From positions 496,001-560,000 of the forward strand of contig NZ_FOIS01000001.1 in NCBI RefSeq assembly GCF_900110455.1: a stretch of DNA of 64,000 nucleotides, in the 5' to 3' direction. Numbering within the stretch: position 1 is the stretch's first letter; each line of letters starts with the position of its first letter. Below the pieces are notes generated by a model. It did no database searches. It saw only the letters and a program-made list of their open reading frames with translations, and had not been told where the DNA came from. This document shows positions 1-64,000 of this stretch, in pieces. Both the position numbers and the translations under genes were made by a program. The DNA is from Natrinema salifodinae. Its GTDB lineage: Archaea > Halobacteriota > Halobacteria > Halobacteriales > Natrialbaceae.

Positions 1-480
1 GGCGAGTTCGGCGTCCTGCGGTCGGGATTGAACTACAATTACTCCTGGAAGATCTACGCGGTCCGGCGACTGCGCCACGAGCACGAGGACGGTCTCGACG
101 AGGACGAACTGGCAGCCTTCGAGGAGTTGATCGACAGTCTAACGCTGTTCAGGCCGGCACTCGAGCACTTCAAATCGCTATATTTCCAGTGGGAGTTGGT
201 CCATCTCACGCGGTCGATACTGTACGCCGGGTTGCCAGGCGTCGTCGCCGCGACGGCGACGGTGCTCTACCTCGATCAGGAGTCGGTTCCGGAGACGACG
301 CTCGGCGTCGATAACCTGGTGTGGGTCGTCAGCGGCAGTGCGACGCTCGCGCTCGTCCCGTTCTTCCTGTTGGCGGCCTACGTCCTGCGGATCGCGACCA
401 TTTCGAAGCGAACCGGCTCGCTCGGTCCCTTCATCCTCCGACGCGCGGAACGGACGTCGGCGATCGACTGGGACGAGTAG
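1..480 (+). CDS. Two-pass membrane protein, 5' end outside window (hypothetical)
   Basis: The frame is open from the first base of the window to the TAG at 478-480, so the true start probably lies upstream. The first in-window candidate is a TTG at 28, which is a poor start choice. The visible part begins with a charged Glu/Asp-rich stretch and then has two clear hydrophobic segments, about residues 60-82 and 97-122 counted from that TTG. The C-terminus is short and charged. I recognise no domain and propose no function. The following 244 bases up to the glycosidase hold no gene I can support. Confidence 0.55.
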   Translation, partial: GEFGVLRSGLNYNYSWKIYAVRRLRHEHEDGLDEDELAAFEELIDSLTLFRPALEHFKSLYFQWELVHLTRSILYAGLPGVVAATATVLYLDQESVPETTLGVDNLVWVVSGSATLALVPFFLLAAYVLRIATISKRTGSLGPFILRRAERTSAIDWDE

Positions 481-689
481 GTGCAACGACGCACGGGACG
501 AATCGATCGTGACGTCGCGGCGGGGACGCTGCGGCTCGAGTCGATGAGGTCCGATTCGGACCGAGCGAGACCGTTCCGCGACCGATACCCGATCCCTCTC
601 GAGACGAATCGCGGCTATCGACGGCTAGCCCGGTCGTATCCGCTTCGTATCTCGACCGTACTCCTGCTATCAACTACATATATAGCGAA

Positions 690-698
690 TATTTATTA
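690..698 (+). promoter_or_regulatory. TATA box of the family 3 glycosidase gene
   Basis: TATTTATTA is centred 31 bases before the ATG at 725 in an AT-rich island (672-700) within GC-rich DNA. The spacing fits a leaderless haloarchaeal transcript. A second AT-rich word, TACATATATAG, lies just upstream at about 676-686. I do not see the ACAACA-type inverted repeat of this sugar block here. Confidence 0.6.
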
Positions 699-724
699 TG
701 GTCCGAGTTGCGTAACCAGTCCGT

Positions 725-3259
725 ATGGTAAATGGTAACTCACACGGGGACGGATCTGAACCGGTCGACGAATCGCGGCGGACGTTTATGAGGGCGACCG
801 GCGCCGCGACGGCGGCGTCGGCGGTGGGTCTCGGGGCGAACGGCGCGGCGGCGGACGGCGGCCGCCGAGAGATCGATCGGATACTCGACGAACTGACGCT
901 CGAGCAGAAAGTCGGCCAGATGACTCAGGTCGCGATCGACGATCTCGGCGAGGGGTTCGGGCCCGAGACCGCGTTCGACGACCACGACAACGCGGACACG
1001 CTCGGCGACCTGTTCACGGAGCTCCACGTCGGATCGATCCTCAACGGCGGCGCGTCGGGGCCGACGTTCGACGGCGAGGAGTACGTCGCCGGTCTGAACG
1101 CCCTCCAGAAGTTCAACGTCGAGCACAACGGCACGGGGATTCCGTTCGTCTGGGGCGGCGACTCCCTCCACGGGAATACCTTGCTCGACGGCTGTACGAG
1201 CTTCCCCCAGCGGCTCAATATGGGCGTGACCCGCGACGTCGACCTGGTCGAGGCGGCGGCGATCCACACCGGAAACGAGATCGCGGCGATGGGCGGCCAC
1301 TGGATCTTCGGGCCGACGGTCGACCTGCTGCGGGACATGCGCTGGGGCCGGTACTTCGAGGGCCACAGCGAGGACTCGATGCTGTTGGGTGAGCTGGCCA
1401 AGGCGCGAGCGCGCGGGTTCGAGCGCAACGGCCGCGTCGCCGCGACGGTCAAGCACTTCGCCGGCTACGGGACGCCCAACACCGGCAAGGACCGCGCCCA
1501 CGCCCGGACGTCGATGCGCGACCTCCGCACCAGACAGCTCCCAGCCTACCGACGCGCGCTCGAGGAGGCGAAGACGGTAATGGTCAACAGCGGCGCGGTC
1601 AACGGCAAGCCCGCCCACGTCTCCCACTGGCTGCTGACGCAGGTGCTGCGGGAGCGGTTCGGCTTCGATGGGGTCGTCCTCACCGACTGGGACGACTTCG
1701 AGCGGCTCATCTCCAACCACGAGTACCTGCCCGACACGGAGTCGGGCTGGCGCCAGGCGATCAAGCAGGGGATCGAGGCCGGTATTGATATGCACATGTG
1801 CGGGGGCGAGACGCCGCCGACGGCGTTCATCGAGACGACGATCGACCTGGTCGAGAGCGGCGAGCTCTCGGAGGCGCGCATCGACGAGTCAGTCCGGCGC
1901 ATCCTCGAACTCAAGCGGGAGCTCGGCCTGTTCGAGACCCCCTCCGTCGACGAGGGCGAAATCGGCGACCTCGTCGGCGGCGCGCGGGACGTCTCCGAGC
2001 GACTCGCCAAGGAGTCGCTGGTCCTGCTGCAAAACGAGGACGACGCGCTGCCCCTCTCGGGCGGCGAGGAGGTGTTACTGACCGGGCCAGGCGTCGAGGA
2101 CGGGACGCCGAACCGGTTCCTGATGCAACACGGCGGCTGGACGCTCGGCTGGCAGGGGATCGAGGACGGCGACCTGACCGCGGACGGCCCGCGACCGCGC
2201 CAGAACACCATCGCGGGCGAACTCGAGGCGCGACTCGGCGACCGGCTCACGCACGTCCCGACCGAGTTCCGCGCGGCGCCCTACGAGAGCATCTTCGAGA
2301 ACTTCGACAACGGCTTCTTCGACGTCACCGACGAGCAGGAGGCGGCGATCGCCGACGCCGCCGGGACCGCGGAGACGGTCGTCGTCGTGCTCGGCGAGGG
2401 GCCGCACAACGAGGGCTTCGGCGACCGGGACAAGATGCGCTTCCCCGAGGCCCAGCGGGACCTGGTCGAACTCGTGGACGCGGAGACGGGCGACGATGCG
2501 ACGCTCGTCGGCGTCGTCCTCGCCGGGAGCCCGCGGGGCACGCAGGAGACGTTCGAGCACCTCGACGCGGTCCTCTTCGCCGGCCAGCCGGGCAGCGACG
2601 CCGGCGTCGCGGTCACGGAGACGCTGTTCGGCGACTACAACCCCTCCGGGAAGTTGCCGTTCACCTGGGAGGCGAACGTCGGTCACGTGCCGCAGTTCTA
2701 CGACGAGTACCCACCCCGACAGTCCGTCGGCGCCGAGGACGGCACGGTCCAGTACGAGTTCGGCCACGGGCTCTCGTACACCGACTGGGAGTACTCGGGA
2801 CTCGATCTGTCCCGGGAGACGATCGGGAAGCCCTCCGCGAAGACGTCCGTCACCGCGACAGTGACCGTCGAAAACACCGGTGATGTGGCCGGCGAGCACA
2901 TCGTCGAGGTCTACAACACCGAGTCCTACGGGTCGGTGCTCCAGCCCCACCGCCGACTGCTGGGCTTCGAGCGCGTTCAGGTCGACGCCGGCGACGCCGA
3001 GACCGTCGCGATCGACCTCGATCTCTCGACGCTCGAGGTCGTGCCCGGGGACGTGCCCGGCCACCGGCGAAAGCTCGTCGAACCAGGCGAGTACGAGATC
3101 GCCGTCGGCGACGAGACGGCGACGCTGACGGTACGGAACGCGGGGACCATCACCGACCCCGAACCGATGCCGGGCCGGTACGACATCGACGCCAACGGCG
3201 ACGAGGACCTCGACGACGTCATGGAGCTGTACCGCCGGATCAAGCGCCGGGAACGATGA
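725..3259 (+). CDS. Tat-exported glycoside hydrolase family 3 (beta-glucosidase type) with dockerin-like tail
   Basis: This is a glycosidase expected to remove beta-linked sugar residues outside the cell. The 844-residue product starts with a Tat signal (SRRTFMRATG, Arg 18-19) followed by an Ala-rich hydrophobic stretch. The GH3 barrel follows, with KHFAGYG and the nucleophile motif GVVLTDWDDF; Asp321 is the expected catalytic residue. The alpha/beta second domain (about 420-680) and a fibronectin III-like domain (about 700-810) complete the BglX-type layout. The last 25 residues include DANGDEDLDDV, which resembles one dockerin/EF-hand repeat but is about two residues short of the normal loop. 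The TATA box at 690-698 supports the start at 725. It precedes a sugar transporter block, so it probably supplies the imported sugar. Beta-glucosidase versus beta-xylosidase specificity cannot be decided here. Confidence 0.9.
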   Translation: MVNGNSHGDGSEPVDESRRTFMRATGAATAASAVGLGANGAAADGGRREIDRILDELTLEQKVGQMTQVAIDDLGEGFGPETAFDDHDNADTLGDLFTELHVGSILNGGASGPTFDGEEYVAGLNALQKFNVEHNGTGIPFVWGGDSLHGNTLLDGCTSFPQRLNMGVTRDVDLVEAAAIHTGNEIAAMGGHWIFGPTVDLLRDMRWGRYFEGHSEDSMLLGELAKARARGFERNGRVAATVKHFAGYGTPNTGKDRAHARTSMRDLRTRQLPAYRRALEEAKTVMVNSGAVNGKPAHVSHWLLTQVLRERFGFDGVVLTDWDDFERLISNHEYLPDTESGWRQAIKQGIEAGIDMHMCGGETPPTAFIETTIDLVESGELSEARIDESVRRILELKRELGLFETPSVDEGEIGDLVGGARDVSERLAKESLVLLQNEDDALPLSGGEEVLLTGPGVEDGTPNRFLMQHGGWTLGWQGIEDGDLTADGPRPRQNTIAGELEARLGDRLTHVPTEFRAAPYESIFENFDNGFFDVTDEQEAAIADAAGTAETVVVVLGEGPHNEGFGDRDKMRFPEAQRDLVELVDAETGDDATLVGVVLAGSPRGTQETFEHLDAVLFAGQPGSDAGVAVTETLFGDYNPSGKLPFTWEANVGHVPQFYDEYPPRQSVGAEDGTVQYEFGHGLSYTDWEYSGLDLSRETIGKPSAKTSVTATVTVENTGDVAGEHIVEVYNTESYGSVLQPHRRLLGFERVQVDAGDAETVAIDLDLSTLEVVPGDVPGHRRKLVEPGEYEIAVGDETATLTVRNAGTITDPEPMPGRYDIDANGDEDLDDVMELYRRIKRRER

Positions 3260-3296
3260 GCGATCGACGAGCGAACGCCGCCAGGCGCGCCGGCGG

Positions 3297-4202
3297 TCAG
3301 TCGTAGGTGAACAGGCGGACGTCGCAGTCCGGACACGCCAGTTTCGCCGGGGGCGTCGAGCTGATCGGCGTCACCTCGCCGCAACAGGTCGACCGCGTGA
3401 CGGTCAGGTCGCCGTCACAGAGCGGACACTCTGCGAGGAGCGACCGCAGCGGCTGCCCGGCGGCAATGCGAACGGCCGGATTGTCGATCCGAGACTCGAG
3501 GGCGCGGGCGGCGGCGAGTTCGGCGACGGCGACCGCTTCGCGGAGCGAGGCAGTTCTCCCGGCCGGCCCCTCGCCTTCGAGGCGGACGGTCGAGGCTCGG
3601 CCGCGCCAGTTGCGGCCGACCCGCGCGTCGATCGAGGACTCGGTCAGTTCGTCCGCCGCAGCAGCAAGTTCGTCGAGATCGCACCCGCGGAGCCGCATCA
3701 TCTCGCGGCGCCATTCGGTTCGGAACGAGTTGTCGAGGACCAGGTCGTCGCCCGCCGGGACGACCGCGCCGGCCTCGATCAGCGCGGTGACGACGGCCTC
3801 GCCTGACGGGGGCTCCGTCTCGGTCTCGGCGGGTCGGCTTTCGTCTCTGTCTCCGGTTTCGCTCCCGGTTCCGTCGCCGTTTCCTGCACCGGCGGCCGCG
3901 ACGCCGGCGTCCGACAGCGAGCCGCGACCGCGCTCGTCGCCGTGATCGAACGGGTCGACCGGCAGCGAGAGCGCGGCGACCAGGCGAGGCGCGAACCGGG
4001 GCGTGTACGGGACGAGGTAGCCGCGGAGGCCGATCGCCGCGGCACCACCGAGAGCGACGAGTGCGGCCGCGACCCGCCGACCGGTGATCGTCAGAAGACC
4101 GATGGCGAGCGACAGCACGACGCCGTTCGCGACCGTACACGGCCAGCAACGGTCGTCGCCGGTGGTCGCCGGCCGTCGGATCCGGTCGAGTAACGTTGAC
4201 AT
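3297..4202 (-). CDS. Membrane protein with zinc-ribbon-like ends (hypothetical)
   Basis: The 301-residue product has an N-terminal CWPC pair, two hydrophobic helices at about residues 25-42 and 45-65, and a long acidic and Thr-rich linker (about 90-125). The soluble C-terminal half carries cysteine pairs (CPLC, CC, CPDC) typical of a zinc ribbon. I know no named family for it. The ATG at 4202 is preceded on its own strand by an AT-rich ATATTC box (about 4230-4237), about 30 bases upstream, which suits a leaderless start. It is divergent from the TrmB-type regulator at 4397. Its link to sugar use is only positional. Confidence 0.65.
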   Translation of the reverse strand: MSTLLDRIRRPATTGDDRCWPCTVANGVVLSLAIGLLTITGRRVAAALVALGGAAAIGLRGYLVPYTPRFAPRLVAALSLPVDPFDHGDERGRGSLSDAGVAAAGAGNGDGTGSETGDRDESRPAETETEPPSGEAVVTALIEAGAVVPAGDDLVLDNSFRTEWRREMMRLRGCDLDELAAAADELTESSIDARVGRNWRGRASTVRLEGEGPAGRTASLREAVAVAELAAARALESRIDNPAVRIAAGQPLRSLLAECPLCDGDLTVTRSTCCGEVTPISSTPPAKLACPDCDVRLFTYD

Positions 4203-4259
4203 CAGACAGTGGTTTCGCCTCGGTCGCCTTGAATATCGCCCCCACGGATACGCTTTTTT

Positions 4260-4273
4260 ACAACGGGTGTTAT
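4260..4273. promoter_or_regulatory. Inverted repeat site A, candidate TrmB-type operator (autoregulatory)
   Basis: ACAACGGGTGTTAT matches the consensus ACAACA-N2-TGTTGT at 10 of 12 half-site positions. It overlaps the TATA-like stretch GTTATATTC that could drive the TrmB-family gene at 4397. A regulator bound here would be expected to block its own promoter. Related sites are at 5685-5698 and 13065-13078. The assignment to this regulator is an inference. Confidence 0.45.
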
Positions 4274-4396
4274 ATTCGGTTAGGATGTCACGAAACCCGA
4301 CGAACGGACGGCTGGGGACGATTCGCGATCGCTCGCGGCCCGCGGAGGGATCGACGCGGGCCGGACGACCGCTCCGTCCGCCGGCGGTGATCGACG

Positions 4397-5470
4397 ATGG
4401 ACGGTGACGAACTGATCGCGACCCTCGAGGACGCGGGACTCTCGCCGTACCAGGCGGACGCGTTCGTCACGCTGCTGGAACTGGGTTCGGCCTCCGCGAC
4501 GGACGTGGCGGAGGCCAGTTCCGTCCCGGATCCGCGGATTTACGACGTGTTGCGCGGGCTCGAGGAGAAGGGGTACGTCGAGACCTACGAACAGGACAGC
4601 CTCCACGCTCGCGCCCACGATCCCGCGGACGTGCTGGCCGACCTCCGGTCGCGGGCGAACCGCTTCGAGACGGCGGCCGACGAGATCGAGGACCGCTGGA
4701 GTCGTCCGGACCTCGAGGATCACAAAGTCAGCATCGTCAAGCGCCTGGACACGGTCCTGACGCGGGCCGACGAACTGATTCGGTCGGCCGCGAATCAGGT
4801 TCAGATTGGGCTGACGCCCGCCCAGTTCGACGACCTGGCGCCGGCGCTCGCGGCGGCCCGCGAGAACGGCGTCGACGTCAAGGTCTGTCTCGTCCCGCCG
4901 ATCGACGAGGAGCCGTCGCTCCCGTCGACCGAGACGCTGTCCGAGACGTGTACGGAGGCTCGGTACCGCGAACTCCCATCGCCGTTCGTGGCGCTCGTCG
5001 ACAGGACGTGGACCTGTTTCTCGCCCCACGGCGGCTCGACGAACGAGTACGGCGTCATCGTCAACGATCGGACTCACGCCTACGTCTTCAACTGGTACTT
5101 CCTCACCTGCCTCTGGGAGATCCACGAGCCGATCTACTCGGCCCGCGACGACGAGCCGCCGATCACGTACGTCGACATCCGGCGGTGTCTCCGCGACGTC
5201 GAGCCGCTGCTCGCCGAGGGACGGACGATCGAGGCCACCGTTGCCGGGTTCGAGACGGACGCGGGACGCGAGGTGACCCGCCGCGGGACGATCACTGACG
5301 TCACCTACGGCGAACACCCGGCAAACGGCGACCGAACGCCGCTCTCGCATCTCGCCGGCGAGGCCTCGCTGACGATCGCGACCGACGACGGCACGCACAC
5401 CGTCGGGGGGTGGGGCGCGATGCTCGAGGACTACGAAGCCAGGCGGATCACGATCGAAGCGATCGACTGA
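4397..5470 (+). CDS. TrmB-family sugar-responsive transcriptional regulator
   Basis: This is a DNA-binding regulator of sugar genes. Residues 1-75 form the TrmB-type winged helix-turn-helix (LSPYQADAFVTLLELG, then SSVPDPRIYDVLRGLEEKGY). A coiled segment follows, then the phospholipase-D-like effector domain (about 100-250) and the C-terminal beta domain ending in GWGAMLEDYEARR. The length of 357 residues is normal for the haloarchaeal members. An in-frame TGA nine bases upstream fixes the ATG at 4397 as the first possible start. About 120 bases of leader separate it from the candidate promoter at site A. It lies immediately before the sugar ABC transporter operon, so it is the likely local controller. 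The ligand is unknown. Confidence 0.88.
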   Translation: MDGDELIATLEDAGLSPYQADAFVTLLELGSASATDVAEASSVPDPRIYDVLRGLEEKGYVETYEQDSLHARAHDPADVLADLRSRANRFETAADEIEDRWSRPDLEDHKVSIVKRLDTVLTRADELIRSAANQVQIGLTPAQFDDLAPALAAARENGVDVKVCLVPPIDEEPSLPSTETLSETCTEARYRELPSPFVALVDRTWTCFSPHGGSTNEYGVIVNDRTHAYVFNWYFLTCLWEIHEPIYSARDDEPPITYVDIRRCLRDVEPLLAEGRTIEATVAGFETDAGREVTRRGTITDVTYGEHPANGDRTPLSHLAGEASLTIATDDGTHTVGGWGAMLEDYEARRITIEAID

Positions 5471-5684
5471 TCGCCGGTTCCGGACCCCGACGGATTCCGA
5501 CGACGCCATTTTTCCGCCGTTTTCAGCCGTCACTGCTGTTTTACCGCCTTTATCGGTTCCATCGTCTCTGCTTTCCCAGTCGAGGAGCCGCTCGTCGGTC
5601 ACAGCCGTCGCATCCGAATTGAACGAGACCGATCGGACGGCGCGCAGTCCGCAGATCGGCCCGTACGGCCGCTGTTCTCCGTTA

Positions 5685-5698
5685 ACAACACCTGTTGT
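5685..5698. promoter_or_regulatory. Inverted repeat site B, perfect ACAACA-N2-TGTTGT
   Basis: ACAACACCTGTTGT is a perfect 6+2+6 inverted repeat. It lies about 14 bases upstream of the TATA box of the ABC transporter operon. Upstream placement is where an archaeal activator of the TrmB family would sit, whereas site A overlaps a core promoter. Both readings are inference from position. Confidence 0.55.
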
Positions 5699-5711
5699 AC
5701 TCTGTCCATTA

Positions 5712-5720
5712 ATTATATAC
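5712..5720 (+). promoter_or_regulatory. TATA box of the sugar ABC transporter operon
   Basis: ATTATATAC is centred about 29 bases before the ATG at 5745. This spacing supports a leaderless transcript and selects 5745 as the start of the binding protein over the longer open frame that begins at 5619. Confidence 0.6.
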
Positions 5721-5744
5721 CGAATGAATATCATAGTCTTTTAT

Positions 5745-7214
5745 ATGAGTGATAGACACTCACACGGGAGCGGTCGTACCGACTCGAGCGTTTCGCGACG
5801 AACGTTCGTCAAAGCGGCCGGCGCGAGCGGGGCGACGGTCGGCCTGGCCGGCTGTATCTACGGCGACGAGACGTCCGGAGATGCTGTCGTCTGGGGATTC
5901 GACCCGAACGCCGCGGACGCGGTCGGCGACGAAATCGTCGACCTCGTGCAGGAGAGCGGCGCCGACGGGGTCGACATCGAGCTGCGATCCGGCGACGAGG
6001 AGACGGACGACCGACGAAACGCGTACACGAATCTGCTGGAGGCCGGCGAGACGCAACCGGACCTGTTCCTCATGGACAACGGCTGGCTGAACACCTTCAT
6101 CCAGCGCGGGCACGTTGCGAACCTGAGCGACGAACTCGACGACGACGAGCTCTCGACGGTCGAGGACGAGTACTTCGAGTCGTTTACCGCAACGGCTCGC
6201 GATCCGAGTACCGACGATCTGTACGGCGTCCCGATGTTTCCGGACTACCCGACGATGCAGTACCGGAAGGACTACGCCCGGGCGGCCGGCTACGACGAGA
6301 GCGACTTCGAGGCGTGGGCGACCGAGCCGATGACCTGGTCGGAGTGGGCCGAGATCACTGCGGAGATCGTCGACGCCTCCGACGCGAGTTACGGGCTCGC
6401 GACCCAGTGGGACCAGTACGAGGGGACGGCCTGCTGTACGTGGAACGAGGTCATGTCCTCGTTCGGCGGCGCCTACTTCGGCGGCTTCGATAACCTGTTC
6501 GGCACCGTCGGCGACCGACCGGTGACCGTCGACGAACCGGAGTTCGTCGAGGGGCTGCGGATGATGCGCACGTTCGTCGCCGACGAAGCGGACGACTACA
6601 CTCTGGAGGACGAGTACCCGCTCGGGCTCGCGACCTCGGACATTACCTCCTGGACGGAGGAAGACGCCCGAGAAGCCATCCTCGAGGGCGAAGCGGTCAT
6701 GCAGCGCAACTGGCCCTACGCCATCAACATGAACGTCGACGAGGCCGACGACCCGGTCCCGGTCGAGGACTACGGCGCGATGCCGATCCCCTACGGCGTG
6801 ACCGAGGACGAGGCCGCCCAGCCCGGCACCGGCGGCACGACGGCCGCGCTCGGCGGCTGGCACCTCGTGCTCAACCCCAACTCCGAACGCAAAGAGGAGG
6901 CCCTCGAGGTCGTCCGCGCCACGATGACCGACGAGTTCAACCTCGGCATGTTCGACCTCTGGGGCTGGATCCCGCCGAAGCCGGCCCTGTTCGACGCCGA
7001 GGAGGTCGAGCAGTCCGAGCCGATGGGCAACTACATGGACACGCTCCGGGTCGCCGGTGAGAACGCGATGCCGCGTCCGGTGACGCCGGTCTGGACGAAC
7101 CAGTCCAGCCGCATCGCCGAGGAAGTCAACCTCGCCGTCGCCGGGGACAAGGCACCGGATCAGGCGGCCGCGGATCTCCAGCACGGCCTCGAAGAGATCG
7201 AAGACCAAGGATGA
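5745..7214 (+). CDS. Sugar ABC transporter substrate-binding lipoprotein (CUT1 type)
   Basis: This is the extracellular sugar-binding component of an importer. The 489-residue product begins with a Tat signal (SRRTFVKAAG, Arg 18-19) and a lipobox LAGC with the lipid-anchored Cys at residue 37. The mature protein has the family 1 binding-protein pattern: a DLFLMDNGW stretch, YGVPMFPDYPTMQYRKDY, and a C-terminal lobe with GGWHLVLNPNS. It is acidic throughout. The start at 5745 is set by the TATA box at 5712-5720. Its stop overlaps the next start by four bases (ATGA), so it is the first gene of an operon with two permeases and the ATPase. The likely ligand is an oligosaccharide or disaccharide, by context with the GH3 enzyme. 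The exact sugar is unknown. Confidence 0.9.
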   Translation: MSDRHSHGSGRTDSSVSRRTFVKAAGASGATVGLAGCIYGDETSGDAVVWGFDPNAADAVGDEIVDLVQESGADGVDIELRSGDEETDDRRNAYTNLLEAGETQPDLFLMDNGWLNTFIQRGHVANLSDELDDDELSTVEDEYFESFTATARDPSTDDLYGVPMFPDYPTMQYRKDYARAAGYDESDFEAWATEPMTWSEWAEITAEIVDASDASYGLATQWDQYEGTACCTWNEVMSSFGGAYFGGFDNLFGTVGDRPVTVDEPEFVEGLRMMRTFVADEADDYTLEDEYPLGLATSDITSWTEEDAREAILEGEAVMQRNWPYAINMNVDEADDPVPVEDYGAMPIPYGVTEDEAAQPGTGGTTAALGGWHLVLNPNSERKEEALEVVRATMTDEFNLGMFDLWGWIPPKPALFDAEEVEQSEPMGNYMDTLRVAGENAMPRPVTPVWTNQSSRIAEEVNLAVAGDKAPDQAAADLQHGLEEIEDQG

Positions 7215-8224
7215 GCACCGAAGACAAGGCGGCCGGTCCCACCAGGCGGTCGAACCGGACGGGACCGCTCGTCGCGATCACGCGCTGGATGGAGAACCTC
7301 GGCGAGACGGGGTTCGCGTACCTGCTGTTGACGCCGGTGTTCCTCCTGTTGGGTGCGGTCGCGCTCTACCCGCTCTTGCGGACGTTCGAGCTGTCGCTGT
7401 ACCGGAACGTGCTCTCGGAGCCGACGTTCGTCGGCCTGGCGAACTACGCGGACCTGGTCACCGGCGAGGCCGACCCGCGGTTCCCCGGGACGACCACGTT
7501 CCTCCCCGGCGTCAGCGTCGACGGGAGCGTCCCGTTCGTGCACTTCGACGGGCTGCTCCGGAGCGCGCTCGCGGTGACGGTCATCTTCACCGCCGTGAGC
7601 GTCTTCTTCGAGACGCTCATCGGCTTCGGCCAGGCGCTGGTCCTCGACCAGGATTTCCGGGGCCGGCGGTGGGTCCGCGCCGCGATCATCATCCCGTGGA
7701 CGATTCCGATTGTCATCCAGGGGATGATCTTCTTCCTGATGTTTCACCCCTCGGCCGGGTTCCTCGTGGAGCCGCTGTCGAACTGGGGACTCGTCGCATC
7801 GACCAACACCCTCAACGACCCGAAGAGTTCGCTGCTGATCATCACTGCAGCGGACATCTGGAAGACGTCGGCGTTCATGGCGCTGCTCATCCTGGCCGGG
7901 CTCCAGAGCATCGATCGCGGCCTCTACGACGTCGCCGAGGTCGCCGGCGCCACGAAGTGGCAGCAGTTCAAGCTGATCACGCTGCCGCTCGTGTTGCCGA
8001 CGCTCGGCATCGCGGTCCTGTTCCGGACGATCGACGCGATGCGGGTCTACGGCCTCATCGACTCGGTCGCGGGCTGTTCGACCGTCCCGTCGCTGTCGTG
8101 TATGGTCGTCTCGACGTTCAACACGAACCGCGGCATGGCGGCCGCGATCGCGTTCGTCACCGCGGGAATCATCGCCGTCGCCGTGCTGGGCGTGGTCTAC
8201 CAGCAGTACAAGGAGGGGTTCTAA
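7211..8224 (+). CDS. Sugar ABC transporter permease, MalF-like
   Basis: This inner-membrane subunit forms half of the import channel. The 337 residues include a first helix near residues 35-60, a periplasmic-type loop, and the binding-protein-dependent permease core. The EAA-type cytoplasmic loop (YDVAEVAGATKWQQFKLITLPLVLP) is clear and is the contact with the ATPase. It overlaps the binding-protein stop (ATGA at 7211) and is followed after one base by its partner permease. Such tight coupling suggests translational coupling in one operon. The length fits MalF-like proteins that lack the large third loop of the E. coli protein. Confidence 0.9.
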   Translation: MSTEDKAAGPTRRSNRTGPLVAITRWMENLGETGFAYLLLTPVFLLLGAVALYPLLRTFELSLYRNVLSEPTFVGLANYADLVTGEADPRFPGTTTFLPGVSVDGSVPFVHFDGLLRSALAVTVIFTAVSVFFETLIGFGQALVLDQDFRGRRWVRAAIIIPWTIPIVIQGMIFFLMFHPSAGFLVEPLSNWGLVASTNTLNDPKSSLLIITAADIWKTSAFMALLILAGLQSIDRGLYDVAEVAGATKWQQFKLITLPLVLPTLGIAVLFRTIDAMRVYGLIDSVAGCSTVPSLSCMVVSTFNTNRGMAAAIAFVTAGIIAVAVLGVVYQQYKEGF

Positions 8225-8225
8225 G

Positions 8226-9290
8226 ATGGCGACGACGCCCGAGCCGACGCCGGACCCGACGGGAGCGGACGACGAGACCGAGACCGAAAACGCGGGCCCG
8301 CTCGAACGCTGGACCCGCGCGGTCATTACCGACCCGGACAAGCGGGGGCGCCTCTACAGGGCGCTGTTCTACGTCGTCACCGCGTTCTTCCTCGTGACGA
8401 CGCTGTTCCCGTTCTACTGGCTGCTGGTGCTTGCGCTGACGCCGAGCGGCGCCATCACGCGGGGCGACTGGACCGTCGCCGTCCCCCTCCTCGGCGAGGT
8501 GCCGTTCCCGACGCCCAAGGGGTTCAACGTCGCCGCCTTCGTGGAGGTGTTCCGGGAGGTGCCGTTCCACCTCTACGTGTTCAACAGCTTCGTGCTCGCG
8601 ACCGCGACGACGGTCATCGTCATCGTGCTCGCGAGCCTGGCGGGCTACGTCTTCGGCCGACTCGAGTTCCCCGGCCGCGGCGTCATGATGCTCGCCATCC
8701 TGGCGATCTCATATTTCCCGCCGGCGGCGTTCCTGATCCCGCTGTTCGACGCCTTCCTCGGCAATCCGGTGACGGTGCCGTTCCTGGAGGTCCAACTGCT
8801 CCCGGTGACGGTGCCGTTCCTAGACGTCGAACTGCTCTCGCCGCCGCGGCTGGTCAACACGCCAGGCGCGATGATCATGCCGTTCAGCGCGCTGTTCCTG
8901 CCGCTGTCGATCTTCATCCTCACGACGTTCTACTCGCAGATCCCGGACGGGCTGGAGGACGCGGCCCGCGTCGAGGGGACGACCAGGCTGGGCGCGCTGT
9001 TCCGCGTGATCATGCCGCTATCGGCGCCCGGCGTCGTGACCGCGGCCGTGCTGACGTTCATCGCGGTCTACAACGAGTACTTCTTCAGCTCGATCATGTC
9101 GCTGCAGAACGAGGCCCACCAGTGGTCGCCGCTCGTGGGCGGCATTCTGAGCTACCAGACCCAGTACACGACCGACTACAACCTCATGGCGGCGGCCAGC
9201 ATCGTCGGCGTGTTGCCGATGCTGATCCTCGTCGTGGTCGCACAGGAAAAGATTGTCAGCGGACTGACCGACGGAGCACTCAAGGAGTAA
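8226..9290 (+). CDS. Sugar ABC transporter permease, MalG-like, with internal 12-residue duplication
   Basis: This is the second channel subunit of the importer. The 354-residue product has six predicted helices and the EAA loop (LEDAARVEGTTRLGALFRVI) that docks the ATPase. The N-terminal 30 residues are a charged Thr/Asp/Glu-rich extension. Between the third and fourth helices, PVTVPFLEVQLL is followed directly by PVTVPFLDVELL. This comes from a 36-base direct repeat at 8766-8837 with 33 of 36 positions identical. The family normally has a short loop here. The gene follows the MalF-like gene after one base and precedes the ATPase by two bases. Confidence 0.9.
   Translation: MATTPEPTPDPTGADDETETENAGPLERWTRAVITDPDKRGRLYRALFYVVTAFFLVTTLFPFYWLLVLALTPSGAITRGDWTVAVPLLGEVPFPTPKGFNVAAFVEVFREVPFHLYVFNSFVLATATTVIVIVLASLAGYVFGRLEFPGRGVMMLAILAISYFPPAAFLIPLFDAFLGNPVTVPFLEVQLLPVTVPFLDVELLSPPRLVNTPGAMIMPFSALFLPLSIFILTTFYSQIPDGLEDAARVEGTTRLGALFRVIMPLSAPGVVTAAVLTFIAVYNEYFFSSIMSLQNEAHQWSPLVGGILSYQTQYTTDYNLMAAASIVGVLPMLILVVVAQEKIVSGLTDGALKE
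8766..8837 (+). repeat. Tandem direct repeat, 2 x 36 bp, inside permease gene
   Basis: Copy 1 is 8766-8801 and copy 2 is 8802-8837. They differ at three positions and the reading frame is kept, so 12 residues are duplicated in an extracytoplasmic or short connecting loop of the MalG-like permease. Confidence 0.85.
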
Positions 9291-9292
9291 CT

Positions 9293-10525
9293 ATGGCACG
9301 CGTACGACTCGACAACGTCACGAAACGCTACGAAGACATCGTCGCCGTCGACGACATGAACCTCGAGATCGAGGACGGCGAGTTCGTTTGCCTCGTCGGC
9401 CCCTCGGGCTGCGGGAAGTCGACGACGATGGAGACCATCGCCGGCCTCACGAAGCCCACGGCGGGCTCGGTTCGCATCGGCGACACCGACGTGACCTCGC
9501 TCCCGCCGAAGGACCGCGGGGTCGCGATGGTCTTCCAGAACATCGCGCTGTTCCCGCACATGGACGTCTACGACAACATCTCCTTCGGGCTCCGGCTCCG
9601 CGACTACGAGCGGTCCGAGATCGACCGGCGCGTCGACCGCGCCTCGGACATCGTCCAGCTCGAGGGGATGCTCGACCGAATGCCCGACGAGCTCTCGGGC
9701 GGCCAGCAACAGCGCGTCGCGATCGCCCGCGCGATCGTCCGCAATCCCGACGTCTTCCTGATGGACGAACCGCTGGCTAATCTCGACGCGAAACTGCGCG
9801 TCCACATGCGCACCGAACTCCAGCGCCTGCACAAGGAACTGGACACGACGATCATCTACGTCACCCACGACCAGGCGGAGGCGATGACGATGTCCGACCG
9901 GATCGCCGTCATCAACGACGGCCGGCTCCAGCAGATCGCGCCGCCGCTGACCTGCTACAACGAGCCCGCAAACCGGTTCGTCGCGGGCTTCATCGGCTCG
10001 CCGTCGATGAACTTCGTCGACGGCGAACTGGCCGCCGGCGGCCTGGCCACGGAGCACTTCGACCTCGCGTTCGACGTCGACGGACTCTCGGCCGCGCCGG
10101 GCGACGCCGTCACGCTCGGGGTCCGCCCGGAGGACATCTATCCCGCGAGCGACGCCGACTCGGCGACCAGCCCCTCGGCGGCCGTCGAGGCGACGACCGA
10201 CGTCCTCGAGCCGATGGGCGACGAGATCTTCGTCTACCTCACGCTCGGCGAGGGAGACGGGCAGACGATGACCAGCGAGGAAGCCGCGGCCGCGTCGAAT
10301 CAACTGTTGATGAGCGTCCCGCCGGACTCGCCGATCGGCGAGGACGACCGGCTCAGCGTGGTGCTCGACCGGTCGAAGGTCCACCTGTTCGCGGCGTCGG
10401 GCGAGGCGATCGCCCACGGCGTCGCGGCGCCGTCGGCGACGGCCGACGCGCCGGACGCGAGTGCGGAGACCGCGCAGGCCGGCGCCGGAACTGAAGCCGA
10501 TTCCGGAGGGACCAGCCATGAGTGA
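9293..10525 (+). CDS. Sugar ABC transporter ATP-binding protein (MalK/UgpC type)
   Basis: This cytoplasmic ATPase powers the sugar importer. The 410-residue product shows Walker A (GPSGCGKST, residues 36-44), the Q-loop (VFQNIALFPH), the signature LSGGQ (134-138), Walker B (VFLMDEP, 154-160) and the switch His in YVTHDQAEAM. After about residue 235 comes the MalK-type regulatory OB domain (LGVRPEDIYPAS). The last 40 residues are an Ala/Thr/Glu-rich low-complexity tail that the family normally lacks. The start at 9293 follows the permease stop by two bases. Longer open frames upstream would overlap the permease and are not credible. Its 3' end overlaps the next small gene by eight bases. Confidence 0.92.
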   Translation: MARVRLDNVTKRYEDIVAVDDMNLEIEDGEFVCLVGPSGCGKSTTMETIAGLTKPTAGSVRIGDTDVTSLPPKDRGVAMVFQNIALFPHMDVYDNISFGLRLRDYERSEIDRRVDRASDIVQLEGMLDRMPDELSGGQQQRVAIARAIVRNPDVFLMDEPLANLDAKLRVHMRTELQRLHKELDTTIIYVTHDQAEAMTMSDRIAVINDGRLQQIAPPLTCYNEPANRFVAGFIGSPSMNFVDGELAAGGLATEHFDLAFDVDGLSAAPGDAVTLGVRPEDIYPASDADSATSPSAAVEATTDVLEPMGDEIFVYLTLGEGDGQTMTSEEAAAASNQLLMSVPPDSPIGEDDRLSVVLDRSKVHLFAASGEAIAHGVAAPSATADAPDASAETAQAGAGTEADSGGTSHE

Positions 10526-10721
10526 TCTGATCCCGGTCGTCTACTACGGCGGCCTGGTCGTGCTGTACTTCTTCTGGATCTACGGGATCGTCTCGTTCGG
10601 TCTCGATCTGAAGAACAAGGTCGTCCCGGGGATCAAGCGGTATCGTCGCGGACGAAAACGACTCGACGAGAAACAGACGGAGGAAGATGAACGTGCTACC
10701 AAAGAGCGACAGCTGTACTGA
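10518..10721 (+). CDS. Small single-span membrane protein within the transporter operon
   Basis: The 67-residue product has one long hydrophobic helix (about residues 5-30, VVYYGGLVVLYFFWIYGIVSF). A strongly charged cytoplasmic-type tail rich in Lys, Arg and Glu follows. The ATG at 10518 lies inside the ATPase gene and overlaps its stop by eight bases, which argues for translational coupling and a role linked to the transporter. The longer open frame starting at 10461 would overlap the ATPase more deeply and is less likely. I recognise no named family. A role as accessory or stabilising subunit is only inferred from position. Confidence 0.65.
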   Translation: MSDLIPVVYYGGLVVLYFFWIYGIVSFGLDLKNKVVPGIKRYRRGRKRLDEKQTEEDERATKERQLY

Positions 10722-10772
10722 TCGCGAACGACGGCCCGCGGTTCGGGCCGGCGCCCGAACGGAGGGAGACCG

Positions 10773-11849
10773 ATGACGGACGAGTACGGCCCCGTCCGAA
10801 CCGGGATCGTCGGCCTCGGCAACATCGGGCGACATCACGCCGACCGGCTCGTCGACCTCGACGTGCCGCTGGTCGGCGGGATGGACGTCGCGCCCGAGGC
10901 TCGAACGCGGTTCGCCGATCGCTACGGCGTCGACGTCTACGAGAACCACCACGACCTCTACGACGCCGTCGACGCCGTCGTCATCACGACGCCGAACAAG
11001 TTCCACGAGGAGTACGCCGTCGACGCCCTCGAGCGGGACCTCCACGTCCTGCTCGAGAAGCCCGTGGCGCACACGCTCGAGAGCGCCGAGCGGATCACCG
11101 ACGCGGCGGACGACGCCGCGGGCACGTTCCGAATCGGATTCAACAATCGGTTCCTGAACGCCGTCCGGCTCGTTAAGAACCGGATCGAGCGCGGCGAGTT
11201 CGGGGAGATCACCCACGTCGAGGCCAACTACGTCCGCCGGCGCGGCGTCCCGAGCCGCGGGTCGTGGTTCACCCGCCGGGAGGTCTCCGGCGGCGGCGCG
11301 CTCATCGACCTCGGAGTCCACGCGATCGACCTCTCGATGTTCCTGCTGGGCTATCCCGATGTCACCGAGGTCTCGGGGGTCACCCGCTCGGAGTTCGGCG
11401 CGCGGGAGGACTACGCCTACCTCGAGATGTGGGGGCCGGACAACGGGCCAGGCGCGTTCGACGTGGACGACTCCGCCAGCGCCTTCGTCCGGTGTGCGGG
11501 CGATCGCACGATCTCGCTGGAGGTCGCCTGGGCGACTAACCGACCGGCGACCCACGAGTTCGTCGTCCGCGGCACCGAGGCCGCCGCCAGGTTCGATCTC
11601 CTGGAGGGGGATCTCGAGGTCTACACGGCGGGCGCGGACGGCCCCGACCACATGCTCGATACGACCGTCGAGACCAGGGAGAACGACACCCACGCCGACG
11701 AACAGGCGGCGTTTTTCGACGCCATCGGGTCGGACCGCGACGCCGTTGCCGATATCGAGGACGCGATGACGGTCCAGCGGATCATCGACGGCATCTACCG
11801 CTCGAGCGAGACCGGCGGGACCGTCACCCCGGGCGACCCGGAGACCTGA
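10773..11849 (+). CDS. Gfo/Idh/MocA family NAD(P)-dependent sugar dehydrogenase (first copy)
   Basis: This is an oxidoreductase of the glucose-fructose oxidoreductase/inositol dehydrogenase family. The 358 residues begin with the Rossmann motif GIVGLGNIGRHHA. The family EKP motif (LLEKPVAHT) is present and its Lys is the usual catalytic residue. The C-terminal half has the GGGALIDLGVHAIDL signature with the expected active-site Asp/His. A strong Shine-Dalgarno sequence (GGAGGGAG, 10761-10768) lies five bases before the ATG. It follows the transporter operon by 51 bases and is probably cotranscribed. Oxidation of the imported sugar or of a glycoside is likely. The substrate is not visible from the sequence. 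Confidence 0.87.
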   Translation: MTDEYGPVRTGIVGLGNIGRHHADRLVDLDVPLVGGMDVAPEARTRFADRYGVDVYENHHDLYDAVDAVVITTPNKFHEEYAVDALERDLHVLLEKPVAHTLESAERITDAADDAAGTFRIGFNNRFLNAVRLVKNRIERGEFGEITHVEANYVRRRGVPSRGSWFTRREVSGGGALIDLGVHAIDLSMFLLGYPDVTEVSGVTRSEFGAREDYAYLEMWGPDNGPGAFDVDDSASAFVRCAGDRTISLEVAWATNRPATHEFVVRGTEAAARFDLLEGDLEVYTAGADGPDHMLDTTVETRENDTHADEQAAFFDAIGSDRDAVADIEDAMTVQRIIDGIYRSSETGGTVTPGDPET

Positions 11850-11996
11850 TCGACGACCCCGGCGCGGGGGATTAGACGCAGCCCGCGTTCCGTTTCGTTC
11901 CCATTCGGGACCGTCACTCGGCGAGCGGATTCGCCAAGGCGAGCCGATCGACACGCATAGCGCCCGCTACAGTAATTTTCTAAATAAAGAGGGAGA

Positions 11997-12005
11997 AAAT
12001 TTATT
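11997..12005 (+). promoter_or_regulatory. TATA box of the sugar isomerase gene
   Basis: AAATTTATT is centred 32 bases before the ATG at 12033, in an AT-rich island (11971-12005) in the 183-base gap after the dehydrogenase. The isomerase therefore probably has its own promoter. No copy of the ACAACA repeat is seen here. Confidence 0.5.
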
Positions 12006-12032
12006 GGTTGCGAACCCCGTCGTTCGAACCGT

Positions 12033-13001
12033 ATGGAAATCGGAGTCCACACGCCACCGCTCGCGGACGAATCGCTCGACGGCGCGCTCGCGTACCTCTC
12101 TGACCTCGGCGTCGACGCCGTCGAACCAGGCGTCGGCGGCCATCCCGGTCAGGACCACCTGGTCCGCTCGGAGTACCTCGACGACGAGGCCGCCCAGACC
12201 GAGCTCCGTAAACTGCTGGACGAGTACGGAATGCGGATCAGCGCGCTCGCGACCCACAACAATCCGCTTCATCCCGACGACGAGCGAGCCGACCGGGCCG
12301 ATGCCGAGCTCCGCGAGGCGATCCGGCTCGCCGCCCAGCTCGACGTCGGCACCGTGACCTGCTTTTCCGGGCTTCCGGCGGGAAGTCCGAGCGGCGAGGT
12401 CCCGAACTGGATCACCGCGCCCTGGCCGTCCGAACACGCCGAGGCCCACGACTACCAGTGGGAGGTCGCCGTCGAGTACTGGCGCGACCTCGCCGACTAC
12501 GCCGACGAGCACGGAGTGGATATCGCGATCGAGATGCACCCGAACATGCTGGTCTACGAGCCCCACGGCCTGGCGCGACTGCGCGAGGCGACGAACGATC
12601 GCGTGGGTGCGAACTTCGATCCGTCGCACCTCTACTGGCAGGGGATCTCGATCACCGACGCGATCCGCTATCTGGGCGAGCGCGACGCGATCCACCATTT
12701 CCACGCGAAGGACACGCGGGTTTACGAGGAGCAGGCCCGCGAGAAGGGTGTCCTCGACACAACGGCCTACGACGACGAACTCGAGCGCTCGTGGCTCTTC
12801 CGCTCGGTCGGCTACGGCCACGACGAGTCCCACTGGAAGGACGTCGTCTCGACGCTCCGGCTGGTCGGCTACGACGGCGCCCTCTCGATCGAGCACGAGG
12901 ACTCGCTGACCAGCGGGCGGGAGGGTCTCGAGAAGGCAGTCGACCTTTTGGATCGAGCGATCTTCGAGACTCAGCCAGGCGACGCGTACTGGGCCGAGTG
13001 A
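12033..13001 (+). CDS. Sugar phosphate isomerase/epimerase family protein (TIM barrel)
   Basis: This is a xylose-isomerase-like/AP-endonuclease-2-fold metal-dependent isomerase or epimerase. The 322 residues show the barrel pattern with metal-ligand candidates in ALATHNNP, IEMHPNMLVYEP (Glu/His), FDPSHLYWQG (Asp), HFHAKDTR and the terminal SIEHED (Glu). It lies between two Gfo/Idh/MocA dehydrogenases. That combination occurs in inositol-type and 3-keto-glycoside catabolism. The start at 12033 is supported by its TATA box. The exact reaction (epimerase, keto-sugar isomerase, or lyase-like C-glycoside cleavage) cannot be decided. Confidence 0.85.
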   Translation: MEIGVHTPPLADESLDGALAYLSDLGVDAVEPGVGGHPGQDHLVRSEYLDDEAAQTELRKLLDEYGMRISALATHNNPLHPDDERADRADAELREAIRLAAQLDVGTVTCFSGLPAGSPSGEVPNWITAPWPSEHAEAHDYQWEVAVEYWRDLADYADEHGVDIAIEMHPNMLVYEPHGLARLREATNDRVGANFDPSHLYWQGISITDAIRYLGERDAIHHFHAKDTRVYEEQAREKGVLDTTAYDDELERSWLFRSVGYGHDESHWKDVVSTLRLVGYDGALSIEHEDSLTSGREGLEKAVDLLDRAIFETQPGDAYWAE

Positions 13002-13064
13002 CCGCCGTCCGTCCGCGATTCGAGACACGCCGCGGACCCTAGTTCAGGCTGACGGAAACTTCTA

Positions 13065-13078
13065 ACAACACCTATTGT
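13065..13078. promoter_or_regulatory. Inverted repeat site C, candidate TrmB-type operator
   Basis: ACAACACCTATTGT matches ACAACA-N2-TGTTGT at 11 of 12 half-site positions. It spans 13 to 26 bases before the ATG at 13091. That is the core promoter region if the transcript is leaderless, so a bound protein should repress. The left half plus spacer (TAACAACACCT) is identical to site B at 5683-5693. Confidence 0.5.
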
Positions 13079-13090
13079 GAATGCATAGCT

Positions 13091-14215
13091 ATGACGCTCG
13101 AAGTCGGCGTGCTCGGCTACCGGTTCATGGGTAAAGCACACGCGAACGCGATGGCGCGGCTCCCGATGTTCTTCCCGGACGCGCCCGACGTCGAACGCGC
13201 CGTCTTGGTCGGCCGCGACGAGGACGCGCTGTCCGACGCCGCCGATCGGCTCGGCTTCGATTCGATCGCGACCGACTGGACCGACGTGGTCGACGACGTG
13301 GACGTCTTCTACAACCTCGGGCCGAACCACGTCCACGCCGAACCCTCGATCGGGGCCCTCGACGCCGGAACGCCGGTCTTCTGCGAGAAGCCGCTCGCGC
13401 CGACGCTCGAGGACGCCGAGGCGATGGCGCAGGCGGCCCGCGACGCCGGCGACGACGTCCCCGCCGGCTGCGCGTTCAACTACCGGTTCGTCCCCGCGAT
13501 CCGGTACGCCAAGCGGCTGCTCGACGACGGCGAACTCGGCGAGATCCGCCACGTCCGCGGGCGCTACCTCCAGGACTGGCTGGTCGACCCCGAGGCACCC
13601 TGGTCGTGGCGCAACGACGAGGAACTGGCGGGCTCCGGCGCGCTCGGCGACCTCGGCGCCCACACCGTCGACCTCCTGCGGTTCCTGGTCTGCGACGACG
13701 ACCTGGCGGGCGAGATGGCGCGGGTCAGCGGCCACCTGCAGACGTTCGTCGACGAGCGGCCGGTCGAGGGCGAGGACGAGACCAGGCCGGTCACCGTCGA
13801 CGACGCCTACTCCGCACAGGTCGCGTTCGAGAACGGCGCGATGGGGACCCTCGAGGCGTCGCGCTATGCGACCGGTCACAAGAACGATCACACCATCGAA
13901 ATCCACGGCTCCGAAGGCAGCCTGCGGTTCTCGCTCGAGCGGCTGAACGAACTCGAGGTGCTCCGCGACGGCGACCGCGGCTACGAGACGATCCTCGTCA
14001 CCGACGCGGACGATCCCTACGTCGACCACTGGTGGCCGCCTGGCCACGTCCTCGGCTGGGAGCACACCTTCGTCCACGAGAACTACGAGTTCTTAAGCGC
14101 CGTCGCCGAGGGCGGCGAGTTCCACCCGAGTTTCGAGGACGGCCTGGCCGCCCAGCGCATCCTCGCGGCCATCGAAGAGAGCGACGAACGCGGCGAGTGG
14201 GTGTCCCCGGCGTAG
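13091..14215 (+). CDS. Gfo/Idh/MocA family NAD(P)-dependent sugar dehydrogenase (second copy)
   Basis: The 374-residue product has the Rossmann start VGVLGYRFMGKAHANAM, the catalytic Lys motif FCEKPLAPT, and the GSGALGDLGAHTVDL signature of the second domain. It is clearly divergent from the copy at 10773, so the two probably act on different substrates or steps. Site C lies 12 bases before the ATG, linking it to the transporter operon and the regulator. The C-terminal part (HWWPPGHVLGWEHTF) suits members acting on larger sugars, but this is only a family impression. Confidence 0.87.
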   Translation: MTLEVGVLGYRFMGKAHANAMARLPMFFPDAPDVERAVLVGRDEDALSDAADRLGFDSIATDWTDVVDDVDVFYNLGPNHVHAEPSIGALDAGTPVFCEKPLAPTLEDAEAMAQAARDAGDDVPAGCAFNYRFVPAIRYAKRLLDDGELGEIRHVRGRYLQDWLVDPEAPWSWRNDEELAGSGALGDLGAHTVDLLRFLVCDDDLAGEMARVSGHLQTFVDERPVEGEDETRPVTVDDAYSAQVAFENGAMGTLEASRYATGHKNDHTIEIHGSEGSLRFSLERLNELEVLRDGDRGYETILVTDADDPYVDHWWPPGHVLGWEHTFVHENYEFLSAVAEGGEFHPSFEDGLAAQRILAAIEESDERGEWVSPA

Positions 14216-14296
14216 ACGGCGGCCGATTCGGGACCGCGCTCGCGGATCGCCGGAAGCGTCGGGTATTCCCGGCCGGCGACCCAACCCCCACCCGAG

Positions 14297-15301
14297 ATGC
14301 CTTCTGAAATGACCGCCCACGTGATCGAGGAGTACGGCGACCCGGACGTCTTCGAGCGGACGACGGTCGAGGTCCCCGAGCCTGGGCCTGACGAGATCCG
14401 CGTCGCCGTCGAGGCATCCAGCCTCAACCCCGTCGACTACAAGATCCGTCAGGGCGCCCTGCCGGACTTCGCGCCCGAGTTCCCCGCGAGGCTCCACTGC
14501 GACGTCGCGGGCGTCGTCGACGCGGTCGGGGAGAACGTCTCGGCGTTCGACGAGGGCGACGAGGTCTACGGCATGCCGGGCGGCGCGGGCCGTCAGGGTG
14601 CGCTCGCGGACTACGTCGTCGGCCACGCGGGAACGTTCGCGCACGCGCCCGAATCGATCCCACTCGAAGACGCCGCCGCCCTGCCCGTCGTCGCGCTCAC
14701 CGCCTGGGAAATGCTCGCCGACAAGACGAGCGTCGACATCGGCGACGAGGTGCTTGTCTACGGCGCCACCGGCGGCGTCGGCCACATCGGCGTCCAACTG
14801 GCCGCCTGGTTCGGCGCGGACGTCACGGCGACGGCCTCGAGCGAAGCAAAGCGCGACCTGGCCGAAGAACTCGGCGCCGACGCGACGGTCGACTACACGG
14901 AAACCGACGTCGAGGCGTACGTCGACGAGCACGCCGGCGGCGACGGCTTCGACGTCGTCTTCGACCCGATCGGCGACGAGCACCTCGAGACGGCATTCGA
15001 AGCCGTCCGGCCGTTCGGCACCGTCGTGACGACCGAGTCGAGCGCCGCGCAGGACCTGGACCTCGCGCCGATGCACGCCAACTCCCTCGAACTCGGCGTC
15101 GTCCTCGTCATCCTGCCCGTGCTGCTGGGCGACCGGCAGGACCGGATCGGCGAGGAACTCGCCGACATCGCGGCACTCGTCGACGACGGCGCCGTCGAAC
15201 CCGTCATCGACGAGCGGTTCGCCTTCGACGAGGTCGCGGAGGCCCACCGGCTCGGCGAGTCGGGCGACTTCCGCGGGAAGCTGCTGTTAGTCAACGAGTG
15301 A
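14297..15301 (+). CDS. Zinc-free medium-chain NADP-dependent alcohol dehydrogenase/quinone oxidoreductase
   Basis: This is an MDR-superfamily oxidoreductase reducing quinones, enones or aldehydes with NAD(P)H. The 334 residues contain the GroES-like N-domain (SSLNPVDYKIRQG), the Rossmann motif GATGGVGHIGVQLAAWFGA and the QOR-type C-terminus (AHRLGESGDFRGKLLL). The structural zinc cysteines of true alcohol dehydrogenases are missing. The ATG at 14297 is used; a second ATG four codons later is possible. It ends the sugar block on the same strand, but nothing ties it to sugar breakdown except position. Confidence 0.85.
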   Translation: MPSEMTAHVIEEYGDPDVFERTTVEVPEPGPDEIRVAVEASSLNPVDYKIRQGALPDFAPEFPARLHCDVAGVVDAVGENVSAFDEGDEVYGMPGGAGRQGALADYVVGHAGTFAHAPESIPLEDAAALPVVALTAWEMLADKTSVDIGDEVLVYGATGGVGHIGVQLAAWFGADVTATASSEAKRDLAEELGADATVDYTETDVEAYVDEHAGGDGFDVVFDPIGDEHLETAFEAVRPFGTVVTTESSAAQDLDLAPMHANSLELGVVLVILPVLLGDRQDRIGEELADIAALVDDGAVEPVIDERFAFDEVAEAHRLGESGDFRGKLLLVNE

Positions 15302-15334
15302 GCCGATCGCGGGACGGTTCCGATCCGGTCTCGC

Positions 15335-15583
15335 TCACTCCGACTCGATCTTGCCGACCGTGTGGATCTGATCGTACCGGACGCTCCCCTCGCCGACCGG
15401 TCGTCCGTCGATCTCGACGTACCCCGGCTCTATCCCCGTCACCTCGCCGGTGACGTCGACCGGATGGTCCTCGGTTCGCTCCTCGCTGCGGATCTCGACG
15501 ACGTCGCCGATCTCGACGTGATCTTCGATGAGCCGCCTGGCCTGGTCCTCGTCGGCGTCCGGCGGAATGGTGATATCGGTCAT
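15335..15583 (-). CDS. Small conserved-looking acidic protein (hypothetical)
   Basis: The 82-residue product is acidic and all-beta-looking after an N-terminal helix. The pattern GDVVEIRS..DHPVDVTGEVTGIEPGYVEIDG suggests a small SH3/OB-like barrel. It is convergent with the MDR gene and divergent from the HD protein. The 141-base gap to the HD gene contains no other gene. I do not recognise a named function. Confidence 0.7.
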   Translation of the reverse strand: MTDITIPPDADEDQARRLIEDHVEIGDVVEIRSEERTEDHPVDVTGEVTGIEPGYVEIDGRPVGEGSVRYDQIHTVGKIESE

Positions 15584-15724
15584 CGCTCCGTCGGCGCTAC
15601 CACGTCGACGCCAATAGAACCTCAGTCGGGAGACGCAACGTCACGCCCGCTCGTTGCCGCTCGTCGGCCCCGTCCGGCCCGTTCCGGACGACGGTTTTTG
15701 TGTGAACGGGCCGAAGTGCACCCA

Positions 15725-16957
15725 ATGAAGATCATCAAGGACAGCGTCCACGACCACATCCAGGTCGACGGCGTCGCCCGCGACCTCCTCGATACCCCCG
15801 AGATGCAGCGGCTTCGGCGCATCAGCCAGCTCGGGACCGTCTCTCTCGTCTATCCGTCCGCCAACCACACCCGCTTCGAACACAGCCTCGGCGTCTACCA
15901 CCTCGCCTGCGAGGCCCTCGACCACCTCAACGTCGAGGGTCGCCAAGCGGAGCGGGTCCACGCTGCGGCCGTCCTCCACGACGTCGGCCACGGCCCGTTC
16001 AGCCACAACCTCGAGTCGCTCACCCACCGCCGGACGGGCCGCTACCACGACGACGTCCACGACCTGCTCGCCGACGGCGCCGTCGGCGACGTGCTCCGCG
16101 AGCACGACCTCGACCCCAATGCGGTCGCGGACCTGGTCGCCGGCGAGGGCCGGTTCGGCCAACTGGTCTCGGGCGAACTCGACGTCGATCGGATGGACTA
16201 CCTGGTGCGGGACGCCCACCACACCGGCGTTCCCTACGGGACGATCGATCACGGTCGCCTGGTCCGCGAACTGACGTTTGTCGACGGCGAACTGGTCCTC
16301 GCGGAGGGGAACGTCCAGACCGCCGAGAGCCTGCTGGTCGCGCGGGCGCTGATGAACCCGACCGTTTACAGCCACAGCGTCGCCCGGATTAGCAAGGCGA
16401 TGCTCCGGCGGGCCGGCGAGCGGCTTCTGGACGCACCCGAGACGGGCGTCGACGCCGAGACCCTCCAGCGGATGGACGACTACGACCTGATCGTCGCCCT
16501 GCGATCCTGCGAGGCGACCGGCGAGTTCTCCCGGCGCCTGGACCAGCGGGATCTGTTCAAGCGGGCGGTCTGGGCCGAGATCGACGACGTGCCTGGCGGG
16601 ATCATCGAGGCCGATCACGAAACGATCCGCGAATTCGAGCGCGAGATCGCCGACGAGGCAGACGTCGATCCCGAACACGTCATTCTCGACGTTCCGAGCC
16701 GCCCGTCGATGAAGGAGTCCACCACGCGCGTCGTGGTCAACGGCGAGATCCGCCGGCTAGGACAGCAGTCGGCGCTGGTCGAGGCGCTGCGGGCGGCCCA
16801 GTACTCCCAGTGGCGCCTGGGCGTCTACTCACCGCCCGAACTCCGCGATCGGGTCGGTCGGGCGGCCGTCGACGTGCTCGGCCTGAACATCGACGGCGCG
16901 CTGGTTCGCGAGGTCCGCGACGGGCTGGACGCGACCTTAGATCAGTTCGTGGACTGA
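15725..16957 (+). CDS. HD-domain metal-dependent phosphohydrolase (dGTPase/SAMHD1-like)
   Basis: This is a predicted phosphohydrolase acting on nucleotides or related phosphate esters. The 410-residue product contains the full HD set: HTRFEHSLGVYHLA (first His), HDVGHGPFSH (His-Asp pair) and LDVDRMDYLVRD (last Asp). The N-terminus MKIIKDSVHDHIQVDG is typical of this archaeal and bacterial family. The frame is open further upstream to 15362, but the ATG at 15725 begins the conserved sequence. The natural substrate is not known from sequence. Confidence 0.88.
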   Translation: MKIIKDSVHDHIQVDGVARDLLDTPEMQRLRRISQLGTVSLVYPSANHTRFEHSLGVYHLACEALDHLNVEGRQAERVHAAAVLHDVGHGPFSHNLESLTHRRTGRYHDDVHDLLADGAVGDVLREHDLDPNAVADLVAGEGRFGQLVSGELDVDRMDYLVRDAHHTGVPYGTIDHGRLVRELTFVDGELVLAEGNVQTAESLLVARALMNPTVYSHSVARISKAMLRRAGERLLDAPETGVDAETLQRMDDYDLIVALRSCEATGEFSRRLDQRDLFKRAVWAEIDDVPGGIIEADHETIREFEREIADEADVDPEHVILDVPSRPSMKESTTRVVVNGEIRRLGQQSALVEALRAAQYSQWRLGVYSPPELRDRVGRAAVDVLGLNIDGALVREVRDGLDATLDQFVD

Positions 16958-17028
16958 GTCCGGCTCCGACTCCGCTCCGGGCCAGCCGACCCCGAACCGT
17001 TGAAGGAACTGCCCGCGAACTCCTCTGT

Positions 17029-18048
17029 ATGGAGCGAACGGGAACGATTCTCCGCGGCCGCGAGTTCGAGCCCGTCGAGGGACGGGTCGTCATCGGCGAC
17101 GACGGCCGGATCGAAGCCATCGAGGAAGCGTCGGTCGAGAGCGACGACATCATCGTCCCGGCGTTCGTCAACGCCCACACCCACATCGGCGACTCGATCG
17201 CCAAGGAGGCCGGCGGCGGCCTCTCGCTCGAGGAACTGGTCGCACCGCCGGACGGCCTGAAACACCGGCTGCTTCGCAGCGCCGACCGCGAGGAACTCGT
17301 GAGCGCCGTGGAGCGATCGCTGGGGTTCATGCAGCGGGCGGGAACCGCCGCCTGTCTGGACTTCCGCGAGGGCGACGTCGAGGGCGTTCGCATGCTCGAG
17401 GACGCCGCCGCGGGCCGCGAGATCGACGCACTCTCGTTCGCCCGTGGCTCCGTCGACGCGATGCACGCCGGCGACGGGTTCGGCGCCAGCGGCGCCAACG
17501 ACGACGAATTCGGCGACGAGCGGGAAGCGACCCGCGAGGCCGGCAAACCCTTCGGCATCCACGCGGGTGAGGTCGACGCGAGCGACATCGACCCGGCGCT
17601 GGACCTCGAGCCGGACTTCCTCGTGCACATGGTCCACCCTGAACCGGACCACTTAGAGCGAGTCGCCGAACAGGCGGTGCCGATCGTCGTCTGTCCGCGC
17701 TCGAACCTGGTCACCGACGTCGGCCTCTCGCCCTACGAGGAACTCCACGAGCGGACGACCCTCGCGCTCGGTACGGACAACGTGATGCTCAACTCCCCGT
17801 CGATGTTCCGCGAGATGGAGTTCCTCGCGAAGCTCTCCGATCTCTCCGCCGCCGAAATCCTCCGGATGGCGACGGTCAACGGCGCCGAGCTGGCCGACCT
17901 CGACTACGGCCTGATCGAACCCGGCCGGGCGGCCCGCCTGGTCGTCCTCGACGGCGACTCGGACAACCTGGCCGGCGCGCGCGATCCGGTGCGGGCCGTG
18001 GTCCGACGCGCGGGCGTCGACGACGTTCGCGAGGTCGTCTACGGCTGA
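17029..18048 (+). CDS. Amidohydrolase-superfamily metal-dependent hydrolase
   Basis: The 339-residue product has an N-terminal beta sandwich (RGREFEPVEGRVVIGDDGRI) and the metal motif NAHTHIGDS. Further ligand candidates are GIHAGEVD (His), VHMVHPEP (His) and LALGTDNVMLN (Asp). This is the chlorohydrolase/cytosine-deaminase-like layout, so deamination or hydrolysis of a C-N bond is likely. The start at 17029 is chosen because the conserved sandwich begins there. The open frame upstream overlaps the HD gene. It is about 70 bases after the HD gene and may share a transcript. The substrate is unknown. Confidence 0.85.
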   Translation: MERTGTILRGREFEPVEGRVVIGDDGRIEAIEEASVESDDIIVPAFVNAHTHIGDSIAKEAGGGLSLEELVAPPDGLKHRLLRSADREELVSAVERSLGFMQRAGTAACLDFREGDVEGVRMLEDAAAGREIDALSFARGSVDAMHAGDGFGASGANDDEFGDEREATREAGKPFGIHAGEVDASDIDPALDLEPDFLVHMVHPEPDHLERVAEQAVPIVVCPRSNLVTDVGLSPYEELHERTTLALGTDNVMLNSPSMFREMEFLAKLSDLSAAEILRMATVNGAELADLDYGLIEPGRAARLVVLDGDSDNLAGARDPVRAVVRRAGVDDVREVVYG

Positions 18049-18056
18049 GCGGTCGG

Positions 18057-18557
18057 TCAGTCGAGCCGTTCGGACGTTTCCGCGTACTCTTTCGAGAGTT
18101 CGACGTAGCGGTCGGCGGTCGCCTTCAGGTCCGGATCGTCGATTTCGGCTTTCGGTTCCGCGGGCGCGCCGGTGACGAGCGTCGACGGCGGGACCGCGGT
18201 GTCTTCCGTGACGACGCTGCCGGCGGCGACGACCGCCTCCTCGCCGACGTGCGCGCCGTCGAGGACGACCGCGTTCATCCCGACCAGCGCGCGCTCGGCG
18301 ACGGTCGCATCGTGGACGATGGCGCTGTGACCGACCGTCGAGTAGGGCTCGAGTTCAGCCTCCTCGTGGAGGACGGCGTTGTCCTGGACGTTCGCGCCCT
18401 CGCCGACGACGATCCGCCCGTGATCGCCGCGGAGCGTCGTGTTCGGCCAGACGCTGGCGTCGTCCTCGATGACCACGTCGCCGATGACGACCGCGGCCGG
18501 ATCGACGTACGCGGAGTCGGCGACCTGCGGTTCCGTCCCATTGATCGAGCGTAACAT
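18057..18557 (-). CDS. Gamma-class carbonic anhydrase family protein (left-handed beta-helix)
   Basis: The 166-residue product is built of hexapeptide repeats (VIGDVVIEDDASVWPNTTLRGD and following turns), giving a trimeric left-handed beta-helix. The three metal histidines of the gamma-CA family are present in VLHEE, VGHSAI and IVHDAT. The function is probably carbonate/CO2 interconversion, although some YrdA-type relatives lack detectable activity. I chose the ATG at 18557 (MLRSINGTEP) because the fold begins there; the frame is open to 18779. It is convergent with the amidohydrolase, with a gap of only eight bases. Confidence 0.85.
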   Translation of the reverse strand: MLRSINGTEPQVADSAYVDPAAVVIGDVVIEDDASVWPNTTLRGDHGRIVVGEGANVQDNAVLHEEAELEPYSTVGHSAIVHDATVAERALVGMNAVVLDGAHVGEEAVVAAGSVVTEDTAVPPSTLVTGAPAEPKAEIDDPDLKATADRYVELSKEYAETSERLD

Positions 18558-18898
18558 ACCACGTCCTGTTTCGAGATGTCCCTTCAAACTGCCCATCCGG
18601 GCAACTCGATCGCGGACGGTTCGGTCGGCGTCGTCTCCCCTCCCGATCGAACCGGCGTTTTCGTCGGGATCGACGGACGCGAGCGGGAATTCCGGGCTTC
18701 GTGTGTTACCAATCCCAATACACTTTGGCACCACGGCTAATGCGGGATCGCTGCTAACCGTCATATGGCGGTGCACCACCGTCCCTGCGGACGCCCGCGC
18801 ACCGCCGTGTCATCCCCCCGGACCTTCCACGGTTCGGCACCCCTCTCCCCTTCGTTCCCGACGCTTCGCTTCCAGCCGCCTCGCCTCCGTAGCTCTAC
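18558..18898. other. Intergenic stretch, no gene supported
   Basis: These 341 bases separate the carbonic anhydrase gene from the DUF3006 gene on the same strand. Open frames exist but none has coding character or a recognisable domain. No clear hairpin, tRNA or repeat was seen. Confidence 0.5.
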
Positions 18899-19189
18899 TT
18901 ACTCGTCCGGTAATCGCTCGGAGAGCCGATCGAACCGCTCTTGGGCGGACTCCCGCCGCTCGCGTTCCTCGTCCTCGCGGTACGTCGCCTCGCGTAGCGT
19001 CCCCTCGTCTCGGTCGACGCGCACCTCGAAGACCGCCCCCTCGTGTCGTCCCTCGTCCGGTAGCGCGTCGACGTCGAGCGCGAGTTCGTCGACGACGTCC
19101 CCCGCTTCCTCGAGCAGGAGCACCGCCGTCTCGCCGTCGACGATGCGATCGAGGACCGCGGTGTGCGTCTCGGTCTCGGGCATGGTCAT
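18899..19189 (-). CDS. DUF3006 domain protein
   Basis: The 96-residue acidic protein has the DUF3006 pattern near its N-terminus (AVLDRIVDGETAVLLLEE) followed by a charged helical tail. Its start overlaps the stop of the upstream metallo-beta-lactamase-fold lipoprotein gene by four bases, so the two are translationally coupled. DUF3006 genes are often found beside ComEC-like or secreted beta-lactamase-fold proteins, which supports a functional pair. The biochemical role is not known. Confidence 0.8.
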   Translation of the reverse strand: MTMPETETHTAVLDRIVDGETAVLLLEEAGDVVDELALDVDALPDEGRHEGAVFEVRVDRDEGTLREATYREDEERERRESAQERFDRLSERLPDE

Positions 19190-20271
19190 CGGGCCGCAGT
19201 ACGGGCGGGAGCACCATCAATCGGTGGCCGATCGGTGTCGGTGCCGGCGTCGATCGACGCCCCTCCCCCTGACCGCGGCCGTTCGATCGTCGCCGGGGCG
19301 TCGAGCGCTGATTGGGCCTCGTACTTCCGCTCGAGCACGTCCTCGGGATCGGTCGACGCGTCCGTTTCCGTCTCGACGGCAACGTCGGTTCCGTCCGTCG
19401 CGAGGACGATATCGCCGTGGACGCCCGTCCAGTAGGTCTCGATCCCGCGGTCGGCGAAGGCCTCGAGAATCTCGTCGTGCGGGTGACCGTACTGGGACTC
19501 GAGCGCGCTCGAGATGACCGCGATTTCGGGGTCGACTCGCTCGAGGAACGCGTCGCTCGAGGACGTCGACGAGCCGTGGTGGCCCGCCTGGTAGGCGTCG
19601 GCCGCGAGGGCGTCACCGTGGTCGTCGACCAACCGCGCTTCCGTGCTCTGGTCGGCGTCGCCGGTCGTCAGGTAGGAGAACGCGCCGTACTCGAGCGCGA
19701 GGACGATCCCGTTCCCGTCGACGTCTTCGCCGTCTCCGTCTTCGGGCGGGTTCAGGATGCTCGCCTCGACGCTCTCGCTCTCGACCGGTAGGCTATCGCC
19801 CGACTCCACGCGGATCAGGTCGACGTCGTGCTCCTCGATCGCGTCGAGGTAGTCGTCGTACGTGGCACTCGTGTGCGCGACCCCGGAGTCGTAGGCCGCG
19901 CCGACCCCGTCGCCGTTCTCCTCAACGTACTCGATGACGGCCGGGTGGCCGCCGATGTGATCCGAGTGGCCGTGGGTCGCCACCAGGTGATCGATCCGAT
20001 CGATGTCGTGTGCGTCGAGGTAGTCGATCACGGCCTGGCCGTCGTCTCGCCAGTCACCGGTGTCGATCAGGATCGTCTCGCCGTCGGGCGTGACCACGAG
20101 CGTCGAGTCGGCCTGGCCGACGTCGATGTGGTGGATCTCGAGGTCGCCGTTTCCGCCTGGTCCGTCCGCGTCGATATCTTCGCCGTCGTTCGTACCGGTA
20201 CCGAAGCCGCCGGCACACCCTGCGAGGGCGACCAGGCCGGCGACGACGACGAGACACAGCGCTCGGCGCAT
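19186..20271 (-). CDS. Secreted metallo-beta-lactamase-fold lipoprotein (ComEC C-terminal-domain-like)
   Basis: The 361-residue product starts with a short signal and lipobox (LVALAGC, Cys19). The MBL domain has ATHGHSDHIGGH (HxHxDH), DTGDWRDDGQ and AGHHGSSTS, which is the pattern of the ComEC/Rec2-associated hydrolase domain rather than true beta-lactamases. A role in nuclease or phosphodiester hydrolysis at the cell surface is plausible, because the related ComEC domain processes one DNA strand during uptake. A Thr/Asp/Glu-rich linker and an Ala-rich C-terminus follow the MBL core. No ComEC membrane channel is encoded in this window. Confidence 0.85.
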   Translation of the reverse strand: MRRALCLVVVAGLVALAGCAGGFGTGTNDGEDIDADGPGGNGDLEIHHIDVGQADSTLVVTPDGETILIDTGDWRDDGQAVIDYLDAHDIDRIDHLVATHGHSDHIGGHPAVIEYVEENGDGVGAAYDSGVAHTSATYDDYLDAIEEHDVDLIRVESGDSLPVESESVEASILNPPEDGDGEDVDGNGIVLALEYGAFSYLTTGDADQSTEARLVDDHGDALAADAYQAGHHGSSTSSSDAFLERVDPEIAVISSALESQYGHPHDEILEAFADRGIETYWTGVHGDIVLATDGTDVAVETETDASTDPEDVLERKYEAQSALDAPATIERPRSGGGASIDAGTDTDRPPIDGAPARTAAR

Positions 20272-20479
20272 TCGTATGCCGTTCGATGAGGGCGTGCGTT
20301 ATGTGGGTTCGGACCGTCAGTATTTCGAGACAGTTCATTTCGATAACGTAGCTGTTCGAACCGGGAACGGAGTATCGGCGCGTGCACTGCTCGCGGTCGC
20401 GTTCGACGGATCTCGTATCACCTTGAAAAATGAGTTCGAATGCTATCGATACGCGTCGATTTCCGTCCGCTTCCGGGCG

Positions 20480-20875
20480 TTAGAACGCGTCGCCCTCGAA
20501 ACTCGCGTCGGCGTGGAGGCTGTCCTTCAGCGCGTCGTGGACCTTGCAGAGTTCGAAGGCGCGCTCGATGATCTCCTTGCCGGTCTCGTCGTCGACGTCG
20601 GCCTCGACGCGGATGTCGAACTGGATCGACTCGAGTTTGTCGTCGTCGTTGAGTTCGCCGCCGGTCTCGATCTCGATCCGTCCGAGGTCGTCGGCGCCGC
20701 GCTGCTGGCCGCCGACGCGCAGTGCGGGGACGTAACAGGAGCCGTAGGCCGCCAGCAGCGTCTCGAGCGTGTCTGGGGCGTCCTCTCCGTTGGCGTCGAT
20801 CGTCGTCTCGAAGTCGCGGATCTCGTTGGTGGCGCTGTACCCTTCGTCGGAGACGGTAGTGACTTGCTTCGCCAT
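20480..20875 (-). CDS. OsmC/Ohr family protein
   Basis: This small peroxide-reducing or stress protein is expected to detoxify organic hydroperoxides in the cytosol. The 131 residues contain both family cysteines, in YGSCYVPALRV and in FELCKVHDAL. The ATG at 20875 (MAKQVTTVS) gives the normal family length; a longer start at 20893 adds only six residues. The gene stands alone. The gap to the lipoprotein gene (20272-20479) shows nothing I can support. Confidence 0.87.
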   Translation of the reverse strand: MAKQVTTVSDEGYSATNEIRDFETTIDANGEDAPDTLETLLAAYGSCYVPALRVGGQQRGADDLGRIEIETGGELNDDDKLESIQFDIRVEADVDDETGKEIIERAFELCKVHDALKDSLHADASFEGDAF

Positions 20876-21034
20876 GGCAGTCGGGTGGTCCACGGGCGGC
20901 GCTGTAAACGTTGTTCTCGCAGCGGGGACGATTCGAACGGCTGACCGAAAATCGGCGGTCGAACGTGGTCGTCGGCGGCGCGGTTCGGCGATGCGCGACG
21001 CGAACGGGCCGCGAGCGCGGATGCCGCGCTCGGT

Positions 21035-21763
21035 TCAGGCCTCGAGTTCGAACGGCTCGTCGGCCTCGAGGGCGTGTACCTCGGCGTTGCTGCCGGTGCC
21101 CGCTACTTCGCTGGCGAAGTCCTCGGGGTCCTGCTCGATCGGCGGGAAGGTGTCGTAATGCTGCGGGAAGGCGTGATCGACGTCGAGCCAGTCGACGGCG
21201 ATGGCGGCCTGCTGGGGCCCCATCGTGAAGTGGTCGCCGATCGGCACCGCGGCGGCGTCGGGTTCGAGGTACGGGCCGATGACCTCGCGCATCTCGGTCA
21301 TGAGGCTGGTGTCCCCGGCGTGATAGAACGTCGTCGATTCCTCGTCGCTGACCTGCGTGGGCTTGGTGTCCGAGACGACGAAGCCGGCGGGCATCCCGCC
21401 GCTCTGGCCGTTCTCGGTCATGATCCCGTTCGTGTGGTCGGCGCGGACCATGCTGACGTACGCGTCGCCGCACTCGACGGTGCCGCCGAGGTTCATCCCC
21501 ATGCCCCCGACGGCGTCGTCGAAGCCGAACTCGTCCTCGCAGTAGGAGACGAGCTCCGGCGTCGCGACGAGCGTCGCGTCCGAGAATGCCCCGGCGTCGG
21601 CGATGTGATCGGCGTGGCCGTGGGTCAACAGCACGTAGTCCGGCGCGTCGACGTCTTCGGGCTCGAGATCGGTCTTCGGATTGTCGAAGAATGGATCGAT
21701 CAACAGCTCCGTCTCGCCTACGGTGACGTGCCACGTCGAGTGGCCGTGCCAGGTGAGTTCCAT
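21035..21763 (-). CDS. UPF0173-type metal-dependent hydrolase (metallo-beta-lactamase fold)
   Basis: The 242-residue cytosolic protein starts [13 protein letters not shown] and has the HxHxDH motif ([12 protein letters not shown]), plus GDTSLMTEM and GDHFTMGP. These are the signatures of the UPF0173/UlaG-like subgroup. The metal site looks complete. The ATG at 21763 matches the family start; the frame is open upstream to 21913 but without coding character. The substrate is unknown. It lies 159 bases from OsmC on the same strand. Confidence 0.87.
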
Positions 21764-22153
21764 AGCGTGCGATGAGTTGGTGCGAATATGACTTAAAACT
21801 GGGCGGGCCGGCGACTTCGCGTTGCTGCGTCGCCGCGTCGTCCTCCGATCTTGGACCGGAACACGCACGACAATAGCCGATCGCGTTCCGTCGACGAACC
21901 GTACTAGCACCAACGCTTATACGTTCCCTTTCGCTACGCTCGAACGCCGCAGGCGAACTGACACACCACGCATGCGGTCCGGGATTGCACCCGGTTTTGC
22001 CACAGTACAGCGTGATTCCGGTGCGAGCGTCCACGATGACACCGACGTCTCGCCCCCTGATCTGCGATCTACCGCCGGGATCACGGCTCGTCGCCGCCAT
22101 CACGTCCGGCGGCGATGCCGTGTCGTTTTTTATCCTCAGTGCGTACGGCGACT
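21764..22153. other. Intergenic stretch, divergent promoters only
   Basis: These 390 bases lie between two divergent genes. Near the right end, GTTTTTTA (about 22124-22131) is a TATA-like box for the gene at 22154. A GC-rich hairpin with a tRNA-T-arm-like loop (about 21968-21990) was examined and not supported as a tRNA. No gene was found. Confidence 0.5.
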
Positions 22154-22417
22154 ATGCTCGCACTCACGCTCGAGGAGTTCATGGTCGAGTTGAACGACGG
22201 CGCGATCAAGAACGTCGGCCCGAACAACAAGGCAGCAACGGTCAAACTGTTCGACGTCGACTCGGCCGAAGCCAGGGAGTTCGGGGACAAGCGCGTCAAA
22301 CTCGTCTTCGAGGACGAGGAGGAGAACGAAATTCAGGTCTCGCTGTTCCCCGAAGACGTGCGCGCGCTCGTCGACGATATCGAAGAACTCGAGGAGGATT
22401 CGCCCGTTTTCGAGTGA
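22154..22417 (+). CDS. Small acidic haloarchaeal protein (hypothetical)
   Basis: The 87-residue product is very acidic and starts MLALTLEEFMVELNDG. It ends in a Glu/Asp-rich helix (RALVDDIEELEEDSP). The ATG at 22154 is supported by a T-rich TATA-like box about 27 bases upstream. A later ATG at 22181 is possible. I recognise no function. It sits 90 bases before the OB/DHH gene on the same strand. Confidence 0.75.
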   Translation: MLALTLEEFMVELNDGAIKNVGPNNKAATVKLFDVDSAEAREFGDKRVKLVFEDEEENEIQVSLFPEDVRALVDDIEELEEDSPVFE

Positions 22418-22507
22418 CTGCGCCGCGGTCGCGACGTTGCAGATGCAACGATCCGTGCGAACGCATTTCGACAACCGTTTTAGGGCGAAACCGCTTGGTC
22501 CGACTAG

Positions 22508-24649
22508 ATGGGTAACTGTATCATCTGTGGCACTCCCGTCGACGGCGAGATCTGTGAGAGTCACGAGGAGGATGCCGTGTTCGAATTTCGCGGCACCGCT
22601 CCCTCACAGCTCACCCCCGGTCGCTACTACCGGGGAACCGTCGACGGCTACGCCGACTTCGGTGTCTTCATCGACATCGGAGACCACGTCACTGGCCTGT
22701 TGCACCGAAGCGAACTCGACCGCCGACTCGAGAGTCTCGACTGGGAACCGGGCGACGACGTCTTCGTCCAGGTGCTCGACGTTCGGGACAACGGCAACGT
22801 CGACCTCGGCTGGTCGATCCGCCAGCGCGAACGCGAGTTCCGCGGCAAGCTGATCGAGACGCCCGACGGCGAGTACCAGCCCGAGGAGTTCGAAGACGAC
22901 GCGACCGACGAAGAGACGGCTGAGACGGAGACCGACGACCTCACCGACGATAGAGCCGAAGAAGCCGGCGAGTTGCAGGCGACCGCCGAGGAGACCGATC
23001 CCGAGTCGGAGACGGACGCCGAGCCCGCGACCGCGGAAGCGAGCGCCGTCGCGAGCAGCGGTTCCGTCGCGACCGAGACCGCGGCCGCGTCGGCCCCGGC
23101 GACCGACGACGCCGAACCCGAACCCGAGTCCGAGCCCGCGCTCAAGCGGACGACGGTCGACGCCATCGACAACCAGGTCGGTAGCGTCGTCCGGCTCGAG
23201 GGCGAGATCATCAGCGTCCGCCAGACCAGCGGTCCGACGGTCTTCGAACTGCGCGACGAGACCGGCACCGTCGAGTGCGCCGCCTTCGAGGAGGCCGGCG
23301 TCCGCGCCTACCCGGACGTCGACGTCGACGACATCGTCGCCCTCGAGGGCGAGGTCGAACGCCACCACGGCGACCTGCAGGTCGAGACGGAGTCGCTCGA
23401 GATCCTCGACGACGAGGAGCGCGGCACCATCGTCGACCGCCTCGAAAGCGCGATCGAACGCGAGGCCAGGCCGGCTGACGTCGAGGCGCTCGTCGAACAC
23501 GACGCAGTCGCAGCCGTCGAAGACGGCGTCGCCGACGCGGCGACCGCGATCCGCCGGGCCGTCATGGAAGCCCGTCCGATCGTCGTCCGTCACGGCGCGA
23601 CCGCCGACGGCTACGTCGCCGGCGCCGCCATCGAGCGGGCCGTACTCCCGCTGATCCGCGAGAAGCACACGCGCGAGGACGCGGAGTACCACTACTTCGA
23701 GCGCCGTCCGCTCGACGGCCGCGTCTACGACATGGACGCCGCGACCGACGACGTCACCTCGATGCTCGAGGCGCGCGACCGTCACGGCGAACAGCTCCCG
23801 CTCGTCGTCTTAGTCGACGCCGGCTCGACCGTCGAGTCCGTCGACGGCTACGACCTGCTCTCGCTGTACGGCGCCGACGCGCTCGTGATCGACGACAGCC
23901 GCGCCGACGACGAGATCACCGACGCGGTCGACGTCGCCGTCGCCCCGTCGCTCGCCGGCGCCGACGTCGCCGATGTCACCTCGACTGCGCTCGCGGCGAA
24001 CGTCGCCGCCCACGTCAACGAGGACGTCCGCGACGATCTCGAACACCTCCCCGCGGTCAGCTACTGGGAGAACGCCCCCGAAGCGTACCTCGAACTCGCT
24101 CGCCAGGCCGGCTACGACGAGACCGGTGTCTCCGAGCGCCGCGAGGCCGTCGCGCTCGAGGCCTACTATCAGTCGTACAAGGACAAGCGCGAACTCGTCA
24201 CGGACCTGCTGTTCGACGACGACGGCGACCTCGCTGCGCACGTCTCCGAGCAGTTCCGCGACAAACTCGAGACCGAACTCGAGACGGCTCGCGAGAACCT
24301 GACCACCCGGGAGGTCGGCGACGTCACCGTCTCCGTGCTCGACACGGACGCCTTCACCCACCGGTACAACTTCCCGACGACGATCCTGCTGCTGGACGCG
24401 CTCCACCGTCGCGAACGCGAGGATGCTGAGCCGTCTGTCATCACGCTCGGCATCGGCGACGACGAACTCCACGTCCGCACGACCGACCGCGTGAACGTGC
24501 GCGATCTCGGCGACGCGATCGCCGAGGCCGTGCCCAACGCCGGCGTCCGCGTCGTCGGCGGCCGCGACGGTCACGTCGAGTTCCTGCCGGGCGAACGCGA
24601 CGCGGTTCGCGAAGCTGCGCTCGACGCACTCGGCGAGACGCTCGCGTAA
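22508..24649 (+). CDS. Multidomain zinc/S1/OB-fold/DHH (RecJ-like) protein with degenerate DHH motif
   Basis: This is a nucleic-acid-binding protein of the DHH phosphoesterase superfamily. The order is: N-terminal zinc knuckle CIIC..C..H (residues 4-19), S1 domain (about 37-105, RGTVDGYADFGVFIDIGDHV), a long acidic/Ala linker (about 118-215), a tRNA-anti-type OB fold (about 222-300), then a RecJ-like DHH/DHHA1 region to residue 713. The active site looks altered. The motif expected as H-x-D-x-D-G reads HGATADG (362-368), and the signature Asp-His-His reads Asp-Asp-Ser (462-464). It may therefore be a Cdc45-like structural relative rather than a nuclease. A TATA-like TTTTAGGG lies about 30 bases before the ATG. 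Confidence 0.82.
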   Translation: MGNCIICGTPVDGEICESHEEDAVFEFRGTAPSQLTPGRYYRGTVDGYADFGVFIDIGDHVTGLLHRSELDRRLESLDWEPGDDVFVQVLDVRDNGNVDLGWSIRQREREFRGKLIETPDGEYQPEEFEDDATDEETAETETDDLTDDRAEEAGELQATAEETDPESETDAEPATAEASAVASSGSVATETAAASAPATDDAEPEPESEPALKRTTVDAIDNQVGSVVRLEGEIISVRQTSGPTVFELRDETGTVECAAFEEAGVRAYPDVDVDDIVALEGEVERHHGDLQVETESLEILDDEERGTIVDRLESAIEREARPADVEALVEHDAVAAVEDGVADAATAIRRAVMEARPIVVRHGATADGYVAGAAIERAVLPLIREKHTREDAEYHYFERRPLDGRVYDMDAATDDVTSMLEARDRHGEQLPLVVLVDAGSTVESVDGYDLLSLYGADALVIDDSRADDEITDAVDVAVAPSLAGADVADVTSTALAANVAAHVNEDVRDDLEHLPAVSYWENAPEAYLELARQAGYDETGVSERREAVALEAYYQSYKDKRELVTDLLFDDDGDLAAHVSEQFRDKLETELETARENLTTREVGDVTVSVLDTDAFTHRYNFPTTILLLDALHRREREDAEPSVITLGIGDDELHVRTTDRVNVRDLGDAIAEAVPNAGVRVVGGRDGHVEFLPGERDAVREAALDALGETLA

Positions 24650-24769
24650 GACTCGTTCTCCTCCGTCGTCCCACGCGCCGCGTAGCGGCGCCACCGTTTC
24701 GCTCGCGCGGTCGTTTCGCTCGAACGCCGACCGGCAACGTATATCTGTTTTCGAGCGGACACGACACAC

Positions 24770-25288
24770 ATGGACGGACGTGCGAGCGAGGGCGGGGGAG
24801 ACGATCGCGAGCGGCCCGAGGACGATCCGCGGACTCGCCTCCGCGAGAACGCGACGAGCATCGCGTCGGTGCTCGTGACGGCGATCTGGCTCGGTGCGAT
24901 GTTCACCGGACAGTCGTGGTGGCTCGCCGCGCTGCTTGTGGGGTACGTCGCCGTCGTGCCGGTAGTCGCGATGCTGTTCGGCGACGAGGACGACCGCAGC
25001 GAGTGGGTAGACGAGGATACGAACGCCACCCACACCGGACCGGCGGAGACGAACACGGGCGCAGACACCCGCGACGCCCTCGAGACCCTTCGCGAGCGGT
25101 ACGCCGCCGGCAAGTTGACCGACGAGCAGTTCGAGCGCAAACTCGAGCGATTACTGAACACCGAGACGATCGAAGACGCCCGGACGTGGGCGCGAGATCG
25201 GGATCGGAATCGGGACCGCGACCGTGAGCAGGAGCAAGAGCAAGAGCGGGTCTCGGCCCGAGAACGGGACCTCGAATACGAACGCTGA
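24770..25288 (+). CDS. SHOCT-domain membrane protein
   Basis: The 172-residue product has a charged N-terminus, two hydrophobic helices (about 30-50 and 53-72), an acidic linker, and a SHOCT motif (LETLRERYAAGKLTDEQFERKLERLL, about residues 103-130). It ends in an Arg/Asp/Glu-rich repetitive tail (RDRNRDRDREQEQEQER). SHOCT motifs are thought to mediate oligomerisation, and the function here is unknown. The box GTATATCT (about 24737-24744) is 26-33 bases before the ATG and supports a leaderless start. Confidence 0.82.
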   Translation: MDGRASEGGGDDRERPEDDPRTRLRENATSIASVLVTAIWLGAMFTGQSWWLAALLVGYVAVVPVVAMLFGDEDDRSEWVDEDTNATHTGPAETNTGADTRDALETLRERYAAGKLTDEQFERKLERLLNTETIEDARTWARDRDRNRDRDREQEQEQERVSARERDLEYER

Positions 25289-25324
25289 GCGGTACGGAAT
25301 GCGGAAACAGCACCGCGCTAGCGC

Positions 25325-25681
25325 TTAGTCGTCGGTCTCCTCGGCGCGTTCGGTTCGCTCGACCGCCGACGGATCCGGCCAGGTGACGCTCCCGAGGAAG
25401 GGGATGCCGATCTTCTCGGCAGCGCGGGCGATCATGTGCGCGCCGGTCGGAACGGTCAGGAAGAGGAAGCAGATCCCGATGAGCGCGGTCAGTCCCTCCT
25501 GACCGGGGCCGAAGTGGACGAACCCGGCCAGAAAGATCGCCGCCGTGCCGAGCGTCGTGGGCTTGCTCGTGGCGTGCATTCGGTTGTAGACGTTCGGCAG
25601 GCGAAGCAGACCGATGGTCCCGACGGTCAGGAAGAACGCGCCGACGACGATCAGCGCGATCACGACGGCGGTGTGTATCAT
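25325..25681 (-). CDS. mnhG: Na+/H+ antiporter subunit MnhG/MrpG
   Basis: This small membrane subunit belongs to the multisubunit monovalent cation/proton antiporter that expels Na+ using the proton gradient. The 118 residues contain three helices and the family motif GLLRLPNVYNRMHATSKPTTLG. The C-terminal tail is acidic and cytosolic. It is the last gene of the seven-gene operon. Its start overlaps the MnhF stop by four bases. Confidence 0.95.
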   Translation of the reverse strand: MIHTAVVIALIVVGAFFLTVGTIGLLRLPNVYNRMHATSKPTTLGTAAIFLAGFVHFGPGQEGLTALIGICFLFLTVPTGAHMIARAAEKIGIPFLGSVTWPDPSAVERTERAEETDD

Positions 25682-25968
25682 TCGATCACCTCCCCTTCGG
25701 TGACGAACTTGGCGACGGCGACCGTCGCGATGAACCCGATGATTGCGAGCACCAGGCTGACCGTCATGAACAGGCCTCGGTCGGTCAGGAGCGCGAACAG
25801 GACCGCGATCGCGACGACGTTCGTCGCGATGGCGTCCAAGGCGACCACCCGGTCGGGGTTCGTCGGGCCGCGGATCACGCGGTAGCCACAGAGGACGCAG
25901 AGCGCGCTGACGAGGATCAGCCCGCCATGGATCGCCATCTCGAGGACCGCGGGGTCGCTCTCAGTCAT
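25678..25968 (-). CDS. mnhF: Na+/H+ antiporter subunit MnhF/MrpF
   Basis: The 96-residue, three-helix subunit carries the family motif YRVIRGPTNPDRVVALDAI. Mrp-type antiporters need all of their subunits, F included, for activity. The gene overlaps MnhE by eight bases and MnhG by four, so translation is probably coupled. Confidence 0.95.
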   Translation of the reverse strand: MTESDPAVLEMAIHGGLILVSALCVLCGYRVIRGPTNPDRVVALDAIATNVVAIAVLFALLTDRGLFMTVSLVLAIIGFIATVAVAKFVTEGEVIE

Positions 25969-26572
25969 CGTCGATACCTCCGGTTCCCGGTTCGCGGTCC
26001 GGCGCCCTGTCTCTTTCCCCGCCGGAGACGACGATTTCCGGCGGCGGGTCCGACGGCGAGGCGTCCTCGTTGAACATTTCGAGCGTGTAGTCCTCCCAGG
26101 TGCGAATCGGCTCGGCGATCGCCTCGGGATCGCGGCCGTTGACGCCGTGGACGTACAGGGCGTTGGTTTCGGCGTCGTAGTCCAGCGTCACCGTGCCCGG
26201 CGTGATCGTGATGCTGTTGGCGATGACGGTGATCGCGACGTCGGACTCGACGCGCAGCGGGACCAGGATCACCTCCGGCTCGATCGGCATCCCCGGCGAG
26301 AGCACGCGGTAGGCGACGTCGACGTTCGCCCGCAGGAGTTCCCGGATGAACGCGCCCAGGTAGAGCCCGGCGTAGGGCAGCGCCCGCAGTCCGCGGCCGA
26401 GATCGAAGTACTTGCCGTACAGCCGCCGGAAGACGAACGCGACCGGCAGCCCGACGACCAGGCCGCTGATGAGCCCGCCGGCGAGCGCCGACGGCGCGAG
26501 GGGCAGTCCGCGAACGAACACCCACAGCACGGCGAAGACGACCCCGACGACCGGCCAGGTCCGGACGCGCAT
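25961..26572 (-). CDS. mnhE: Na+/H+ antiporter subunit MnhE/MrpE
   Basis: The 203-residue subunit begins with two hydrophobic helices and contains the typical soluble core (SPGMPIEPEVILVPLRVESD, then TITPGTVTLDYD). A C-terminal acidic/Pro extension of about 40 residues (after MFNEDASPSDPP) is longer than in bacterial MnhE. Overlap with MnhD is one base (26572). Confidence 0.93.
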   Translation of the reverse strand: MRVRTWPVVGVVFAVLWVFVRGLPLAPSALAGGLISGLVVGLPVAFVFRRLYGKYFDLGRGLRALPYAGLYLGAFIRELLRANVDVAYRVLSPGMPIEPEVILVPLRVESDVAITVIANSITITPGTVTLDYDAETNALYVHGVNGRDPEAIAEPIRTWEDYTLEMFNEDASPSDPPPEIVVSGGERDRAPDREPGTGGIDDD

Positions 26573-28212
26573 CAGTGATCACCTCCGCTCTCGCTCGGAT
26601 CGCTCAACTCGCTCTCCTCGAGGGGATCGACCGCGTCGACGTAGCCGTCGGTGTCGAGCGCGGCCTCGGCGGCCGCTTCCGCGAACTCGTAGACGAATTC
26701 GAACCCGATGCCGACCGTGAGAATCGCCGCCGCGAGGGCGACGAGGACGGCCACCTGAACGGAGTCGATCGCCGCCGTCTCCACGGCGGGCGTCCGCGCG
26801 CCCCAGAAGCTCCGGTTCCACATGCGGGTCGCGTAGGCGATCGTCAGCAGCGACCCGGCCAGCAGGAGCGCGATCACCCCGCCGGCCTCCGCGCGGGCCG
26901 CGGCGTCGAAGACGAGGAACTTGCCGAAGAATCCCGACAGCGGTGGAATCCCGACGAGCGCGAGCGAGCCGACGAACACCGCGATCGCCGTCGGCGGCGA
27001 CCGGCCCGCCAGGCCGCCGAGGTCGGCGAAGCGACTCGTCCCCGTGGCCGACCTGACGGTCCCGACCGCGAGGAAGAGCAGGCCCTTCGCGAGCGTGTGG
27101 TTGAGCGCGTACACCAGCGCGGCGACGATCCCGAGCCGGCGCAGCGTCGGACTGGTCGTCATCGCCGCGATCGCGACGGGGAGGGCGATGAAGCCGACCT
27201 GACCGATGCTGGAGTAGGCGAACACGCCCTCCATGGAGTCGCGGCCGACGGCGCCGATCCCGCCGACGAGGATGCTGGCACCCCCCATGAGAAACAGCGC
27301 GGCGCCGACGAACGGTAGCGGCGAGTCGCCGGCGATCGGCCCCGGCAGGGAGACGCCGACCTGCGCCCCGGCGAAGACGGTAAAGGAGAGCCGGATGATG
27401 GCGTAGATTCCGACCTTCTTGGTCGCGCCGGCTAACAGGGCGGTGATCTGTGGCGGCGCGGCCCGGTAGGCCGTCGGGATCCAGAACTGGAAGGGGACCA
27501 GGCCGGCCTTGATCGCGAACACCGACAGAAGCAGGCCGAGCAGACCGACGACCGGGACGGGATCGAGCCCGTAGGCCGCCGGATCGGCGAGCCGCTGGGC
27601 CAGATCGGCCATGTTGAGCGTTCCCGTCGTGGCGTAGATCCCGCCGACGCCCAGCAGAAAGACGGCGCTGGCCAGCAGGTTGAGCGTGACGTACCAGAAC
27701 GCGGCGCGGGTGTGTTGGGGTCCGCCGCTGTAGGCGACGAAGACGTAGCTCGCCATCAACATTACTTCGAACCAGACGAACAGGTTGAACAGATCGCCGG
27801 TGAGGAAGGCCCCCGTCACGCCCAGCGCCAGGAAGTGAAAGAGCGGGAAGTAGTAGCTGCGGCCCTCGCCGCCCGGGAGGTGGCGGGTCGAGAAGACCAG
27901 CGACGCGACCCCGAGGATCGCGACCATGGTCAGCATGAACGCCGACAGCCCGTCCGCGACCAGCGTGATGCCGAAGGGGGCCGGCCAGTCGCCGACCTGG
28001 TAGGTCGCGATCCCCGGCGCGTCGGGCGCGAGAACGACGTACCAGTCGATGGCCGCCACCGCGCCCGCGTAGGCCAGGCCGGCCGCGAGGCTCACGGCCG
28101 CCCGCGTTCGCGGTCGCCGGCCGAGCAACAGCGTGACGGCGGCCGCGACGAGCACGATCAGCATCGGCGCGATCACCAGCTGCGATTCCGTTCCGATCGG
28201 TACTGCCGTCAT
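26572..28212 (-). CDS. mnhD: Na+/H+ antiporter subunit MnhD/MrpD
   Basis: This proton-translocating NuoL/M/N-like subunit has 546 residues and about 14 helices. The conserved core includes LFVWFEVMLMASY with its Glu, the Lys-bearing helix FAIKAGLVPFQFWIPTAY, and GGIGAVGRDSMEGVFAYSSIGQ. It works with MnhA as the ion-translocating pair. The C-terminal 35 residues are acidic. The start overlaps the MnhC stop by four bases. Confidence 0.95.
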   Translation of the reverse strand: MTAVPIGTESQLVIAPMLIVLVAAAVTLLLGRRPRTRAAVSLAAGLAYAGAVAAIDWYVVLAPDAPGIATYQVGDWPAPFGITLVADGLSAFMLTMVAILGVASLVFSTRHLPGGEGRSYYFPLFHFLALGVTGAFLTGDLFNLFVWFEVMLMASYVFVAYSGGPQHTRAAFWYVTLNLLASAVFLLGVGGIYATTGTLNMADLAQRLADPAAYGLDPVPVVGLLGLLLSVFAIKAGLVPFQFWIPTAYRAAPPQITALLAGATKKVGIYAIIRLSFTVFAGAQVGVSLPGPIAGDSPLPFVGAALFLMGGASILVGGIGAVGRDSMEGVFAYSSIGQVGFIALPVAIAAMTTSPTLRRLGIVAALVYALNHTLAKGLLFLAVGTVRSATGTSRFADLGGLAGRSPPTAIAVFVGSLALVGIPPLSGFFGKFLVFDAAARAEAGGVIALLLAGSLLTIAYATRMWNRSFWGARTPAVETAAIDSVQVAVLVALAAAILTVGIGFEFVYEFAEAAAEAALDTDGYVDAVDPLEESELSDPSESGGDH

Positions 28213-28562
28213 TCGTGATCACCCAGGTCCGTCACGTCCAGCGTGTCGTGTTCCTCGTAGACCCGATACGACAAGACGAGCGCGAACGCGGTCATTCCGA
28301 AGCCGATAACGATCGCGGTCAGGACCAGCGCCTGGACCAGCGGGTCGGCGGTCTCCGGGACGTGATCGCCGTGACCGGCCAGCACCGGCACCGATTCGGC
28401 GGTCGCCGGTGCGATCCCGCCCATGGCCAGCAGGTAAACGTTCGCCGCCTGGCTGATGATCGCCAGGCCCCAGACGACGCGGATAAGGTCCCGCCGGAGG
28501 AGCAGGAAGGTCCCGAGGGCGAACAGCGCGCCGACCGCGGCCGCGAGGACGATCGCCGTCAT
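28209..28562 (-). CDS. mnhC: Na+/H+ antiporter subunit MnhC/MrpC
   Basis: This is a NuoK-like subunit of 117 residues with three helices: ALGTFLLLRRDLIRVVWGLAI, a central helix with QAANVYLLAMGG, and a last helix in ALVLTAIVIGFGMTAFALVL. I chose the ATG at 28562 because it begins the family sequence and overlaps the MnhB stop by four bases. The open frame continues upstream as an antisense-like extension and is not credible. Confidence 0.94.
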   Translation of the reverse strand: MTAIVLAAAVGALFALGTFLLLRRDLIRVVWGLAIISQAANVYLLAMGGIAPATAESVPVLAGHGDHVPETADPLVQALVLTAIVIGFGMTAFALVLSYRVYEEHDTLDVTDLGDHE

Positions 28563-29023
28563 TCGGCACCCACCACCGAGAGGATCGTCAGCAGGCCGCC
28601 GACGACGACGCAGTAGACGCCGAAGTCGAAGGCAAGCGCGCTCGCGACCTCGAGGTGGTCGTAGATCGGGAGTCCCTCGAGGATGACGAACGTCTGGGAG
28701 AGGAACGGTCGGTCGAAGACCAGCGGTGCGAGCCCGCTGGCGACCGCGATCGCGAACCCGTAGGCGAACAGTCGGCGGTAGACCACGACGACGCGGTCCC
28801 GCGAGGGCTCCTTGCCGGGATCGACGTCGCGGCCCAGAACCCCGCGCTCGAGGAAATCGAGCCCGAAGGCCATGTAGATGACCGCGAACGCGGTTGTCGT
28901 GAGGACGCCGCCGATGAATCCGCCGCCAGGGAGGTTGTGCCCCTCGACGAACAGCGAGATCGCGACGACCAGAATGATCGGCACGATCACGCGAGCCGTC
29001 GTCCGCATGATGACCGTCGTCAC
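28559..29023 (-). CDS. mnhB: Na+/H+ antiporter subunit MnhB/MrpB
   Basis: The 154-residue, four-helix subunit carries the family motif GHNLPGGGFIGGVLTTTAFA. Two near starts are possible (29023, and 29008 for MRTTARV). The first overlaps the MnhA stop by four bases in the style of the rest of the operon. Confidence 0.94.
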   Translation of the reverse strand: MTTVIMRTTARVIVPIILVVAISLFVEGHNLPGGGFIGGVLTTTAFAVIYMAFGLDFLERGVLGRDVDPGKEPSRDRVVVVYRRLFAYGFAIAVASGLAPLVFDRPFLSQTFVILEGLPIYDHLEVASALAFDFGVYCVVVGGLLTILSVVGAE

Positions 29024-31512
29024 TCGTCATCACCTCGCGGCTCTCCGTCGGTATCCCCGTCACCGTCTCGCTCCGTTGCCGGGCCGCCGTCGCTTCGGGT
29101 TCCAGTCGCTCCGTTCGGCCCGTCGCCGGCCGAGTCGGCACCTCGTGTGCCGGTTCGGTCGATCCCGCCGCGACCGCGCATGACGACCAGCGTCAGGATC
29201 GAGATCGCGGCGAGCGCGACCACGGCGAGTTCGCCGAGGGTGTCGAACCCGCGGAAGTCGACGAGCGTCACGTTGACGATGTTGGTCCCGCCCCCCTCGG
29301 GGACGGCCCGCTCGGCGTAGTAGCGGGCGATATTCGTGCTCCCGCCCGGGCGGGCGTCGGTCGTGACCAAAACCGTGATGAAGGCGGTCGCGCCGACCGC
29401 CAACGAGACGACGGCGTCGCGGACAACCCTCCCGAGCCCGATCTCGTAGTACTCGGGGATCTCTTCGATCACGAGCAGGAAGATGACGAGCACGAGCGTC
29501 TCGACGACGAGCTGGGTCAGCGCCAGGTCGGGCGCACTCGCCAGAATGTAGAAGATGGCGACCATGAATCCGAGGATCGAGAGGGTGAGGACGCCCGCGA
29601 CGTGAGATTCTGAGAGAACGACCGCGAGCCCGCCGACGACGGCGACGAGCAACACGAGCGCAATGACGGGCGTGACGTCGAGGCCGAGATCGGTCGGGAC
29701 GATGGCACCCGCCGCGACGAAGCCGGCGAGCGCGAGGGCGCAGGTCGCGCTGAGCGTCCAGGTCGCGTACGTCCGGAGCAGTCCGTTGTGCACCGTCGCG
29801 GCGAACTGCCGCCCCTCGTCGGTGAGCCCCTCGACGACGACGTCGTACCACCAGTTCGCGGCGACGGGCGGCACCGCTCGCGGGATCGCGCGGATGCCGT
29901 CGTGGAGCCGCCCGTAGGCCGGGAACGCGAGCACGCCGGCGCCGATCGCGACCGCGCTCATCCCCACCGCGGGCGAGTACGACGTCGGGATCCCGACGTG
30001 CATCTCGTGGGGATCGACCGCCGTCGCTTCGAGGCCGGCCTGAACGATCACGTCGACGGCCAGTTCGGGATCGACGCTGACGACCGCGGCGAGCAGCGCC
30101 AGCAACGCCGGCGGGACGAGCAGCGTTACCGGCGGCCGGTGAACGTGACCGAGTGCGTCAGGGCGGTCGCCGAAGAACAGCGAGAGGAACCGCAGCGAGT
30201 ACAACACCGTAAAGATGCTCCCGAAGACGGCCACGGCGGGGTAGAGCCAGCCCAGAATCCCGATGTCGTGGTGGTGGCTCGCCTCGACGGCGGCCTCGAA
30301 GAGCAGTTCCTTCGAGTAAAAGCCGTTGAACGGCGGGATCCCGGCCATACTGAGCGCAACGACGGTGGTGATCGCCGCCGTCACCGGCAAATCGCGGCGC
30401 AATCCGCTGAGCTTCGCGATCTCGCGGGTGCCCGCCTCGTGGGCGACGATCCCGGCCACGAGGAACAGCGCGGCCTTAAACAGCGCGTGGTTGAGAAGGT
30501 GGAAGACACCGGTCTCAGCGCCGTAGACTGACGTAAAGCCGAAGCCTGCGATCATCAGTCCGAGGTGGCTCGCCGTCGAATAGGCGAGCAGTTCCTTGAT
30601 GTCCGTCGATGCGACCGCCATGATCGCACAGATCGTCATCGTCGCCAGGCCGAGCGTCGCGAACAGGAGGAGCCACTCGGCCCCGACGAGCATCGGGCGG
30701 ACGCGCCCGACGAAGTAGACGCCGACCTTGACCATCGTCGCGGAGTGGAGGAACGCGGAGACGGGTGTCGGGGCCGCCATCGCGTTCGGCAGCCAGAAGT
30801 GAACCGGGACCTGAGCGGACTTGGTGCCCGCGCCGACCGCGAGCAGGCCCAAGACCGGCAGGAACAGCCCCCGCTCGCGCAGCGCCGACTGCATCGCATC
30901 CGGGCGCTCGAGCATCGCGGCGAGATCGAACGCGGCCCCGGGACCGAGGACGTCGCCGGCGACGACCGATAGCAGGAGGAGGCCGACTAGCAGGAAGAGC
31001 CCGCCGCCGACGGTGATGAGCATGGCCATTCGGGCAGCGTACTGCGAGGAGTCGTCGGCGGTGTAGTAGCCGATTAACACGAACGAACAGAGGCTGGTGA
31101 GCTCCCAGAAGAGGAAGATCGCGATCAGGTCGGCGGCCAGCGCGACGCCGATGATCGAGCCCATGAAGGCGAGCAGGGCGGCGTAGTACCGGACCAGGCC
31201 GGACTGGCCGTGGAGGTACGCCGGCGAGTAGGTAAACACGAGCGCGCCGATGCCACTCGCCAGCAGCGCGAACAGCAGCGCCCAGCCGTCGACGTAGAAC
31301 CGGAGTGCGATCTCGAGCGAGGGAATCCACTCGAGCGCGACGGTCCCCTCCTCTCCGTACTGGGTGGCAAGCAGTCCGAACGAGAGCAACGCGACGAGCG
31401 TCCCGGCGAAACCGGTTCCTTCGCCGAGGACGCGAAACAGTAGCGGCGTGAGGACTGCGGCGACGAACGGCAACGCGACCGCGGCGCCTACCGTCGCCAG
31501 GTCGGGAGACAT
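29020..31512 (-). CDS. mnhA: Na+/H+ antiporter subunit MnhA/MrpA (full-length, fused)
   Basis: This is the largest subunit of the antiporter. The 830-residue protein joins a NuoL-like domain (about 1-490, with FLFWELTSLCSFVLIGYY, the Lys helix region GTKSAQVPVHFWLPNAM and AYSTASHLGLM) to the C-terminal MbhD/MbhE-like region (about 590-780). A 45-residue Gly/Asp/Arg-rich tail ends it. I chose the ATG at 31512 (MSPDLATVGAAV) because the upstream open extension to 31707 lacks coding character. It is the first gene of the operon and is divergent from elp3 across a 200-base gap. Confidence 0.94.
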   Translation of the reverse strand: MSPDLATVGAAVALPFVAAVLTPLLFRVLGEGTGFAGTLVALLSFGLLATQYGEEGTVALEWIPSLEIALRFYVDGWALLFALLASGIGALVFTYSPAYLHGQSGLVRYYAALLAFMGSIIGVALAADLIAIFLFWELTSLCSFVLIGYYTADDSSQYAARMAMLITVGGGLFLLVGLLLLSVVAGDVLGPGAAFDLAAMLERPDAMQSALRERGLFLPVLGLLAVGAGTKSAQVPVHFWLPNAMAAPTPVSAFLHSATMVKVGVYFVGRVRPMLVGAEWLLLFATLGLATMTICAIMAVASTDIKELLAYSTASHLGLMIAGFGFTSVYGAETGVFHLLNHALFKAALFLVAGIVAHEAGTREIAKLSGLRRDLPVTAAITTVVALSMAGIPPFNGFYSKELLFEAAVEASHHHDIGILGWLYPAVAVFGSIFTVLYSLRFLSLFFGDRPDALGHVHRPPVTLLVPPALLALLAAVVSVDPELAVDVIVQAGLEATAVDPHEMHVGIPTSYSPAVGMSAVAIGAGVLAFPAYGRLHDGIRAIPRAVPPVAANWWYDVVVEGLTDEGRQFAATVHNGLLRTYATWTLSATCALALAGFVAAGAIVPTDLGLDVTPVIALVLLVAVVGGLAVVLSESHVAGVLTLSILGFMVAIFYILASAPDLALTQLVVETLVLVIFLLVIEEIPEYYEIGLGRVVRDAVVSLAVGATAFITVLVTTDARPGGSTNIARYYAERAVPEGGGTNIVNVTLVDFRGFDTLGELAVVALAAISILTLVVMRGRGGIDRTGTRGADSAGDGPNGATGTRSDGGPATERDGDGDTDGEPRGDDE

Positions 31513-31712
31513 TCGGTATGCCGATGGTAGGGTGAGAACATCCTTAAACGGTAACCCTTCGGACGGCGGCAATACGTGAGTAATCGACAGCGGGCGACCG
31601 ATCGGCCGCGGACCGCACGCGGTGCGGCGGCGAGCGCGACCGGTCGACGCCGGTGGTAGCGGCGCCCGAGAGTCCGACACGCTTATTCGCGAACGGCGAC
31701 GAATCACGTGTA

Positions 31713-33374
31713 GTGAGTACCGAGACGCCCGAACCGACCGAAACCGAAGCGTTCGAGCAGGTCTGCAAGACGCTCGTCGAGCGAATCGTCAACGACGAGA
31801 TCGAGCGTGACGAGGTCGAGAAGGCCAAGCTCGAGGCCTGTTCGGAGCACTCGGCGCCGAAGGTGCCGAAGAACTCCGAACTGCTGGACTACGCGCCCGA
31901 CGAGTACCGTGAGGACTTAGAAGCGGTGCTCCGGCGCAAGCCGGTCCGCACGGCCTCCGGCGTCTCCCCGGTCGCGATCATGACCTCGCCCGAGCGGTGT
32001 CCCCACGGGAAGTGCCTCTACTGTCCCGGCGGTCCCGACTCGGAGTTCTCCTCCTCGCAGAGTTACACGGGCGAGGAGCCCGCCGCCGCGCGGGGGGTCC
32101 AGAACGACTACGATCCCTACGGCCAGGTGACGCTGCGCCTAGAACAGTTGCGCCAGATCGGCCACCCCGTCGACAAGGTCGAACTCATCCTGATGGGCGG
32201 GACGATGACCGCTCGAAGCCACGACTACCAGGAGTGGTTCGTAAAGCGGGCCTTAGAGGCGATGAACGACTACGACGTCGACAAGGAACCCGAGCCGGCC
32301 GAGGGCGTCAGCTTCGCAGAGGAGCCCGAGGAGTACGAGTGGAAGTATCTCGAAGACGTCATCGCGGAGAACGAGACCGCAGACGTTCGCAACATCGGGA
32401 CGACGTTCGAGACCAAGCCCGATTGGTGCGATCCGGAGCAGATCGACCGGATGCTCGACCTCGGCGGAACGAAGGTCGAGGTCGGCGTGCAGACGACCTA
32501 CGAGCGGATCAACCGGGAGATGCACCGCGGCCACGGCGTCCAGGCCTCCGTCGAGGCCAACCAGCGGCTTCGCGATTCGGCGTTCAAGGTCGGCTTCCAC
32601 ATGATGCCCGGACAGCCCGGGATGTCCAAGGAGATGTGTCTGGAGGACTTCCGACGCATTTTCGAGGAGGAGCAGTGGAAGCCGGACTACCTGAAGATCT
32701 ATCCGACGCTCATCGTCCGCGGCACGGCGACCTACGACTGGTGGCACAAGGGCGAGTACGAGCCCCTCGACAACGACGAGGCCGCTGATCTGGTCGCCGA
32801 GATCAAGGACATGATCCCCCGCTACACGCGACTCCAGCGGGTCCAGCGCGACATCCCCGCGGACTTCATCGACGCCGGCGTCTGGAAGTCGAACCTCCGC
32901 CAGCTCGCCCGACAGCGCATGGCCGACCACGGCTGGGAGTGCGACTGCATCCGCTGTCGCGAGGCCGGAATGAACGACGAGGAGCCCGAGGACGTCGAAC
33001 TCGACGTGATGACCTACCAGGCCTGCGGCGGCACGGAACACTTCATCTCGTTCGAGGACTTCGACAAGGACCTGCTGGTCGGCTTCTGTCGGCTCCGGTT
33101 CCCGAACGATCCCGTTCGCCCGGAACTCGAAGATGCCGCGCTCGTCCGCGAACTCCACGTCTACGGCTCGGAGGTCGCGGTCGGCGGCGAAGGCGAGACC
33201 GACCAGCACCAACACCAGGGCTACGGCCGCCGCCTGATGGACCGCGCGGAGGAACTCGCCGCCGACGCCGGCTACGACAAGGTCAGCGTGATCTCCGGCA
33301 TCGGCGCCCGGGAGTACTACCGGAACAAGCTCGGCTACCATCAGGACGGGCCGTACGTCAGCAAACGTCTCTGA
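31713..33374 (+). CDS. elp3: Elp3 family radical SAM/GNAT tRNA uridine-34 modification enzyme
   Basis: This enzyme makes the 5-carboxymethyl-type modification of uridine 34 in tRNA anticodons using acetyl-CoA and S-adenosylmethionine. The 553 residues have an N-terminal tRNA-binding helix region, the 4Fe-4S cysteines C96/C101/C104 (CPHGKCLYC), the radical SAM barrel and a C-terminal GNAT domain (HQGYGRRLMDRAEELA). The GTG at 31713 is chosen. TTATTCG (31683-31689) sits about 27 bases upstream, as for a leaderless transcript, while the longer ATG-like start at 31653 adds residues without conservation. Archaeal Elp3 works without the other Elongator subunits. Confidence 0.95.
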   Translation: MSTETPEPTETEAFEQVCKTLVERIVNDEIERDEVEKAKLEACSEHSAPKVPKNSELLDYAPDEYREDLEAVLRRKPVRTASGVSPVAIMTSPERCPHGKCLYCPGGPDSEFSSSQSYTGEEPAAARGVQNDYDPYGQVTLRLEQLRQIGHPVDKVELILMGGTMTARSHDYQEWFVKRALEAMNDYDVDKEPEPAEGVSFAEEPEEYEWKYLEDVIAENETADVRNIGTTFETKPDWCDPEQIDRMLDLGGTKVEVGVQTTYERINREMHRGHGVQASVEANQRLRDSAFKVGFHMMPGQPGMSKEMCLEDFRRIFEEEQWKPDYLKIYPTLIVRGTATYDWWHKGEYEPLDNDEAADLVAEIKDMIPRYTRLQRVQRDIPADFIDAGVWKSNLRQLARQRMADHGWECDCIRCREAGMNDEEPEDVELDVMTYQACGGTEHFISFEDFDKDLLVGFCRLRFPNDPVRPELEDAALVRELHVYGSEVAVGGEGETDQHQHQGYGRRLMDRAEELAADAGYDKVSVISGIGAREYYRNKLGYHQDGPYVSKRL

Positions 33375-33628
33375 TTCGGCACGCCCGCTCGCCTCGGCCT
33401 TCGGTCGTGACGGAATCGTGTAGCTTCCAGTCTCCGATCCCCTCCCCACGGCCATCTTGGGAGTAGCCCGGGACGAAAATTAGACGTTGTTCGCAGCGGT
33501 ATTCTGTCGCTCAGCGGCCATCGAACCTGCGATCGGCATCCTTCACTGAGCGACCTGCTTTGGTCGCCGTTCGAGACCCGTCAATTCAAGAGTAAGTGTT
33601 ATGTTTCCGCCATCAAAATGAGGTATAA

Positions 33629-33691
33629 ATGCCTCAGAAGGAATGTACTCACTGCCCGGTCACCGGTCAGACCGGAATGGAGGGGCGGTAG
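33629..33691 (+). CDS. 20-codon ORF directly before the DUF4157 gene (candidate small protein or leader)
   Basis: ATG at 33629 to TAG at 33689-33691 encodes 20 residues starting MPQKECTHCPVTG, with one CxxC pair. The stop is followed immediately by the ATG of the DUF4157 gene at 33692. The purine-rich GGAGGGG (33679-33685) inside it would serve as ribosome-binding site for that gene. A TATA-like GTGTTATG (about 33597-33604) lies about 28 bases before its ATG. The arrangement suggests translation coupling, but so short an ORF may be chance. Confidence 0.35.
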   Translation: MPQKECTHCPVTGQTGMEGR

Positions 33692-34897
33692 ATGGGTTCG
33701 AAGAAGCGACGCGAACGAGCGACGGAGTCGTCGGAGACGAAGACGGAGACGGCGACCGAGTCGACGACGGTCCAGCGAACGAGTCACGGGGCGGCGGCAC
33801 GCTCGACTGAGACGGCCGCGGGCTCGCAGGCACACGCGGTGAATAGCGGCCGGCCTGACGTGGTCGACGTCCACGGACCGAACCCGGACGAGTTGTACGG
33901 CGGGAACCCAATGGCAGCGTGCGACATCGGCGGGACTGCGCCGGCACCGACGCCCAGCGAATACAACGTCCAGCGCGCTCTCAATGGGACCGACACGACC
34001 AAAGACGAGGTCCCGGACACGGTTCTCGAAGTCCTCGGACAGGGTGGCAAACCGCTCGAGACACCGATCCAACGCGCCCTCGAAGAGGGTCTGGACGCGG
34101 ATTTCTCGAACGTCCGCATCCACACGGGTGCGACCGCCGCCGAAGCTGCCGACACGATCGACGCGAAGGCGTTCACCTGCGGGAACGACATCGTCTTCAA
34201 TGCCGGCGAATACGATCCGGAAAGCCCGGAAGGGCAGTTCCTGCTGGCCCACGAGTTGGCCCACGTCCGCCAGCAGACCGGTGCGGCGATCAGCATGATG
34301 CCGAAGTCGAATGCCGATCTCGAGATCGATCCCGATCCCCAATTAGAGCGCGAGGCCGACCAGGCGGCTGCGCAGGCAGTGTCCAGTGAGGACCCGCTAA
34401 CCGTGAATCGGCTTGGGACGGACGTGCACATCCAGCGGATGCCGACCGAGGCGCAACTCGACCAGGCGCGTGCGGAAGTCGAAGAACGCTTCGGTACGAG
34501 CGTTTCTGCAAACCCCGAGAGCCTTGCCAAAGAGGTCGAGCGGCTCAGAGCAAACCAAGAAGAGATGATGGAGGTCCTCGTCGAAGCCAAACCAGGGGCA
34601 GCCACGGACGGGCCGGACGTCCTCGAGGCAGCGAGCAAAGGACTGGCCGGGGGAGTCACCGGTGCCGTCGTCGGATCGCTTCTCGGACCCGGTGGGACCG
34701 CAACTGGGTTCGCCGCCGGACTCGCGAGCAGCGTCGCTACGGACGTCTCGAAAGAGGGGACGGAGTGGCTGCTGGATAACAGTCCTGGCAGTTCCGCCCT
34801 CGAACTCGAAGCCAGAATCGAGTCGCTCGAAAAACGGCTCGCTGAATTACGAAACGAACAGCCCTGGCATGATACCAGTGGATTAGTCGAATTCTAA
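33692..34897 (+). CDS. DUF4157 (eCIS core domain) protein with HExxH motif
   Basis: The 401-residue product has a charged Ser/Thr-rich N-terminus without signal peptide. The DUF4157 core spans about 122-200 (PLETPIQRALEEGLDADFSN, VRIHTG, HELAHVRQQTG), with the zinc-protease-like HExxH at His187-His191. A Glu/Arg helical region follows, then a glycine-zipper hydrophobic segment (about 317-350, GGVTGAVVGSLLGPGGTATG) and a C-terminal coiled coil (about 375-395). DUF4157 is known as a marker of cargo or toxin-like proteins tied to extracellular contractile injection systems, but no tail, sheath or baseplate gene is present here. The partner at 34900 starts two bases after the stop. Function is unknown; a protease-like or secreted role is only inferred. 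Confidence 0.82.
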   Translation: MGSKKRRERATESSETKTETATESTTVQRTSHGAAARSTETAAGSQAHAVNSGRPDVVDVHGPNPDELYGGNPMAACDIGGTAPAPTPSEYNVQRALNGTDTTKDEVPDTVLEVLGQGGKPLETPIQRALEEGLDADFSNVRIHTGATAAEAADTIDAKAFTCGNDIVFNAGEYDPESPEGQFLLAHELAHVRQQTGAAISMMPKSNADLEIDPDPQLEREADQAAAQAVSSEDPLTVNRLGTDVHIQRMPTEAQLDQARAEVEERFGTSVSANPESLAKEVERLRANQEEMMEVLVEAKPGAATDGPDVLEAASKGLAGGVTGAVVGSLLGPGGTATGFAAGLASSVATDVSKEGTEWLLDNSPGSSALELEARIESLEKRLAELRNEQPWHDTSGLVEF

Positions 34898-34899
34898 TC

Positions 34900-35907
34900 A
34901 TGAAGGCAGAAATAAAGAAGGAAACCGAAGACGGATTCGGTCTACTAGTTGTTGATAATAATCGGTCCGAACACAAAATCGGGATTAGATTTGACGGGAG
35001 GATTGACGGCCACCTCTGTGATGCTTATGCTGACGATCCGAATCACCGCACCGAAGAAGAGAACGAGCACAACAACCAGGCTCGCCGCTTCGCCAAATAC
35101 TTCGTCTACGCCGAACGTGGCTACGACATCGTCGAACGCACGGAGAATCCGGATTCCATCGAGGCAGTCCGACAGGCGATTGCCGACCTGTCATCCGACG
35201 CTTTCGAGGAGTTTTTCGGTCCGATCCACCAGCAACTCCGGAGCCATCACGATGCGACCGTCGTGCGCCCCCGCGCTTTGCCCGCCGCCGTCCGGTATCC
35301 GGACGACGTGATCTACAAGCAGGATCTTTACCTCGGGAGAGACCCCCGCGAGAGTGCGTTCGCAGACACTGCGCGAACGATCGCCGCCGAGACCGGACTC
35401 GATCTCGACGACGCCATGCGGCCTCGAGTGCTCGCTGACATTCCATCCCATGACCTCGACCAGTGGCAGGAATTCACCGAGGAGTTGGCTGATGAGATCG
35501 ACACGGACGCTGTAGACGCCGAACTACAACTCGAAGAGGGGGCCGTCTCGGGCATTCACGTCTCCTATCCGGACCGGAACGGAGAACTCGTTACCGATGA
35601 CGCCGACGATCCACTCGACCGCCAGCCGGACGCCCGACTCGAACTAGTAACGGCCGATCCTGGGTCTCTCGACGACTTCAAAACGTACCTCGATCACCAC
35701 CTCAAGTGCCAGGTGCGTGACTGCCTCGTCGGGATGGGCCTGGTCCCGCCCAAGAAGTACCGCGTGCTCGGTCCCGGCAAGTTCATCTACACCCGCCGAT
35801 ACAACCACTACGACATATATCCGGAACTGCACAGCAGTCGTACCGAACCAGAGCGACTGTTTGGGCGAGTGCGGCGCGCACAATCATATTTGTGGAAGCT
35901 GATATAA
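34900..35907 (+). CDS. Unknown protein paired with the DUF4157 gene
   Basis: The 335-residue product is unrecognised. The first 45 codons are distinctly AT-richer than the surroundings, which suggests transfer or relaxed selection. The N-terminal part (residues 1-100) is polar and acidic. The middle is acidic and helical. The C-terminal module (about 278-325: DDFKTYLDHHLKCQVRDC, VGMGLVPPKKYRVLG, RRYNHYDIYPE) is rich in Tyr, His and Cys. That module recurs in decayed form at 35937-36155, so it behaves as a separable unit. The gene starts two bases after the DUF4157 stop, so an operon and a protein-level partnership (immunity, chaperone or co-effector) are likely but unproven. Confidence 0.72.
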   Translation: MKAEIKKETEDGFGLLVVDNNRSEHKIGIRFDGRIDGHLCDAYADDPNHRTEEENEHNNQARRFAKYFVYAERGYDIVERTENPDSIEAVRQAIADLSSDAFEEFFGPIHQQLRSHHDATVVRPRALPAAVRYPDDVIYKQDLYLGRDPRESAFADTARTIAAETGLDLDDAMRPRVLADIPSHDLDQWQEFTEELADEIDTDAVDAELQLEEGAVSGIHVSYPDRNGELVTDDADDPLDRQPDARLELVTADPGSLDDFKTYLDHHLKCQVRDCLVGMGLVPPKKYRVLGPGKFIYTRRYNHYDIYPELHSSRTEPERLFGRVRRAQSYLWKLI

Positions 35908-35936
35908 GGACGTTCGAAGACAGTCAAGAGAATTGA

Positions 35937-36155
35937 TATCCTCCCGCCCAGAAGGGCGAGGAGTTCCGCGAGTACGTGGATCATCACCACCGATGTCAGG
36001 TGCAGGATTGCTTCGTTGGAATGGGCCTGGTTCCGCCAGAGCCCTATCGCGTCGTCGGCTTCGGGAAGTTCATCTACATCCGTCGATACGATCACTACGA
36101 TCTTTACCTGCAGTTTCACTTGCGAGACGGGGACCACGAAGCTATCATTCGGTAG
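35937..36155 (+). pseudogene. Orphan copy of the C-terminal module of the 34900 gene
   Basis: An open stretch without a good start codon encodes EEFREYVDHHHRCQVQDC, then VGMGLVPPEPYRVVGFGKF and RRYDHYDLYLQF. This lines up with the C-terminus of the 34900 gene almost residue for residue, with about half or more identical, then runs to its own TAG at 36153. The N-terminal two thirds are missing. It looks like the remnant of a second copy, or a stored alternative C-terminus. Confidence 0.75.
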
Positions 36156-36160
36156 TCCGC

Positions 36161-36251
36161 TCCGGTGAGGACGATCCCGACAATGGAGAGGGGCCAGTTC
36201 CTGCCGGCGCACGAACTGCCACGGTCCCAGCAGACTGACGCGGCGACCAGT
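36161..36251 (+). pseudogene. Decayed DUF4157 core fragment, HExxH destroyed
   Basis: Read with one frameshift, this stretch gives SGEDDPDNGE then GQFLPAHELPRSQQTDAATS. It aligns to residues 171-201 of the DUF4157 protein (AGEYDPESPE, GQFLLAHELAHVRQQTGAAIS). The second metal His is lost (HELAH has become HELPR), and a one-base change in a G run near 36190 breaks the frame. No other part of that gene is visible nearby. Confidence 0.7.
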
Positions 36252-36350
36252 CACAAGCTATCGAGGGCTCGCTTTTCGTCCCCATCCGAACAGCATCAGT
36301 CGGAAGACACGAAAGACAGATAAAAGACCCCGCGCTGTGAATAGACAGAT

Positions 36351-36527
36351 ATGGACGTTCCGTACGACCTCACCTCGTACGTTCGGGTGTTGAAATTGGC
36401 GGAGACACCCACTACTGAGGAGTTCCTCCAGGTGTCGAAAATCGCTGGTGCGGGCATTTTGTTCGTCGGACTCATCGGGTTCCTCATCGGCGCAATCATG
36501 CTGTTCCTGACAGGTGGTGGCCTCTAA
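36351..36527 (+). CDS. secE: Protein translocase subunit SecE (Sec61 gamma)
   Basis: This 58-residue, single-helix subunit clamps the SecY channel. It begins [20 protein letters not shown], the usual amphipathic helix with the archaeal core ([16 protein letters not shown]), followed by one hydrophobic helix ([16 protein letters not shown]). The length is normal for archaea. Its stop overlaps the nusG start in TAATG at 36525-36529, the conserved secE-nusG arrangement. Confidence 0.93.
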
Positions 36528-36964
36528 TGGGCATCTACGCTGTCAAGACGACGGCGAGCCAGGAGCGCACCGTCGCGGACATGATCATCAACCGCGAGGA
36601 GCCGGAGATCCACGCGGCGCTCGCACCCGACTCGCTGACGTCGTACGTGATGGTCGAGGCGGACGGCGACGCCGTTCTGAACCGCGTCCTCGAAGATATT
36701 CCGCACGCGCGAAGCATCGTCCCCGGCGAGTCCGATATCTCCGAGGTCGAGCACTTCCTCTCGCCCAAGCCGGACGTCGAGGGGATCGCCGAGGGCGACA
36801 TCGTCGAACTCATCGCCGGTCCGTTCAAGGGTGAGAAGGCGCAGGTCCAGCGCATCGACGAGGGCAAAGACCAGGTGACGGTCGAACTGTACGAGGCGAC
36901 GGTCCCGATTCCCGTGACGGTGCGGGGCGATCAGATTCGCGTCCTCGACTCCGACGAACGGTAG
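36527..36964 (+). CDS. spt5: Transcription elongation factor Spt5 (NusG)
   Basis: This factor binds the RNA polymerase clamp with Spt4 to keep elongation processive. The 145 residues contain the NGN domain ([19 protein letters not shown]) and a KOW domain ([22 protein letters not shown]). It overlaps secE by one base and is cotranscribed with it. Confidence 0.95.
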
Positions 36965-37201
36965 AGCGTCGAGTCGCTCACCGCGCACGCTACGCGCGGC
37001 GAGCGCGTTTCTCCATAGTGGCGTCTTCTCGAACACTGGTGAGTCCGAATTCGGTCGCGCGGTTCGATGGACCGCTCCGCGCTACCGGACCGAGCGTGCG
37101 CCGTCTCCGCTGGCCCGGCTATTTACTGCACAATATCTATACAAAAATAAATACTATCCGTACGTCCGTGAAACGATCTCCCGTTCGCGTCACAGACGCG
37201 G

Positions 37202-38023
37202 ATGATACCAATGCCATCGAACGGATATCCGAATTCGACGGCGAGGAACAGTGCTTCAACGGACGACGGCTCGGTCTCGAGACGGCGGCTGCTCGGAACC
37301 GCGGCGACGGCGGTCGTCACGGGCGCCGGGCTGAGCGCCGCGTCGGGCTCGGCCGCGGCCGAGCCCGACGAAATCATGGAGATCGACTTTCGAGACGGCG
37401 TCCCCGACGTCACTGACGCGCCGCAGAACGAAGCCGAAGTCGTGTTCAAGATCCACGGGTACACGAGTTCGTCGGCCAGCGTCGAGCGGGCCGCGACGTT
37501 CCGGGACACGGCCAGGGCGGTCGGCTACGACGGCGCCGTCACCGCGGTCACCTGGGACGACAGCGGCCTGCCGTCGTCGGCGATGCAGCGCGCCAGGGAC
37601 ACCGGCGACCCGTTCGCCGTCTGGCTAGCCGACTACACCGACGCGAACCCGTCGACGACGATCCGGCTGCTCGGCCACTCGATGGGCGGTATCGTCCAGT
37701 TGGAAACGCTCGCGGCCATCGACGGCGCGTTCACGGTCGCGACGGCCGATAGCATCGGCTCGTTCGCGGCGTCCGACGCGCCCTGCGGGGACGGCGCGTT
37801 CTTCGACGCCATTCGAGCCTCTGCCGGGACGGTCCACAACTACTACTCGACGAACGACGGCGTCGCTAGACTGGGGAGCGGCCCGGCAGACTGCGGCGGC
37901 TGGTTCGGTGACGGCACCACGCCGGACAACTACGACGACGTCGACGTGAGCGATTCGGTCTCGAATCACTCCGCTTACAGGGCGGAGACCGGCTGCGTGT
38001 CCGCGATCGTCGACAATTACTGA
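37202..38023 (+). CDS. Tat-exported alpha/beta hydrolase (lipase/esterase-like)
   Basis: The 273-residue secreted protein has a Tat signal (SRRRLLGTAA, residues 26-35) followed by an Ala-rich stretch and likely cleavage near SAAAEP. The mature domain shows the nucleophile elbow GHSMGG, an oxyanion region KIHGYTSSSAS, and late Asp (YDDVDVSD) and His (NHSAY) residues that could complete the triad. An ester substrate is likely but unknown. The ATG at 37202 is used; 37211 is equally possible. An AT-rich island (about 37126-37153, including ACAAAAATAAATAC) lies upstream and would give a short leader. Confidence 0.83.
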   Translation: MIPMPSNGYPNSTARNSASTDDGSVSRRRLLGTAATAVVTGAGLSAASGSAAAEPDEIMEIDFRDGVPDVTDAPQNEAEVVFKIHGYTSSSASVERAATFRDTARAVGYDGAVTAVTWDDSGLPSSAMQRARDTGDPFAVWLADYTDANPSTTIRLLGHSMGGIVQLETLAAIDGAFTVATADSIGSFAASDAPCGDGAFFDAIRASAGTVHNYYSTNDGVARLGSGPADCGGWFGDGTTPDNYDDVDVSDSVSNHSAYRAETGCVSAIVDNY

Positions 38024-38214
38024 CGGCGCGCCGTCCGGTTCGCTGACGGCAAGCGACCGGGTTTTACTCCTTCAATACGCGCTGATCGCCGGTCGGTGTC
38101 GGAAGCGGACGCCGCCAGGCGGGGACGCCGTGGGCGAGAGCGTGCGCGAATCGATCGTCGAGTTCGTGGAAAAAGACGGCGAGCGGAGAGTAGACGGGCC
38201 GGGCGCGCGGACGC

Positions 38215-38502
38215 CTACCGTTTCAGCTCCGCGGCGATCGTCTGCATGTCCGCGACCGATTCGATCTCGTCGAGCAGCTCTTCGCGTTCGCGGACTTCCT
38301 CGGAGCTGGCGCCGTAGGCGCGGACGTACTCGGCGCGGCTGTGTTCGGTGAAGGTGTGGCGGATCGCGAGGTACCCGTCGGGGACGACGGTGCCACAGAC
38401 TTGACACTCGCGGCGCTGGTGATCCGTCGCCTGGTGGACGACGGCCGACTCGACGTCCTCGAAGACCGATCCGCAGCCGGCGATTCCGCATTCCCAGGCC
38501 AT
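38215..38502 (-). CDS. C2H2-type zinc finger protein (haloarchaeal, hypothetical)
   Basis: The 95-residue protein has two Cys/His groups: WECGIAGCG..VVHQATDH and CQVC..IRHTFTEH. These fit two small zinc fingers of C2H2 type in the first 55 residues. A charged helical tail follows. It may bind DNA, RNA or protein. It is convergent with the hydrolase gene; the 190-base gap between them holds no supported gene. Confidence 0.78.
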   Translation of the reverse strand: MAWECGIAGCGSVFEDVESAVVHQATDHQRRECQVCGTVVPDGYLAIRHTFTEHSRAEYVRAYGASSEEVREREELLDEIESVADMQTIAAELKR

Positions 38503-38722
38503 TTGATACCGACACTCGATCGGCCGCCCTAATGATCTTTTCGCAGCGACGCGTCTCGGCCGGCGCGGTGGGCGCCGACAGTCGTCGATTTCCAGGGCTA
38601 ACGGCCGTTCGTCGCGATCGACCCGGAGCGGCCGGTCGTGCCGGTCGCCGACGTGATCGAGGCCGCCGTCGAGTAGCCACCAAATCAGAATTCATAACTC
38701 GACTGTACCGAAACTACCGCTC

Positions 38723-39502
38723 GTGACCGATGGAGACGGAGGCGGCGAAGCGCCGTTCCGAGTTGACTGCCACGTGAAGGTCCTCGACGACCGCATCGTC
38801 GAGCGGGCCAGGCGGGCCGGCCTCGACGCGATCGTCTACGCGCCCCACTTCACCCGCCTGCCGGAGATCCGCGAGCGAGCGGCGGCCTACTCCAGCGAGG
38901 ACCTGCTGGTGATCCCCGCCCGCGAGGTCTTTACCGGCTCGTGGCACAACCGCAAGCACGTCCTCGCGTTGGGTCTCGACGAGCCCGTCCCCGATTTCAT
39001 TCCGCTCGAGGCGGCGATGGCCGAGTTCGAGCGCCAGAACGCGACGGTGCTCGTGCCCCACCCCGAGTTCGCGACGGTGAGCCTCTCCGAAGCGGATATC
39101 CGTCAGTATGCGGATCTGATCGACGCCGTCGAGATCTTCAACCCGAAACACCTGCCGGCGAACAACCGCCGCGCGAGTGATATCGCCGAGACGCTCTCGA
39201 TACCGCCGTTTACCTCGTCGTACGCTCACCTCCGGCGGTCCGTCGGCATCGCCTACACCGCCTTCGATGCGCCGATCGAGAACGAGGCCGACCTCGTCGC
39301 CGCGCTCGCCGACGGCGTCGCCCGTCGGGTCGTCTACGATAACGGCCTCGATCGAGTCCTGGCGACCTCGACCGAACTCGCCCACCTGATCTACGAGAAT
39401 ACCTGGGAGAAGGTCGACCGACTCTTCCTTTCGGGGACGGAGCCGACCCATCCGCAACACATCGCCTACGACGGCCGGTTCGACGACGTCGCGGTCTATT
39501 AG
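38723..39502 (+). CDS. PHP-domain protein (RNase P subunit p30/PHP-associated type)
   Basis: This is a predicted phosphoesterase. The 259 residues carry PHP motifs with unusual first ligands (RVDCHVKVLDD in place of HxH), then VYAPHFTRLPE, VIPAREVF, VPHPEFATVS and SSYAHLRR. The PHP-associated C-terminal region follows. The start is the GTG at 38723 since no ATG precedes the conserved sequence. The first metal motif reads DCHV, so the His pair is incomplete by eye. The function is unknown. Confidence 0.78.
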   Translation: MTDGDGGGEAPFRVDCHVKVLDDRIVERARRAGLDAIVYAPHFTRLPEIRERAAAYSSEDLLVIPAREVFTGSWHNRKHVLALGLDEPVPDFIPLEAAMAEFERQNATVLVPHPEFATVSLSEADIRQYADLIDAVEIFNPKHLPANNRRASDIAETLSIPPFTSSYAHLRRSVGIAYTAFDAPIENEADLVAALADGVARRVVYDNGLDRVLATSTELAHLIYENTWEKVDRLFLSGTEPTHPQHIAYDGRFDDVAVY

Positions 39503-39548
39503 GGTCCTCGTGGCGGTTCGAACCTCGGTGGAAACGCGTCCCTCGTAG

Positions 39549-39995
39549 TCACGCGACTCTCGAGAGCGTCTCCGCGACCCGGTCCCAGTGACTGCCGCGC
39601 CAGAAGTACTGACCGCAGTCGCGGCAGACCCAGATCTCGGTTTCGGCCGGATCGGGTGCGTATTCGGGCGTCGATACGTCGGAATCGACGCGGTCGAGCG
39701 GCCCGTTACAGCGCCCGCAAAACGCGGGATCGGCCGCCAGCGAGAGGTCGACGCCCGCCGCAGCGAGTTCCGCGAGTTGCGCCTCGACGTCGCGGGATTC
39801 GAGCGAGATCGACGCCGCGGCTCGATCGGCGAGTTCGCCGTCCCTGGTGACGATCGTCCGGTCTTCGTTCCGGGCCGCGGCGAGCACCGCATCGTCGGCC
39901 TCGAGTCCGCGATCGCCGGCGTAGGCGGTGTCGTGGTTGCACATCCGCAGGTACGCGATCAGGCCGCCGCACATGACGTCGAGGAGGAGGCGCAT
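39549..39995 (-). CDS. Mut7-C RNase-domain protein
   Basis: The 148-residue protein has a PIN-like N-terminal half (MRLLLDVMCGGLIAYLR..., GDRGLEADD, RTIVTRDGELADRA) and a C-terminal zinc ribbon (CGRCNGPL, CRDCGQYFWRGSHW). This is the Mut7-C arrangement, predicted to be a ribonuclease. I chose the ATG at 39995 because the domain begins at its first residues. It is convergent with the PHP gene and 59 bases downstream of the PolX stop on the same strand. Confidence 0.85.
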   Translation of the reverse strand: MRLLLDVMCGGLIAYLRMCNHDTAYAGDRGLEADDAVLAAARNEDRTIVTRDGELADRAAASISLESRDVEAQLAELAAAGVDLSLAADPAFCGRCNGPLDRVDSDVSTPEYAPDPAETEIWVCRDCGQYFWRGSHWDRVAETLSRVA

Positions 39996-40054
39996 AGTAG
40001 GTCGGTGGAGGTGGTGGTTGGAGGTGGTAACGGGACGCTCGGAACCGGATCCGT

Positions 40055-41806
40055 TCAGTGGAGGAACTCGCGGACGTCCTCGAGGTCCCAGGTGTTGATC
40101 ACGTCCGACGGCTCGGCCCAGCCGCGGCGCGCGGTGTGGACGCCCCAGCGCATATACTCGAGCGTCGAGGGCTGGTGGGCGTCGGTGTTGATCGAGATCG
40201 GGGCGCCCGCCTCGACGGCCGCCTGGACGGCGCTGCCCCACAGGTCGAGCCGCCGGGGGTTGCTGTTGACCTCGAGGGCGGTGCCGTGTTCGGCGGCGGC
40301 CTTTCCGAGCGCGGTCGCGTCGAACTCGAGGCCGGAGCGCTCGTTGAGCAGCCGCCCGCTGGGGTGGCCCAGGATGTCGATCGCCGGATTCTCGACGGCG
40401 GTGACGAGCCGCTCGGTGGCCGTTTCCGCGTCCTGATCGAGCGCACTGTGGGTCGAGGCGACGATCACGTCCAACGCGTCGATCACTTCCTCGGAGAGGC
40501 CGATCTCGCCGTCGGCGTCGACGTTGGCCTCGATCCCGGCGAAGACCGCGATATCGGCCGCGGCGCCGACCTCGCGGATAGCTTCGACCTGCTCGAGGAT
40601 CTCGGTATCGGATAGGCCCATCCCGCCGACGATACCGGGGCCCTCGGCGTGGTCGGCGACGCCGTAGTAGTCGTACCCCATGTCCGCGGCGGCCTCGACC
40701 ATCGCCTCGATGTCGGTGTTGCCGTCGGACCACTCCGTGTGGCTGTGGAAGTCGCCGCGGATATCCTCGCGCGTGATGAGATCCGGCAGCTCGCCCTTTT
40801 CGGCGGCGGCGATCTCGCCGCGATCCGTTCGGAGTTCCGGCGGGATCCACGGCAGCCCGAGGGCCTCGTACATGCCCTCCTCGGTCTCGCCCGCGACGCG
40901 CTCGCCCACGCGCTGACCCGCCTCCTCGTCCTCGACGTCGCTGACGTCGAAGGCGCCGTACTCGTTTAACTTCATCCCGCGGTCGATCGCGTAGTTGCGT
41001 AGGGCGACGTTGTGGTCCTTGCTCCCCGTAAAGTACTGCAGGGCGGAGCCGAACTCCCCGGGGACGACCACGCGCAGGTCGACGCGACTCTCGCCGACGC
41101 GGACGCTGGCTTTCTCCGGCCCGGACTCGATCTCGTCGTCGACCGAGTCCCAGGCGACGAACGCCTCGACGACGTCCTCGCCCGCGTCGGTGGCCGCGAG
41201 CACGTCCACGTCGCCGATCGTCTCGCGCCACCGGCGGATCGAGCCCGCGACCTCGCAACGTTGGACCGCGTCGATCGATTCGAGGAACGCGAGCACGTCG
41301 TCGGCGAGCGGCCTGGCCTCGCCGAGTAGCTGGCGCTGGCCGACCGTGCGAGCGAACTCCAGATTGTCGAGGATGTTCTGTTCGGTCTTCGGGCCGAACC
41401 CCTTGACCTCCTGAACCTCGCCGGCCTCGGCGGCCGCCTCGAGATCGTCCAGCGTCTGGACCCCGAGTTCGCGATAGAGCTTGCCGGCGGTCTTGGGGCC
41501 GACGCCCTCGATGCGGGTGATGTCGGCGATGTCGATGGGGAGATTCTCGCGCAGCTCCTCGAGTTCGTCGATCCCGCCGGTCTCGACGTACTCGACGATC
41601 TTCGAGGCGATGGCGTCGCCGACGCCGTCGATCTCCTCGAGGACCGCCTCGTCGCCGGCCTCGACGCGATCGGCGATCGGCGACGGATGCGTGCGGACGT
41701 TCTCGGCCGCTCGCCGGTACGCCCGGGGTTTGTACTCGACGTCGTCGGCCTCGAGCAGGTCGGCGAACTCCTCGAAGCGGGCCGCGATCTCGGCGTTCGT
41801 CGCCAT
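40055..41806 (-). CDS. polX: DNA polymerase X family protein with C-terminal PHP domain (PolX)
   Basis: This is a repair-type DNA polymerase with a 3'-5' exonuclease-like PHP domain. The 583 residues contain helix-hairpin-helix repeats (LEEIDGVGDAIASKI, RIEGVGPKTAGKL, EVKGFGPKTEQNIL), the Pol X palm with its Asp pair (TIGDVDVLAAT), and a PHP domain from about residue 340 (DFHSHTEWSDGN, YGVADHAEG, NSNPRRLDLWG). The layout and length match bacterial and archaeal PolX. It overlaps the DUF5788 gene by one base (41806) and is probably cotranscribed. Confidence 0.93.
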   Translation of the reverse strand: MATNAEIAARFEEFADLLEADDVEYKPRAYRRAAENVRTHPSPIADRVEAGDEAVLEEIDGVGDAIASKIVEYVETGGIDELEELRENLPIDIADITRIEGVGPKTAGKLYRELGVQTLDDLEAAAEAGEVQEVKGFGPKTEQNILDNLEFARTVGQRQLLGEARPLADDVLAFLESIDAVQRCEVAGSIRRWRETIGDVDVLAATDAGEDVVEAFVAWDSVDDEIESGPEKASVRVGESRVDLRVVVPGEFGSALQYFTGSKDHNVALRNYAIDRGMKLNEYGAFDVSDVEDEEAGQRVGERVAGETEEGMYEALGLPWIPPELRTDRGEIAAAEKGELPDLITREDIRGDFHSHTEWSDGNTDIEAMVEAAADMGYDYYGVADHAEGPGIVGGMGLSDTEILEQVEAIREVGAAADIAVFAGIEANVDADGEIGLSEEVIDALDVIVASTHSALDQDAETATERLVTAVENPAIDILGHPSGRLLNERSGLEFDATALGKAAAEHGTALEVNSNPRRLDLWGSAVQAAVEAGAPISINTDAHQPSTLEYMRWGVHTARRGWAEPSDVINTWDLEDVREFLH

Positions 41807-42246
41807 CAGCGCCCCCTCCGCGCGTTCGCGTCGTCGTCCTGGCCCAGCGCCTTCTGCAGGAAGGACATCCAGCGCTTGCGGTCGGCGGCCTGCTGGGCCT
41901 TCTGCTCGCGTTCGAGGTCCGTCGGCCCGAGGCTCTCTAAGGCGTTCAGCGCCCGGTCGATCCCGATAATGCTCTGGGCGAGTTCCTCGCCCTCCGACCG
42001 GGTGATCGCGCCCTCCTCGATCCGCTCGAGTCGGTCGAGTCGCTCGCGCCGCAGGTTCTTTTTCGCCTGCTCGACGCGCTCGCGCTCGCCTGGCGGGACC
42101 GTCTCGCGGCGCTTGATCTCGAAGACGAACGTCCGGAGGTCGATCTCCTCCCCCTGGACGGTGATCGTCTCCGGGATGTCCGCGCCGACGGTCGCGCCCT
42201 CGCGCTCGACGCGCTCGAGCAGTTGCTTGCGCTCGTACTCTTGCAC
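41806..42246 (-). CDS. DUF5788-type haloarchaeal protein
   Basis: The 146-residue product is charged and helical, starting VQEYERKQLLERVERE. It has the motif ITVQGEEIDLRTFVFEIKRRE and an Arg/Glu-rich second half. I chose the GTG at 42246. A TACATTTTT box on the minus strand (about 42270-42282) lies about 30 bases before it, which suits a leaderless transcript, while the ATG at 42273 would lie inside that box. It precedes PolX in a likely operon; a DNA-repair link is only positional. Confidence 0.72.
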   Translation of the reverse strand: MQEYERKQLLERVEREGATVGADIPETITVQGEEIDLRTFVFEIKRRETVPPGERERVEQAKKNLRRERLDRLERIEEGAITRSEGEELAQSIIGIDRALNALESLGPTDLEREQKAQQAADRKRWMSFLQKALGQDDDANARRGR

Positions 42247-42363
42247 ATCGTGATATGGGGGGCGGGGACGCAAAAATGTACAGTCCGCCGGGGGTGCGTC
42301 GCGTCGAATGCGGACACTTCAAAACCCCAAACCCCTTAGCGGCTCCGCACATACCCCCGCGCA

Positions 42364-43299
42364 ATGGCCAAGTGCGACGTGTGTGGGAAGGACGAAAACA
42401 TGCCGTACAACTGTCGGCACTGCGGCGGCACCTACTGTGCCGACCACCGGCTTCCCGAGAACCACGACTGTTCGGGGCTCCAGAACTGGAACGACCCGCA
42501 GGGCGTCTTCGACAGCGGGTTCGACGACAGCGTCAACGGCGGGAGCACGTCGCGGGCCTCGAGCCTCGCCGACAAACTCCCGATCGACACCAGTCCGGGC
42601 GGACCGCTGGCGTACTTCCGCGGGAACATGGCCTACACGTTCCTCGCGCTGATGTGGCTGACGTTCTTTAGTCAGTTAGTCCTGGGTCAGTTCCTCAGTT
42701 ACGAGGCCTACAACTCGATATTCGTTCTCAGACCGTACCATCCGGAGTACGTCTGGACGTGGTTCACATCGATCTTCGCACACGGCGGTTTCGGCCACAT
42801 CGTCGGCAACAGCATCGTGTTATTCTTCTTCGGACCGCTCGTCGAGCGGTATGTCGGTTCGCGGAAATTCGCAATTTTGTTCCTCGTAAGCGGTGCACTC
42901 GCCGGTCTCGGACAGGTTTCCATCCAAATATTACAGGCCAGTACGGTGACGCCGTTTACGCCGGGCGTCGTCGGAGCTAGCGGTGCTGCACTCGCGGTTC
43001 TCGGCGTCCTCACGATTCTGAACCCCGGTCTCAAGGTCTACCTCTACTTCATTCTCCCCGTCCCGATCTGGGTTCTCACCGGCGGATACGCGGTGTTCAG
43101 CATCTTCTTCGTCAGTACCGGCGGCGGCGGTAACATCGCACATATGGCCCACCTGGTCGGCCTCGCCATCGGCTTAGCCTACGGCGAGTACGTCAAGCGC
43201 AACCGGAACGTCCGCGCGCCGAACCAGCTACAGTTCGGCGGTGGCGGTCCCGGCGGCCCTGGCGGCCCCGGCGGTCCGGGCGGTCGCCGCCGGTTCTGA
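42364..43299 (+). CDS. AN1 zinc finger fused to a rhomboid intramembrane serine protease
   Basis: The 311-residue protein begins with an AN1-type zinc finger (residues 4-39: CDVCGKDENMPYNCRHCGGTYC, H, C), then a short linker and six or more helices of a rhomboid protease. The catalytic Ser is in VGASGAAL and the catalytic His in AHMAHLVGL, with the HGGFGHIVGN motif in an earlier helix. It cleaves membrane-protein substrates in the lipid bilayer. The C-terminus is a Gly/Pro repeat (GGPGGPGG) ending in basic residues. The AN1 finger probably sits in the cytosol and may recognise partners. Such fusions occur in haloarchaea. Confidence 0.9.
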   Translation: MAKCDVCGKDENMPYNCRHCGGTYCADHRLPENHDCSGLQNWNDPQGVFDSGFDDSVNGGSTSRASSLADKLPIDTSPGGPLAYFRGNMAYTFLALMWLTFFSQLVLGQFLSYEAYNSIFVLRPYHPEYVWTWFTSIFAHGGFGHIVGNSIVLFFFGPLVERYVGSRKFAILFLVSGALAGLGQVSIQILQASTVTPFTPGVVGASGAALAVLGVLTILNPGLKVYLYFILPVPIWVLTGGYAVFSIFFVSTGGGGNIAHMAHLVGLAIGLAYGEYVKRNRNVRAPNQLQFGGGGPGGPGGPGGPGGRRRF

Positions 43300-43408
43300 C
43301 GCCGGTCGTCCCGCGCCCCGCTCGTTTCTCCCTCCGTCCCACCGTCGCGATTCCCGATCCCGCAACCCCGCAACTGATTGTTTCGCGGCGCCTACCACGA
43401 CCGACTCG

Positions 43409-44200
43409 ATGAGTTCCCCTCGTCCAGATCTCGCACCCGACGCCGCCCTCTCGCGCGAGGAGATGGAAGCCCTCCAGCGCGAGATCGCCGACGCCGCCGT
43501 CTTCGCGGACGACTTTTCGTTCGATCCCGCCACCCTCTCGAACCCGCTCGCGACGACGTCGAGCGGCGGCGATCCCCCGGTCGTCGTCGGCGTCGACCAA
43601 TCGTTTCTCACGAACGAGGCCGGCGATCAGGACCGCGCCTTGAGCGCCGTCGTCGCCCTTCAAGGCGGCGAGGTCGTCGAGCGCGTCCACGCGGTGACGC
43701 CGCTCGAGATCCCCTACATCCCCGGGCTCCTCTCCTTCCGCGAGGGCCGCCCCATCCTCGCGGCGCTCGACGAATTGTCCGTCGAACCGGACCTGATCCT
43801 GTTCGACGGCAGCGGCCGCATCCACTTTCGCCAGGCCGGCATCGCGACGCACATGGGCGTCGTCCGGGACGTGCCGAGCATCGGCGTCGCAAAGAGCCTG
43901 CTCTGCGGGACCCCGCGGGGGAACACCGAGAACCTCCCCGCGGGCTCGACGGTCGCCGTCGAATCGAACTCGCGGGTCGACGCCCCCGACGGCACCCTGC
44001 TGGGCTATGCCGTCCAGACGCGCCAGTACGACTCGCCGGACCGGTACATCAACCCGCTGTACGTCAGCCCCGGCCACCGCGTCGGTCCCGAAACCGCCGC
44101 CGACGTCGCCCTCGAGCTCGCCTCGTCGTACAAGCTTCCCGACCCGGTCCGCCTAGCGGACACGTACGCGGACGAAGCCAAGCGGAGCCTCGACGAGTAG
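43409..44200 (+). CDS. nfi: Endonuclease V
   Basis: This is a DNA repair nuclease that nicks near deoxyinosine. The 263 residues show the family set: VVVGVDQSF (metal Asp), LEIPYIPGLLSFREGRPIL (Glu), LILFDGSGRIHFRQAGIATHMG (Asp) and SIGVAKS (Lys). The Tyr wedge region IPYIPG is intact. I chose the ATG at 43409 (MSSPRPDLAP); the frame is open further upstream without conservation. Confidence 0.92.
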   Translation: MSSPRPDLAPDAALSREEMEALQREIADAAVFADDFSFDPATLSNPLATTSSGGDPPVVVGVDQSFLTNEAGDQDRALSAVVALQGGEVVERVHAVTPLEIPYIPGLLSFREGRPILAALDELSVEPDLILFDGSGRIHFRQAGIATHMGVVRDVPSIGVAKSLLCGTPRGNTENLPAGSTVAVESNSRVDAPDGTLLGYAVQTRQYDSPDRYINPLYVSPGHRVGPETAADVALELASSYKLPDPVRLADTYADEAKRSLDE

Positions 44201-44281
44201 TTCGGCCACGTTCTAGCGGCCGATTATTCGACTCGCGATTCTCCCATCGATCAAAAAATTACGATGAGCGCGACAAACCGT

Positions 44282-44297
44282 CGATACTTAGGTATCG
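44282..44297. promoter_or_regulatory. Palindrome CGATAC-TTAG-GTATCG at the SDR promoter
   Basis: This perfect 6+4+6 inverted repeat spans 20 to 35 bases before the ATG at 44317, where the TATA element of a leaderless transcript would lie. It could be an operator or a chance palindrome. Confidence 0.35.
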
Positions 44298-44316
44298 TCT
44301 CCCGAACCGGTCACGT

Positions 44317-45258
44317 ATGGCCACCGCTGAGGACGTCGATGGGACAGCCGATGACGGGCCGGACGGCACCGTCGTCGACGACGCGGACGATCTCGAGGCG
44401 ACAACTACGACCGACGAGGACCGGTACACGCGCAAAAAGTCGGTCCTCATCACCGGCTGCTCGTCCGGAATCGGCCGCGCGACCGCCCGCGCGTTTCTCG
44501 ACGAGGACTGGCTGGTCGTCGCGACGGCGCGAAACGTCGACGACATCGCGGATCTCGCCGACGCCGGCTGCAAGACCCTCGAGTTGGACGTCACCGATCC
44601 CGATCAGGTCGCGTCGGTCGTCGAGCGGACGGTCGACATCGCCGGCTCGATCGACTGCGTCGTCAACAACGCCGGCTACGCCCAGATGGGGCCGCTCGAG
44701 GACGTTCCGACGGTCGACCTCCACCGGCAGTTCGACGTCAACGTCTACGGGCCCCACCGGCTGACCCGCGCCGCCGTACCGCACATGCGCGCCCAGAGCG
44801 AGGGCCGGATCATCAACGTCTCGAGCGTCGCCGGGCGCATCTCGTTCCCCGGCTCCGGCGCGTACTCGGGCTCGAAACACGCCCTCGAAGCGATGAGCGA
44901 CTCGCTGCGCGCCGAGGTCGACGAGTTCGACATCGACGTCGTGCTGATCGAGCCTGGCCCGGTCGAGACGGACTTCACCGAGCGCGTCGACGAGGAACTG
45001 CCCGAGGAAGAGCGGACGCCGGCCTACGAGTCACTGTACGAACTCTACGACGAGGCCCAGTTAATCGGCGGCGGGAGCGGCGGTCCCTTCGCCTCCGAAC
45101 CGGAAGACGTCGCGGCGGCGATCGTCGAGTCCGCGACCAGTCCCGAACCGCCGGCGCGGTATCCGGTCGGACCGCTCGCCCAGTACGGGCTCTACGCGCG
45201 ATACCTGCCGGACCGGATCCGCGACGCGGTCTACGGCCTCCTCCGGAAGTTAGTGTAG
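44317..45258 (+). CDS. Short-chain dehydrogenase/reductase
   Basis: This is an NAD(P)-dependent oxidoreductase of the classical SDR family. The 313 residues begin with a 40-residue acidic extension before the cofactor motif TGCSSGIGRATA. NNAGY, the catalytic Ser (NVSSVAG) and YSGSK follow in the usual order. The C-terminal part (VVLIEPGPVETDFTERV) is typical of carbonyl or retinol-type SDRs. The ATG at 44317 is used, with the palindrome at 44282-44297 just upstream. The substrate is unknown. Confidence 0.88.
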   Translation: MATAEDVDGTADDGPDGTVVDDADDLEATTTTDEDRYTRKKSVLITGCSSGIGRATARAFLDEDWLVVATARNVDDIADLADAGCKTLELDVTDPDQVASVVERTVDIAGSIDCVVNNAGYAQMGPLEDVPTVDLHRQFDVNVYGPHRLTRAAVPHMRAQSEGRIINVSSVAGRISFPGSGAYSGSKHALEAMSDSLRAEVDEFDIDVVLIEPGPVETDFTERVDEELPEEERTPAYESLYELYDEAQLIGGGSGGPFASEPEDVAAAIVESATSPEPPARYPVGPLAQYGLYARYLPDRIRDAVYGLLRKLV

Positions 45259-45312
45259 TCGGTTTCGAAGCGGCGGCCGACGTCGCGGCCGCCTCCCTGT
45301 TCTCTCTCGCCC

Positions 45313-45843
45313 TTATCGGTCGTCCTCGCCGTACCGCTTCGCGGCCGACTCGAAGCCGAGTTCTTCCTGCTCTCGGCCCCGTCGCGCTTCGAGCGCCGCG
45401 ATCGCGTCGGGGTCCGGCGCGGCGTCATCGGTGATCCGCGCCCAGGAGTTGTGAACCTTGGCGTGACACCACCGACAGAGGTAGATCGAGATTTCGTGGG
45501 AGAGGGTCTCCCCGTCGCGCGCATACGAGAGATGGTGCTCCTCGAGCAGCGGCCGCTCGTCGTCGTGGGCCATCCGCTTTTCCGCGAGCCCGCAGCGGAC
45601 GCACTCGCGGTCCCGGTTGCGCGAGCGGAAGTGCGGACAGTCGGCCCACGACCAGTCCGATTCGGGATCAACCACGGGACACTCGTACTCTTCGTTCGCG
45701 CGCTCGCGGGCGAACTCGGGGTCGTGCTCGTAGTGGTCGAAGGCGTACCGGCACTGCCCCTCGCCGGTGAGGTGGTCGCAGACGCCGGCGAACTCGTAGG
45801 GGTCGTCGACGCCGACGGAAGTCCCCTGCGGCGTTTTCTCCAT
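45313..45843 (-). CDS. HNH-like zinc-binding protein (haloarchaeal)
   Basis: The 176-residue product carries several Cys/His groups: CDHLTGEGQC, CPVV..CPHF, CVRCG, and an HNH-like core (EEHHLSYARDG, LCRWCHAKVHNS). This core resembles a His-Me finger nuclease with a zinc-stabilised fold. Acidic N- and C-termini surround it. Nuclease activity is likely by family but unproven. It is convergent with the SDR gene. Confidence 0.75.
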   Translation of the reverse strand: MEKTPQGTSVGVDDPYEFAGVCDHLTGEGQCRYAFDHYEHDPEFARERANEEYECPVVDPESDWSWADCPHFRSRNRDRECVRCGLAEKRMAHDDERPLLEEHHLSYARDGETLSHEISIYLCRWCHAKVHNSWARITDDAAPDPDAIAALEARRGREQEELGFESAAKRYGEDDR

Positions 45844-45952
45844 CGTCGGTCGCCCGTCTTTGGGCCACCGACCAGTTGAATCTAGCGCCCCATCGCTGCG
45901 CCCGCTTCACCAGATTGAAAAATTAAATGTAAGGTCATAATAATCGTATGGC

Positions 45953-46635
45953 ATGACTCGACGGAATCCGGACAACCCCGCTCCGGTCAAAACCGCCGCG
46001 ATCGTTGTCGCCGGCTGGATCGCCCTCGAGTTCGCCCTCCGCCGCGGTGGCGTCCGCGCCGCCGCTGCCGCCGGCGTCGACCCGCGCCTGGCGGACGCCA
46101 TCGTTCTCGCCGTCGGGCTCCTGCTCATCGCCGCGGCCCTCACGCGGTACGCGCTCGCGCGAGGCCAGGCCCGCGAGACGTGGGGCTGGGACTGGACGCT
46201 CCGCAACCTCGGTTCGGGCTTCTCGCCGGCGCTGCTCAGGTCGACGCGGCCCTGTTCGGGCTCGACGAGAGCGGCGCGGCGGTGAGCGAGGGGCTGGGCT
46301 CGGCGGTCGAGGGGATGCCCGTGCTCGCGATCGTCTTCCTCGCGGGCAACGGACTCCTCGTCCCGATCGCCGAGGAGCAGGTCTGGCGGGGGATCGTCCA
46401 GTCGGATCTGGTCGACGGCTGGGGCGCGCTCGCCGGGGTCGCGGTCACGGCGGTCCTGTTCGCCTGCAAGCACGTGATCGTGGACCTCTCGATCGTGCGG
46501 CTCACGACGCTGCTGACGCTGGGACTGCTCTTCGGCGTCGTACGCCACCGGTGGGGAACCGCGAGCAGCGCGGTCACCCACGTCCTGCTCAACACGGTCT
46601 CGACGGCCGCTCTTATCGCGGTGGCGCTCGGTTGA
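45953..46635 (+). pseudogene. CPBP-family (CAAX-protease-like) membrane metalloprotease, interrupted by a frameshift
   Basis: The N-terminal part is read in one frame from ATG 45953 (MTRRNPDNPAPVKTAA, two helices, ending ETWGWDWTLRNLGSGF near 46220). The continuation lies in a second frame (LAGAAQVDAALFGLDESG to the TGA at 46635) and contains the catalytic set: AEEQVWRG (Glu-Glu), FACKH (His) and THVLLN (His/Asn). The shift between about 46208 and 46235 equals loss of one base. It may be a true pseudogene, a sequencing error or programmed frameshifting. The AT-rich box AAATTAAATGTAAG (about 45920-45933) is a plausible promoter. Confidence 0.72.
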
Positions 46636-46748
46636 GCGGCGGCCGTCGAGGCCGTGAGGGACGAAGCGGCAGGCCGGCACGCGAGGACGACGCCAGGCGC
46701 CCGAAAGCGGCGAGAAGGTTTTTGCCGTCGTCGACTCGAGTCGACGCC

Positions 46749-47171
46749 ATGCGACTCGTCCATGAGCCGGCCGGCGACGGGCCGTCGGATGCCGATTCCG
46801 ATGCCGAGACCGAGACCGATTCCGGCGACGTCGACCGCACGACGCTGGCGACGACCGTCGACCTCGCGGATTCGCTGGTGAGCCAGGCGCGCGGGCTCAT
46901 GTTCCGGCGTTCGGTCCCGGACGACTACGCGCTCGCCTTCCGGTTCGACTCGGTCGCGACGCGGGATCTCCACATGCTGTTCGTCCGCTTCCCTATCGAC
47001 GCGGTCTGGGTCGTCGACGGCGTCGTCCGGCGCGTCGAACGGCTCCGTCCGTGGCGGAGCTTCGCTCGCGATCGGGCCGATCTGATCGTCGAACTGCCGG
47101 CCGGTGCCGCGGCTGCTGTCGAACCAGGCGACCGGTTGCACCTCGCGGACGACCGAGTCGCGGCCGATTGA
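46749..47171 (+). CDS. DUF192 family protein
   Basis: The 140-residue protein has an acidic N-terminal insertion (residues 10-30) and then the DUF192 fold: ARGLMFRRSVPDDYALAF, LHMLFVRFPIDAVWV, VERLRPWRSF and VELPAG. DUF192 proteins form a small beta barrel of unknown role; some are exported. No signal peptide is visible here. The neighbours do not suggest a pathway. Confidence 0.88.
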   Translation: MRLVHEPAGDGPSDADSDAETETDSGDVDRTTLATTVDLADSLVSQARGLMFRRSVPDDYALAFRFDSVATRDLHMLFVRFPIDAVWVVDGVVRRVERLRPWRSFARDRADLIVELPAGAAAAVEPGDRLHLADDRVAAD

Positions 47172-47289
47172 GGTCCGAAACCGCAGGGCTGCGACGTCGA
47201 ATCGAACGCGGTGACGACGGCCCGATATCACCGCCAGTACTCCCGAACCGGCGGCTTTAAGTCAGCGTGTTACGATGTGGCGAGATACA

Positions 47290-47379
47290 ATGGCACGAGA
47301 TTCCGTCTCCACGCCACGCGACGAGGATAGAGGAAGTCGGGGCGACCCGGCTGGGCGTGAAATTCTCCGACGAACGTAA
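47290..47379 (+). CDS. 29-codon upstream ORF before the LeuA/CimA-type gene (speculative)
   Basis: ATG at 47290 to TAA at 47377-47379 encodes 29 residues beginning MARDSVSTPRDEDRG. A TATA-like TTTAAG (47253-47258) lies about 35 bases before its ATG. It overlaps the 5' part of the open frame of the synthase gene in another frame. It has only one Leu and one Ile codon, so it is not a classical attenuator. It may be a chance ORF. Confidence 0.2.
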   Translation: MARDSVSTPRDEDRGSRGDPAGREILRRT

Positions 47380-48934
47380 CCACACTTCCGCATCACCACT
47401 CTTGCCCGTAACTCATTCCGCCGAACAGACGATCGTATCGGACCGTGACGTTAAACTACTTGACACGACGCTTCGCGACGGCGAGCAAGCGCCAGGCGTC
47501 TCGCTCTCGCCCGACGAGAAGGTCGAGATCGCCCGCGCCCTCGAACGCGCGGGCGTCGCCGTCATCGAAGCCGGCAGCGCCTGTACCGGCGCGGGTGAGC
47601 GACGGGCCATCTCGCGGGTGACCGACCTCGATCTGGACGCCTGCGTCACCAGTTTTTGTCGCGGGATGCAGACCGACGTCGATCTGGCGCTCGACTGCGA
47701 CGTCGATGGGGTTCACGTCGTCGTCCCCGCGAGCGACCGCCACATCGAGGACAAGGTCGGTACCTCCCACGAGGACAACCTGGCGACGACCGCCGAACTC
47801 GTCGAGTACGCCACGGATCACGACCTCTGGGTCGAAGTCATCGGCGAGGACGGCTCCCGGGCCGACCTCGACTACCTCGAGGAGCTGATGGGTACCGCCC
47901 TCGACGCCGGCGCCGACCGGATCTGCTTCGCCGACACCGTCGGCCACACCGGACCCGAGCGCACCGCCGACGCGGTCGCCAGGCTCGCCGACCTGGGCCC
48001 GGTCAGCGCTCATACCCACGACGACCTGGGCCTAGGCGTGACCAACGCGCTCGCGGCCGTCGCCGCGGGCGCCGACATGGTCCACTGTACAGTCAACGGG
48101 CTCGGCGAGCGGGCCGGCAACGTCTCCTTAGAGGAGGTCGCGATCGCGCTCTCGCACGTCTACGACGTCGAGACGCTCGAACTCGAGGAGCTGTACGATC
48201 TGGCACAGATCGTCTCGCGGGTGACGGGCGTCCAGCTCCCGCCGAACAAGGCCGTCATCGGCGAGAACGCCTTCACTCACGAGAGCGGCATCCACACGGA
48301 CGGGACGCTCAAGGACGACAAGATGTACGAGCCTTACGCGCCCGAGACCGTCGGCCGCGAACGGCGGCTCGCGCTCGGGAAACACACCGGCCGCGCGGGC
48401 GTCGCGGCCACGCTCGAGGAACACGGCGTCGAGGCCGACGACGACGAGATCGCCGAGATCGCCGAGCGCGTGACCGAACTCGGCGACCGCGGCCGACGGG
48501 TCACCGACGCCGACCTGCTGGCCGTCGCCGAGGACGTCACCGGCGAGGACCGCGACCGCGTGGTCGACCTGCTCGATCTCACCGCCACCAGCGGCGGGGC
48601 CGTCCCGACGGCGAGCATCCGGCTCGAGGTCGACGGCGAGGAACGCGTCGCCAGCGGGACCGGCTCGGGCCCTGTCGACGCCGCGGTCTCGGCCGTTCGC
48701 GAAGCGCTCGGCTCGCGGGCCGACGCCGAGCTCGAGTCCTACCACGTCGACGCGGTCACGGGCGGCACCGACGCCGTCGTCACCGTCGAAGTGACGATGG
48801 TCCGCAACGACCGCTCGGTAACCGTGGCCCGCAGCGAGGCCGACATCACCCGCGCGAGCGTGACGGCGATGGTCGACGCGCTCGACCGGCTGCTCGCCGC
48901 CGACCGCGAGTCGCTCGCGCCGGCCGACGACTGA
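47357..48934 (+). CDS. 2-isopropylmalate synthase or (R)-citramalate synthase
   Basis: This enzyme condenses acetyl-CoA with a 2-oxo acid in leucine synthesis (LeuA) or in the pyruvate route to isoleucine (CimA). The 525 residues have KLLDTTLRDGEQAPG at the barrel start, metal ligands in SAHTHDDLGLG and HCTVNGLGERAGN, the HESGIHTDG motif, and the C-terminal LeuA allosteric dimer domain (about 390-520). Choosing between LeuA and CimA needs comparison of substrate-pocket residues. The start is uncertain: GTG 47357, GTG 47267 and TTG 47402 are all in frame. I take 47357, since the TTTAAG promoter-like box at 47253 leaves too little room for 47267. Confidence 0.88.
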   Translation: MKFSDERNHTSASPLLPVTHSAEQTIVSDRDVKLLDTTLRDGEQAPGVSLSPDEKVEIARALERAGVAVIEAGSACTGAGERRAISRVTDLDLDACVTSFCRGMQTDVDLALDCDVDGVHVVVPASDRHIEDKVGTSHEDNLATTAELVEYATDHDLWVEVIGEDGSRADLDYLEELMGTALDAGADRICFADTVGHTGPERTADAVARLADLGPVSAHTHDDLGLGVTNALAAVAAGADMVHCTVNGLGERAGNVSLEEVAIALSHVYDVETLELEELYDLAQIVSRVTGVQLPPNKAVIGENAFTHESGIHTDGTLKDDKMYEPYAPETVGRERRLALGKHTGRAGVAATLEEHGVEADDDEIAEIAERVTELGDRGRRVTDADLLAVAEDVTGEDRDRVVDLLDLTATSGGAVPTASIRLEVDGEERVASGTGSGPVDAAVSAVREALGSRADAELESYHVDAVTGGTDAVVTVEVTMVRNDRSVTVARSEADITRASVTAMVDALDRLLAADRESLAPADD

Positions 48935-49029
48935 CGATCGCCGATCGCTTTCGGTTCCGCTTCTCCCGCGATCCGTCCGGACGATTACCGTCACCGCTCA
49001 GTGCACGGGTCTCTCCGGAATCCGCTGGT

Positions 49030-49245
49030 TTAGGCGTGATAGCGGCTGATGACGTCCCACGGGTCGTACACGTAGACGGCCGCCAGGGCCAGGGCCGTAA
49101 CGACGACGAACAGCCGCGCGACCGCGTCGACCGACGTCGGGAGCCCGGGTTCGAGCGTGATCGCCATCAGCGCCGCGACCCCGATCCACAGGGCGGCGGC
49201 GACCAGACGCTGCCGGAAGTTCATAGTCGATCGTTCGGTGTGCAT
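49030..49245 (-). CDS. Small two-helix membrane protein (hypothetical)
   Basis: The 71-residue product has two hydrophobic helices (about 12-29 and 42-60, LVAAALWIGVAALMAI and RLFVVVTALALAAVYVY) and a short tail. The start at 49224 (MNFRQRL) is also possible. No named family is recognised. The 293 bases beyond it, up to the beta-helix gene, show no further gene. Confidence 0.6.
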   Translation of the reverse strand: MHTERSTMNFRQRLVAAALWIGVAALMAITLEPGLPTSVDAVARLFVVVTALALAAVYVYDPWDVISRYHA

Positions 49246-49538
49246 CGCTTGAATACGTGTGGATTCCCGAGTCCGGATTTCGCGGATCTGACCGGCGAGA
49301 GAGCCGCTGCCGCGTCGAATCGTGTCTAATGGTCAATAGGAATGGTAATTCTAACCAGACATAGCCACTAGTTTCTGGGGGACGGCGTCGGGATCGGCGG
49401 CTCCGGCGAACGCGGTCCCTTCTCGGCCCGGTCGGTCACCGTTGCAGGCGGCGAACGGACCGCGCGCCGTTCTCGACAGCACAAATGTCAGTATTCTGGC
49501 CATAACAATTCCCGGGAACTCGTGACTGTTCGGATACG

Positions 49539-51200
49539 ATGGCGGATAACCACCAGCAAGATCGATCGGATCAGACCAGTGGAGATAGCACGCGGCGTTC
49601 GTACATGAGTCGACTCGGGGCACTGGGTCTCGGTGCTGCCATTACCGGTGCGGCCGCGTCGAGTTCGCAGGGGGTCGACGTCGCCGCGGCACAAAGCGAG
49701 GACGGGCGCGGAATCGCCGTCAGCGACTCGGGAACGACGGTCGACGACGACGTGACGCAGTTAGACTTCGGAGGAGAGCTCTCGGTCGCCGACGCGGGCG
49801 GAGACACCGTCAGTATCCAGAGCGACACGAATCCCAACGTCGTCAACGTTCGCGACGACCTGGGCGTCGAACCCGAGGCGGACGACCTGTGGGGTGCGAT
49901 CGAAGATCACTACACCTCGTTCGCACCGACGAACCGGAACCACTGCTACGAAATTCCGGCGGGAACGTGGTACGTCGAGACCGACAACGTTCACTTCGAC
50001 GCCCACGAGTTTCTGGGGATCGTCGGCGATCCGTTCGCGACGCTCAAGGTGACCGATCAGGGCGTCGACCGGCTGATGACGGTCGGGACCATCGACGACT
50101 CGCTTCCGCACGCACAGCGCACGGTGATGCGAGACCTCCAGGTCGACATTCGCGGCGACTACGACGCCGGTATCTGTCGGTGGTACACCTACAAGTACGG
50201 TCGAATCGAGAACATCTCGATGCGCGGCCGCCGTGACAGGCGCAACCCCGACTTCGGTGGCGATCGACACACAATCATGGTCGATGGTCGGCAACCCACG
50301 ACGACGAACATCATCAGCGGGTGCCACCTCAACAACGGCGACACCCACTACGACCGGGACACCCAGGTCGGGCACGCGATCCCGTTCAGTTCGGAACCGT
50401 ACAACCGGGGAACGAACATCTGGGAGGGGTGTCAGGTGACGGGATACATCGATAACGGGCTCTACGTGTCGACCAACGCCGGCCGAAACATCATAACAGG
50501 CTGTCACGTCCGCAACTGCGCCGGCGCGGGCATCCGCATCGGTGCCAACGATTACGTCCAGAACTGCCGCGTCACCATGACCGAACATCCGGGATACCCC
50601 TGGTCCGGCCTCTGGGTCGAGAACGGCGGCGGCCAGATCGTCGACGGACTCACCATCCACAACACGGTCGAGAAGAACACCGAGATTGTCCGCCTGACGA
50701 ACGACGGGCCGGCGCGCATAAGCGGGGTGCACATCACCGACGAGGGGGGCGACGGACGCGCGATCCGCGTCGCCGATAACGACGAGACGCGGACGGTGTT
50801 CGAAGGGTGTACGATCACCGATCGAACCAGTCCGAGCGTCTCGGACTACGCGGTCTACGTGCGCTCGTCGAACGTCGTCTTCAAGGACTGCGAGTACGAT
50901 CTCAAATCGCAGACCGATCAGGACCGACACGGCTTCTTCGTCAGTAGAGGGGGTACCGACGTCGATCGACTCGTCCTCCACAACAGCCATATCGACGCCG
51001 ACGGCGCGAGCCTCCGGTTCAGTGAGAGCGGTCGGGACCACAACATCGAGAACGCGGTGTTCGACGGCATCGTGATGAGCGATCCCGATACCACACTCGA
51101 GGACGTGCTCTGGGTCGGTAACCGCCATCGCGGGAACACCTACTTCCGGGGCGACCGACCCGGGTGGCAGGGCGACTTCAACTTCGGGTTCGATCTCTGA
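49539..51200 (+). CDS. Tat-exported right-handed beta-helix (pectate-lyase-like) protein
   Basis: The 553-residue secreted protein begins with a Tat signal (STRRSYMSRLGALGLG, Arg19-20). The mature part has a short beta domain and then a long run of parallel beta-helix coils typical of carbohydrate-active or surface adhesin proteins (NIISGCHLNNGD, NIWEGCQVTGYIDNGLYV, ITGCHVRNCAGAGIRIG, VFEGCTITDRT). The catalytic Asp/Arg/Lys set of pectate lyases is not evident by eye, so enzyme activity is uncertain. The N-terminal segment EAAD...WGAIEDHY resembles a phage-tail-spike-like start. Neighbours give no clue. Confidence 0.75.
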   Translation: MADNHQQDRSDQTSGDSTRRSYMSRLGALGLGAAITGAAASSSQGVDVAAAQSEDGRGIAVSDSGTTVDDDVTQLDFGGELSVADAGGDTVSIQSDTNPNVVNVRDDLGVEPEADDLWGAIEDHYTSFAPTNRNHCYEIPAGTWYVETDNVHFDAHEFLGIVGDPFATLKVTDQGVDRLMTVGTIDDSLPHAQRTVMRDLQVDIRGDYDAGICRWYTYKYGRIENISMRGRRDRRNPDFGGDRHTIMVDGRQPTTTNIISGCHLNNGDTHYDRDTQVGHAIPFSSEPYNRGTNIWEGCQVTGYIDNGLYVSTNAGRNIITGCHVRNCAGAGIRIGANDYVQNCRVTMTEHPGYPWSGLWVENGGGQIVDGLTIHNTVEKNTEIVRLTNDGPARISGVHITDEGGDGRAIRVADNDETRTVFEGCTITDRTSPSVSDYAVYVRSSNVVFKDCEYDLKSQTDQDRHGFFVSRGGTDVDRLVLHNSHIDADGASLRFSESGRDHNIENAVFDGIVMSDPDTTLEDVLWVGNRHRGNTYFRGDRPGWQGDFNFGFDL

Positions 51201-51248
51201 CGATCGGTCGCCTGGCGAGCACCGACGACGAGTTCTCCCACTCGACGG

Positions 51249-52877
51249 TTAGTCGTCTCGGAACCCGAATCCGACGGTCTGGTCGTCGAGAACCTCCTGG
51301 CGCCTGTCGACCATCCCGACGTCCTCGTAGGAGGTCGGACCGGGAACCTGCTCGGCGTCGGGACCCGGCTCGTTGCCGAGATAGGTGACGTTCGGATTCG
51401 TTCCGATGTCCGCGAGGAGTTCGAACTCCGATTCGGGACCGTCGATGAACCCCTCGAACCGCTCCTGGGCGAGCTCTTCGTCGGGGCCCTGAAACTCCTC
51501 GTCGTCGCCCGGTTCTTCGGCGAGTTCGAGCCGAACGAGGGCGTCCTGGGCTTCGAGATTGACCTGCTCTTCGAGGGCACTCACGACGTCGAGGACCGTC
51601 TGCTCCTTGTCCGGCAAGCTATCGCCTGGCGGCGGGTCCTGCTCGTAGTCCTCCTGCGTGATCTCGACGGCCTTCGCGAGGGCGATCGACTCCTCGGAGA
51701 GCCCGTTGACGTTCTCGATGGCTGCGTCGAGGTCCGCGTCGTTGCCAAGCGAGGACTCGAGCTCGTCCTGCGACGGCAGTTGCGACTCCATTTGGATGAC
51801 CGTCCGCGCCCTGCTCGGGTTCTCCTGGTAGCGCTGCGGGTCGCTCGCGGGGTTGTTCTTGTCGCCGAACTGGATCACGTTCGGCGGGCAGGCCTGCTCG
51901 CAGGCGGTCGTGCCGACCAGCGACTCGCCGTGTTCGCCGTCCTGACGGACCGGGTCGAAGACGCACTTCGACATGACGCCCCGGGGCGCGCGTCGACTCA
52001 CCGGCCGTTCGCGGTCGTCGTATCTGGACTCCTGATCGAGTTCGTCCAGGTCGACGTCGGGTTCGTCCCACTGGAAGTAGTTGACGCCGTAGGGACAGGC
52101 AACCTGGCAGTACCGGCAGCCGATACAGACCTCGTAGTCGGTGAGGACGATTCCGTCCTCGTTGCGGGTGTGACGGGCCGTCGTCGGACAAACCTTCTCA
52201 CAGGGGGCGTCAGTACAGTGCTGACACGGTCGGACGAGGTAGTTGAAGTCGCGGACGCTGTCGAACTCGTCCGGTTCGGGAGACTCGACCTGTCCGTCTT
52301 CGAACGCGAGGACGTACATCCAGTTCGCGCCCTCGTCCCAGTTGTGCTCCTGGTTACAGGCGGTAACACAGGAGAGACAGCCGTCACAGTGCTCGAGGTC
52401 GATTGTCATTCCCCACTGCGTTCCCGATTCGGGCTCTTGGCTTTCCGACGTCTCTTCAGCGGCCATGTTCGGGGCCTCGTCGCCGCCCTGAGTCTCGGCC
52501 GTCCCCCAGGCGCTGAGACCGACGAATCCGGCACCCGCACCCGCCTTCTTGAGCATGTCCCGACGGGACTCGTCGTCCCCGAGGCCCGAGAGCATCGCTC
52601 CCAGTCCGCCCTCGTCGTCGCCGTCGTCCGGACTGGCGATCGGCCGCTCGTCCTCGCCGAACTCCTCCATCACCTCTTCGTGGTATCGCTCGTGGAACGC
52701 CTCCTCCGAGAGTTCCCCCTTGGTGACGCGCATGGCATCGCGCGCCATATCCATCCCGAGGTCCGTGTCGTACTCCGTCTCGTCGAGTAGATCCTCGAGA
52801 TCGTCTTGCCACGCCTCGCCGAGCGGATGGAACGTCTCGTCGTCGGCGGGCTCGTCCGATTTGTCAGCAGTCATCAC
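51249..52877 (-). CDS. 4Fe-4S iron-sulfur protein, DMSO/tetrathionate reductase B-subunit type, with internal Tat motif
   Basis: This is an electron-transfer subunit of a molybdopterin-type respiratory reductase. The 542 residues hold four cysteine clusters: CDGCLSCVTAC, CQHCTDAPCEKVCP, CIGCRYCQVACPYG, and CVFD followed by CEQACPPN. A Tat-like motif, SRRDMLKKAG, with a hydrophobic stretch is at residues 104-125, not at the N-terminus. About 100 acidic residues precede it. The C-terminal 190 residues form an acidic extension beyond the ferredoxin core. No molybdopterin subunit or membrane anchor gene lies next to it. Confidence 0.82.
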   Translation of the reverse strand: MMTADKSDEPADDETFHPLGEAWQDDLEDLLDETEYDTDLGMDMARDAMRVTKGELSEEAFHERYHEEVMEEFGEDERPIASPDDGDDEGGLGAMLSGLGDDESRRDMLKKAGAGAGFVGLSAWGTAETQGGDEAPNMAAEETSESQEPESGTQWGMTIDLEHCDGCLSCVTACNQEHNWDEGANWMYVLAFEDGQVESPEPDEFDSVRDFNYLVRPCQHCTDAPCEKVCPTTARHTRNEDGIVLTDYEVCIGCRYCQVACPYGVNYFQWDEPDVDLDELDQESRYDDRERPVSRRAPRGVMSKCVFDPVRQDGEHGESLVGTTACEQACPPNVIQFGDKNNPASDPQRYQENPSRARTVIQMESQLPSQDELESSLGNDADLDAAIENVNGLSEESIALAKAVEITQEDYEQDPPPGDSLPDKEQTVLDVVSALEEQVNLEAQDALVRLELAEEPGDDEEFQGPDEELAQERFEGFIDGPESEFELLADIGTNPNVTYLGNEPGPDAEQVPGPTSYEDVGMVDRRQEVLDDQTVGFGFRDD

Positions 52878-53380
52878 ACCACCCTGGCCAGTCTGTCGAA
52901 GCTCGAGTCACGTTCATTGCGGTCGTGTCCCAATTCGTACCACAAGAATTCGCATAGTGACCGCGCCTGCGAATGACGGGCCGCCCCCTCGGCGATTCGG
53001 GAATTGGGTCCGCGCGAAAACGGTCCTGAAATTTCCGCGGCGGACGGTTATATTCGCTCCATCGCCGGACTATCGATGCCGACCCGCCTGCGCCCGCGGC
53101 ACCGGTTCAACGCTCGCGGTTTCGATTCGGTGCTTGCGTTCGGCGACGCAGATATCGAACTGTTCAACCGAAATTCCCGAACCCGGTTTGAACCACCGAG
53201 TCACGTTACACCGCTCCGCGACGCTCGTCGGTTTGTGTCGCGAAGAAGCGCCGAGAGGGAGATTTGAACCACGCCCGAGAACCTGCGCTTCGCGCAGAAC
53301 CTCGGTCTAATTCAAATCATCGTTTGCATTCTTACGGCACAGACGACTCGCTTCGCTCATCGTTTTGTGTCGTGAAGAAG
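52878..53380. other. Intergenic stretch with a partial tRNA-Ser duplicate
   Basis: About 500 bases between the iron-sulfur gene and tRNA-Ser. It contains a direct repeat of the tRNA 3' end (53222-53269). It also contains a 63-codon frame (53076-53267) with a promoter-like GTTATATTC about 25 bases upstream; its basic composition argues against a haloarchaeal protein. No other gene was found. Confidence 0.5.
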
Positions 53381-53401
53381 CGCCGAGAGGGAGATTTGAA
53401 C
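53222..53401. repeat. Direct repeat pair, 48 bp, overlapping the tRNA-Ser 3' end (att-like)
   Basis: Copy 1 is 53222-53269 and copy 2 is 53354-53401, offset 132 bases, with 45 of 48 positions identical. Copy 2 covers the last 21 bases of the tRNA gene (T-arm and acceptor, minus strand) and 27 bases beyond its 3' end. This is the pattern left by site-specific integration into a tRNA gene and later loss of the element, or by local duplication. Confidence 0.7.
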
Positions 53402-53465
53402 TCCCGAGTCCGTGAGGACAGCAGATTTCGAATCTGCCGCCTTGGCCGGGCTAGGCTATCTCGGC
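53381..53465 (-). tRNA. tRNA-Ser (anticodon CGA)
   Basis: Read on the minus strand this 85-base gene folds fully. The acceptor pairs GCCGAGA with TCTCGGC and has discriminator G. The D-stem pairs GCCT with AGGC. The anticodon stem pairs GCAGA with TCTGC around loop TTCGAAA (anticodon CGA, for codon UCG). A long variable arm (GTCC/GGAC) and the T-arm GGGAG-TTCAAAT-CTCCC complete it. The long variable arm confirms serine. CCA is not encoded. Confidence 0.95.
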
Positions 53466-53595
53466 TCACCCGTACGTACCCGGGAGAGGTTTTTACCGGT
53501 TTCGATTTTTCTCCACCTCGTGACTGATTCACTCTCACTGGCGACGGCGGTTACCGGCGGTCGCCGACCCGATCCGAACCGATGGATCGCTCCGG

Positions 53596-56286
53596 TTAGC
53601 CCGTGTTCTTCATGCCGGCCGCGATTCCCTTGACCGTCAGCCGCAGCGTCCGTTCCTCGATGTCGGTCCGGTGGGTCTGGTTCAGCAGGTAGACCTGAAG
53701 GGTGTTCAGCGGGTCGACGTACGGGTTCCGGCGCTCGAGGTTTTCCCCGAGCCAGTCGCGGGTATGAAGCTGGTCACGTTGACCGATCTCCGTGATCAGT
53801 TCGGCCGCGCGCTCGTACTCGTCGGTCACCCGCGGGAAGAACTGCTCGCGCAGATCCGGCTCCGCCAGGTCGGCGTACTGCTCGGCGATTTCGAGTTCGG
53901 TCCGGGACAGCGAGAGCGCGGCGTTGTCCAGGGTCGTTCGGAAGAATGGCCACTCCTCGTACATCGCCTGGAGGGTCTCGATCGAGCCGCCCGCATCGAG
54001 GTAGGCCTCGATTCCGGAGGCGAGGGCGTACCAACCGGGGAGGATACACCGCGATTGCGTCCAGGAGAACACCCACGGGATCGCCCGGAGATCCTCGACG
54101 GTGCGCTCGCCCGACCGCGAGGCCGGCCGCGAGCCCAGATTGAGATCTTCGATGACGGTGATCGGCGTCGCTTGCTCGAAGTACTGGACGAACCCGTCGC
54201 TCTCTAAGAGGTCGCGGTACTCCTGCCGAGCGGCGTCGGCCATCGTCTCCATGGCGTCGATCCACTCCTCGTGGACCTCCTCTTCGGGCTGATCCATCGC
54301 GTACAGGCGCGCGCGCAACTGTGCGTTGACCATCTGCTCGATGTTGCGCTCGGCGATCCGCGGGTTGGCGTACTTCTCGGCGATCGCTTCCCCCTGCTCG
54401 GTAAACTTCACCTGGCCGGTCACGGTGCTGTTCGGAAGCGCCAGCAGCGCTTCGTTCATCGGGCCGCCGCCCCGCGAAATCGAGCCGCCGCGGCCGTGGA
54501 ACAGCCGCATGGTCACGTCGTGGTCATCGCAGATCTCGCCCAGCCGGCGCTGGTTCTTGTACAGCGACCAGTTCGCGGCGAGGAAGCCGTTCTCTTTGTT
54601 CGAGTCCGAGTACCCCAGCATGATCTCCTGGGTGCGCCCGCGCGCTTCCAGCGCCTGGCCGTAGGCCTCGTTCTCGAACAGCGTGCCCATGATTCGGCGC
54701 GCGCCCGACAGCGCGTACTCGGTCTCGAGCAGCGGGACGATATCGATCCCGCTGTGTTCGGGCAACGAGACGACGCCCGCCTGGTCGGCCAGGAACAGCA
54801 CCTCGAGGACGTGGCTGGGTTCTTCGGTCATCGAGATGCAGTAGGTGTCGATCGCGTGGACGCCGTACTCGCTTTGCCACGCCGCGAGGTTGTCGAACAG
54901 CCGGAGGACGCGCGCGGAGTCGTCCGACAGGTCTTCGGTCTCGGCGAGGTCGATCACGGGTTCGTCCTGAAGGACGGCGTCGGTCAGCCACTCGGCGCGT
55001 TCGTCCTCGGACATCGCGTGATAGTCGACGCCTTCCTGCTCGAGGGCTTCGGCAATGGCATCGGTGTGTTTCTGCTGGTGATCGCGGAGGTCGAGACTGG
55101 CCAGCGAGAAGCCGAAGGTCGCGACCTGGCGGCGGATCGGATCGACGTGGGCGTCGACGACGCTCTCGGCGCCGTTCTGGCGGAGGCTCTCGGCGATCGC
55201 CTCGAGATCGGCGAGCAGGTCGTCGACGTCGTCGTAGCCGCCAGGCCGGACGTCGCCGACGCGGTCGAGCCGTTCGCGCATGAGCTTGAGCTTCTGGCGG
55301 TAGGGCTCGTCGGGGTAGCGTTCCTCGGCGGTGCGGGCGCTGCCGGGCAGGCGCTCGCGGTCCTCCTCGAGCGAGGCCTGGAACGCGGAGCCTGGGTCGA
55401 TCCGGCTGCCGTCCTGACTCAAGACGCCCGAGAGGCGCTTGAGTTGCTCGCGGTACTTCTCGAGAACGACCGAGCGCTGGCGCTCGAGCGTATTCGCGGT
55501 GACTTCAGGGGTCACGAAGGGGTTCCCGTCCCGGTCGCTGCCGGCCCACGACCGGAACTCGAAGAGCTTCGGGATCTCGAGGCTGCCGTCGATTTCCTCG
55601 TCGATGGCGTCGGCGAGTTCGTCGTAGACTTCGCCGACGACGTCGAACAGCGTGTTCTCGAGGTACCACTGGACGTTGCGCGCTTCGTCTTCGGGCTCGG
55701 GCTGGCGGTTGCGCACCTGCGGGGTCTGCCAGAGGCTCGTCACTTCGGCGTCGATATCCCGCCAGATCTGGCCTTTTTCTTTCTCGGTCAGCAGCCGCTC
55801 GTCCAGCGTTTCGAGCTCCGTCGAGATGGTTCGGAGCTTCGACTTGACGGTCTTTCGCCTGGCCTCGGTGGGGTGGGCGGTAAACGTCGGCTCGATCAAC
55901 ACGTCGTCCAAGACCTGGCGGACGGTCTCGAGATCCTTCTCGCCGAGTTCGTCGGCGGCGGTCTCGAGGCTGTCCTCGAGGGTTCCGTCCTGGGAGTCGG
56001 TGCGGATGGTGCGGACGCGCTCGCGTTCCTCCGCGAGGTTGATCAACTCGAAGTAGGTGGTGAAGGATCGCGCGACGATCCGCTGGTTGTGGGGCGAGAG
56101 CCCTTCGAGTTCGGTGATCAGCGGTTCGCGGGAGTCGAGTTCGCCCGACCGGTAGTCGATGGCGGCCTGGCGAGCGGATTCGACCGTCTCGAAGCCCTTG
56201 CGAGAGGTTTGGGCTTCGATGACGTCTCCGAGCAACTCGCCGAGTTCCCGGACGTCCTGTCGGACGTCCCTGTTGTGAAGTCGCAT
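53596..56286 (-). CDS. ppc: Phosphoenolpyruvate carboxylase
   Basis: This enzyme fixes bicarbonate onto phosphoenolpyruvate to give oxaloacetate, refilling the citric acid cycle. The 896 residues contain the two active-site signatures: TAHPTEARRKT with the catalytic His, and the second region GYSDSNKENGFLAANW with FHGRGGSISRGGGP. The C-terminus ends in NTG, as in most members. The length is typical of the bacterial-type enzyme. The ATG at 56286 begins MRLHNRDVRQDV. The gene lies 130 bases from tRNA-Ser and is divergent from the aminotransferase cluster. Confidence 0.96.
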   Translation of the reverse strand: MRLHNRDVRQDVRELGELLGDVIEAQTSRKGFETVESARQAAIDYRSGELDSREPLITELEGLSPHNQRIVARSFTTYFELINLAEERERVRTIRTDSQDGTLEDSLETAADELGEKDLETVRQVLDDVLIEPTFTAHPTEARRKTVKSKLRTISTELETLDERLLTEKEKGQIWRDIDAEVTSLWQTPQVRNRQPEPEDEARNVQWYLENTLFDVVGEVYDELADAIDEEIDGSLEIPKLFEFRSWAGSDRDGNPFVTPEVTANTLERQRSVVLEKYREQLKRLSGVLSQDGSRIDPGSAFQASLEEDRERLPGSARTAEERYPDEPYRQKLKLMRERLDRVGDVRPGGYDDVDDLLADLEAIAESLRQNGAESVVDAHVDPIRRQVATFGFSLASLDLRDHQQKHTDAIAEALEQEGVDYHAMSEDERAEWLTDAVLQDEPVIDLAETEDLSDDSARVLRLFDNLAAWQSEYGVHAIDTYCISMTEEPSHVLEVLFLADQAGVVSLPEHSGIDIVPLLETEYALSGARRIMGTLFENEAYGQALEARGRTQEIMLGYSDSNKENGFLAANWSLYKNQRRLGEICDDHDVTMRLFHGRGGSISRGGGPMNEALLALPNSTVTGQVKFTEQGEAIAEKYANPRIAERNIEQMVNAQLRARLYAMDQPEEEVHEEWIDAMETMADAARQEYRDLLESDGFVQYFEQATPITVIEDLNLGSRPASRSGERTVEDLRAIPWVFSWTQSRCILPGWYALASGIEAYLDAGGSIETLQAMYEEWPFFRTTLDNAALSLSRTELEIAEQYADLAEPDLREQFFPRVTDEYERAAELITEIGQRDQLHTRDWLGENLERRNPYVDPLNTLQVYLLNQTHRTDIEERTLRLTVKGIAAGMKNTG

Positions 56287-56454
56287 GTGTCGTGGATGTG
56301 CGTGCCACGATAAAAATCCCCCGCAGAAGCACTGACGACCACATTCATCGTCTTCCGTGATAGTTATTGATGAGCGAGCCCGATCGAGAACCGACCGTTT
56401 CGACCCGGCACTTATCTTCAGAATTCCCGTTTCTCTGGAACCTCATACGGAATA

Positions 56455-56473
56455 ATTTACTACAAATGTAAAT
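56455..56473. promoter_or_regulatory. Inverted repeat ATTTAC-N7-GTAAAT in AT-rich island
   Basis: A perfect 6+7+6 inverted repeat inside the AT-rich part of the ppc-aminotransferase gap, about 170 bases before the ppc start. It may be an operator for either gene, or simply part of an AT-rich promoter. Confidence 0.3.
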
Positions 56474-56667
56474 CATATCTCTATCGTCGTCTTCTCGCTG
56501 TTTATGTACTCGTCGCTGCGACATTCAATTCGACTTGACGCATGGGACGAATTCGCGCGGCGGGGAGAGTCGCGCGCCTGATGCGCGCTCAGCTAGGAGC
56601 AGTTCTACTGCTTCCGGGTCCCCGTTCTATTCGACCGACCCGACCAGAATAGCTAAGAGCGTATGGG

Positions 56668-56683
56668 TGGCAATGTATTGCCA
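56668..56683. promoter_or_regulatory. 16-bp perfect palindrome TGGCAAT-GT-ATTGCCA at the aminotransferase promoter
   Basis: The palindrome spans 14 to 29 bases before the ATG at 56697 and contains a weak TATA-like ATGTATTG, so a protein bound here would control initiation. The symmetry is perfect over seven bases on each side of GT. Confidence 0.45.
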
Positions 56684-56696
56684 TGGTGATTCGGTA

Positions 56697-58025
56697 ATGT
56701 CGCGGCATGATGCTGTCTCGAACGAGACGCTCGAAACGCGGTACGACGAGTACATGATGCCGATCTGGAAGTCGCTGAACGTCCCGCTCCGGCGCGCGTC
56801 CGACTGTACCGTCGAGGACTTCGACGGGAACGAGTATCTCGACGTTTTCTCCGGGATTTCGGTCACGAACGTCGGACACCGGAACGACGCGGTCGTCGAC
56901 GCAGCGAAAGCCCAACTCGACGAGTTCGTTCACGGTTGTTCGTACGTCCACCCGAATCGACCGGTCGCCGACCTGGCCGAGCGAATTGCCGAGATCACCC
57001 CGGGCGATCTCCGAAAGAGCTTCTTCTGCAATTCCGGCACGGAGGCCGTCGAAGGCGCGATCAAACTCGCTCGAAAGTATACGGGGAGCAAGGAAGTGGT
57101 CGCCCTCGAGATGGGATTCCACGGGCGCACGCTCGGCAGCCTGGCGCTCACCGGGAACCACACCTACAAACGCGAGATGGGTCCCGCGATAAACGACGCG
57201 GTCCACGCGCCCGCTCCCTACCGCTATCGTTGGGGTGCCGACGCCGATTCGGAAGCCGCGTTCGCGGACCGCGCGGCGGCCGAGATCGAACACGTCATCG
57301 GGACGCACACGAGCGACGATCTCGCCGCGATCGTCGTCGAACCGGTCATGGGCGAAGGTGGTATCGTAGTGCCACCGAAGGGGTGGCTCGAGCGGGTCGC
57401 AGAGATCGCCCACGACCACGACGCGCTCCTGATCGCCGACGAGGTCCAGACGGGATACGGGCGGACCGGCTCGATGTTCGCCACCGAGCACTTCGACGCG
57501 ACCCCCGATATCCTCACGCAGGCCAAGGGGATCGCGAACGGGCTTCCCCTCGGCGCGTTCACGGCGTCGCCGGAGATCGCCGACGCCTTCGAGTCCGGCG
57601 ACCACCTCTCGACGTTCGGTGGCAACCCGGTCGCCTGCGCCGCCGCGCTCGCGACGATCGACGAACTCGAGGGTGGAATCGTCGCCGAGACAGCCGAGAA
57701 AGGCGCCTGGCTCGACGACGAACTCGCGGCGCTCGAGGACGACTTCGACGTCGTCGGCGACACCCGCGGACTCGGGCTCATGCAGGGCATCGAGCTCGTC
57801 GATCCGACCGAGACCGGGCCCCGGGGCGCCGCCCCGGCGCCCGCGAAGGCGCTCGCGGCGACCGTCGGCGACGAACTCCGCGATCGCGGGATCATCGTGG
57901 GCGTCGGCGGCTACTACAAGAACGTGGTGCGGTTCCAGCCGCCGCTGACGATCACGACCGACCAGCTCGACCGGACGCTCGGGGAACTCCGCGCCGTCCT
58001 CGAGGAGGTGACGGCCGATGCGTGA
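56697..58025 (+). CDS. Class III PLP-dependent aminotransferase
   Basis: This is an omega- or 4-aminobutyrate-type aminotransferase. The 442 residues show FSGISVTNVGHRN, FFCNSGTEAVEGAIKLARKY (PLP phosphate), GFHGRTLGSL, LLIADEVQTGYGRTG (PLP ring Asp) and ILTQAKGIANGLPLGA with the PLP-binding Lys. I chose the ATG at 56697 (MSRHDAVSN), which gives the normal family length; a start at 56673 adds eight residues. It overlaps the ureohydrolase start by eight bases, so the pair is an operon. A role in using amines or guanidino acids is likely from that pairing. Confidence 0.9.
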   Translation: MSRHDAVSNETLETRYDEYMMPIWKSLNVPLRRASDCTVEDFDGNEYLDVFSGISVTNVGHRNDAVVDAAKAQLDEFVHGCSYVHPNRPVADLAERIAEITPGDLRKSFFCNSGTEAVEGAIKLARKYTGSKEVVALEMGFHGRTLGSLALTGNHTYKREMGPAINDAVHAPAPYRYRWGADADSEAAFADRAAAEIEHVIGTHTSDDLAAIVVEPVMGEGGIVVPPKGWLERVAEIAHDHDALLIADEVQTGYGRTGSMFATEHFDATPDILTQAKGIANGLPLGAFTASPEIADAFESGDHLSTFGGNPVACAAALATIDELEGGIVAETAEKGAWLDDELAALEDDFDVVGDTRGLGLMQGIELVDPTETGPRGAAPAPAKALAATVGDELRDRGIIVGVGGYYKNVVRFQPPLTITTDQLDRTLGELRAVLEEVTADA

Positions 58026-59031
58026 CGAGCGTAATCAGTCTCGCGCCGGCGCGTTCAGAGAGCGTCACGCGGGCGCCGGCGTCGAACTCGCCTACGCCGG
58101 TCACCAGACGTTCCTCAAGGGTGACCCGCGGGACGTCGACGATCTCGACGACGTCGACGTCGCGGTCCTCGGCGCGCCCCTCGACGCCGCCGCGAGCAAC
58201 AGGCCAGGCGCCCGCTACGGGCCGGCGGCGATCCGGAAGGCGAGCGCCTGGTGGGCGTACCTCTCGGGGTACAAGGGCGGGCTGACGAACATGAACACGC
58301 GCGCTCAGGTCGACTTCAGCGACGTGACGGTCGCCGACTGCGGGGACGTCCCGGTCTTCCCGCAGGATCAGGAGACGTCCGCTGAGAGCATCACCGCCCA
58401 CGTCGCGACCGCGGCCGAGCAGGCGTTTCCGGTGCTGCTCGGCGGCGATCACTACTGTACGTATCCCTCCTATCGCGGCTTCGCCGAGGCGATCGACGCC
58501 GACAGCGTCGGGCTCGTCCAGATCGACGCGCACACGGATACCGCCGACGAGAGCCCGGTCCTCGGCGAGCACTTCCACGGCTCGTCCACCAGGCTGATCG
58601 CGGAGTCCGACTACGGCGACTACGAGACCGTCAGCCAGATCGGGATCCGCGGGTACGAGTCGCCCGGGTTCTTCGAGTTCGCCGAGGAGAGCGGCCTGAA
58701 CCTCTATACGATGCGAGACGTCCACGAGCGCGGGATCCGCGACGTCGTCGCCGACGCGATCGAGCGGGCGGCCGACGGCACCGACGCGGTTTACGTGACG
58801 TTCGACATCGACTCGGTCGATCCGAGCGTCGCGCCGGGGACGGGGACGCCGGAACCCGCCGGGCTCAGCAGCCGCCAGGCGCTCACCGTTATGGAACTGC
58901 TCGGGACGCACGACGCGGTCGGCGCCGCTGATCTCATGGAAGTCGCTCCCGAGTACGATCCCACGCAGTCGACCCAGACGCTGGCGGCGTACCTCCTCGT
59001 CACGCTCATCGAGCGGCAGTTCGCCGAGTGA
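58018..59031 (+). CDS. Ureohydrolase (agmatinase/guanidinobutyrase-like)
   Basis: This manganese- or nickel-dependent enzyme releases urea from a guanidino compound. The 337 residues have the complete metal set: LLGGDHYCT (His), QIDAHTDTAD (two Asp and His) and TFDIDSVDPSVAPGTG (two Asp). The substrate-side loop reads HFHGSSTRL rather than the more usual HGTPFR form, so agmatine is not certain. Guanidinobutyrate, guanidinopropionate or even guanidine remain possible. The start at 58018 lies inside the aminotransferase gene. The next gene (NrpR-type) is convergent, with only ten bases between. Confidence 0.87.
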   Translation: MRDERNQSRAGAFRERHAGAGVELAYAGHQTFLKGDPRDVDDLDDVDVAVLGAPLDAAASNRPGARYGPAAIRKASAWWAYLSGYKGGLTNMNTRAQVDFSDVTVADCGDVPVFPQDQETSAESITAHVATAAEQAFPVLLGGDHYCTYPSYRGFAEAIDADSVGLVQIDAHTDTADESPVLGEHFHGSSTRLIAESDYGDYETVSQIGIRGYESPGFFEFAEESGLNLYTMRDVHERGIRDVVADAIERAADGTDAVYVTFDIDSVDPSVAPGTGTPEPAGLSSRQALTVMELLGTHDAVGAADLMEVAPEYDPTQSTQTLAAYLLVTLIERQFAE

Positions 59032-59040
59032 CGCGAGACG

Positions 59041-60096
59041 CTACGGTCGCCGCGTCTGCACGGCGGCGACGGGTTCGAACCGCGAGCGAGGGACCAGGCC
59101 GGACAGCGTTTCCCACGACTCGGCGTACCCGTCGGCGACGAGCAGCGAGAGAACGAGTTCGCCGACCGCGCCGTAGGTCATCGACGCGAACCCCCAGCCC
59201 GGTTTCTCGGTCGGGAACGGGCCGTCCTCGCGCGGTTTCCGAACGTCGAAGACGCCGCCGAGTCGCTCGCGGGTTTCGATCGCCAGATCGACGGCCTCGT
59301 CGTATCGGGTAAGCGGGAACTCGCGGTTGTCGACGACGAACAGGGCGGGCACGGCGCTGTCGTCGAACGCGGGCCGAACCGCGGTTCGGCCGGCTTCGAT
59401 CAGGAGGCTGACGACGTCGACCGTCGATCCAGCGCCGCTGATCGCATCCGTATACCGGAGGATCGCGCCACCGTTGTCGGGATCGAACGATCCCTCGTGG
59501 GGAAACGCATCGGGATCGCGGCCCGGAGAGTACTCGACGATGCCGGCCGTCCGGAGGTCGGCATTGATACCTCGCGAGAGTAACACCCCGTCGAGCGTGA
59601 TGCTCGAGGGCGCGGAGAGCCGGACCAGGTCGGGCGATTCGGAGTCGGCGTCGACCAACGACGCGTCTTCGACCGCGATCCGGATCGGGCCGAGCGGCGT
59701 CTCGGCCAGCGGTTCGATCGCGTCCAGTGCGGCGTCGAGTTCCGCTCGCCGAACAGTGACCGAAGCGGCGATGATCTCACCGGTATCCTCGAACGGATCG
59801 TAGGTCACCCGGCCGGTCAGCGTCCTGATCCGCTCGCGGACCTGTTCGAGGCGGGCGCTGACGTGTCCGCGTTCGAGTTCCGACCGCCCTTTCGCGGTCA
59901 ACCGGCGTCCTTTCCCGGGGATCTTCTCGGTGTGACCGGCTTCGTCCAGGTCCGAGAGCATCAGCCGGACGGTGCGTCCCTTAATGGAATACCCGTGCCG
60001 GTTGAGCAGATCGACCAGGCGGATGCTGCCGATGGGTTCGTGGCCGTCGATGAGGCGGAGGAGATCGTACGCCCGACGGTCGAGATTTTCGGGCAT
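59041..60096 (-). CDS. NrpR-type transcriptional regulator (winged helix plus NrpR regulatory domain)
   Basis: In methanogens NrpR is a repressor of nitrogen genes that releases DNA on binding 2-oxoglutarate. The 351 residues contain an N-terminal RNase-R-type winged helix (residues 5-75, LDRRAYDLLRLIDGHE...) and a single NrpR regulatory domain from about 90 to 335. Some methanogen NrpR proteins have two such domains. On its strand GTTTATTGG (about 60118-60126) sits about 26 bases before the ATG, a good leaderless promoter. It is divergent from the symporter gene and convergent with the ureohydrolase, pointing to local nitrogen control. Confidence 0.85.
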   Translation of the reverse strand: MPENLDRRAYDLLRLIDGHEPIGSIRLVDLLNRHGYSIKGRTVRLMLSDLDEAGHTEKIPGKGRRLTAKGRSELERGHVSARLEQVRERIRTLTGRVTYDPFEDTGEIIAASVTVRRAELDAALDAIEPLAETPLGPIRIAVEDASLVDADSESPDLVRLSAPSSITLDGVLLSRGINADLRTAGIVEYSPGRDPDAFPHEGSFDPDNGGAILRYTDAISGAGSTVDVVSLLIEAGRTAVRPAFDDSAVPALFVVDNREFPLTRYDEAVDLAIETRERLGGVFDVRKPREDGPFPTEKPGWGFASMTYGAVGELVLSLLVADGYAESWETLSGLVPRSRFEPVAAVQTRRP

Positions 60097-60172
60097 GGCC
60101 CTACCGCTATCCTATAGTCCAATAAACGTGTCCGTTATCGGTGCGCTCCGTTCGACCATTTTTGCTGTGAGT

Positions 60173-60188
60173 TTCTCTCTCATGAGAA
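60173..60188. promoter_or_regulatory. Inverted repeat TTCTC-N6-GAGAA, candidate NrpR operator
   Basis: A perfect 5+6+5 inverted repeat directly abuts the TATA box of the symporter gene on the side facing the nrpR-like gene. The known methanogen NrpR operator has a 4+6+4 geometry (GGAA-N6-TTCC). The spacing is the same here but the half-sites differ, so the match is suggestive only. Confidence 0.45.
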
Positions 60189-60201
60189 CTACTATATACT
60201 A
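60189..60201 (+). promoter_or_regulatory. TATA box of the sodium:solute symporter gene
   Basis: CTACTATATACTA is centred about 27 bases before the ATG at 60222. This argues for 60222 as the start rather than the ATG at 60204, which would lie too close to the box. Confidence 0.6.
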
Positions 60202-60221
60202 TAATGCGGCAACCCATTTCC

Positions 60222-61655
60222 ATGGTAGTGTCGACCATTGACACTGGCGTGCTGGCGCTCTACATGCTCGGCTTGCTGGCCGTCGGCTACTGGGGGTACC
60301 GGAAATCGGACACGCTCGACGACTATCTCGTCGCGGGCCGCAGTATTCCGATCTGGATGTACGTGCCGGTCATGTCCGCCGTCATCCTCGGCGGTGCCTC
60401 GACGATCGGTGGCGGCGGGCTCGGTTACCAACACGGCGTTTCCGGTGCCTGGCTCGTCATCATGCTCGGCCTCGGGACGGTCGCGCTCGGCGTTCTGATT
60501 TCGACGAACCTCGCCAATCTCAAGGCCTACTCGCTCGGCGAGGTCCTCGAGCGCCGGTTCGACCGGTACTCCGGAACGATCGGCGCCGTCATCGCCGGCA
60601 TTTACGCGCTCACGCTCGCGATCACCCAGACGATCGCGATCGGGAAGGTACTGAGCGTCCTGTTCGGCTTCGAACAGAATACGATGATCCTGGCGGCGGG
60701 GATCATCGTCATCAGCTACACCATGCTGGGCGGCATGCTCTCGGTGACGATCACCGACTTCGTGCAGTGGTGTATCATGACCGTCGGCATCTTCTTCCTC
60801 GCGCTCCCGCTCGGACTCGACGCCGTCGGCGGCGTCTCGGGGCTGACGGCCGAACTGGAGCCCTCGTACTTCGACGTCACTGCCATCGGGTGGCAGACGA
60901 TTGCCAGCTACTTCCTGCTGTACGTCCTCGGGATCATGATCGGACAGGACGTGTGGCAGCGGGTCTTCACCGCCGACGATCCCGAGACCGCTCGCAAAGG
61001 GACGATCGCCGCGGGCTCGTTCGCGATCGTCTACGGGATCGCGACCGCCGTCCTCGGCGCGATCGCGGTCGTCCTCCTGCCGAACCTCTCGGATCCCGAA
61101 CTCGCGCTCCCGCAACTGATCTTGGAAATCGTTCCGGTCGGGCTCTCGGGGCTCATCCTCGCGGGGTTCGTGTCCGCGATGATGTCGACCGCTGACTCGG
61201 CGCTTCTCGCGTCGAGTACCCTGTTCACCAACGACGTCTACAAGCGGTTCGTCGCTCCCGACGCGTCCGACGAGACCTACGCTCGCGTCTCGCGAGCGCT
61301 CATCCTCGTTCTCGGCGTTCTCATGATCTACGCCGCGATCGCGATCGGAAACGTCGTTCAGGCGTTATCGCTCACCTACGCGCTGCTCAGCGGGAGTATC
61401 TTCGTCCCGATCTTCGCCGCCTTCTTCTGGACGGGCGCGACGTGGCAGGGCGCGCTCTCGTCGATCTTCGTCAGCGCGGCCGTCGTGATCGCGACCATCT
61501 GGATGCACGGGTTCGCGTCGAACCTCCCGATCATCTACGGACTGCTCACCAGCGCGGTCACCTTCACGACGGTGAGCCTGCTGACCGGCCCGCCCGCGCG
61601 AGAGAAGGTCCGCACCTGGTCCGAGAAGCTCGATTCCGGCCCCTCGACGGAGTAA
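60222..61655 (+). CDS. Sodium:solute symporter (SSS family)
   Basis: This is a 13-helix membrane transporter importing a solute with Na+. The 477 residues include the N-terminal family signature (YLVAGRSIPIWMYVPVM, GGASTIGGGGLGY), the Na+-site helix (AGFVSAMMSTADSALLASST) and ALLSGSIFVPIFAAFFW. The ATG at 60222 is selected by the TATA box. With the ureohydrolase, aminotransferase and NrpR-like gene beside it, the solute may be an amine, guanidino acid, urea or amino acid, but the family is broad and sequence alone does not decide. Confidence 0.9.
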   Translation: MVVSTIDTGVLALYMLGLLAVGYWGYRKSDTLDDYLVAGRSIPIWMYVPVMSAVILGGASTIGGGGLGYQHGVSGAWLVIMLGLGTVALGVLISTNLANLKAYSLGEVLERRFDRYSGTIGAVIAGIYALTLAITQTIAIGKVLSVLFGFEQNTMILAAGIIVISYTMLGGMLSVTITDFVQWCIMTVGIFFLALPLGLDAVGGVSGLTAELEPSYFDVTAIGWQTIASYFLLYVLGIMIGQDVWQRVFTADDPETARKGTIAAGSFAIVYGIATAVLGAIAVVLLPNLSDPELALPQLILEIVPVGLSGLILAGFVSAMMSTADSALLASSTLFTNDVYKRFVAPDASDETYARVSRALILVLGVLMIYAAIAIGNVVQALSLTYALLSGSIFVPIFAAFFWTGATWQGALSSIFVSAAVVIATIWMHGFASNLPIIYGLLTSAVTFTTVSLLTGPPAREKVRTWSEKLDSGPSTE

Positions 61656-61737
61656 CCGAGCGATCGAGTTCGCGCGTGCACTCGTCGGGTCGATCGGCGG
61701 TCCGCTGCTCCGAGATGCCGATTCCCGACGACCGCAC

Positions 61738-62967
61738 TCACTCTCGAAGGTTGTCGACGCGCGCGTAGCCGGCCGCCCGCCAGCCGGCGACGACGGCGCC
61801 GAGCGTCCCGATGCCGACCGCGATCAGGAACCCGACCCCGTAGAGGAGCGGCGGCGTTCGGAGCAAGTTCTCGAACCCGACGACGGAGGCGGCCAGGCGA
61901 TCGAGCGCCGCGGCGAACGCCGGGGTCGCGGCGAGACCGAGGGCGCCGCCGAGCATGCCAAGGACGAACCCCTGACCGCCGACGAGGCCCGCGAGCAGGC
62001 CGCGCGAGAGCCCGATCGCTCGCAGCGCCGCGAGCCGCTCGCGCTGGTGGGCGGCCACGAGCGCGAGCGTGTTCACCGTCAGCGCGACCCCGGCGAGCAC
62101 CGCCAGCGCGACGAGCGTCACCCCGCTGGCGAGGACGAGCAAGTACTCACGCAGCATCGACTCGAGTTGCTCCTCGTTCGTCCGGACGTCGTACTCGGGA
62201 TACGACCGCTGGAGGGCCTCGCTGACGGCCGCCGGGTCGGCGTCGGCCGCCGTGGTTACGGTCACGTACGTCGCCCGATCGGGGCCCGTCGTGCCGGTGA
62301 CCGCCTGGAGCTCCCCGAGCGGCAGCGTCACCGTTGCCGTCCCGAGGAACTGCGAGTACGTCGACGAGATGCCGACGACCTCGAATTCGCGGTCCGGGGC
62401 GGTGGTCGGGCTCGTGCCGACGTAGACGGTATCCCCGACGCCGACGTCGAACCGCTCGGCCGTCTCGGGATCGACGACGATCTCGCGGCTCATCGGCCCC
62501 TCGTAGGTGCCGTCGGCGTAGTGGCTCTCCCCCGACGAGAACCCGTCGCCCGCTTCGATCGAGTGGCCGCGGTGCTCGCTCGGCACCCCGACGCCCGTCA
62601 CGAGTTCGAGTTCGTCGGGCTCCGTCCCGACGTAGATTCCGTGAAACGCCAGCGGCGAGGCCGCCTCGACGTCGTCGCGAGCCTCCATCTCGTCGGCGAG
62701 TCCGTGGGCGTCGGTGATCGGGTTCTCGATGCCGCCGGTCGCCGTCAGTTCGACGGACTCTCCCGCGACCCAGACGTCCTGGCCGGACCGGTCGAATCGG
62801 TCCTCGCCGGTCTGGATGACGCCCAGCCCGAGACTTCCCAGGAGCGTGACGGCCAGGACGGCCAGGCCGATCGCGAGGACGACGAGCGCGGTCCGCCCGC
62901 GCTCGTGGCGCACTTGCTCGATCGTGAGGCGGGCGACCGCGCCGAATTTAGCGAGTTTCCCGCCCAT
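61738..62967 (-). CDS. FtsX/MacB-type ABC transporter permease
   Basis: The 409-residue protein has one N-terminal helix (TALVVLAIGLAVLAVTLLGSL), a large extracellular domain (about 55-260), then three C-terminal helices of the FtsX domain (LVLASGVTLVALAVLAG, LVGGQGFVLGMLGGALG, GVGFLIAVGIGTLGAVVAGW). This is the type-VII (MacB) permease layout, used in lipoprotein or peptide export and mechanotransmission. The loop between helices includes RAIGLSRG, the usual coupling motif. It lies one base after a second such permease; the ATPase is not in the window. Confidence 0.88.
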   Translation of the reverse strand: MGGKLAKFGAVARLTIEQVRHERGRTALVVLAIGLAVLAVTLLGSLGLGVIQTGEDRFDRSGQDVWVAGESVELTATGGIENPITDAHGLADEMEARDDVEAASPLAFHGIYVGTEPDELELVTGVGVPSEHRGHSIEAGDGFSSGESHYADGTYEGPMSREIVVDPETAERFDVGVGDTVYVGTSPTTAPDREFEVVGISSTYSQFLGTATVTLPLGELQAVTGTTGPDRATYVTVTTAADADPAAVSEALQRSYPEYDVRTNEEQLESMLREYLLVLASGVTLVALAVLAGVALTVNTLALVAAHQRERLAALRAIGLSRGLLAGLVGGQGFVLGMLGGALGLAATPAFAAALDRLAASVVGFENLLRTPPLLYGVGFLIAVGIGTLGAVVAGWRAAGYARVDNLRE

Positions 62968-62968
62968 G

Positions 62969-64000
62969 TTACCGCCCCAGTTCGGCGACGACGTTCGTTC
63001 GTGCGACGAGGTAGAGCGGGTACGGAAGCGCGAGCACGCCGGCGATCAGCGCCACTCCGACGGCGTAGGGCGCGAGGACCGGCCGGAGCGCCGCGATCGG
63101 TTCCGGGGCGACGGTCGCCGTCGCCACGCGGTTCGTCACTGCGATCCCGACGACGCCGAGGCCGACCCCGGCCAGCGCGCCCGCCAGCGTCAGCCCGAGC
63201 GTCGTCAGCGCGACGACGGCCAGGCGCGAGCGAAGCGAGAAGCCGACCGCCGCGAGCGCGGCGATCGTCCGCCGGTCCCGCTCGATCGTCAGCGCCGCCG
63301 CGGTCGCGACGAACAGCGAACAGATCGCGACCGCGACGACCAGCGCCACCAGGCTCGTCGCGAGCGCGAGGTCGTCGCTTCGAATCGACGCCACCCCGCC
63401 GTCGCCGCCGGCCCGGACCGTCGCGTTCGGATACGCGTCTTCGGCCGCCGCCTCGACCGTTCCCGTCGACGCGTCCGAACCGGCTTCGACGAGCACCTGG
63501 TCGGCGAGGTCGCCGTCGTCGGCGCCGGTCAGCGTCTGGAGTTCGCTCAAGTGGACCACGACCAGCGGTAGCTCGCCGGCTAGATCGGTGGTTTCGGTGT
63601 CGTCGACGGCGGTCACCGTTACGGTTCGGACGCCGGCGGGGGTTCGAGATCGGTTTTCGTCCGCTTCGTCCTCCGCCTGCCGTTGCTGTCCCCCCGCCCC
63701 CGACAGTTGCGACCGCGGACTTCCGATCGCGATGTCGTCCGCCGCCGTCGCGTTGAGGTCGTTCGCGACGGCGTCCGTCACGACGATTTCGTCCGTCCGC
63801 GGGCCGTCGAACGACCCGTTCGCGAAGTGCGGATCGCCCGGCTCGAGTCCGGCCGTCGAGACGCCTTCGATCTCGGTCGGTTTGGCCGGCGGCACGACGC
63901 CCAGCGCGAGCGCGGTTTCGGTCTCCCCGTCGGCGGTCCGGAGCCGCACGAGCTCCGTGAGGATCGGCGTCGCGTGCGCAACGTCGTCGCGGTCGTCGAT
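62969..64000 (-). CDS. FtsX/MacB-type ABC transporter permease, 5' end outside window
   Basis: The frame is open to the window edge at 64000, so the start lies beyond it. At least 343 codons are visible, containing the extracellular domain and the three C-terminal helices (ATSLVALVVAVAICSLFVATA, LAVVALTTLGLTLAGALAGVG, YAVGVALIAGVLALPYPLYL). The coupling motif is LAAVGFSLRSR. A Gln/Asp/Glu-rich insertion (about 63650-63700) interrupts the extracellular domain. It is followed after one base by the partner permease, suggesting a heterodimer. Confidence 0.85.
   Translation of the reverse strand: MDDRDDVAHATPILTELVRLRTADGETETALALGVVPPAKPTEIEGVSTAGLEPGDPHFANGSFDGPRTDEIVVTDAVANDLNATAADDIAIGSPRSQLSGAGGQQRQAEDEADENRSRTPAGVRTVTVTAVDDTETTDLAGELPLVVVHLSELQTLTGADDGDLADQVLVEAGSDASTGTVEAAAEDAYPNATVRAGGDGGVASIRSDDLALATSLVALVVAVAICSLFVATAAALTIERDRRTIAALAAVGFSLRSRLAVVALTTLGLTLAGALAGVGLGVVGIAVTNRVATATVAPEPIAALRPVLAPYAVGVALIAGVLALPYPLYLVARTNVVAELGR

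Follow-up and report, generated by a model that had tools for sequence, protein, structure and literature searches.

A probable pseudogene stub with a transposon scar beside an intact, putative DUF4157 toxin-immunity pair in Natrinema salifodinae, probably left from an older array

What is the short open fragment that follows an intact gene pair upstream of secE in Natrinema salifodinae? In the window, i.e. the whole stretch of 64,000 nucleotides that was analysed, elp3 (31653-33374) and secE-spt5 (36351-36964) flank a pair of genes and a fragment resembling the 3' end of the second one. The original prediction regarded this fragment as an orphan C-terminal cassette which can recombine with the upstream gene of a polymorphic toxin locus. 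The reading preferred here, with a probability of roughly 0.88, is that the fragment is a pseudogene stub from the pruning of an older toxin-immunity array at this locus and not a working spare part.

The first gene of the pair (33692-34897, plus strand) codes for a DUF4157/eCIS_core protein of 401 amino acids (PF13699, E 2.7e-30) with an HExxH motif and a glycine-rich, hydrophobic C-terminal part; it is the putative injected toxin. The second gene (34900-35907, plus strand) encodes an intact partner of 335 amino acids, the putative immunity protein, for which no family match was obtained in Pfam or NCBIfam; PADLOC and NCBIfam searches were also uninformative for the locus. The AF2 model of the partner is confident (pLDDT 88, pTM 0.79) and has no PDB match at E <= 0.001, and on the basis of this model a new fold for an immunity-like protein is possible. 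Homologues of the partner were found in 36 of the 125 genomes of the taxonomic family, with up to 22 matches per genome. Most of them alternate with DUF4157 genes in tandem arrays, which reach about 20 copies in one genome. The earlier assignment of the locus to the polymorphic toxin type is right. Among the 139 partner loci scanned, 127 hold a full-length partner and four a true C-terminal stub, a count which leaves out a stub cut by the contig end (G064 C42); the others are contig-edge pieces, fusions, split genes and other truncations. A DUF4157 gene or its tail ends just upstream of 118 of 123 full-length partners, and 40 of these 118 toxin ORFs lack the DUF4157 N-terminus. Partners thus stay full length while the toxin ORFs lose their N-terminus, a pattern expected of immunity genes.

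Genomes with the partner family tend to have the CIS tail-tube gene as well, which is present in 29 of the 36 genomes with a partner and in 6 of the 89 others (Fisher p 4e-16). In N. salifodinae a CIS cluster is located at 1064-1071 kb of contig C1, about 540 kb away from the pair in the window, and comprises genes for the sheath, two tubes, Pvc16 and an AAA ATPase, followed by a paralogous DUF4157-partner pair. According to the accessible parts of a recent study, DUF4157 proteins of like arrangement from Halogeometricum borinquense proved toxic when H. volcanii was used as the host, and the partner encoded downstream prevented this toxicity (Zachs et al. 2024; PMC11566945). These haloarchaeal CIS/T6SS pairs share with the window the DUF4157 protein, the downstream partner and a position in or away from the CIS cluster. 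The likeness is one of arrangement, by which the window pair would have toxin and immunity roles; a counterpart of the stub was not found in those parts of the study. A fourth pair of N. salifodinae, on contig C4 (L016 7204-9375), consists of a frameshifted DUF4157 gene and an intact short-form partner without the region of about residues 150-209, as if immunity had outlived its toxin.

The fragment itself (35957-36155, plus strand) is the terminal part of a partner gene, some 65 codons long. It aligns without gaps to residues 258-311 of the 34900 product, the C-terminal module encoded at 35671-35832 on the same strand, with 64.8% identity over 54 amino acids (tblastn E 1.6e-21), and it ends at its own stop codon (TAG, 36153-36155). 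The BLOSUM62 score of this alignment is 218, and the maximum across 500 shuffles was 52; the likeness is real and far above chance, and the recurrence of the module directly downstream with its own stop was therefore rightly recognised. The differences between the two sequences are distributed 13/9/24 over the three codon positions, and hence most of their shared history was coding. The span first given, 35937-36155, holds at its end; the start was placed some 20 bp too early, since partner-gene homology begins at 35957 and the preceding 20 bp, together with the sequence up to 35963, belong to the end of an IS200/IS605-type transposon and are not coding homology.

Which gene this fragment stems from can be read from its relatives. 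When the whole stub, including the tail, is compared with full-length partners from other genera, it is 72-85% identical to their C-termini; with an intact partner of another genus (L088_8857 in G096) it shares 81% nucleotide and 85% amino acid identity through the stop codon. The identity to the neighbouring 34900 product amounts to 60-65% at the amino acid level. As the stub is nearer to partners of other genera than to its neighbour, it represents the 3' end of a second partner gene, one that belongs to another subfamily. The original prediction had left the choice between an old copy and an alternative specificity; a different allele is indeed present, namely one of the subfamily of the G096 gene.

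The 5' edge is formed by a transposon scar. Positions 35932-35963 correspond to ATTGATATCCTCCCGCCCAGAAGGGCGAGGAG within one base and share about 90% identity with the palindromes at the 3' ends of tnpB elements (IS200/IS605, IS1341-type) in related genomes; several of these ends directly adjoin a tnpB gene. Folding of the stretch yields a strong hairpin (z -4.2). Palindrome and partner codons overlap by 7 bp (GCGAGGA), and thus the fragment meets a transposon end at its 5' edge. In haloarchaea, IS605-type elements reduced to terminal remnants are known (PMC3119063). As in the core deletions and PATEs described there, a near-terminal palindrome which matches the ends of tnpB elements remains after loss of the transposase gene, whereas at the stub only one end was recognised, and this end is fused to a truncated host gene.

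The 3' side is bordered by debris of a toxin gene. Just behind the stop codon of the stub lies a remnant of a third DUF4157 gene (36161-36250, plus strand), which covers the region around the HExxH motif and is broken in its frame. It matches a DUF4157 gene with 81.7% nucleotide identity over 93 bp (E 8e-16) with small indels, and none of 20 shuffled queries gave a match. From about 36297 onward the sequence is that of the secE region, common to all 28 other genomes of the genus that were searched; DNA matching the pair is absent from the 1.5 kb upstream of secE in all 28. The upstream neighbour of secE varies between the Natrinema species inspected, and positions 33375-36300 may be an insertion hotspot.

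A search for further cassettes beyond the window, proposed at the outset, did reveal more C-terminal stubs. One of the same subfamily is located in the same genome at C1:909904-910122 (L017 7905-8126) and shows 87% nucleotide identity to the intact G096 gene. It abuts a divergent gene for a GNAT acetyltransferase and no toxin gene is nearby; it is near-complete, with a 93-aa open frame and an ATG in front. Another stub, of yet another subfamily, follows a pair on contig C3 of this genome and is itself followed by a DUF4157 scrap. The order pair, partner stub, toxin scrap is therefore found twice, at the window locus and on contig C3. Every stub with a neighbouring partner matches an allele other than that of the neighbour. 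Three of the four stubs (window 35957, L017 and L098) begin within about 25 nt of each other, at gene position 733-756. This clustering may be due to chance, or it might reflect a favoured breakpoint or a functional boundary.

A parallel case in related species documents how such a stub is left. The arrays of Natrinema hispanicum (G057) and N. limicola (G059) are collinear. Their identity is 96% as far as the conserved N-terminus of the toxin; over the toxin tail and the partner they diverge, and from a point within the 3' end of the partner in N. limicola they are alike once more, at 87-89%. It follows that N. hispanicum holds a different pair and, behind it, the 3' stub of the partner which is intact in N. 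limicola. Displacement of modules in this family, as originally suggested, is thereby confirmed: toxin tail and partner were replaced and a 3' stub was left. In a second N. hispanicum genome (G058) this stub is again present, and its junction is the same as far as the alignment resolves it. G058 lacks the different pair of G057 and carries in the stub a further frame-breaking deletion of about 53 nt. Whichever event came first, the stub behaves as debris either way. Plain decay, named beforehand as the outcome that would speak against a cassette, is thus largely what is seen at this parallel locus. The situation resembles effector-immunity displacement in the T6SS of Vibrio cholerae, where a unit is replaced, the old 3' part remains and arrays are formed (Kirchberger et al.; PMC5361080). 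However, there the leftover is an intact orphan immunity gene, whereas here, in an archaeon, it is a truncated and decayed immunity gene with a transposon scar.

Could the stub nevertheless serve as a silent C-terminal cassette, a donor which recombines with the upstream partner and changes its specificity? Across about 118 pairs the similarity of toxin tails was compared with that of segments of the partner. The Spearman correlation is 0.53 for residues 151-200 and 0.45-0.47 for the C-module, whereas residues 1-50 hardly correlate (0.11; permutation maximum 0.12). These values favour the idea, as do near-identical partners that differ in their C-terminal type (97% identity in the N-terminal, 67% in the C-terminal part) and the fact that the stub bears the C-module of another subfamily. 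In partial correlations both the N-terminal (residues 1-150) and the C-terminal parts of the partner are still associated with the toxin tail. In three genomes there are two types of C-terminus and two of toxin tail, and they correspond in 7 of 7 pairs, a result which linkage would give as well. Judged from these sequence comparisons, the C-terminal region of the partner may carry specificity. In the arrays of G034, G046 and G118 (L111, L112, L113, L132) partners are about 95% identical in the middle of the protein and only ~38-56% identical in the first 40 residues; the N-terminal beta domain appears to have been shuffled there independently of toxin type. A C-terminal swap between G046 and G118 was considered as proof of C-cassette exchange and rejected, because the block-wise identity fits one contiguous exchange, most simply of the last residues of the toxin together with the N-terminus of the partner.

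Against a donor role stands first of all that the longest continuous run shared by the stub and the 34900 gene is 13 nt, and so there is no trace of a recent exchange between them. Orphan modules are known from CDI and Rhs loci (PMC3150448). Like the orphan cdiA-CT/cdiI and rhs-CT modules, the haloarchaeal arrays contain toxin tails that lack the N-terminus and are each accompanied by a full partner, and some are disrupted by transposons. In those loci, however, an orphan consists of a toxin tail plus an immunity gene, whereas here a lone tail of an immunity gene is found: the fragment has neither a toxin tail nor an intact immunity gene, nor does it share a long recombinogenic stretch with the main gene. 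C-terminal stubs are rare (4/139) and debris-like, invariant residues have been lost in the present one, the comparable stub of G058 is eroding, and the orphans that survive are toxin tails with whole partners; the fragment is therefore not a C-terminal cassette of this kind. With no start of its own, bordered by a transposon scar and a toxin scrap, deprived of invariant residues and sharing just 13 nt with the upstream gene, it does not sustain the recombinable cassette first proposed, which is now very unlikely. The same low credence applies to the wider proposal that stubs are silent donors which re-tune immunity proteins by gene conversion, the central and C-terminal part of the partner being the specificity region matched to the toxin tail.

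Still less probable is that the stub codes for a small functional protein, a 59-aa mini-immunity protein or regulator started at a GTG. The frame is without internal stop, ends at its own stop codon and covers two predicted helices, and the near-complete stub on contig C1 has its ATG-started frame. In the AF2 model of the intact protein the C-terminal module consists of two helices (257-278 and 295-303), but the stub begins inside the first of them and the preceding beta-strands are gone. All in-frame start codons (GTG 35976, GTG 36000, ATG 36021 and TTG 36120) are internal to the module and the region before the first GTG is occupied by the transposon hairpin; the stub is without a plausible start. 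Its private changes include L268H and R273Q, both at positions that are invariant in 55 intact partners. The dN/dS ratio, which had been suggested as a check on the module, is about 0.1 against the best relative; this value is low, but most of the divergence may predate the truncation. An Rfam match to HgcC on the minus strand (19.6 bits, cut-off 50) was treated as chance. Most likely the stub does nothing now. Least probable of all, a tandem duplication of the 3' end of the 34900 gene with later divergence would suit the position directly downstream and the 65% amino acid identity, but was rejected as the stub, tail included, belongs to another subfamily and is far closer to other-genus partners (85% amino acid, 81% nucleotide identity) than to its neighbour.

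For the pruning of an older array the following course is proposed. The ancestral locus would have held several tandem units of a DUF4157 toxin and its partner, one of which (33692-35907) survives intact. A transposon-associated deletion would have taken away the 5' part of a second partner gene and fused the transposon end to about codon 253 of this gene, and more deletion would have spared just a scrap of a third toxin gene, now in front of secE. The order of these deletions is one that we infer, and so is the transfer of toxin and immunity function from Halogeometricum to this pair; the identities of the pieces, their order along the DNA, the difference in subfamily and the parallel replacement-with-stub in related species are direct observations. 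Most likely the 34900 partner shields its cell from the DUF4157 toxin of the pair, with central and C-terminal parts that are matched to the toxin tail.

The stub itself is debris. Its surroundings give direct sequence evidence of displacement turnover in archaeal toxin-immunity arrays of injection systems, in the manner of the T6SS of Vibrio and of CDI/Rhs loci; earlier replacements are marked by 3' stubs. From such stubs one can read the immunity types formerly present in a lineage, and the comparison points to the part of the partner that travels with toxin type, which is not the first 50 residues.

Follow-up and report, generated by a model that had tools for sequence, protein, structure and literature searches.

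A tRNA gene that is followed by a second copy of its own 3' end raises the question whether the repeat is the scar of an integrated element or part of something else. In Natrinema salifodinae, such a repeat locates behind the gene for tRNA-Ser(CGA), within the stretch of 64,000 nucleotides analysed here (the window, to whose numbering positions at this locus refer). The gene (53380/53381-53465) was identified by ARAGORN and by its match to the Rfam tRNA family; it lies on the minus strand, and the second copy is therefore situated downstream (3') of it. A sequence-only reading had reported a 48-bp direct repeat of the tRNA 3' end at a distance of 132 bp and had proposed an att-like scar, from which an element had been lost or reduced, or else a local duplication of the site. 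The repeat was confirmed by sequence comparison (53222-53269 and 53354-53401, with 3 differences). In a slightly longer version (53217-53269 and 53349-53401), the copies share 91% identity over 53 nt at a spacing of 132, and their final 28 bp (53242-53269 and 53374-53401) are identical. The repeat spans the T-loop to the tRNA 3' end, and the att-like geometry was likewise borne out.

The ~80 bp separating the copies contain two hairpins. In tRNA sense, the order of features behind the tRNA is hairpin A, inverted T-arm piece, hairpin B and direct copy; the unit amounts to 132 bp and all its features are on the minus strand. Hairpin A (53329-53379; -16.9 kcal/mol, z -2.6), recognised by folding, is a trailer hairpin with tandem G.A pairs in the tRNA-sense strand. 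Hairpin B (53261-53318; -32.2 kcal/mol, z -6.35) is composed of an inverted T-loop arm, the conserved core GAGGTTCTGC..GCAGGTTCTC and the T-loop arm of the copy. The functional repeat segment, tRNA bases 53-73 from the T-loop to the mature 3' end, corresponds to 53381-53401, and its displaced direct copy, preceded by CGTG in tRNA sense, to 53249-53269. Behind this copy, a hairpin-A-like sequence (53217-53248) probably represents either the original trailer or that of an older unit, and a possible further T-loop copy in decayed form (GGTTCAAACC, 53186-53195) was recognised by eye at low confidence. The earlier description of the repeat as tRNA end plus 27 bases beyond holds for the tRNA end only: family-wide, the repeated piece proper is bases 53-73 (21 nt), and the extra ~27 nt common to both copies are similar hairpin-A sequences behind each of them.

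Occurrence of the unit at other tRNA genes

A 331-bp query of the locus yielded matches in 58 of 61 genomes (own genome and relatives) and found, besides the tRNA-Ser region, many separate copies of the 58-bp hairpin B alone. All 20 of the dispersed copies that were fetched lie just 3' of a tRNA gene (Arg, Pro, Phe, Leu, Ser, Thr, Lys or Gly), and each has the end of its own tRNA repeated outside the hairpin. With the loop left free at 3-14 nt, 68 of the order's 243 genomes, belonging to 35 of 77 genera, contain the exact 20-base core, whose use makes the counts for this first core class no measure of core conservation; the reversed core pattern, serving as control, was detected in none of the 243. 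When one pattern locus was taken from each genome, a tRNA was present at a distance of 48-329 bp in 30 of 30 loci, always in the same relative orientation. Among 128 distinct exact-core units, 123 locate 47-378 bp 3' of an intact tRNA gene on the same strand, representing 27 tRNA types, and each unit carries the end of its own tRNA. The remaining five comprise one more unit of a long array (L139) and four units behind displaced tRNA 3' pieces (L157, L163, L171, L197). A scan of named genomes, covering at least 80 loci, placed all 49 halobacterial loci (assigned by title) among the matches listed within 600 bp of a tRNA, as compared to 0 of 34 bacterial ones.

The exact core was also observed in dispersed or tandem palindromes of Streptococcaceae MAG TD116 (L232, L256, L257, L228, L239) and of Clostridiales/Lachnospiraceae MAGs (L222, L214, L235, L259, L263). 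Some of these bacterial palindromes have an adjoining tandem G.A hairpin as in hairpin A, with no nearby tRNA; the shared core may reflect convergence or a common recognition system.

Prevalence per genome was determined with a strict criterion (last 20 nt of the tRNA, at most 4 mismatches, 25-200 nt downstream). In the own genome, 8 of 42 tRNAs have such a 3'-end copy downstream and 0 of 42 in the equal upstream stretch, an excess over chance; a looser listing adds two intron-containing genes (Gln and Met), and L032 resembles, by eye, an intron-bearing tRNA-Trp with a unit. In genome G182 from another family, 11 of 29 tRNAs (the usable ones among the best-scoring 30 of 43) are followed by a copy within 300 nt, and none of 25 tRNAs from seven genomes of the same phylum outside the order has one. 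Upstream controls were 0 in all samples. These three sets are fair samples; the larger tRNA sets employed below (168 tRNAs for the hairpin-A motif, and the set used for the CGTRG motif and the array polarity) were fetched mostly because they are unit-bearing, and are not.

The DNA between the two copies at tRNA-Ser(CGA) is a conserved structured cassette and not leftover DNA. With the same type of unit behind many tRNAs, a lost-prophage scar was rejected as explanation.

Search for a mobilizing element

In total, 14 PF00589 matches were found in the own genome. None of them is on the contig of tRNA-Ser(CGA) (C1), and wherever a match shares a contig with one of the ten unit-bearing tRNAs, at least 29 kb separate the two (own genome, distances determined by hand; the tRNA-Met on contig C4 is cut off by the contig end). 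The tRNAs that do have a PF00589 match up to 10 kb downstream (Gly-TCC, Ala-GGC, Thr-GGT, Arg-TCG and Pro-TGG) have no adjoining unit copy. In eight relatives, the 18 kb downstream of tRNA-Ser(CGA) contain no distant copy and no tblastn match to five integrases of the own genome; the other relatives were covered at this site over flanks of ~1.5 kb only. Partial duplicates at other tRNAs without integrases, which the sequence-only reading had named as evidence against its proposal, exist on a large scale, the integrase part of this statement resting on distances in the own genome only.

A 4.3-kb integrated element was observed at tRNA-Thr(GGT) on contig C4 of the own genome (L117:5700-10100), with an ORF resembling tyrosine recombinases (L117:5798-6805) adjoining the displaced Thr-GGT end. 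It is a typical integrase element, and hairpin B is absent from its junction.

A single integrase-bearing element that was lost or reduced at tRNA-Ser(CGA) would account for the tRNA 3'-end repeat, and real integrase elements such as the one at Thr-GGT do use other tRNAs of this genome. Against this stand the Thr-GGT junction without hairpin B, the eight relatives in which no element was seen at tRNA-Ser(CGA) and, above all, the finding of the unit behind numerous tRNAs of many genera, which largely refutes such a scar and leaves it scarcely credible.

A larger, autonomous element containing both hairpins was not detected. At tRNA-Arg(TCG) on contig C2 of the own genome (L100:6000-7500), a far copy of the tRNA end locates 3.9 kb off beside an interrupted integrase, directly preceded by a hairpin resembling another core class; this 3.9-kb stretch is possibly an autonomous relative. 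A 2.2-kb repeat at tRNA-Gly(TCC) (L171:3872-6400) was rejected as autonomous version, since its start is close to the anticodon and the unit is only a passenger in it. It is bounded by tRNA 3' halves, each with the same hairpin unit, and a similar far end is present in L163 around 4000.

Further candidates for the origin or the mover of the units were likewise considered. An attP on known phages yielded no match and one on plasmids a single match, in a Natronorubrum bangense replicon near ribosomal-protein genes and behind a tRNA-Gly; the three matches to viral contigs are all without tRNA and look like chance matches. All 7 genomes searched have genes for Y1/IS200 transposases (Y1_Tnp), with 1-9 matches each and 1 in the own genome, which is uninformative as to a putative role as mover.

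Repeat borders and architecture

Across the family, the general layout is direct piece, hairpin A, inverted piece, hairpin B, direct piece, with a median period of 125 bp (5-95% range about 81-189 bp). The units found are all in one orientation and often in tandem, no gene fits within a unit, and other core classes share the identical layout (read by eye from the loci). Copy-to-host identity per base, determined for the 120 of 123 units that could be placed, is 0.08 at base 51, 0.54 at 52 and 0.99 at 53, remains at or above 0.93 to about base 68, and is 0.78 at base 73, followed by 0.55 and 0.42. These sharp borders delimit the repeated segment as the 21 nt from the T-loop to the mature end. 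Copying from mature tRNA was considered because the repeat ends at base 73; it was rejected, as the displaced copies read mostly continue into a T-rich trailer and not CCA (uncounted).

Directly 5' of T54, the motif CGTRG is present in 137 of 263 displaced copies versus 0 of 239 functional tRNAs, which assigns the 5' side to the cassette. One extra base in the displaced T-loop was found in 30 of 120 units, including related GTTCACAATC forms read by eye at Phe, Arg, Pro and Ser tRNAs; these variants suggest that the T-loop part travels with the cassette. Most units have a short inverted piece of the own tRNA end ahead of hairpin B, while at tRNA-Gln (L105) and at tRNA-Ser(CGA) of L016 almost the entire length is present (read by eye). 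Beyond the T-loop, the inverted arm agrees with its own host at 4.52 of 8 positions versus 3.66 expected, a value reached in 0 of 5000 permutations.

The inverted arm of one hairpin B, in L064 at around 1530-1600, is split by a palindromic insert with a short CTATAGT-like repeat on its flanks. In L051 (672-1350), two tRNA-Gly(GCC) genes are followed by units of the same first core class with different hairpin A, one of them with a second hairpin inside the hairpin-A loop.

The alternation of direct and inverted tRNA-end pieces, including the long inverted copies of L105 and L016 and the host-matched inverted arm, could point to a purely local origin, in which template switching during replication generates direct-inverted-direct copies of the tRNA end that subsequently undergo tandem duplication and gene conversion, with nothing mobile involved. 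The seven tandem copies behind one tRNA-Gly of G182, mostly 111 bp apart, would also agree with this origin. However, repeated local origin does not easily explain how the same exact core comes to stand at 27 tRNA types and in 35 of 77 genera, and the element-side CGTRG motif is common to the units, so that a purely local origin is regarded as very unlikely.

Secondary structure and covariation

Compensatory changes between species were recognised by eye in hairpin A and examined by alignment for hairpin B outside the core, which the search pattern had fixed. The alignments comprise 51 of the 121 unit sequences that are distinct; they were drawn from every second sequence, other loop lengths being left out. 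Hairpin B covaries: in a set of 24 sequences, both partners of 9 pairs vary, and all 500 shuffles are exceeded by four of the five measures, the exception being the pair-type count (106 of 500). In a set of 27 sequences with longer loop, the covariation score and the cells paired exceed all 500 shuffles, whereas 169 of 500 shuffles are as high for changed pairs and 491 of 500 for pair types.

Such covariation, taken together with the strand on which the structure forms, could be explained by a functional RNA: readthrough from the tRNA promoter would generate a transcript whose tRNA-sense fold acts in 3'-end maturation, termination or regulation, and arrays would result from tandem duplication. 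Folding of three units gave better energies for the tRNA-sense strand than for its complement (-32.2 vs -23.0 and -26.7 vs -17.8 kcal/mol by RNA folding), but DNA parameters favour the sense strand too. Pairs counted in the hairpin-B stem include 89 G.T versus 16 A.C, in favour of an RNA, with one position giving most of the excess. In the larger, unit-enriched set, 60 of 168 tRNAs have the hairpin-A motif (tandem G.A) downstream in sense, with 0 in antisense and 0 upstream, yet the own genome has 8 in sense versus 3 in antisense. Strict copies are absent from most tRNAs of the own genome and units vary between congeners at one tRNA, from which it follows that they are not generally needed. 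For these reasons, an RNA function appears unlikely as the basis of the family. With respect to known RNA families, only tRNA matches at the units reach the Rfam gathering score; the best others (E 0.34-0.51) are far below the cut-off.

Arrays and turnover

The distance from tRNA-Ser(CGA) to the conserved downstream gene varies several-fold among relatives, with alignments to the own genome starting at 425 here versus 125 (L028), 196 (L030) and 549 (L004). The congeners L003 and L023, which are ~90% identical in their flanks, differ by one extra tRNA-proximal unit in L003, whose second unit aligns with the first unit of L023 from a junction inside the tRNA 3' end; this difference could also result from loss by recombination between repeats. 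The sequence-only reading had suspected an integration hotspot in relatives, and the site indeed turns over, units being gained or lost exactly there; larger elements were not among them in the eight relatives inspected.

In 64 arrays with at least two copies, the tRNA-proximal copy is less diverged than the last one in 29, more diverged in 6 and equal in 29 (sign test, 1e-4). Cores at different tRNAs of one genome are more alike than expected within families (p 0.005), and so are cores within one tRNA type across genomes (p <1/3000); cores mostly stay with a tRNA and sometimes move.

The polarity of the arrays is among the observations that a target duplication would account for. A transposase-like or Cas1/casposase-like integrase making staggered cuts before base 53 and after base 73 would duplicate 21 bp, the cassette itself (hairpins A and B) would be devoid of tRNA-specific sequence, and the newest units would adjoin the tRNA like CRISPR spacers at the leader. 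The constant extent of the repeat and the host-type copies at 27 tRNA types fit equally well into this scheme. It is opposed by the partly host-matched inverted arm and by the displaced T-loops with an extra base (including the GTTCACAATC forms), and no terminal inverted repeats were recognised; we consider target duplication quite unlikely.

Possible insertion at the T-loop

The units constitute a structured, tRNA-anchored cassette family, present in multiple genera throughout Halobacteria, with fixed repeat borders, arrays and turnover. The preferred reading, for which we see about an even chance, is that of gene-free mini-cassettes which insert in att-like manner at tRNA ends and are mobilised in trans by a putative recombinase. 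A new unit would enter directly at the tRNA, the exchange taking place within or next to the universal T-loop (GTTCRAATC). By this mode of entry, the tRNA would stay whole and its old 3' end would be shifted outward behind the cassette, as in attL/attR of tyrosine integrases. Since the cassette encodes nothing, a recombinase acting in trans would have to move it; this enzyme would probably recognise the folded form of the tRNA-sense strand together with the CGTRG-TTC junction. Cores may also pass between the tRNA loci of one genome.

Insertion is favoured by the tRNA anchoring, the sharp borders, the CGTRG motif, the array polarity, the L003/L023 pair, the likeness of cores between loci and the covariation. 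It is disfavoured by the lack of a linked recombinase, the PF00589 matches of the own genome not being near unit-bearing tRNAs, by the failure to find a larger autonomous version with both hairpins, and by cores that mostly stay put and are more alike within one tRNA type. The host-matched inverted arm beyond the T-loop is left unexplained by simple insertion. A further difficulty concerns the exchange itself: if the proximal 3' end were carried by the cassette, a change of tRNA type would harm the tRNA, and yet one core class is present at 27 types. A 21-bp target duplication would avoid this problem.

A more far-reaching claim, which we regard as rather doubtful, is that the units represent mobile DNA of a new class: cassettes without genes, identified through the fold of their tRNA-sense strand, would enter nearly every tRNA gene at its T-loop/3' end, restore the tRNA and accumulate in arrays, amounting to a CRISPR-like or integron-like accretion with a tRNA anchor across Halobacteria and a candidate recombinase. 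If insertion applies, the space behind haloarchaeal tRNA genes would be a standing record of repeated insertions by an element too small to encode anything, which raises the question which enzyme moves the cassettes. Repeats of tRNA 3' ends in Halobacteria should then not automatically be taken for prophage scars, and the set of units would provide natural sites of defined structure, at which a T-loop-specific recombinase or an RNA function of tRNA trailers could be sought.

Comparison with known systems

Sublocations within tRNA genes of tRNA-targeting integrases were reportedly treated by Williams in 2002. Bacterial REP/BIME sequences are short imperfect palindromes of alternating orientation that form arrays and exhibit stem mismatches and strand asymmetry. 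The units share all of these properties, and dispersed imperfect palindromes in inverted alternation were indeed found; they differ in that they occur at tRNA 3' ends and that every unit includes a copy of the tRNA it belongs to. Of the RAYT (Y1) transposases associated with REP/BIME elements, the own genome has one candidate, its single Y1_Tnp match. Integron arrays consist of attC hairpins and grow at one fixed end. Growth at a fixed end and hairpin sites of conserved structure and variable sequence recur in the units, which differ by carrying no gene, by the tRNA gene as anchor and by no IntI having been identified: neither an integrase nor gene cassettes accompany them, the PF00589 matches of the own genome lying away from units, and the attC R/L box consensus does not fit by eye. 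In CRISPR arrays and in casposons at tRNA ends, a repeat of fixed length is duplicated beside a leader-like anchor. Duplication of a fixed-length repeat on one side of the anchor is common to the units, in contrast to which the intervening sequence is a conserved palindromic cassette and not a unique spacer.

The attL/attR sites of tyrosine integrases, as far as covered by the accessible parts of PMC8371274, resemble the units in the 3'-end repeat starting from a tRNA loop, in the gene left whole and in the newest insertion next to the tRNA. The units differ by the lack of genes and integrase, by arrays of ~80-190 bp periods, by conserved folding hairpins between the repeats and by the many tRNA types; a direct repeat ending at the tRNA end was found, nearby integrase or element genes were not. 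Small mobile repeats of Haloquadratum (MITEs and PATEs) are likewise gene-free, short and haloarchaeal and, in the parts available of PMC3119063, are not described as tRNA-bound or carrying tRNA ends. No published description of such a tRNA-end cassette family was found in the literature covered, including the accessible portions of PMC3119063, PMC8371274, PMC9897764 and PMC3402447; the family may nevertheless be known, subscription papers being little represented.

Apart from the tRNA-Ser(CGA) locus, the window contains a leuA-Halobacteria RNA (Rfam RF03001) at 47316-47368. This known cis-regulatory RNA is positioned at the start of a long ORF. The latter presumably codes for a LeuA-type synthase, as which it reads.
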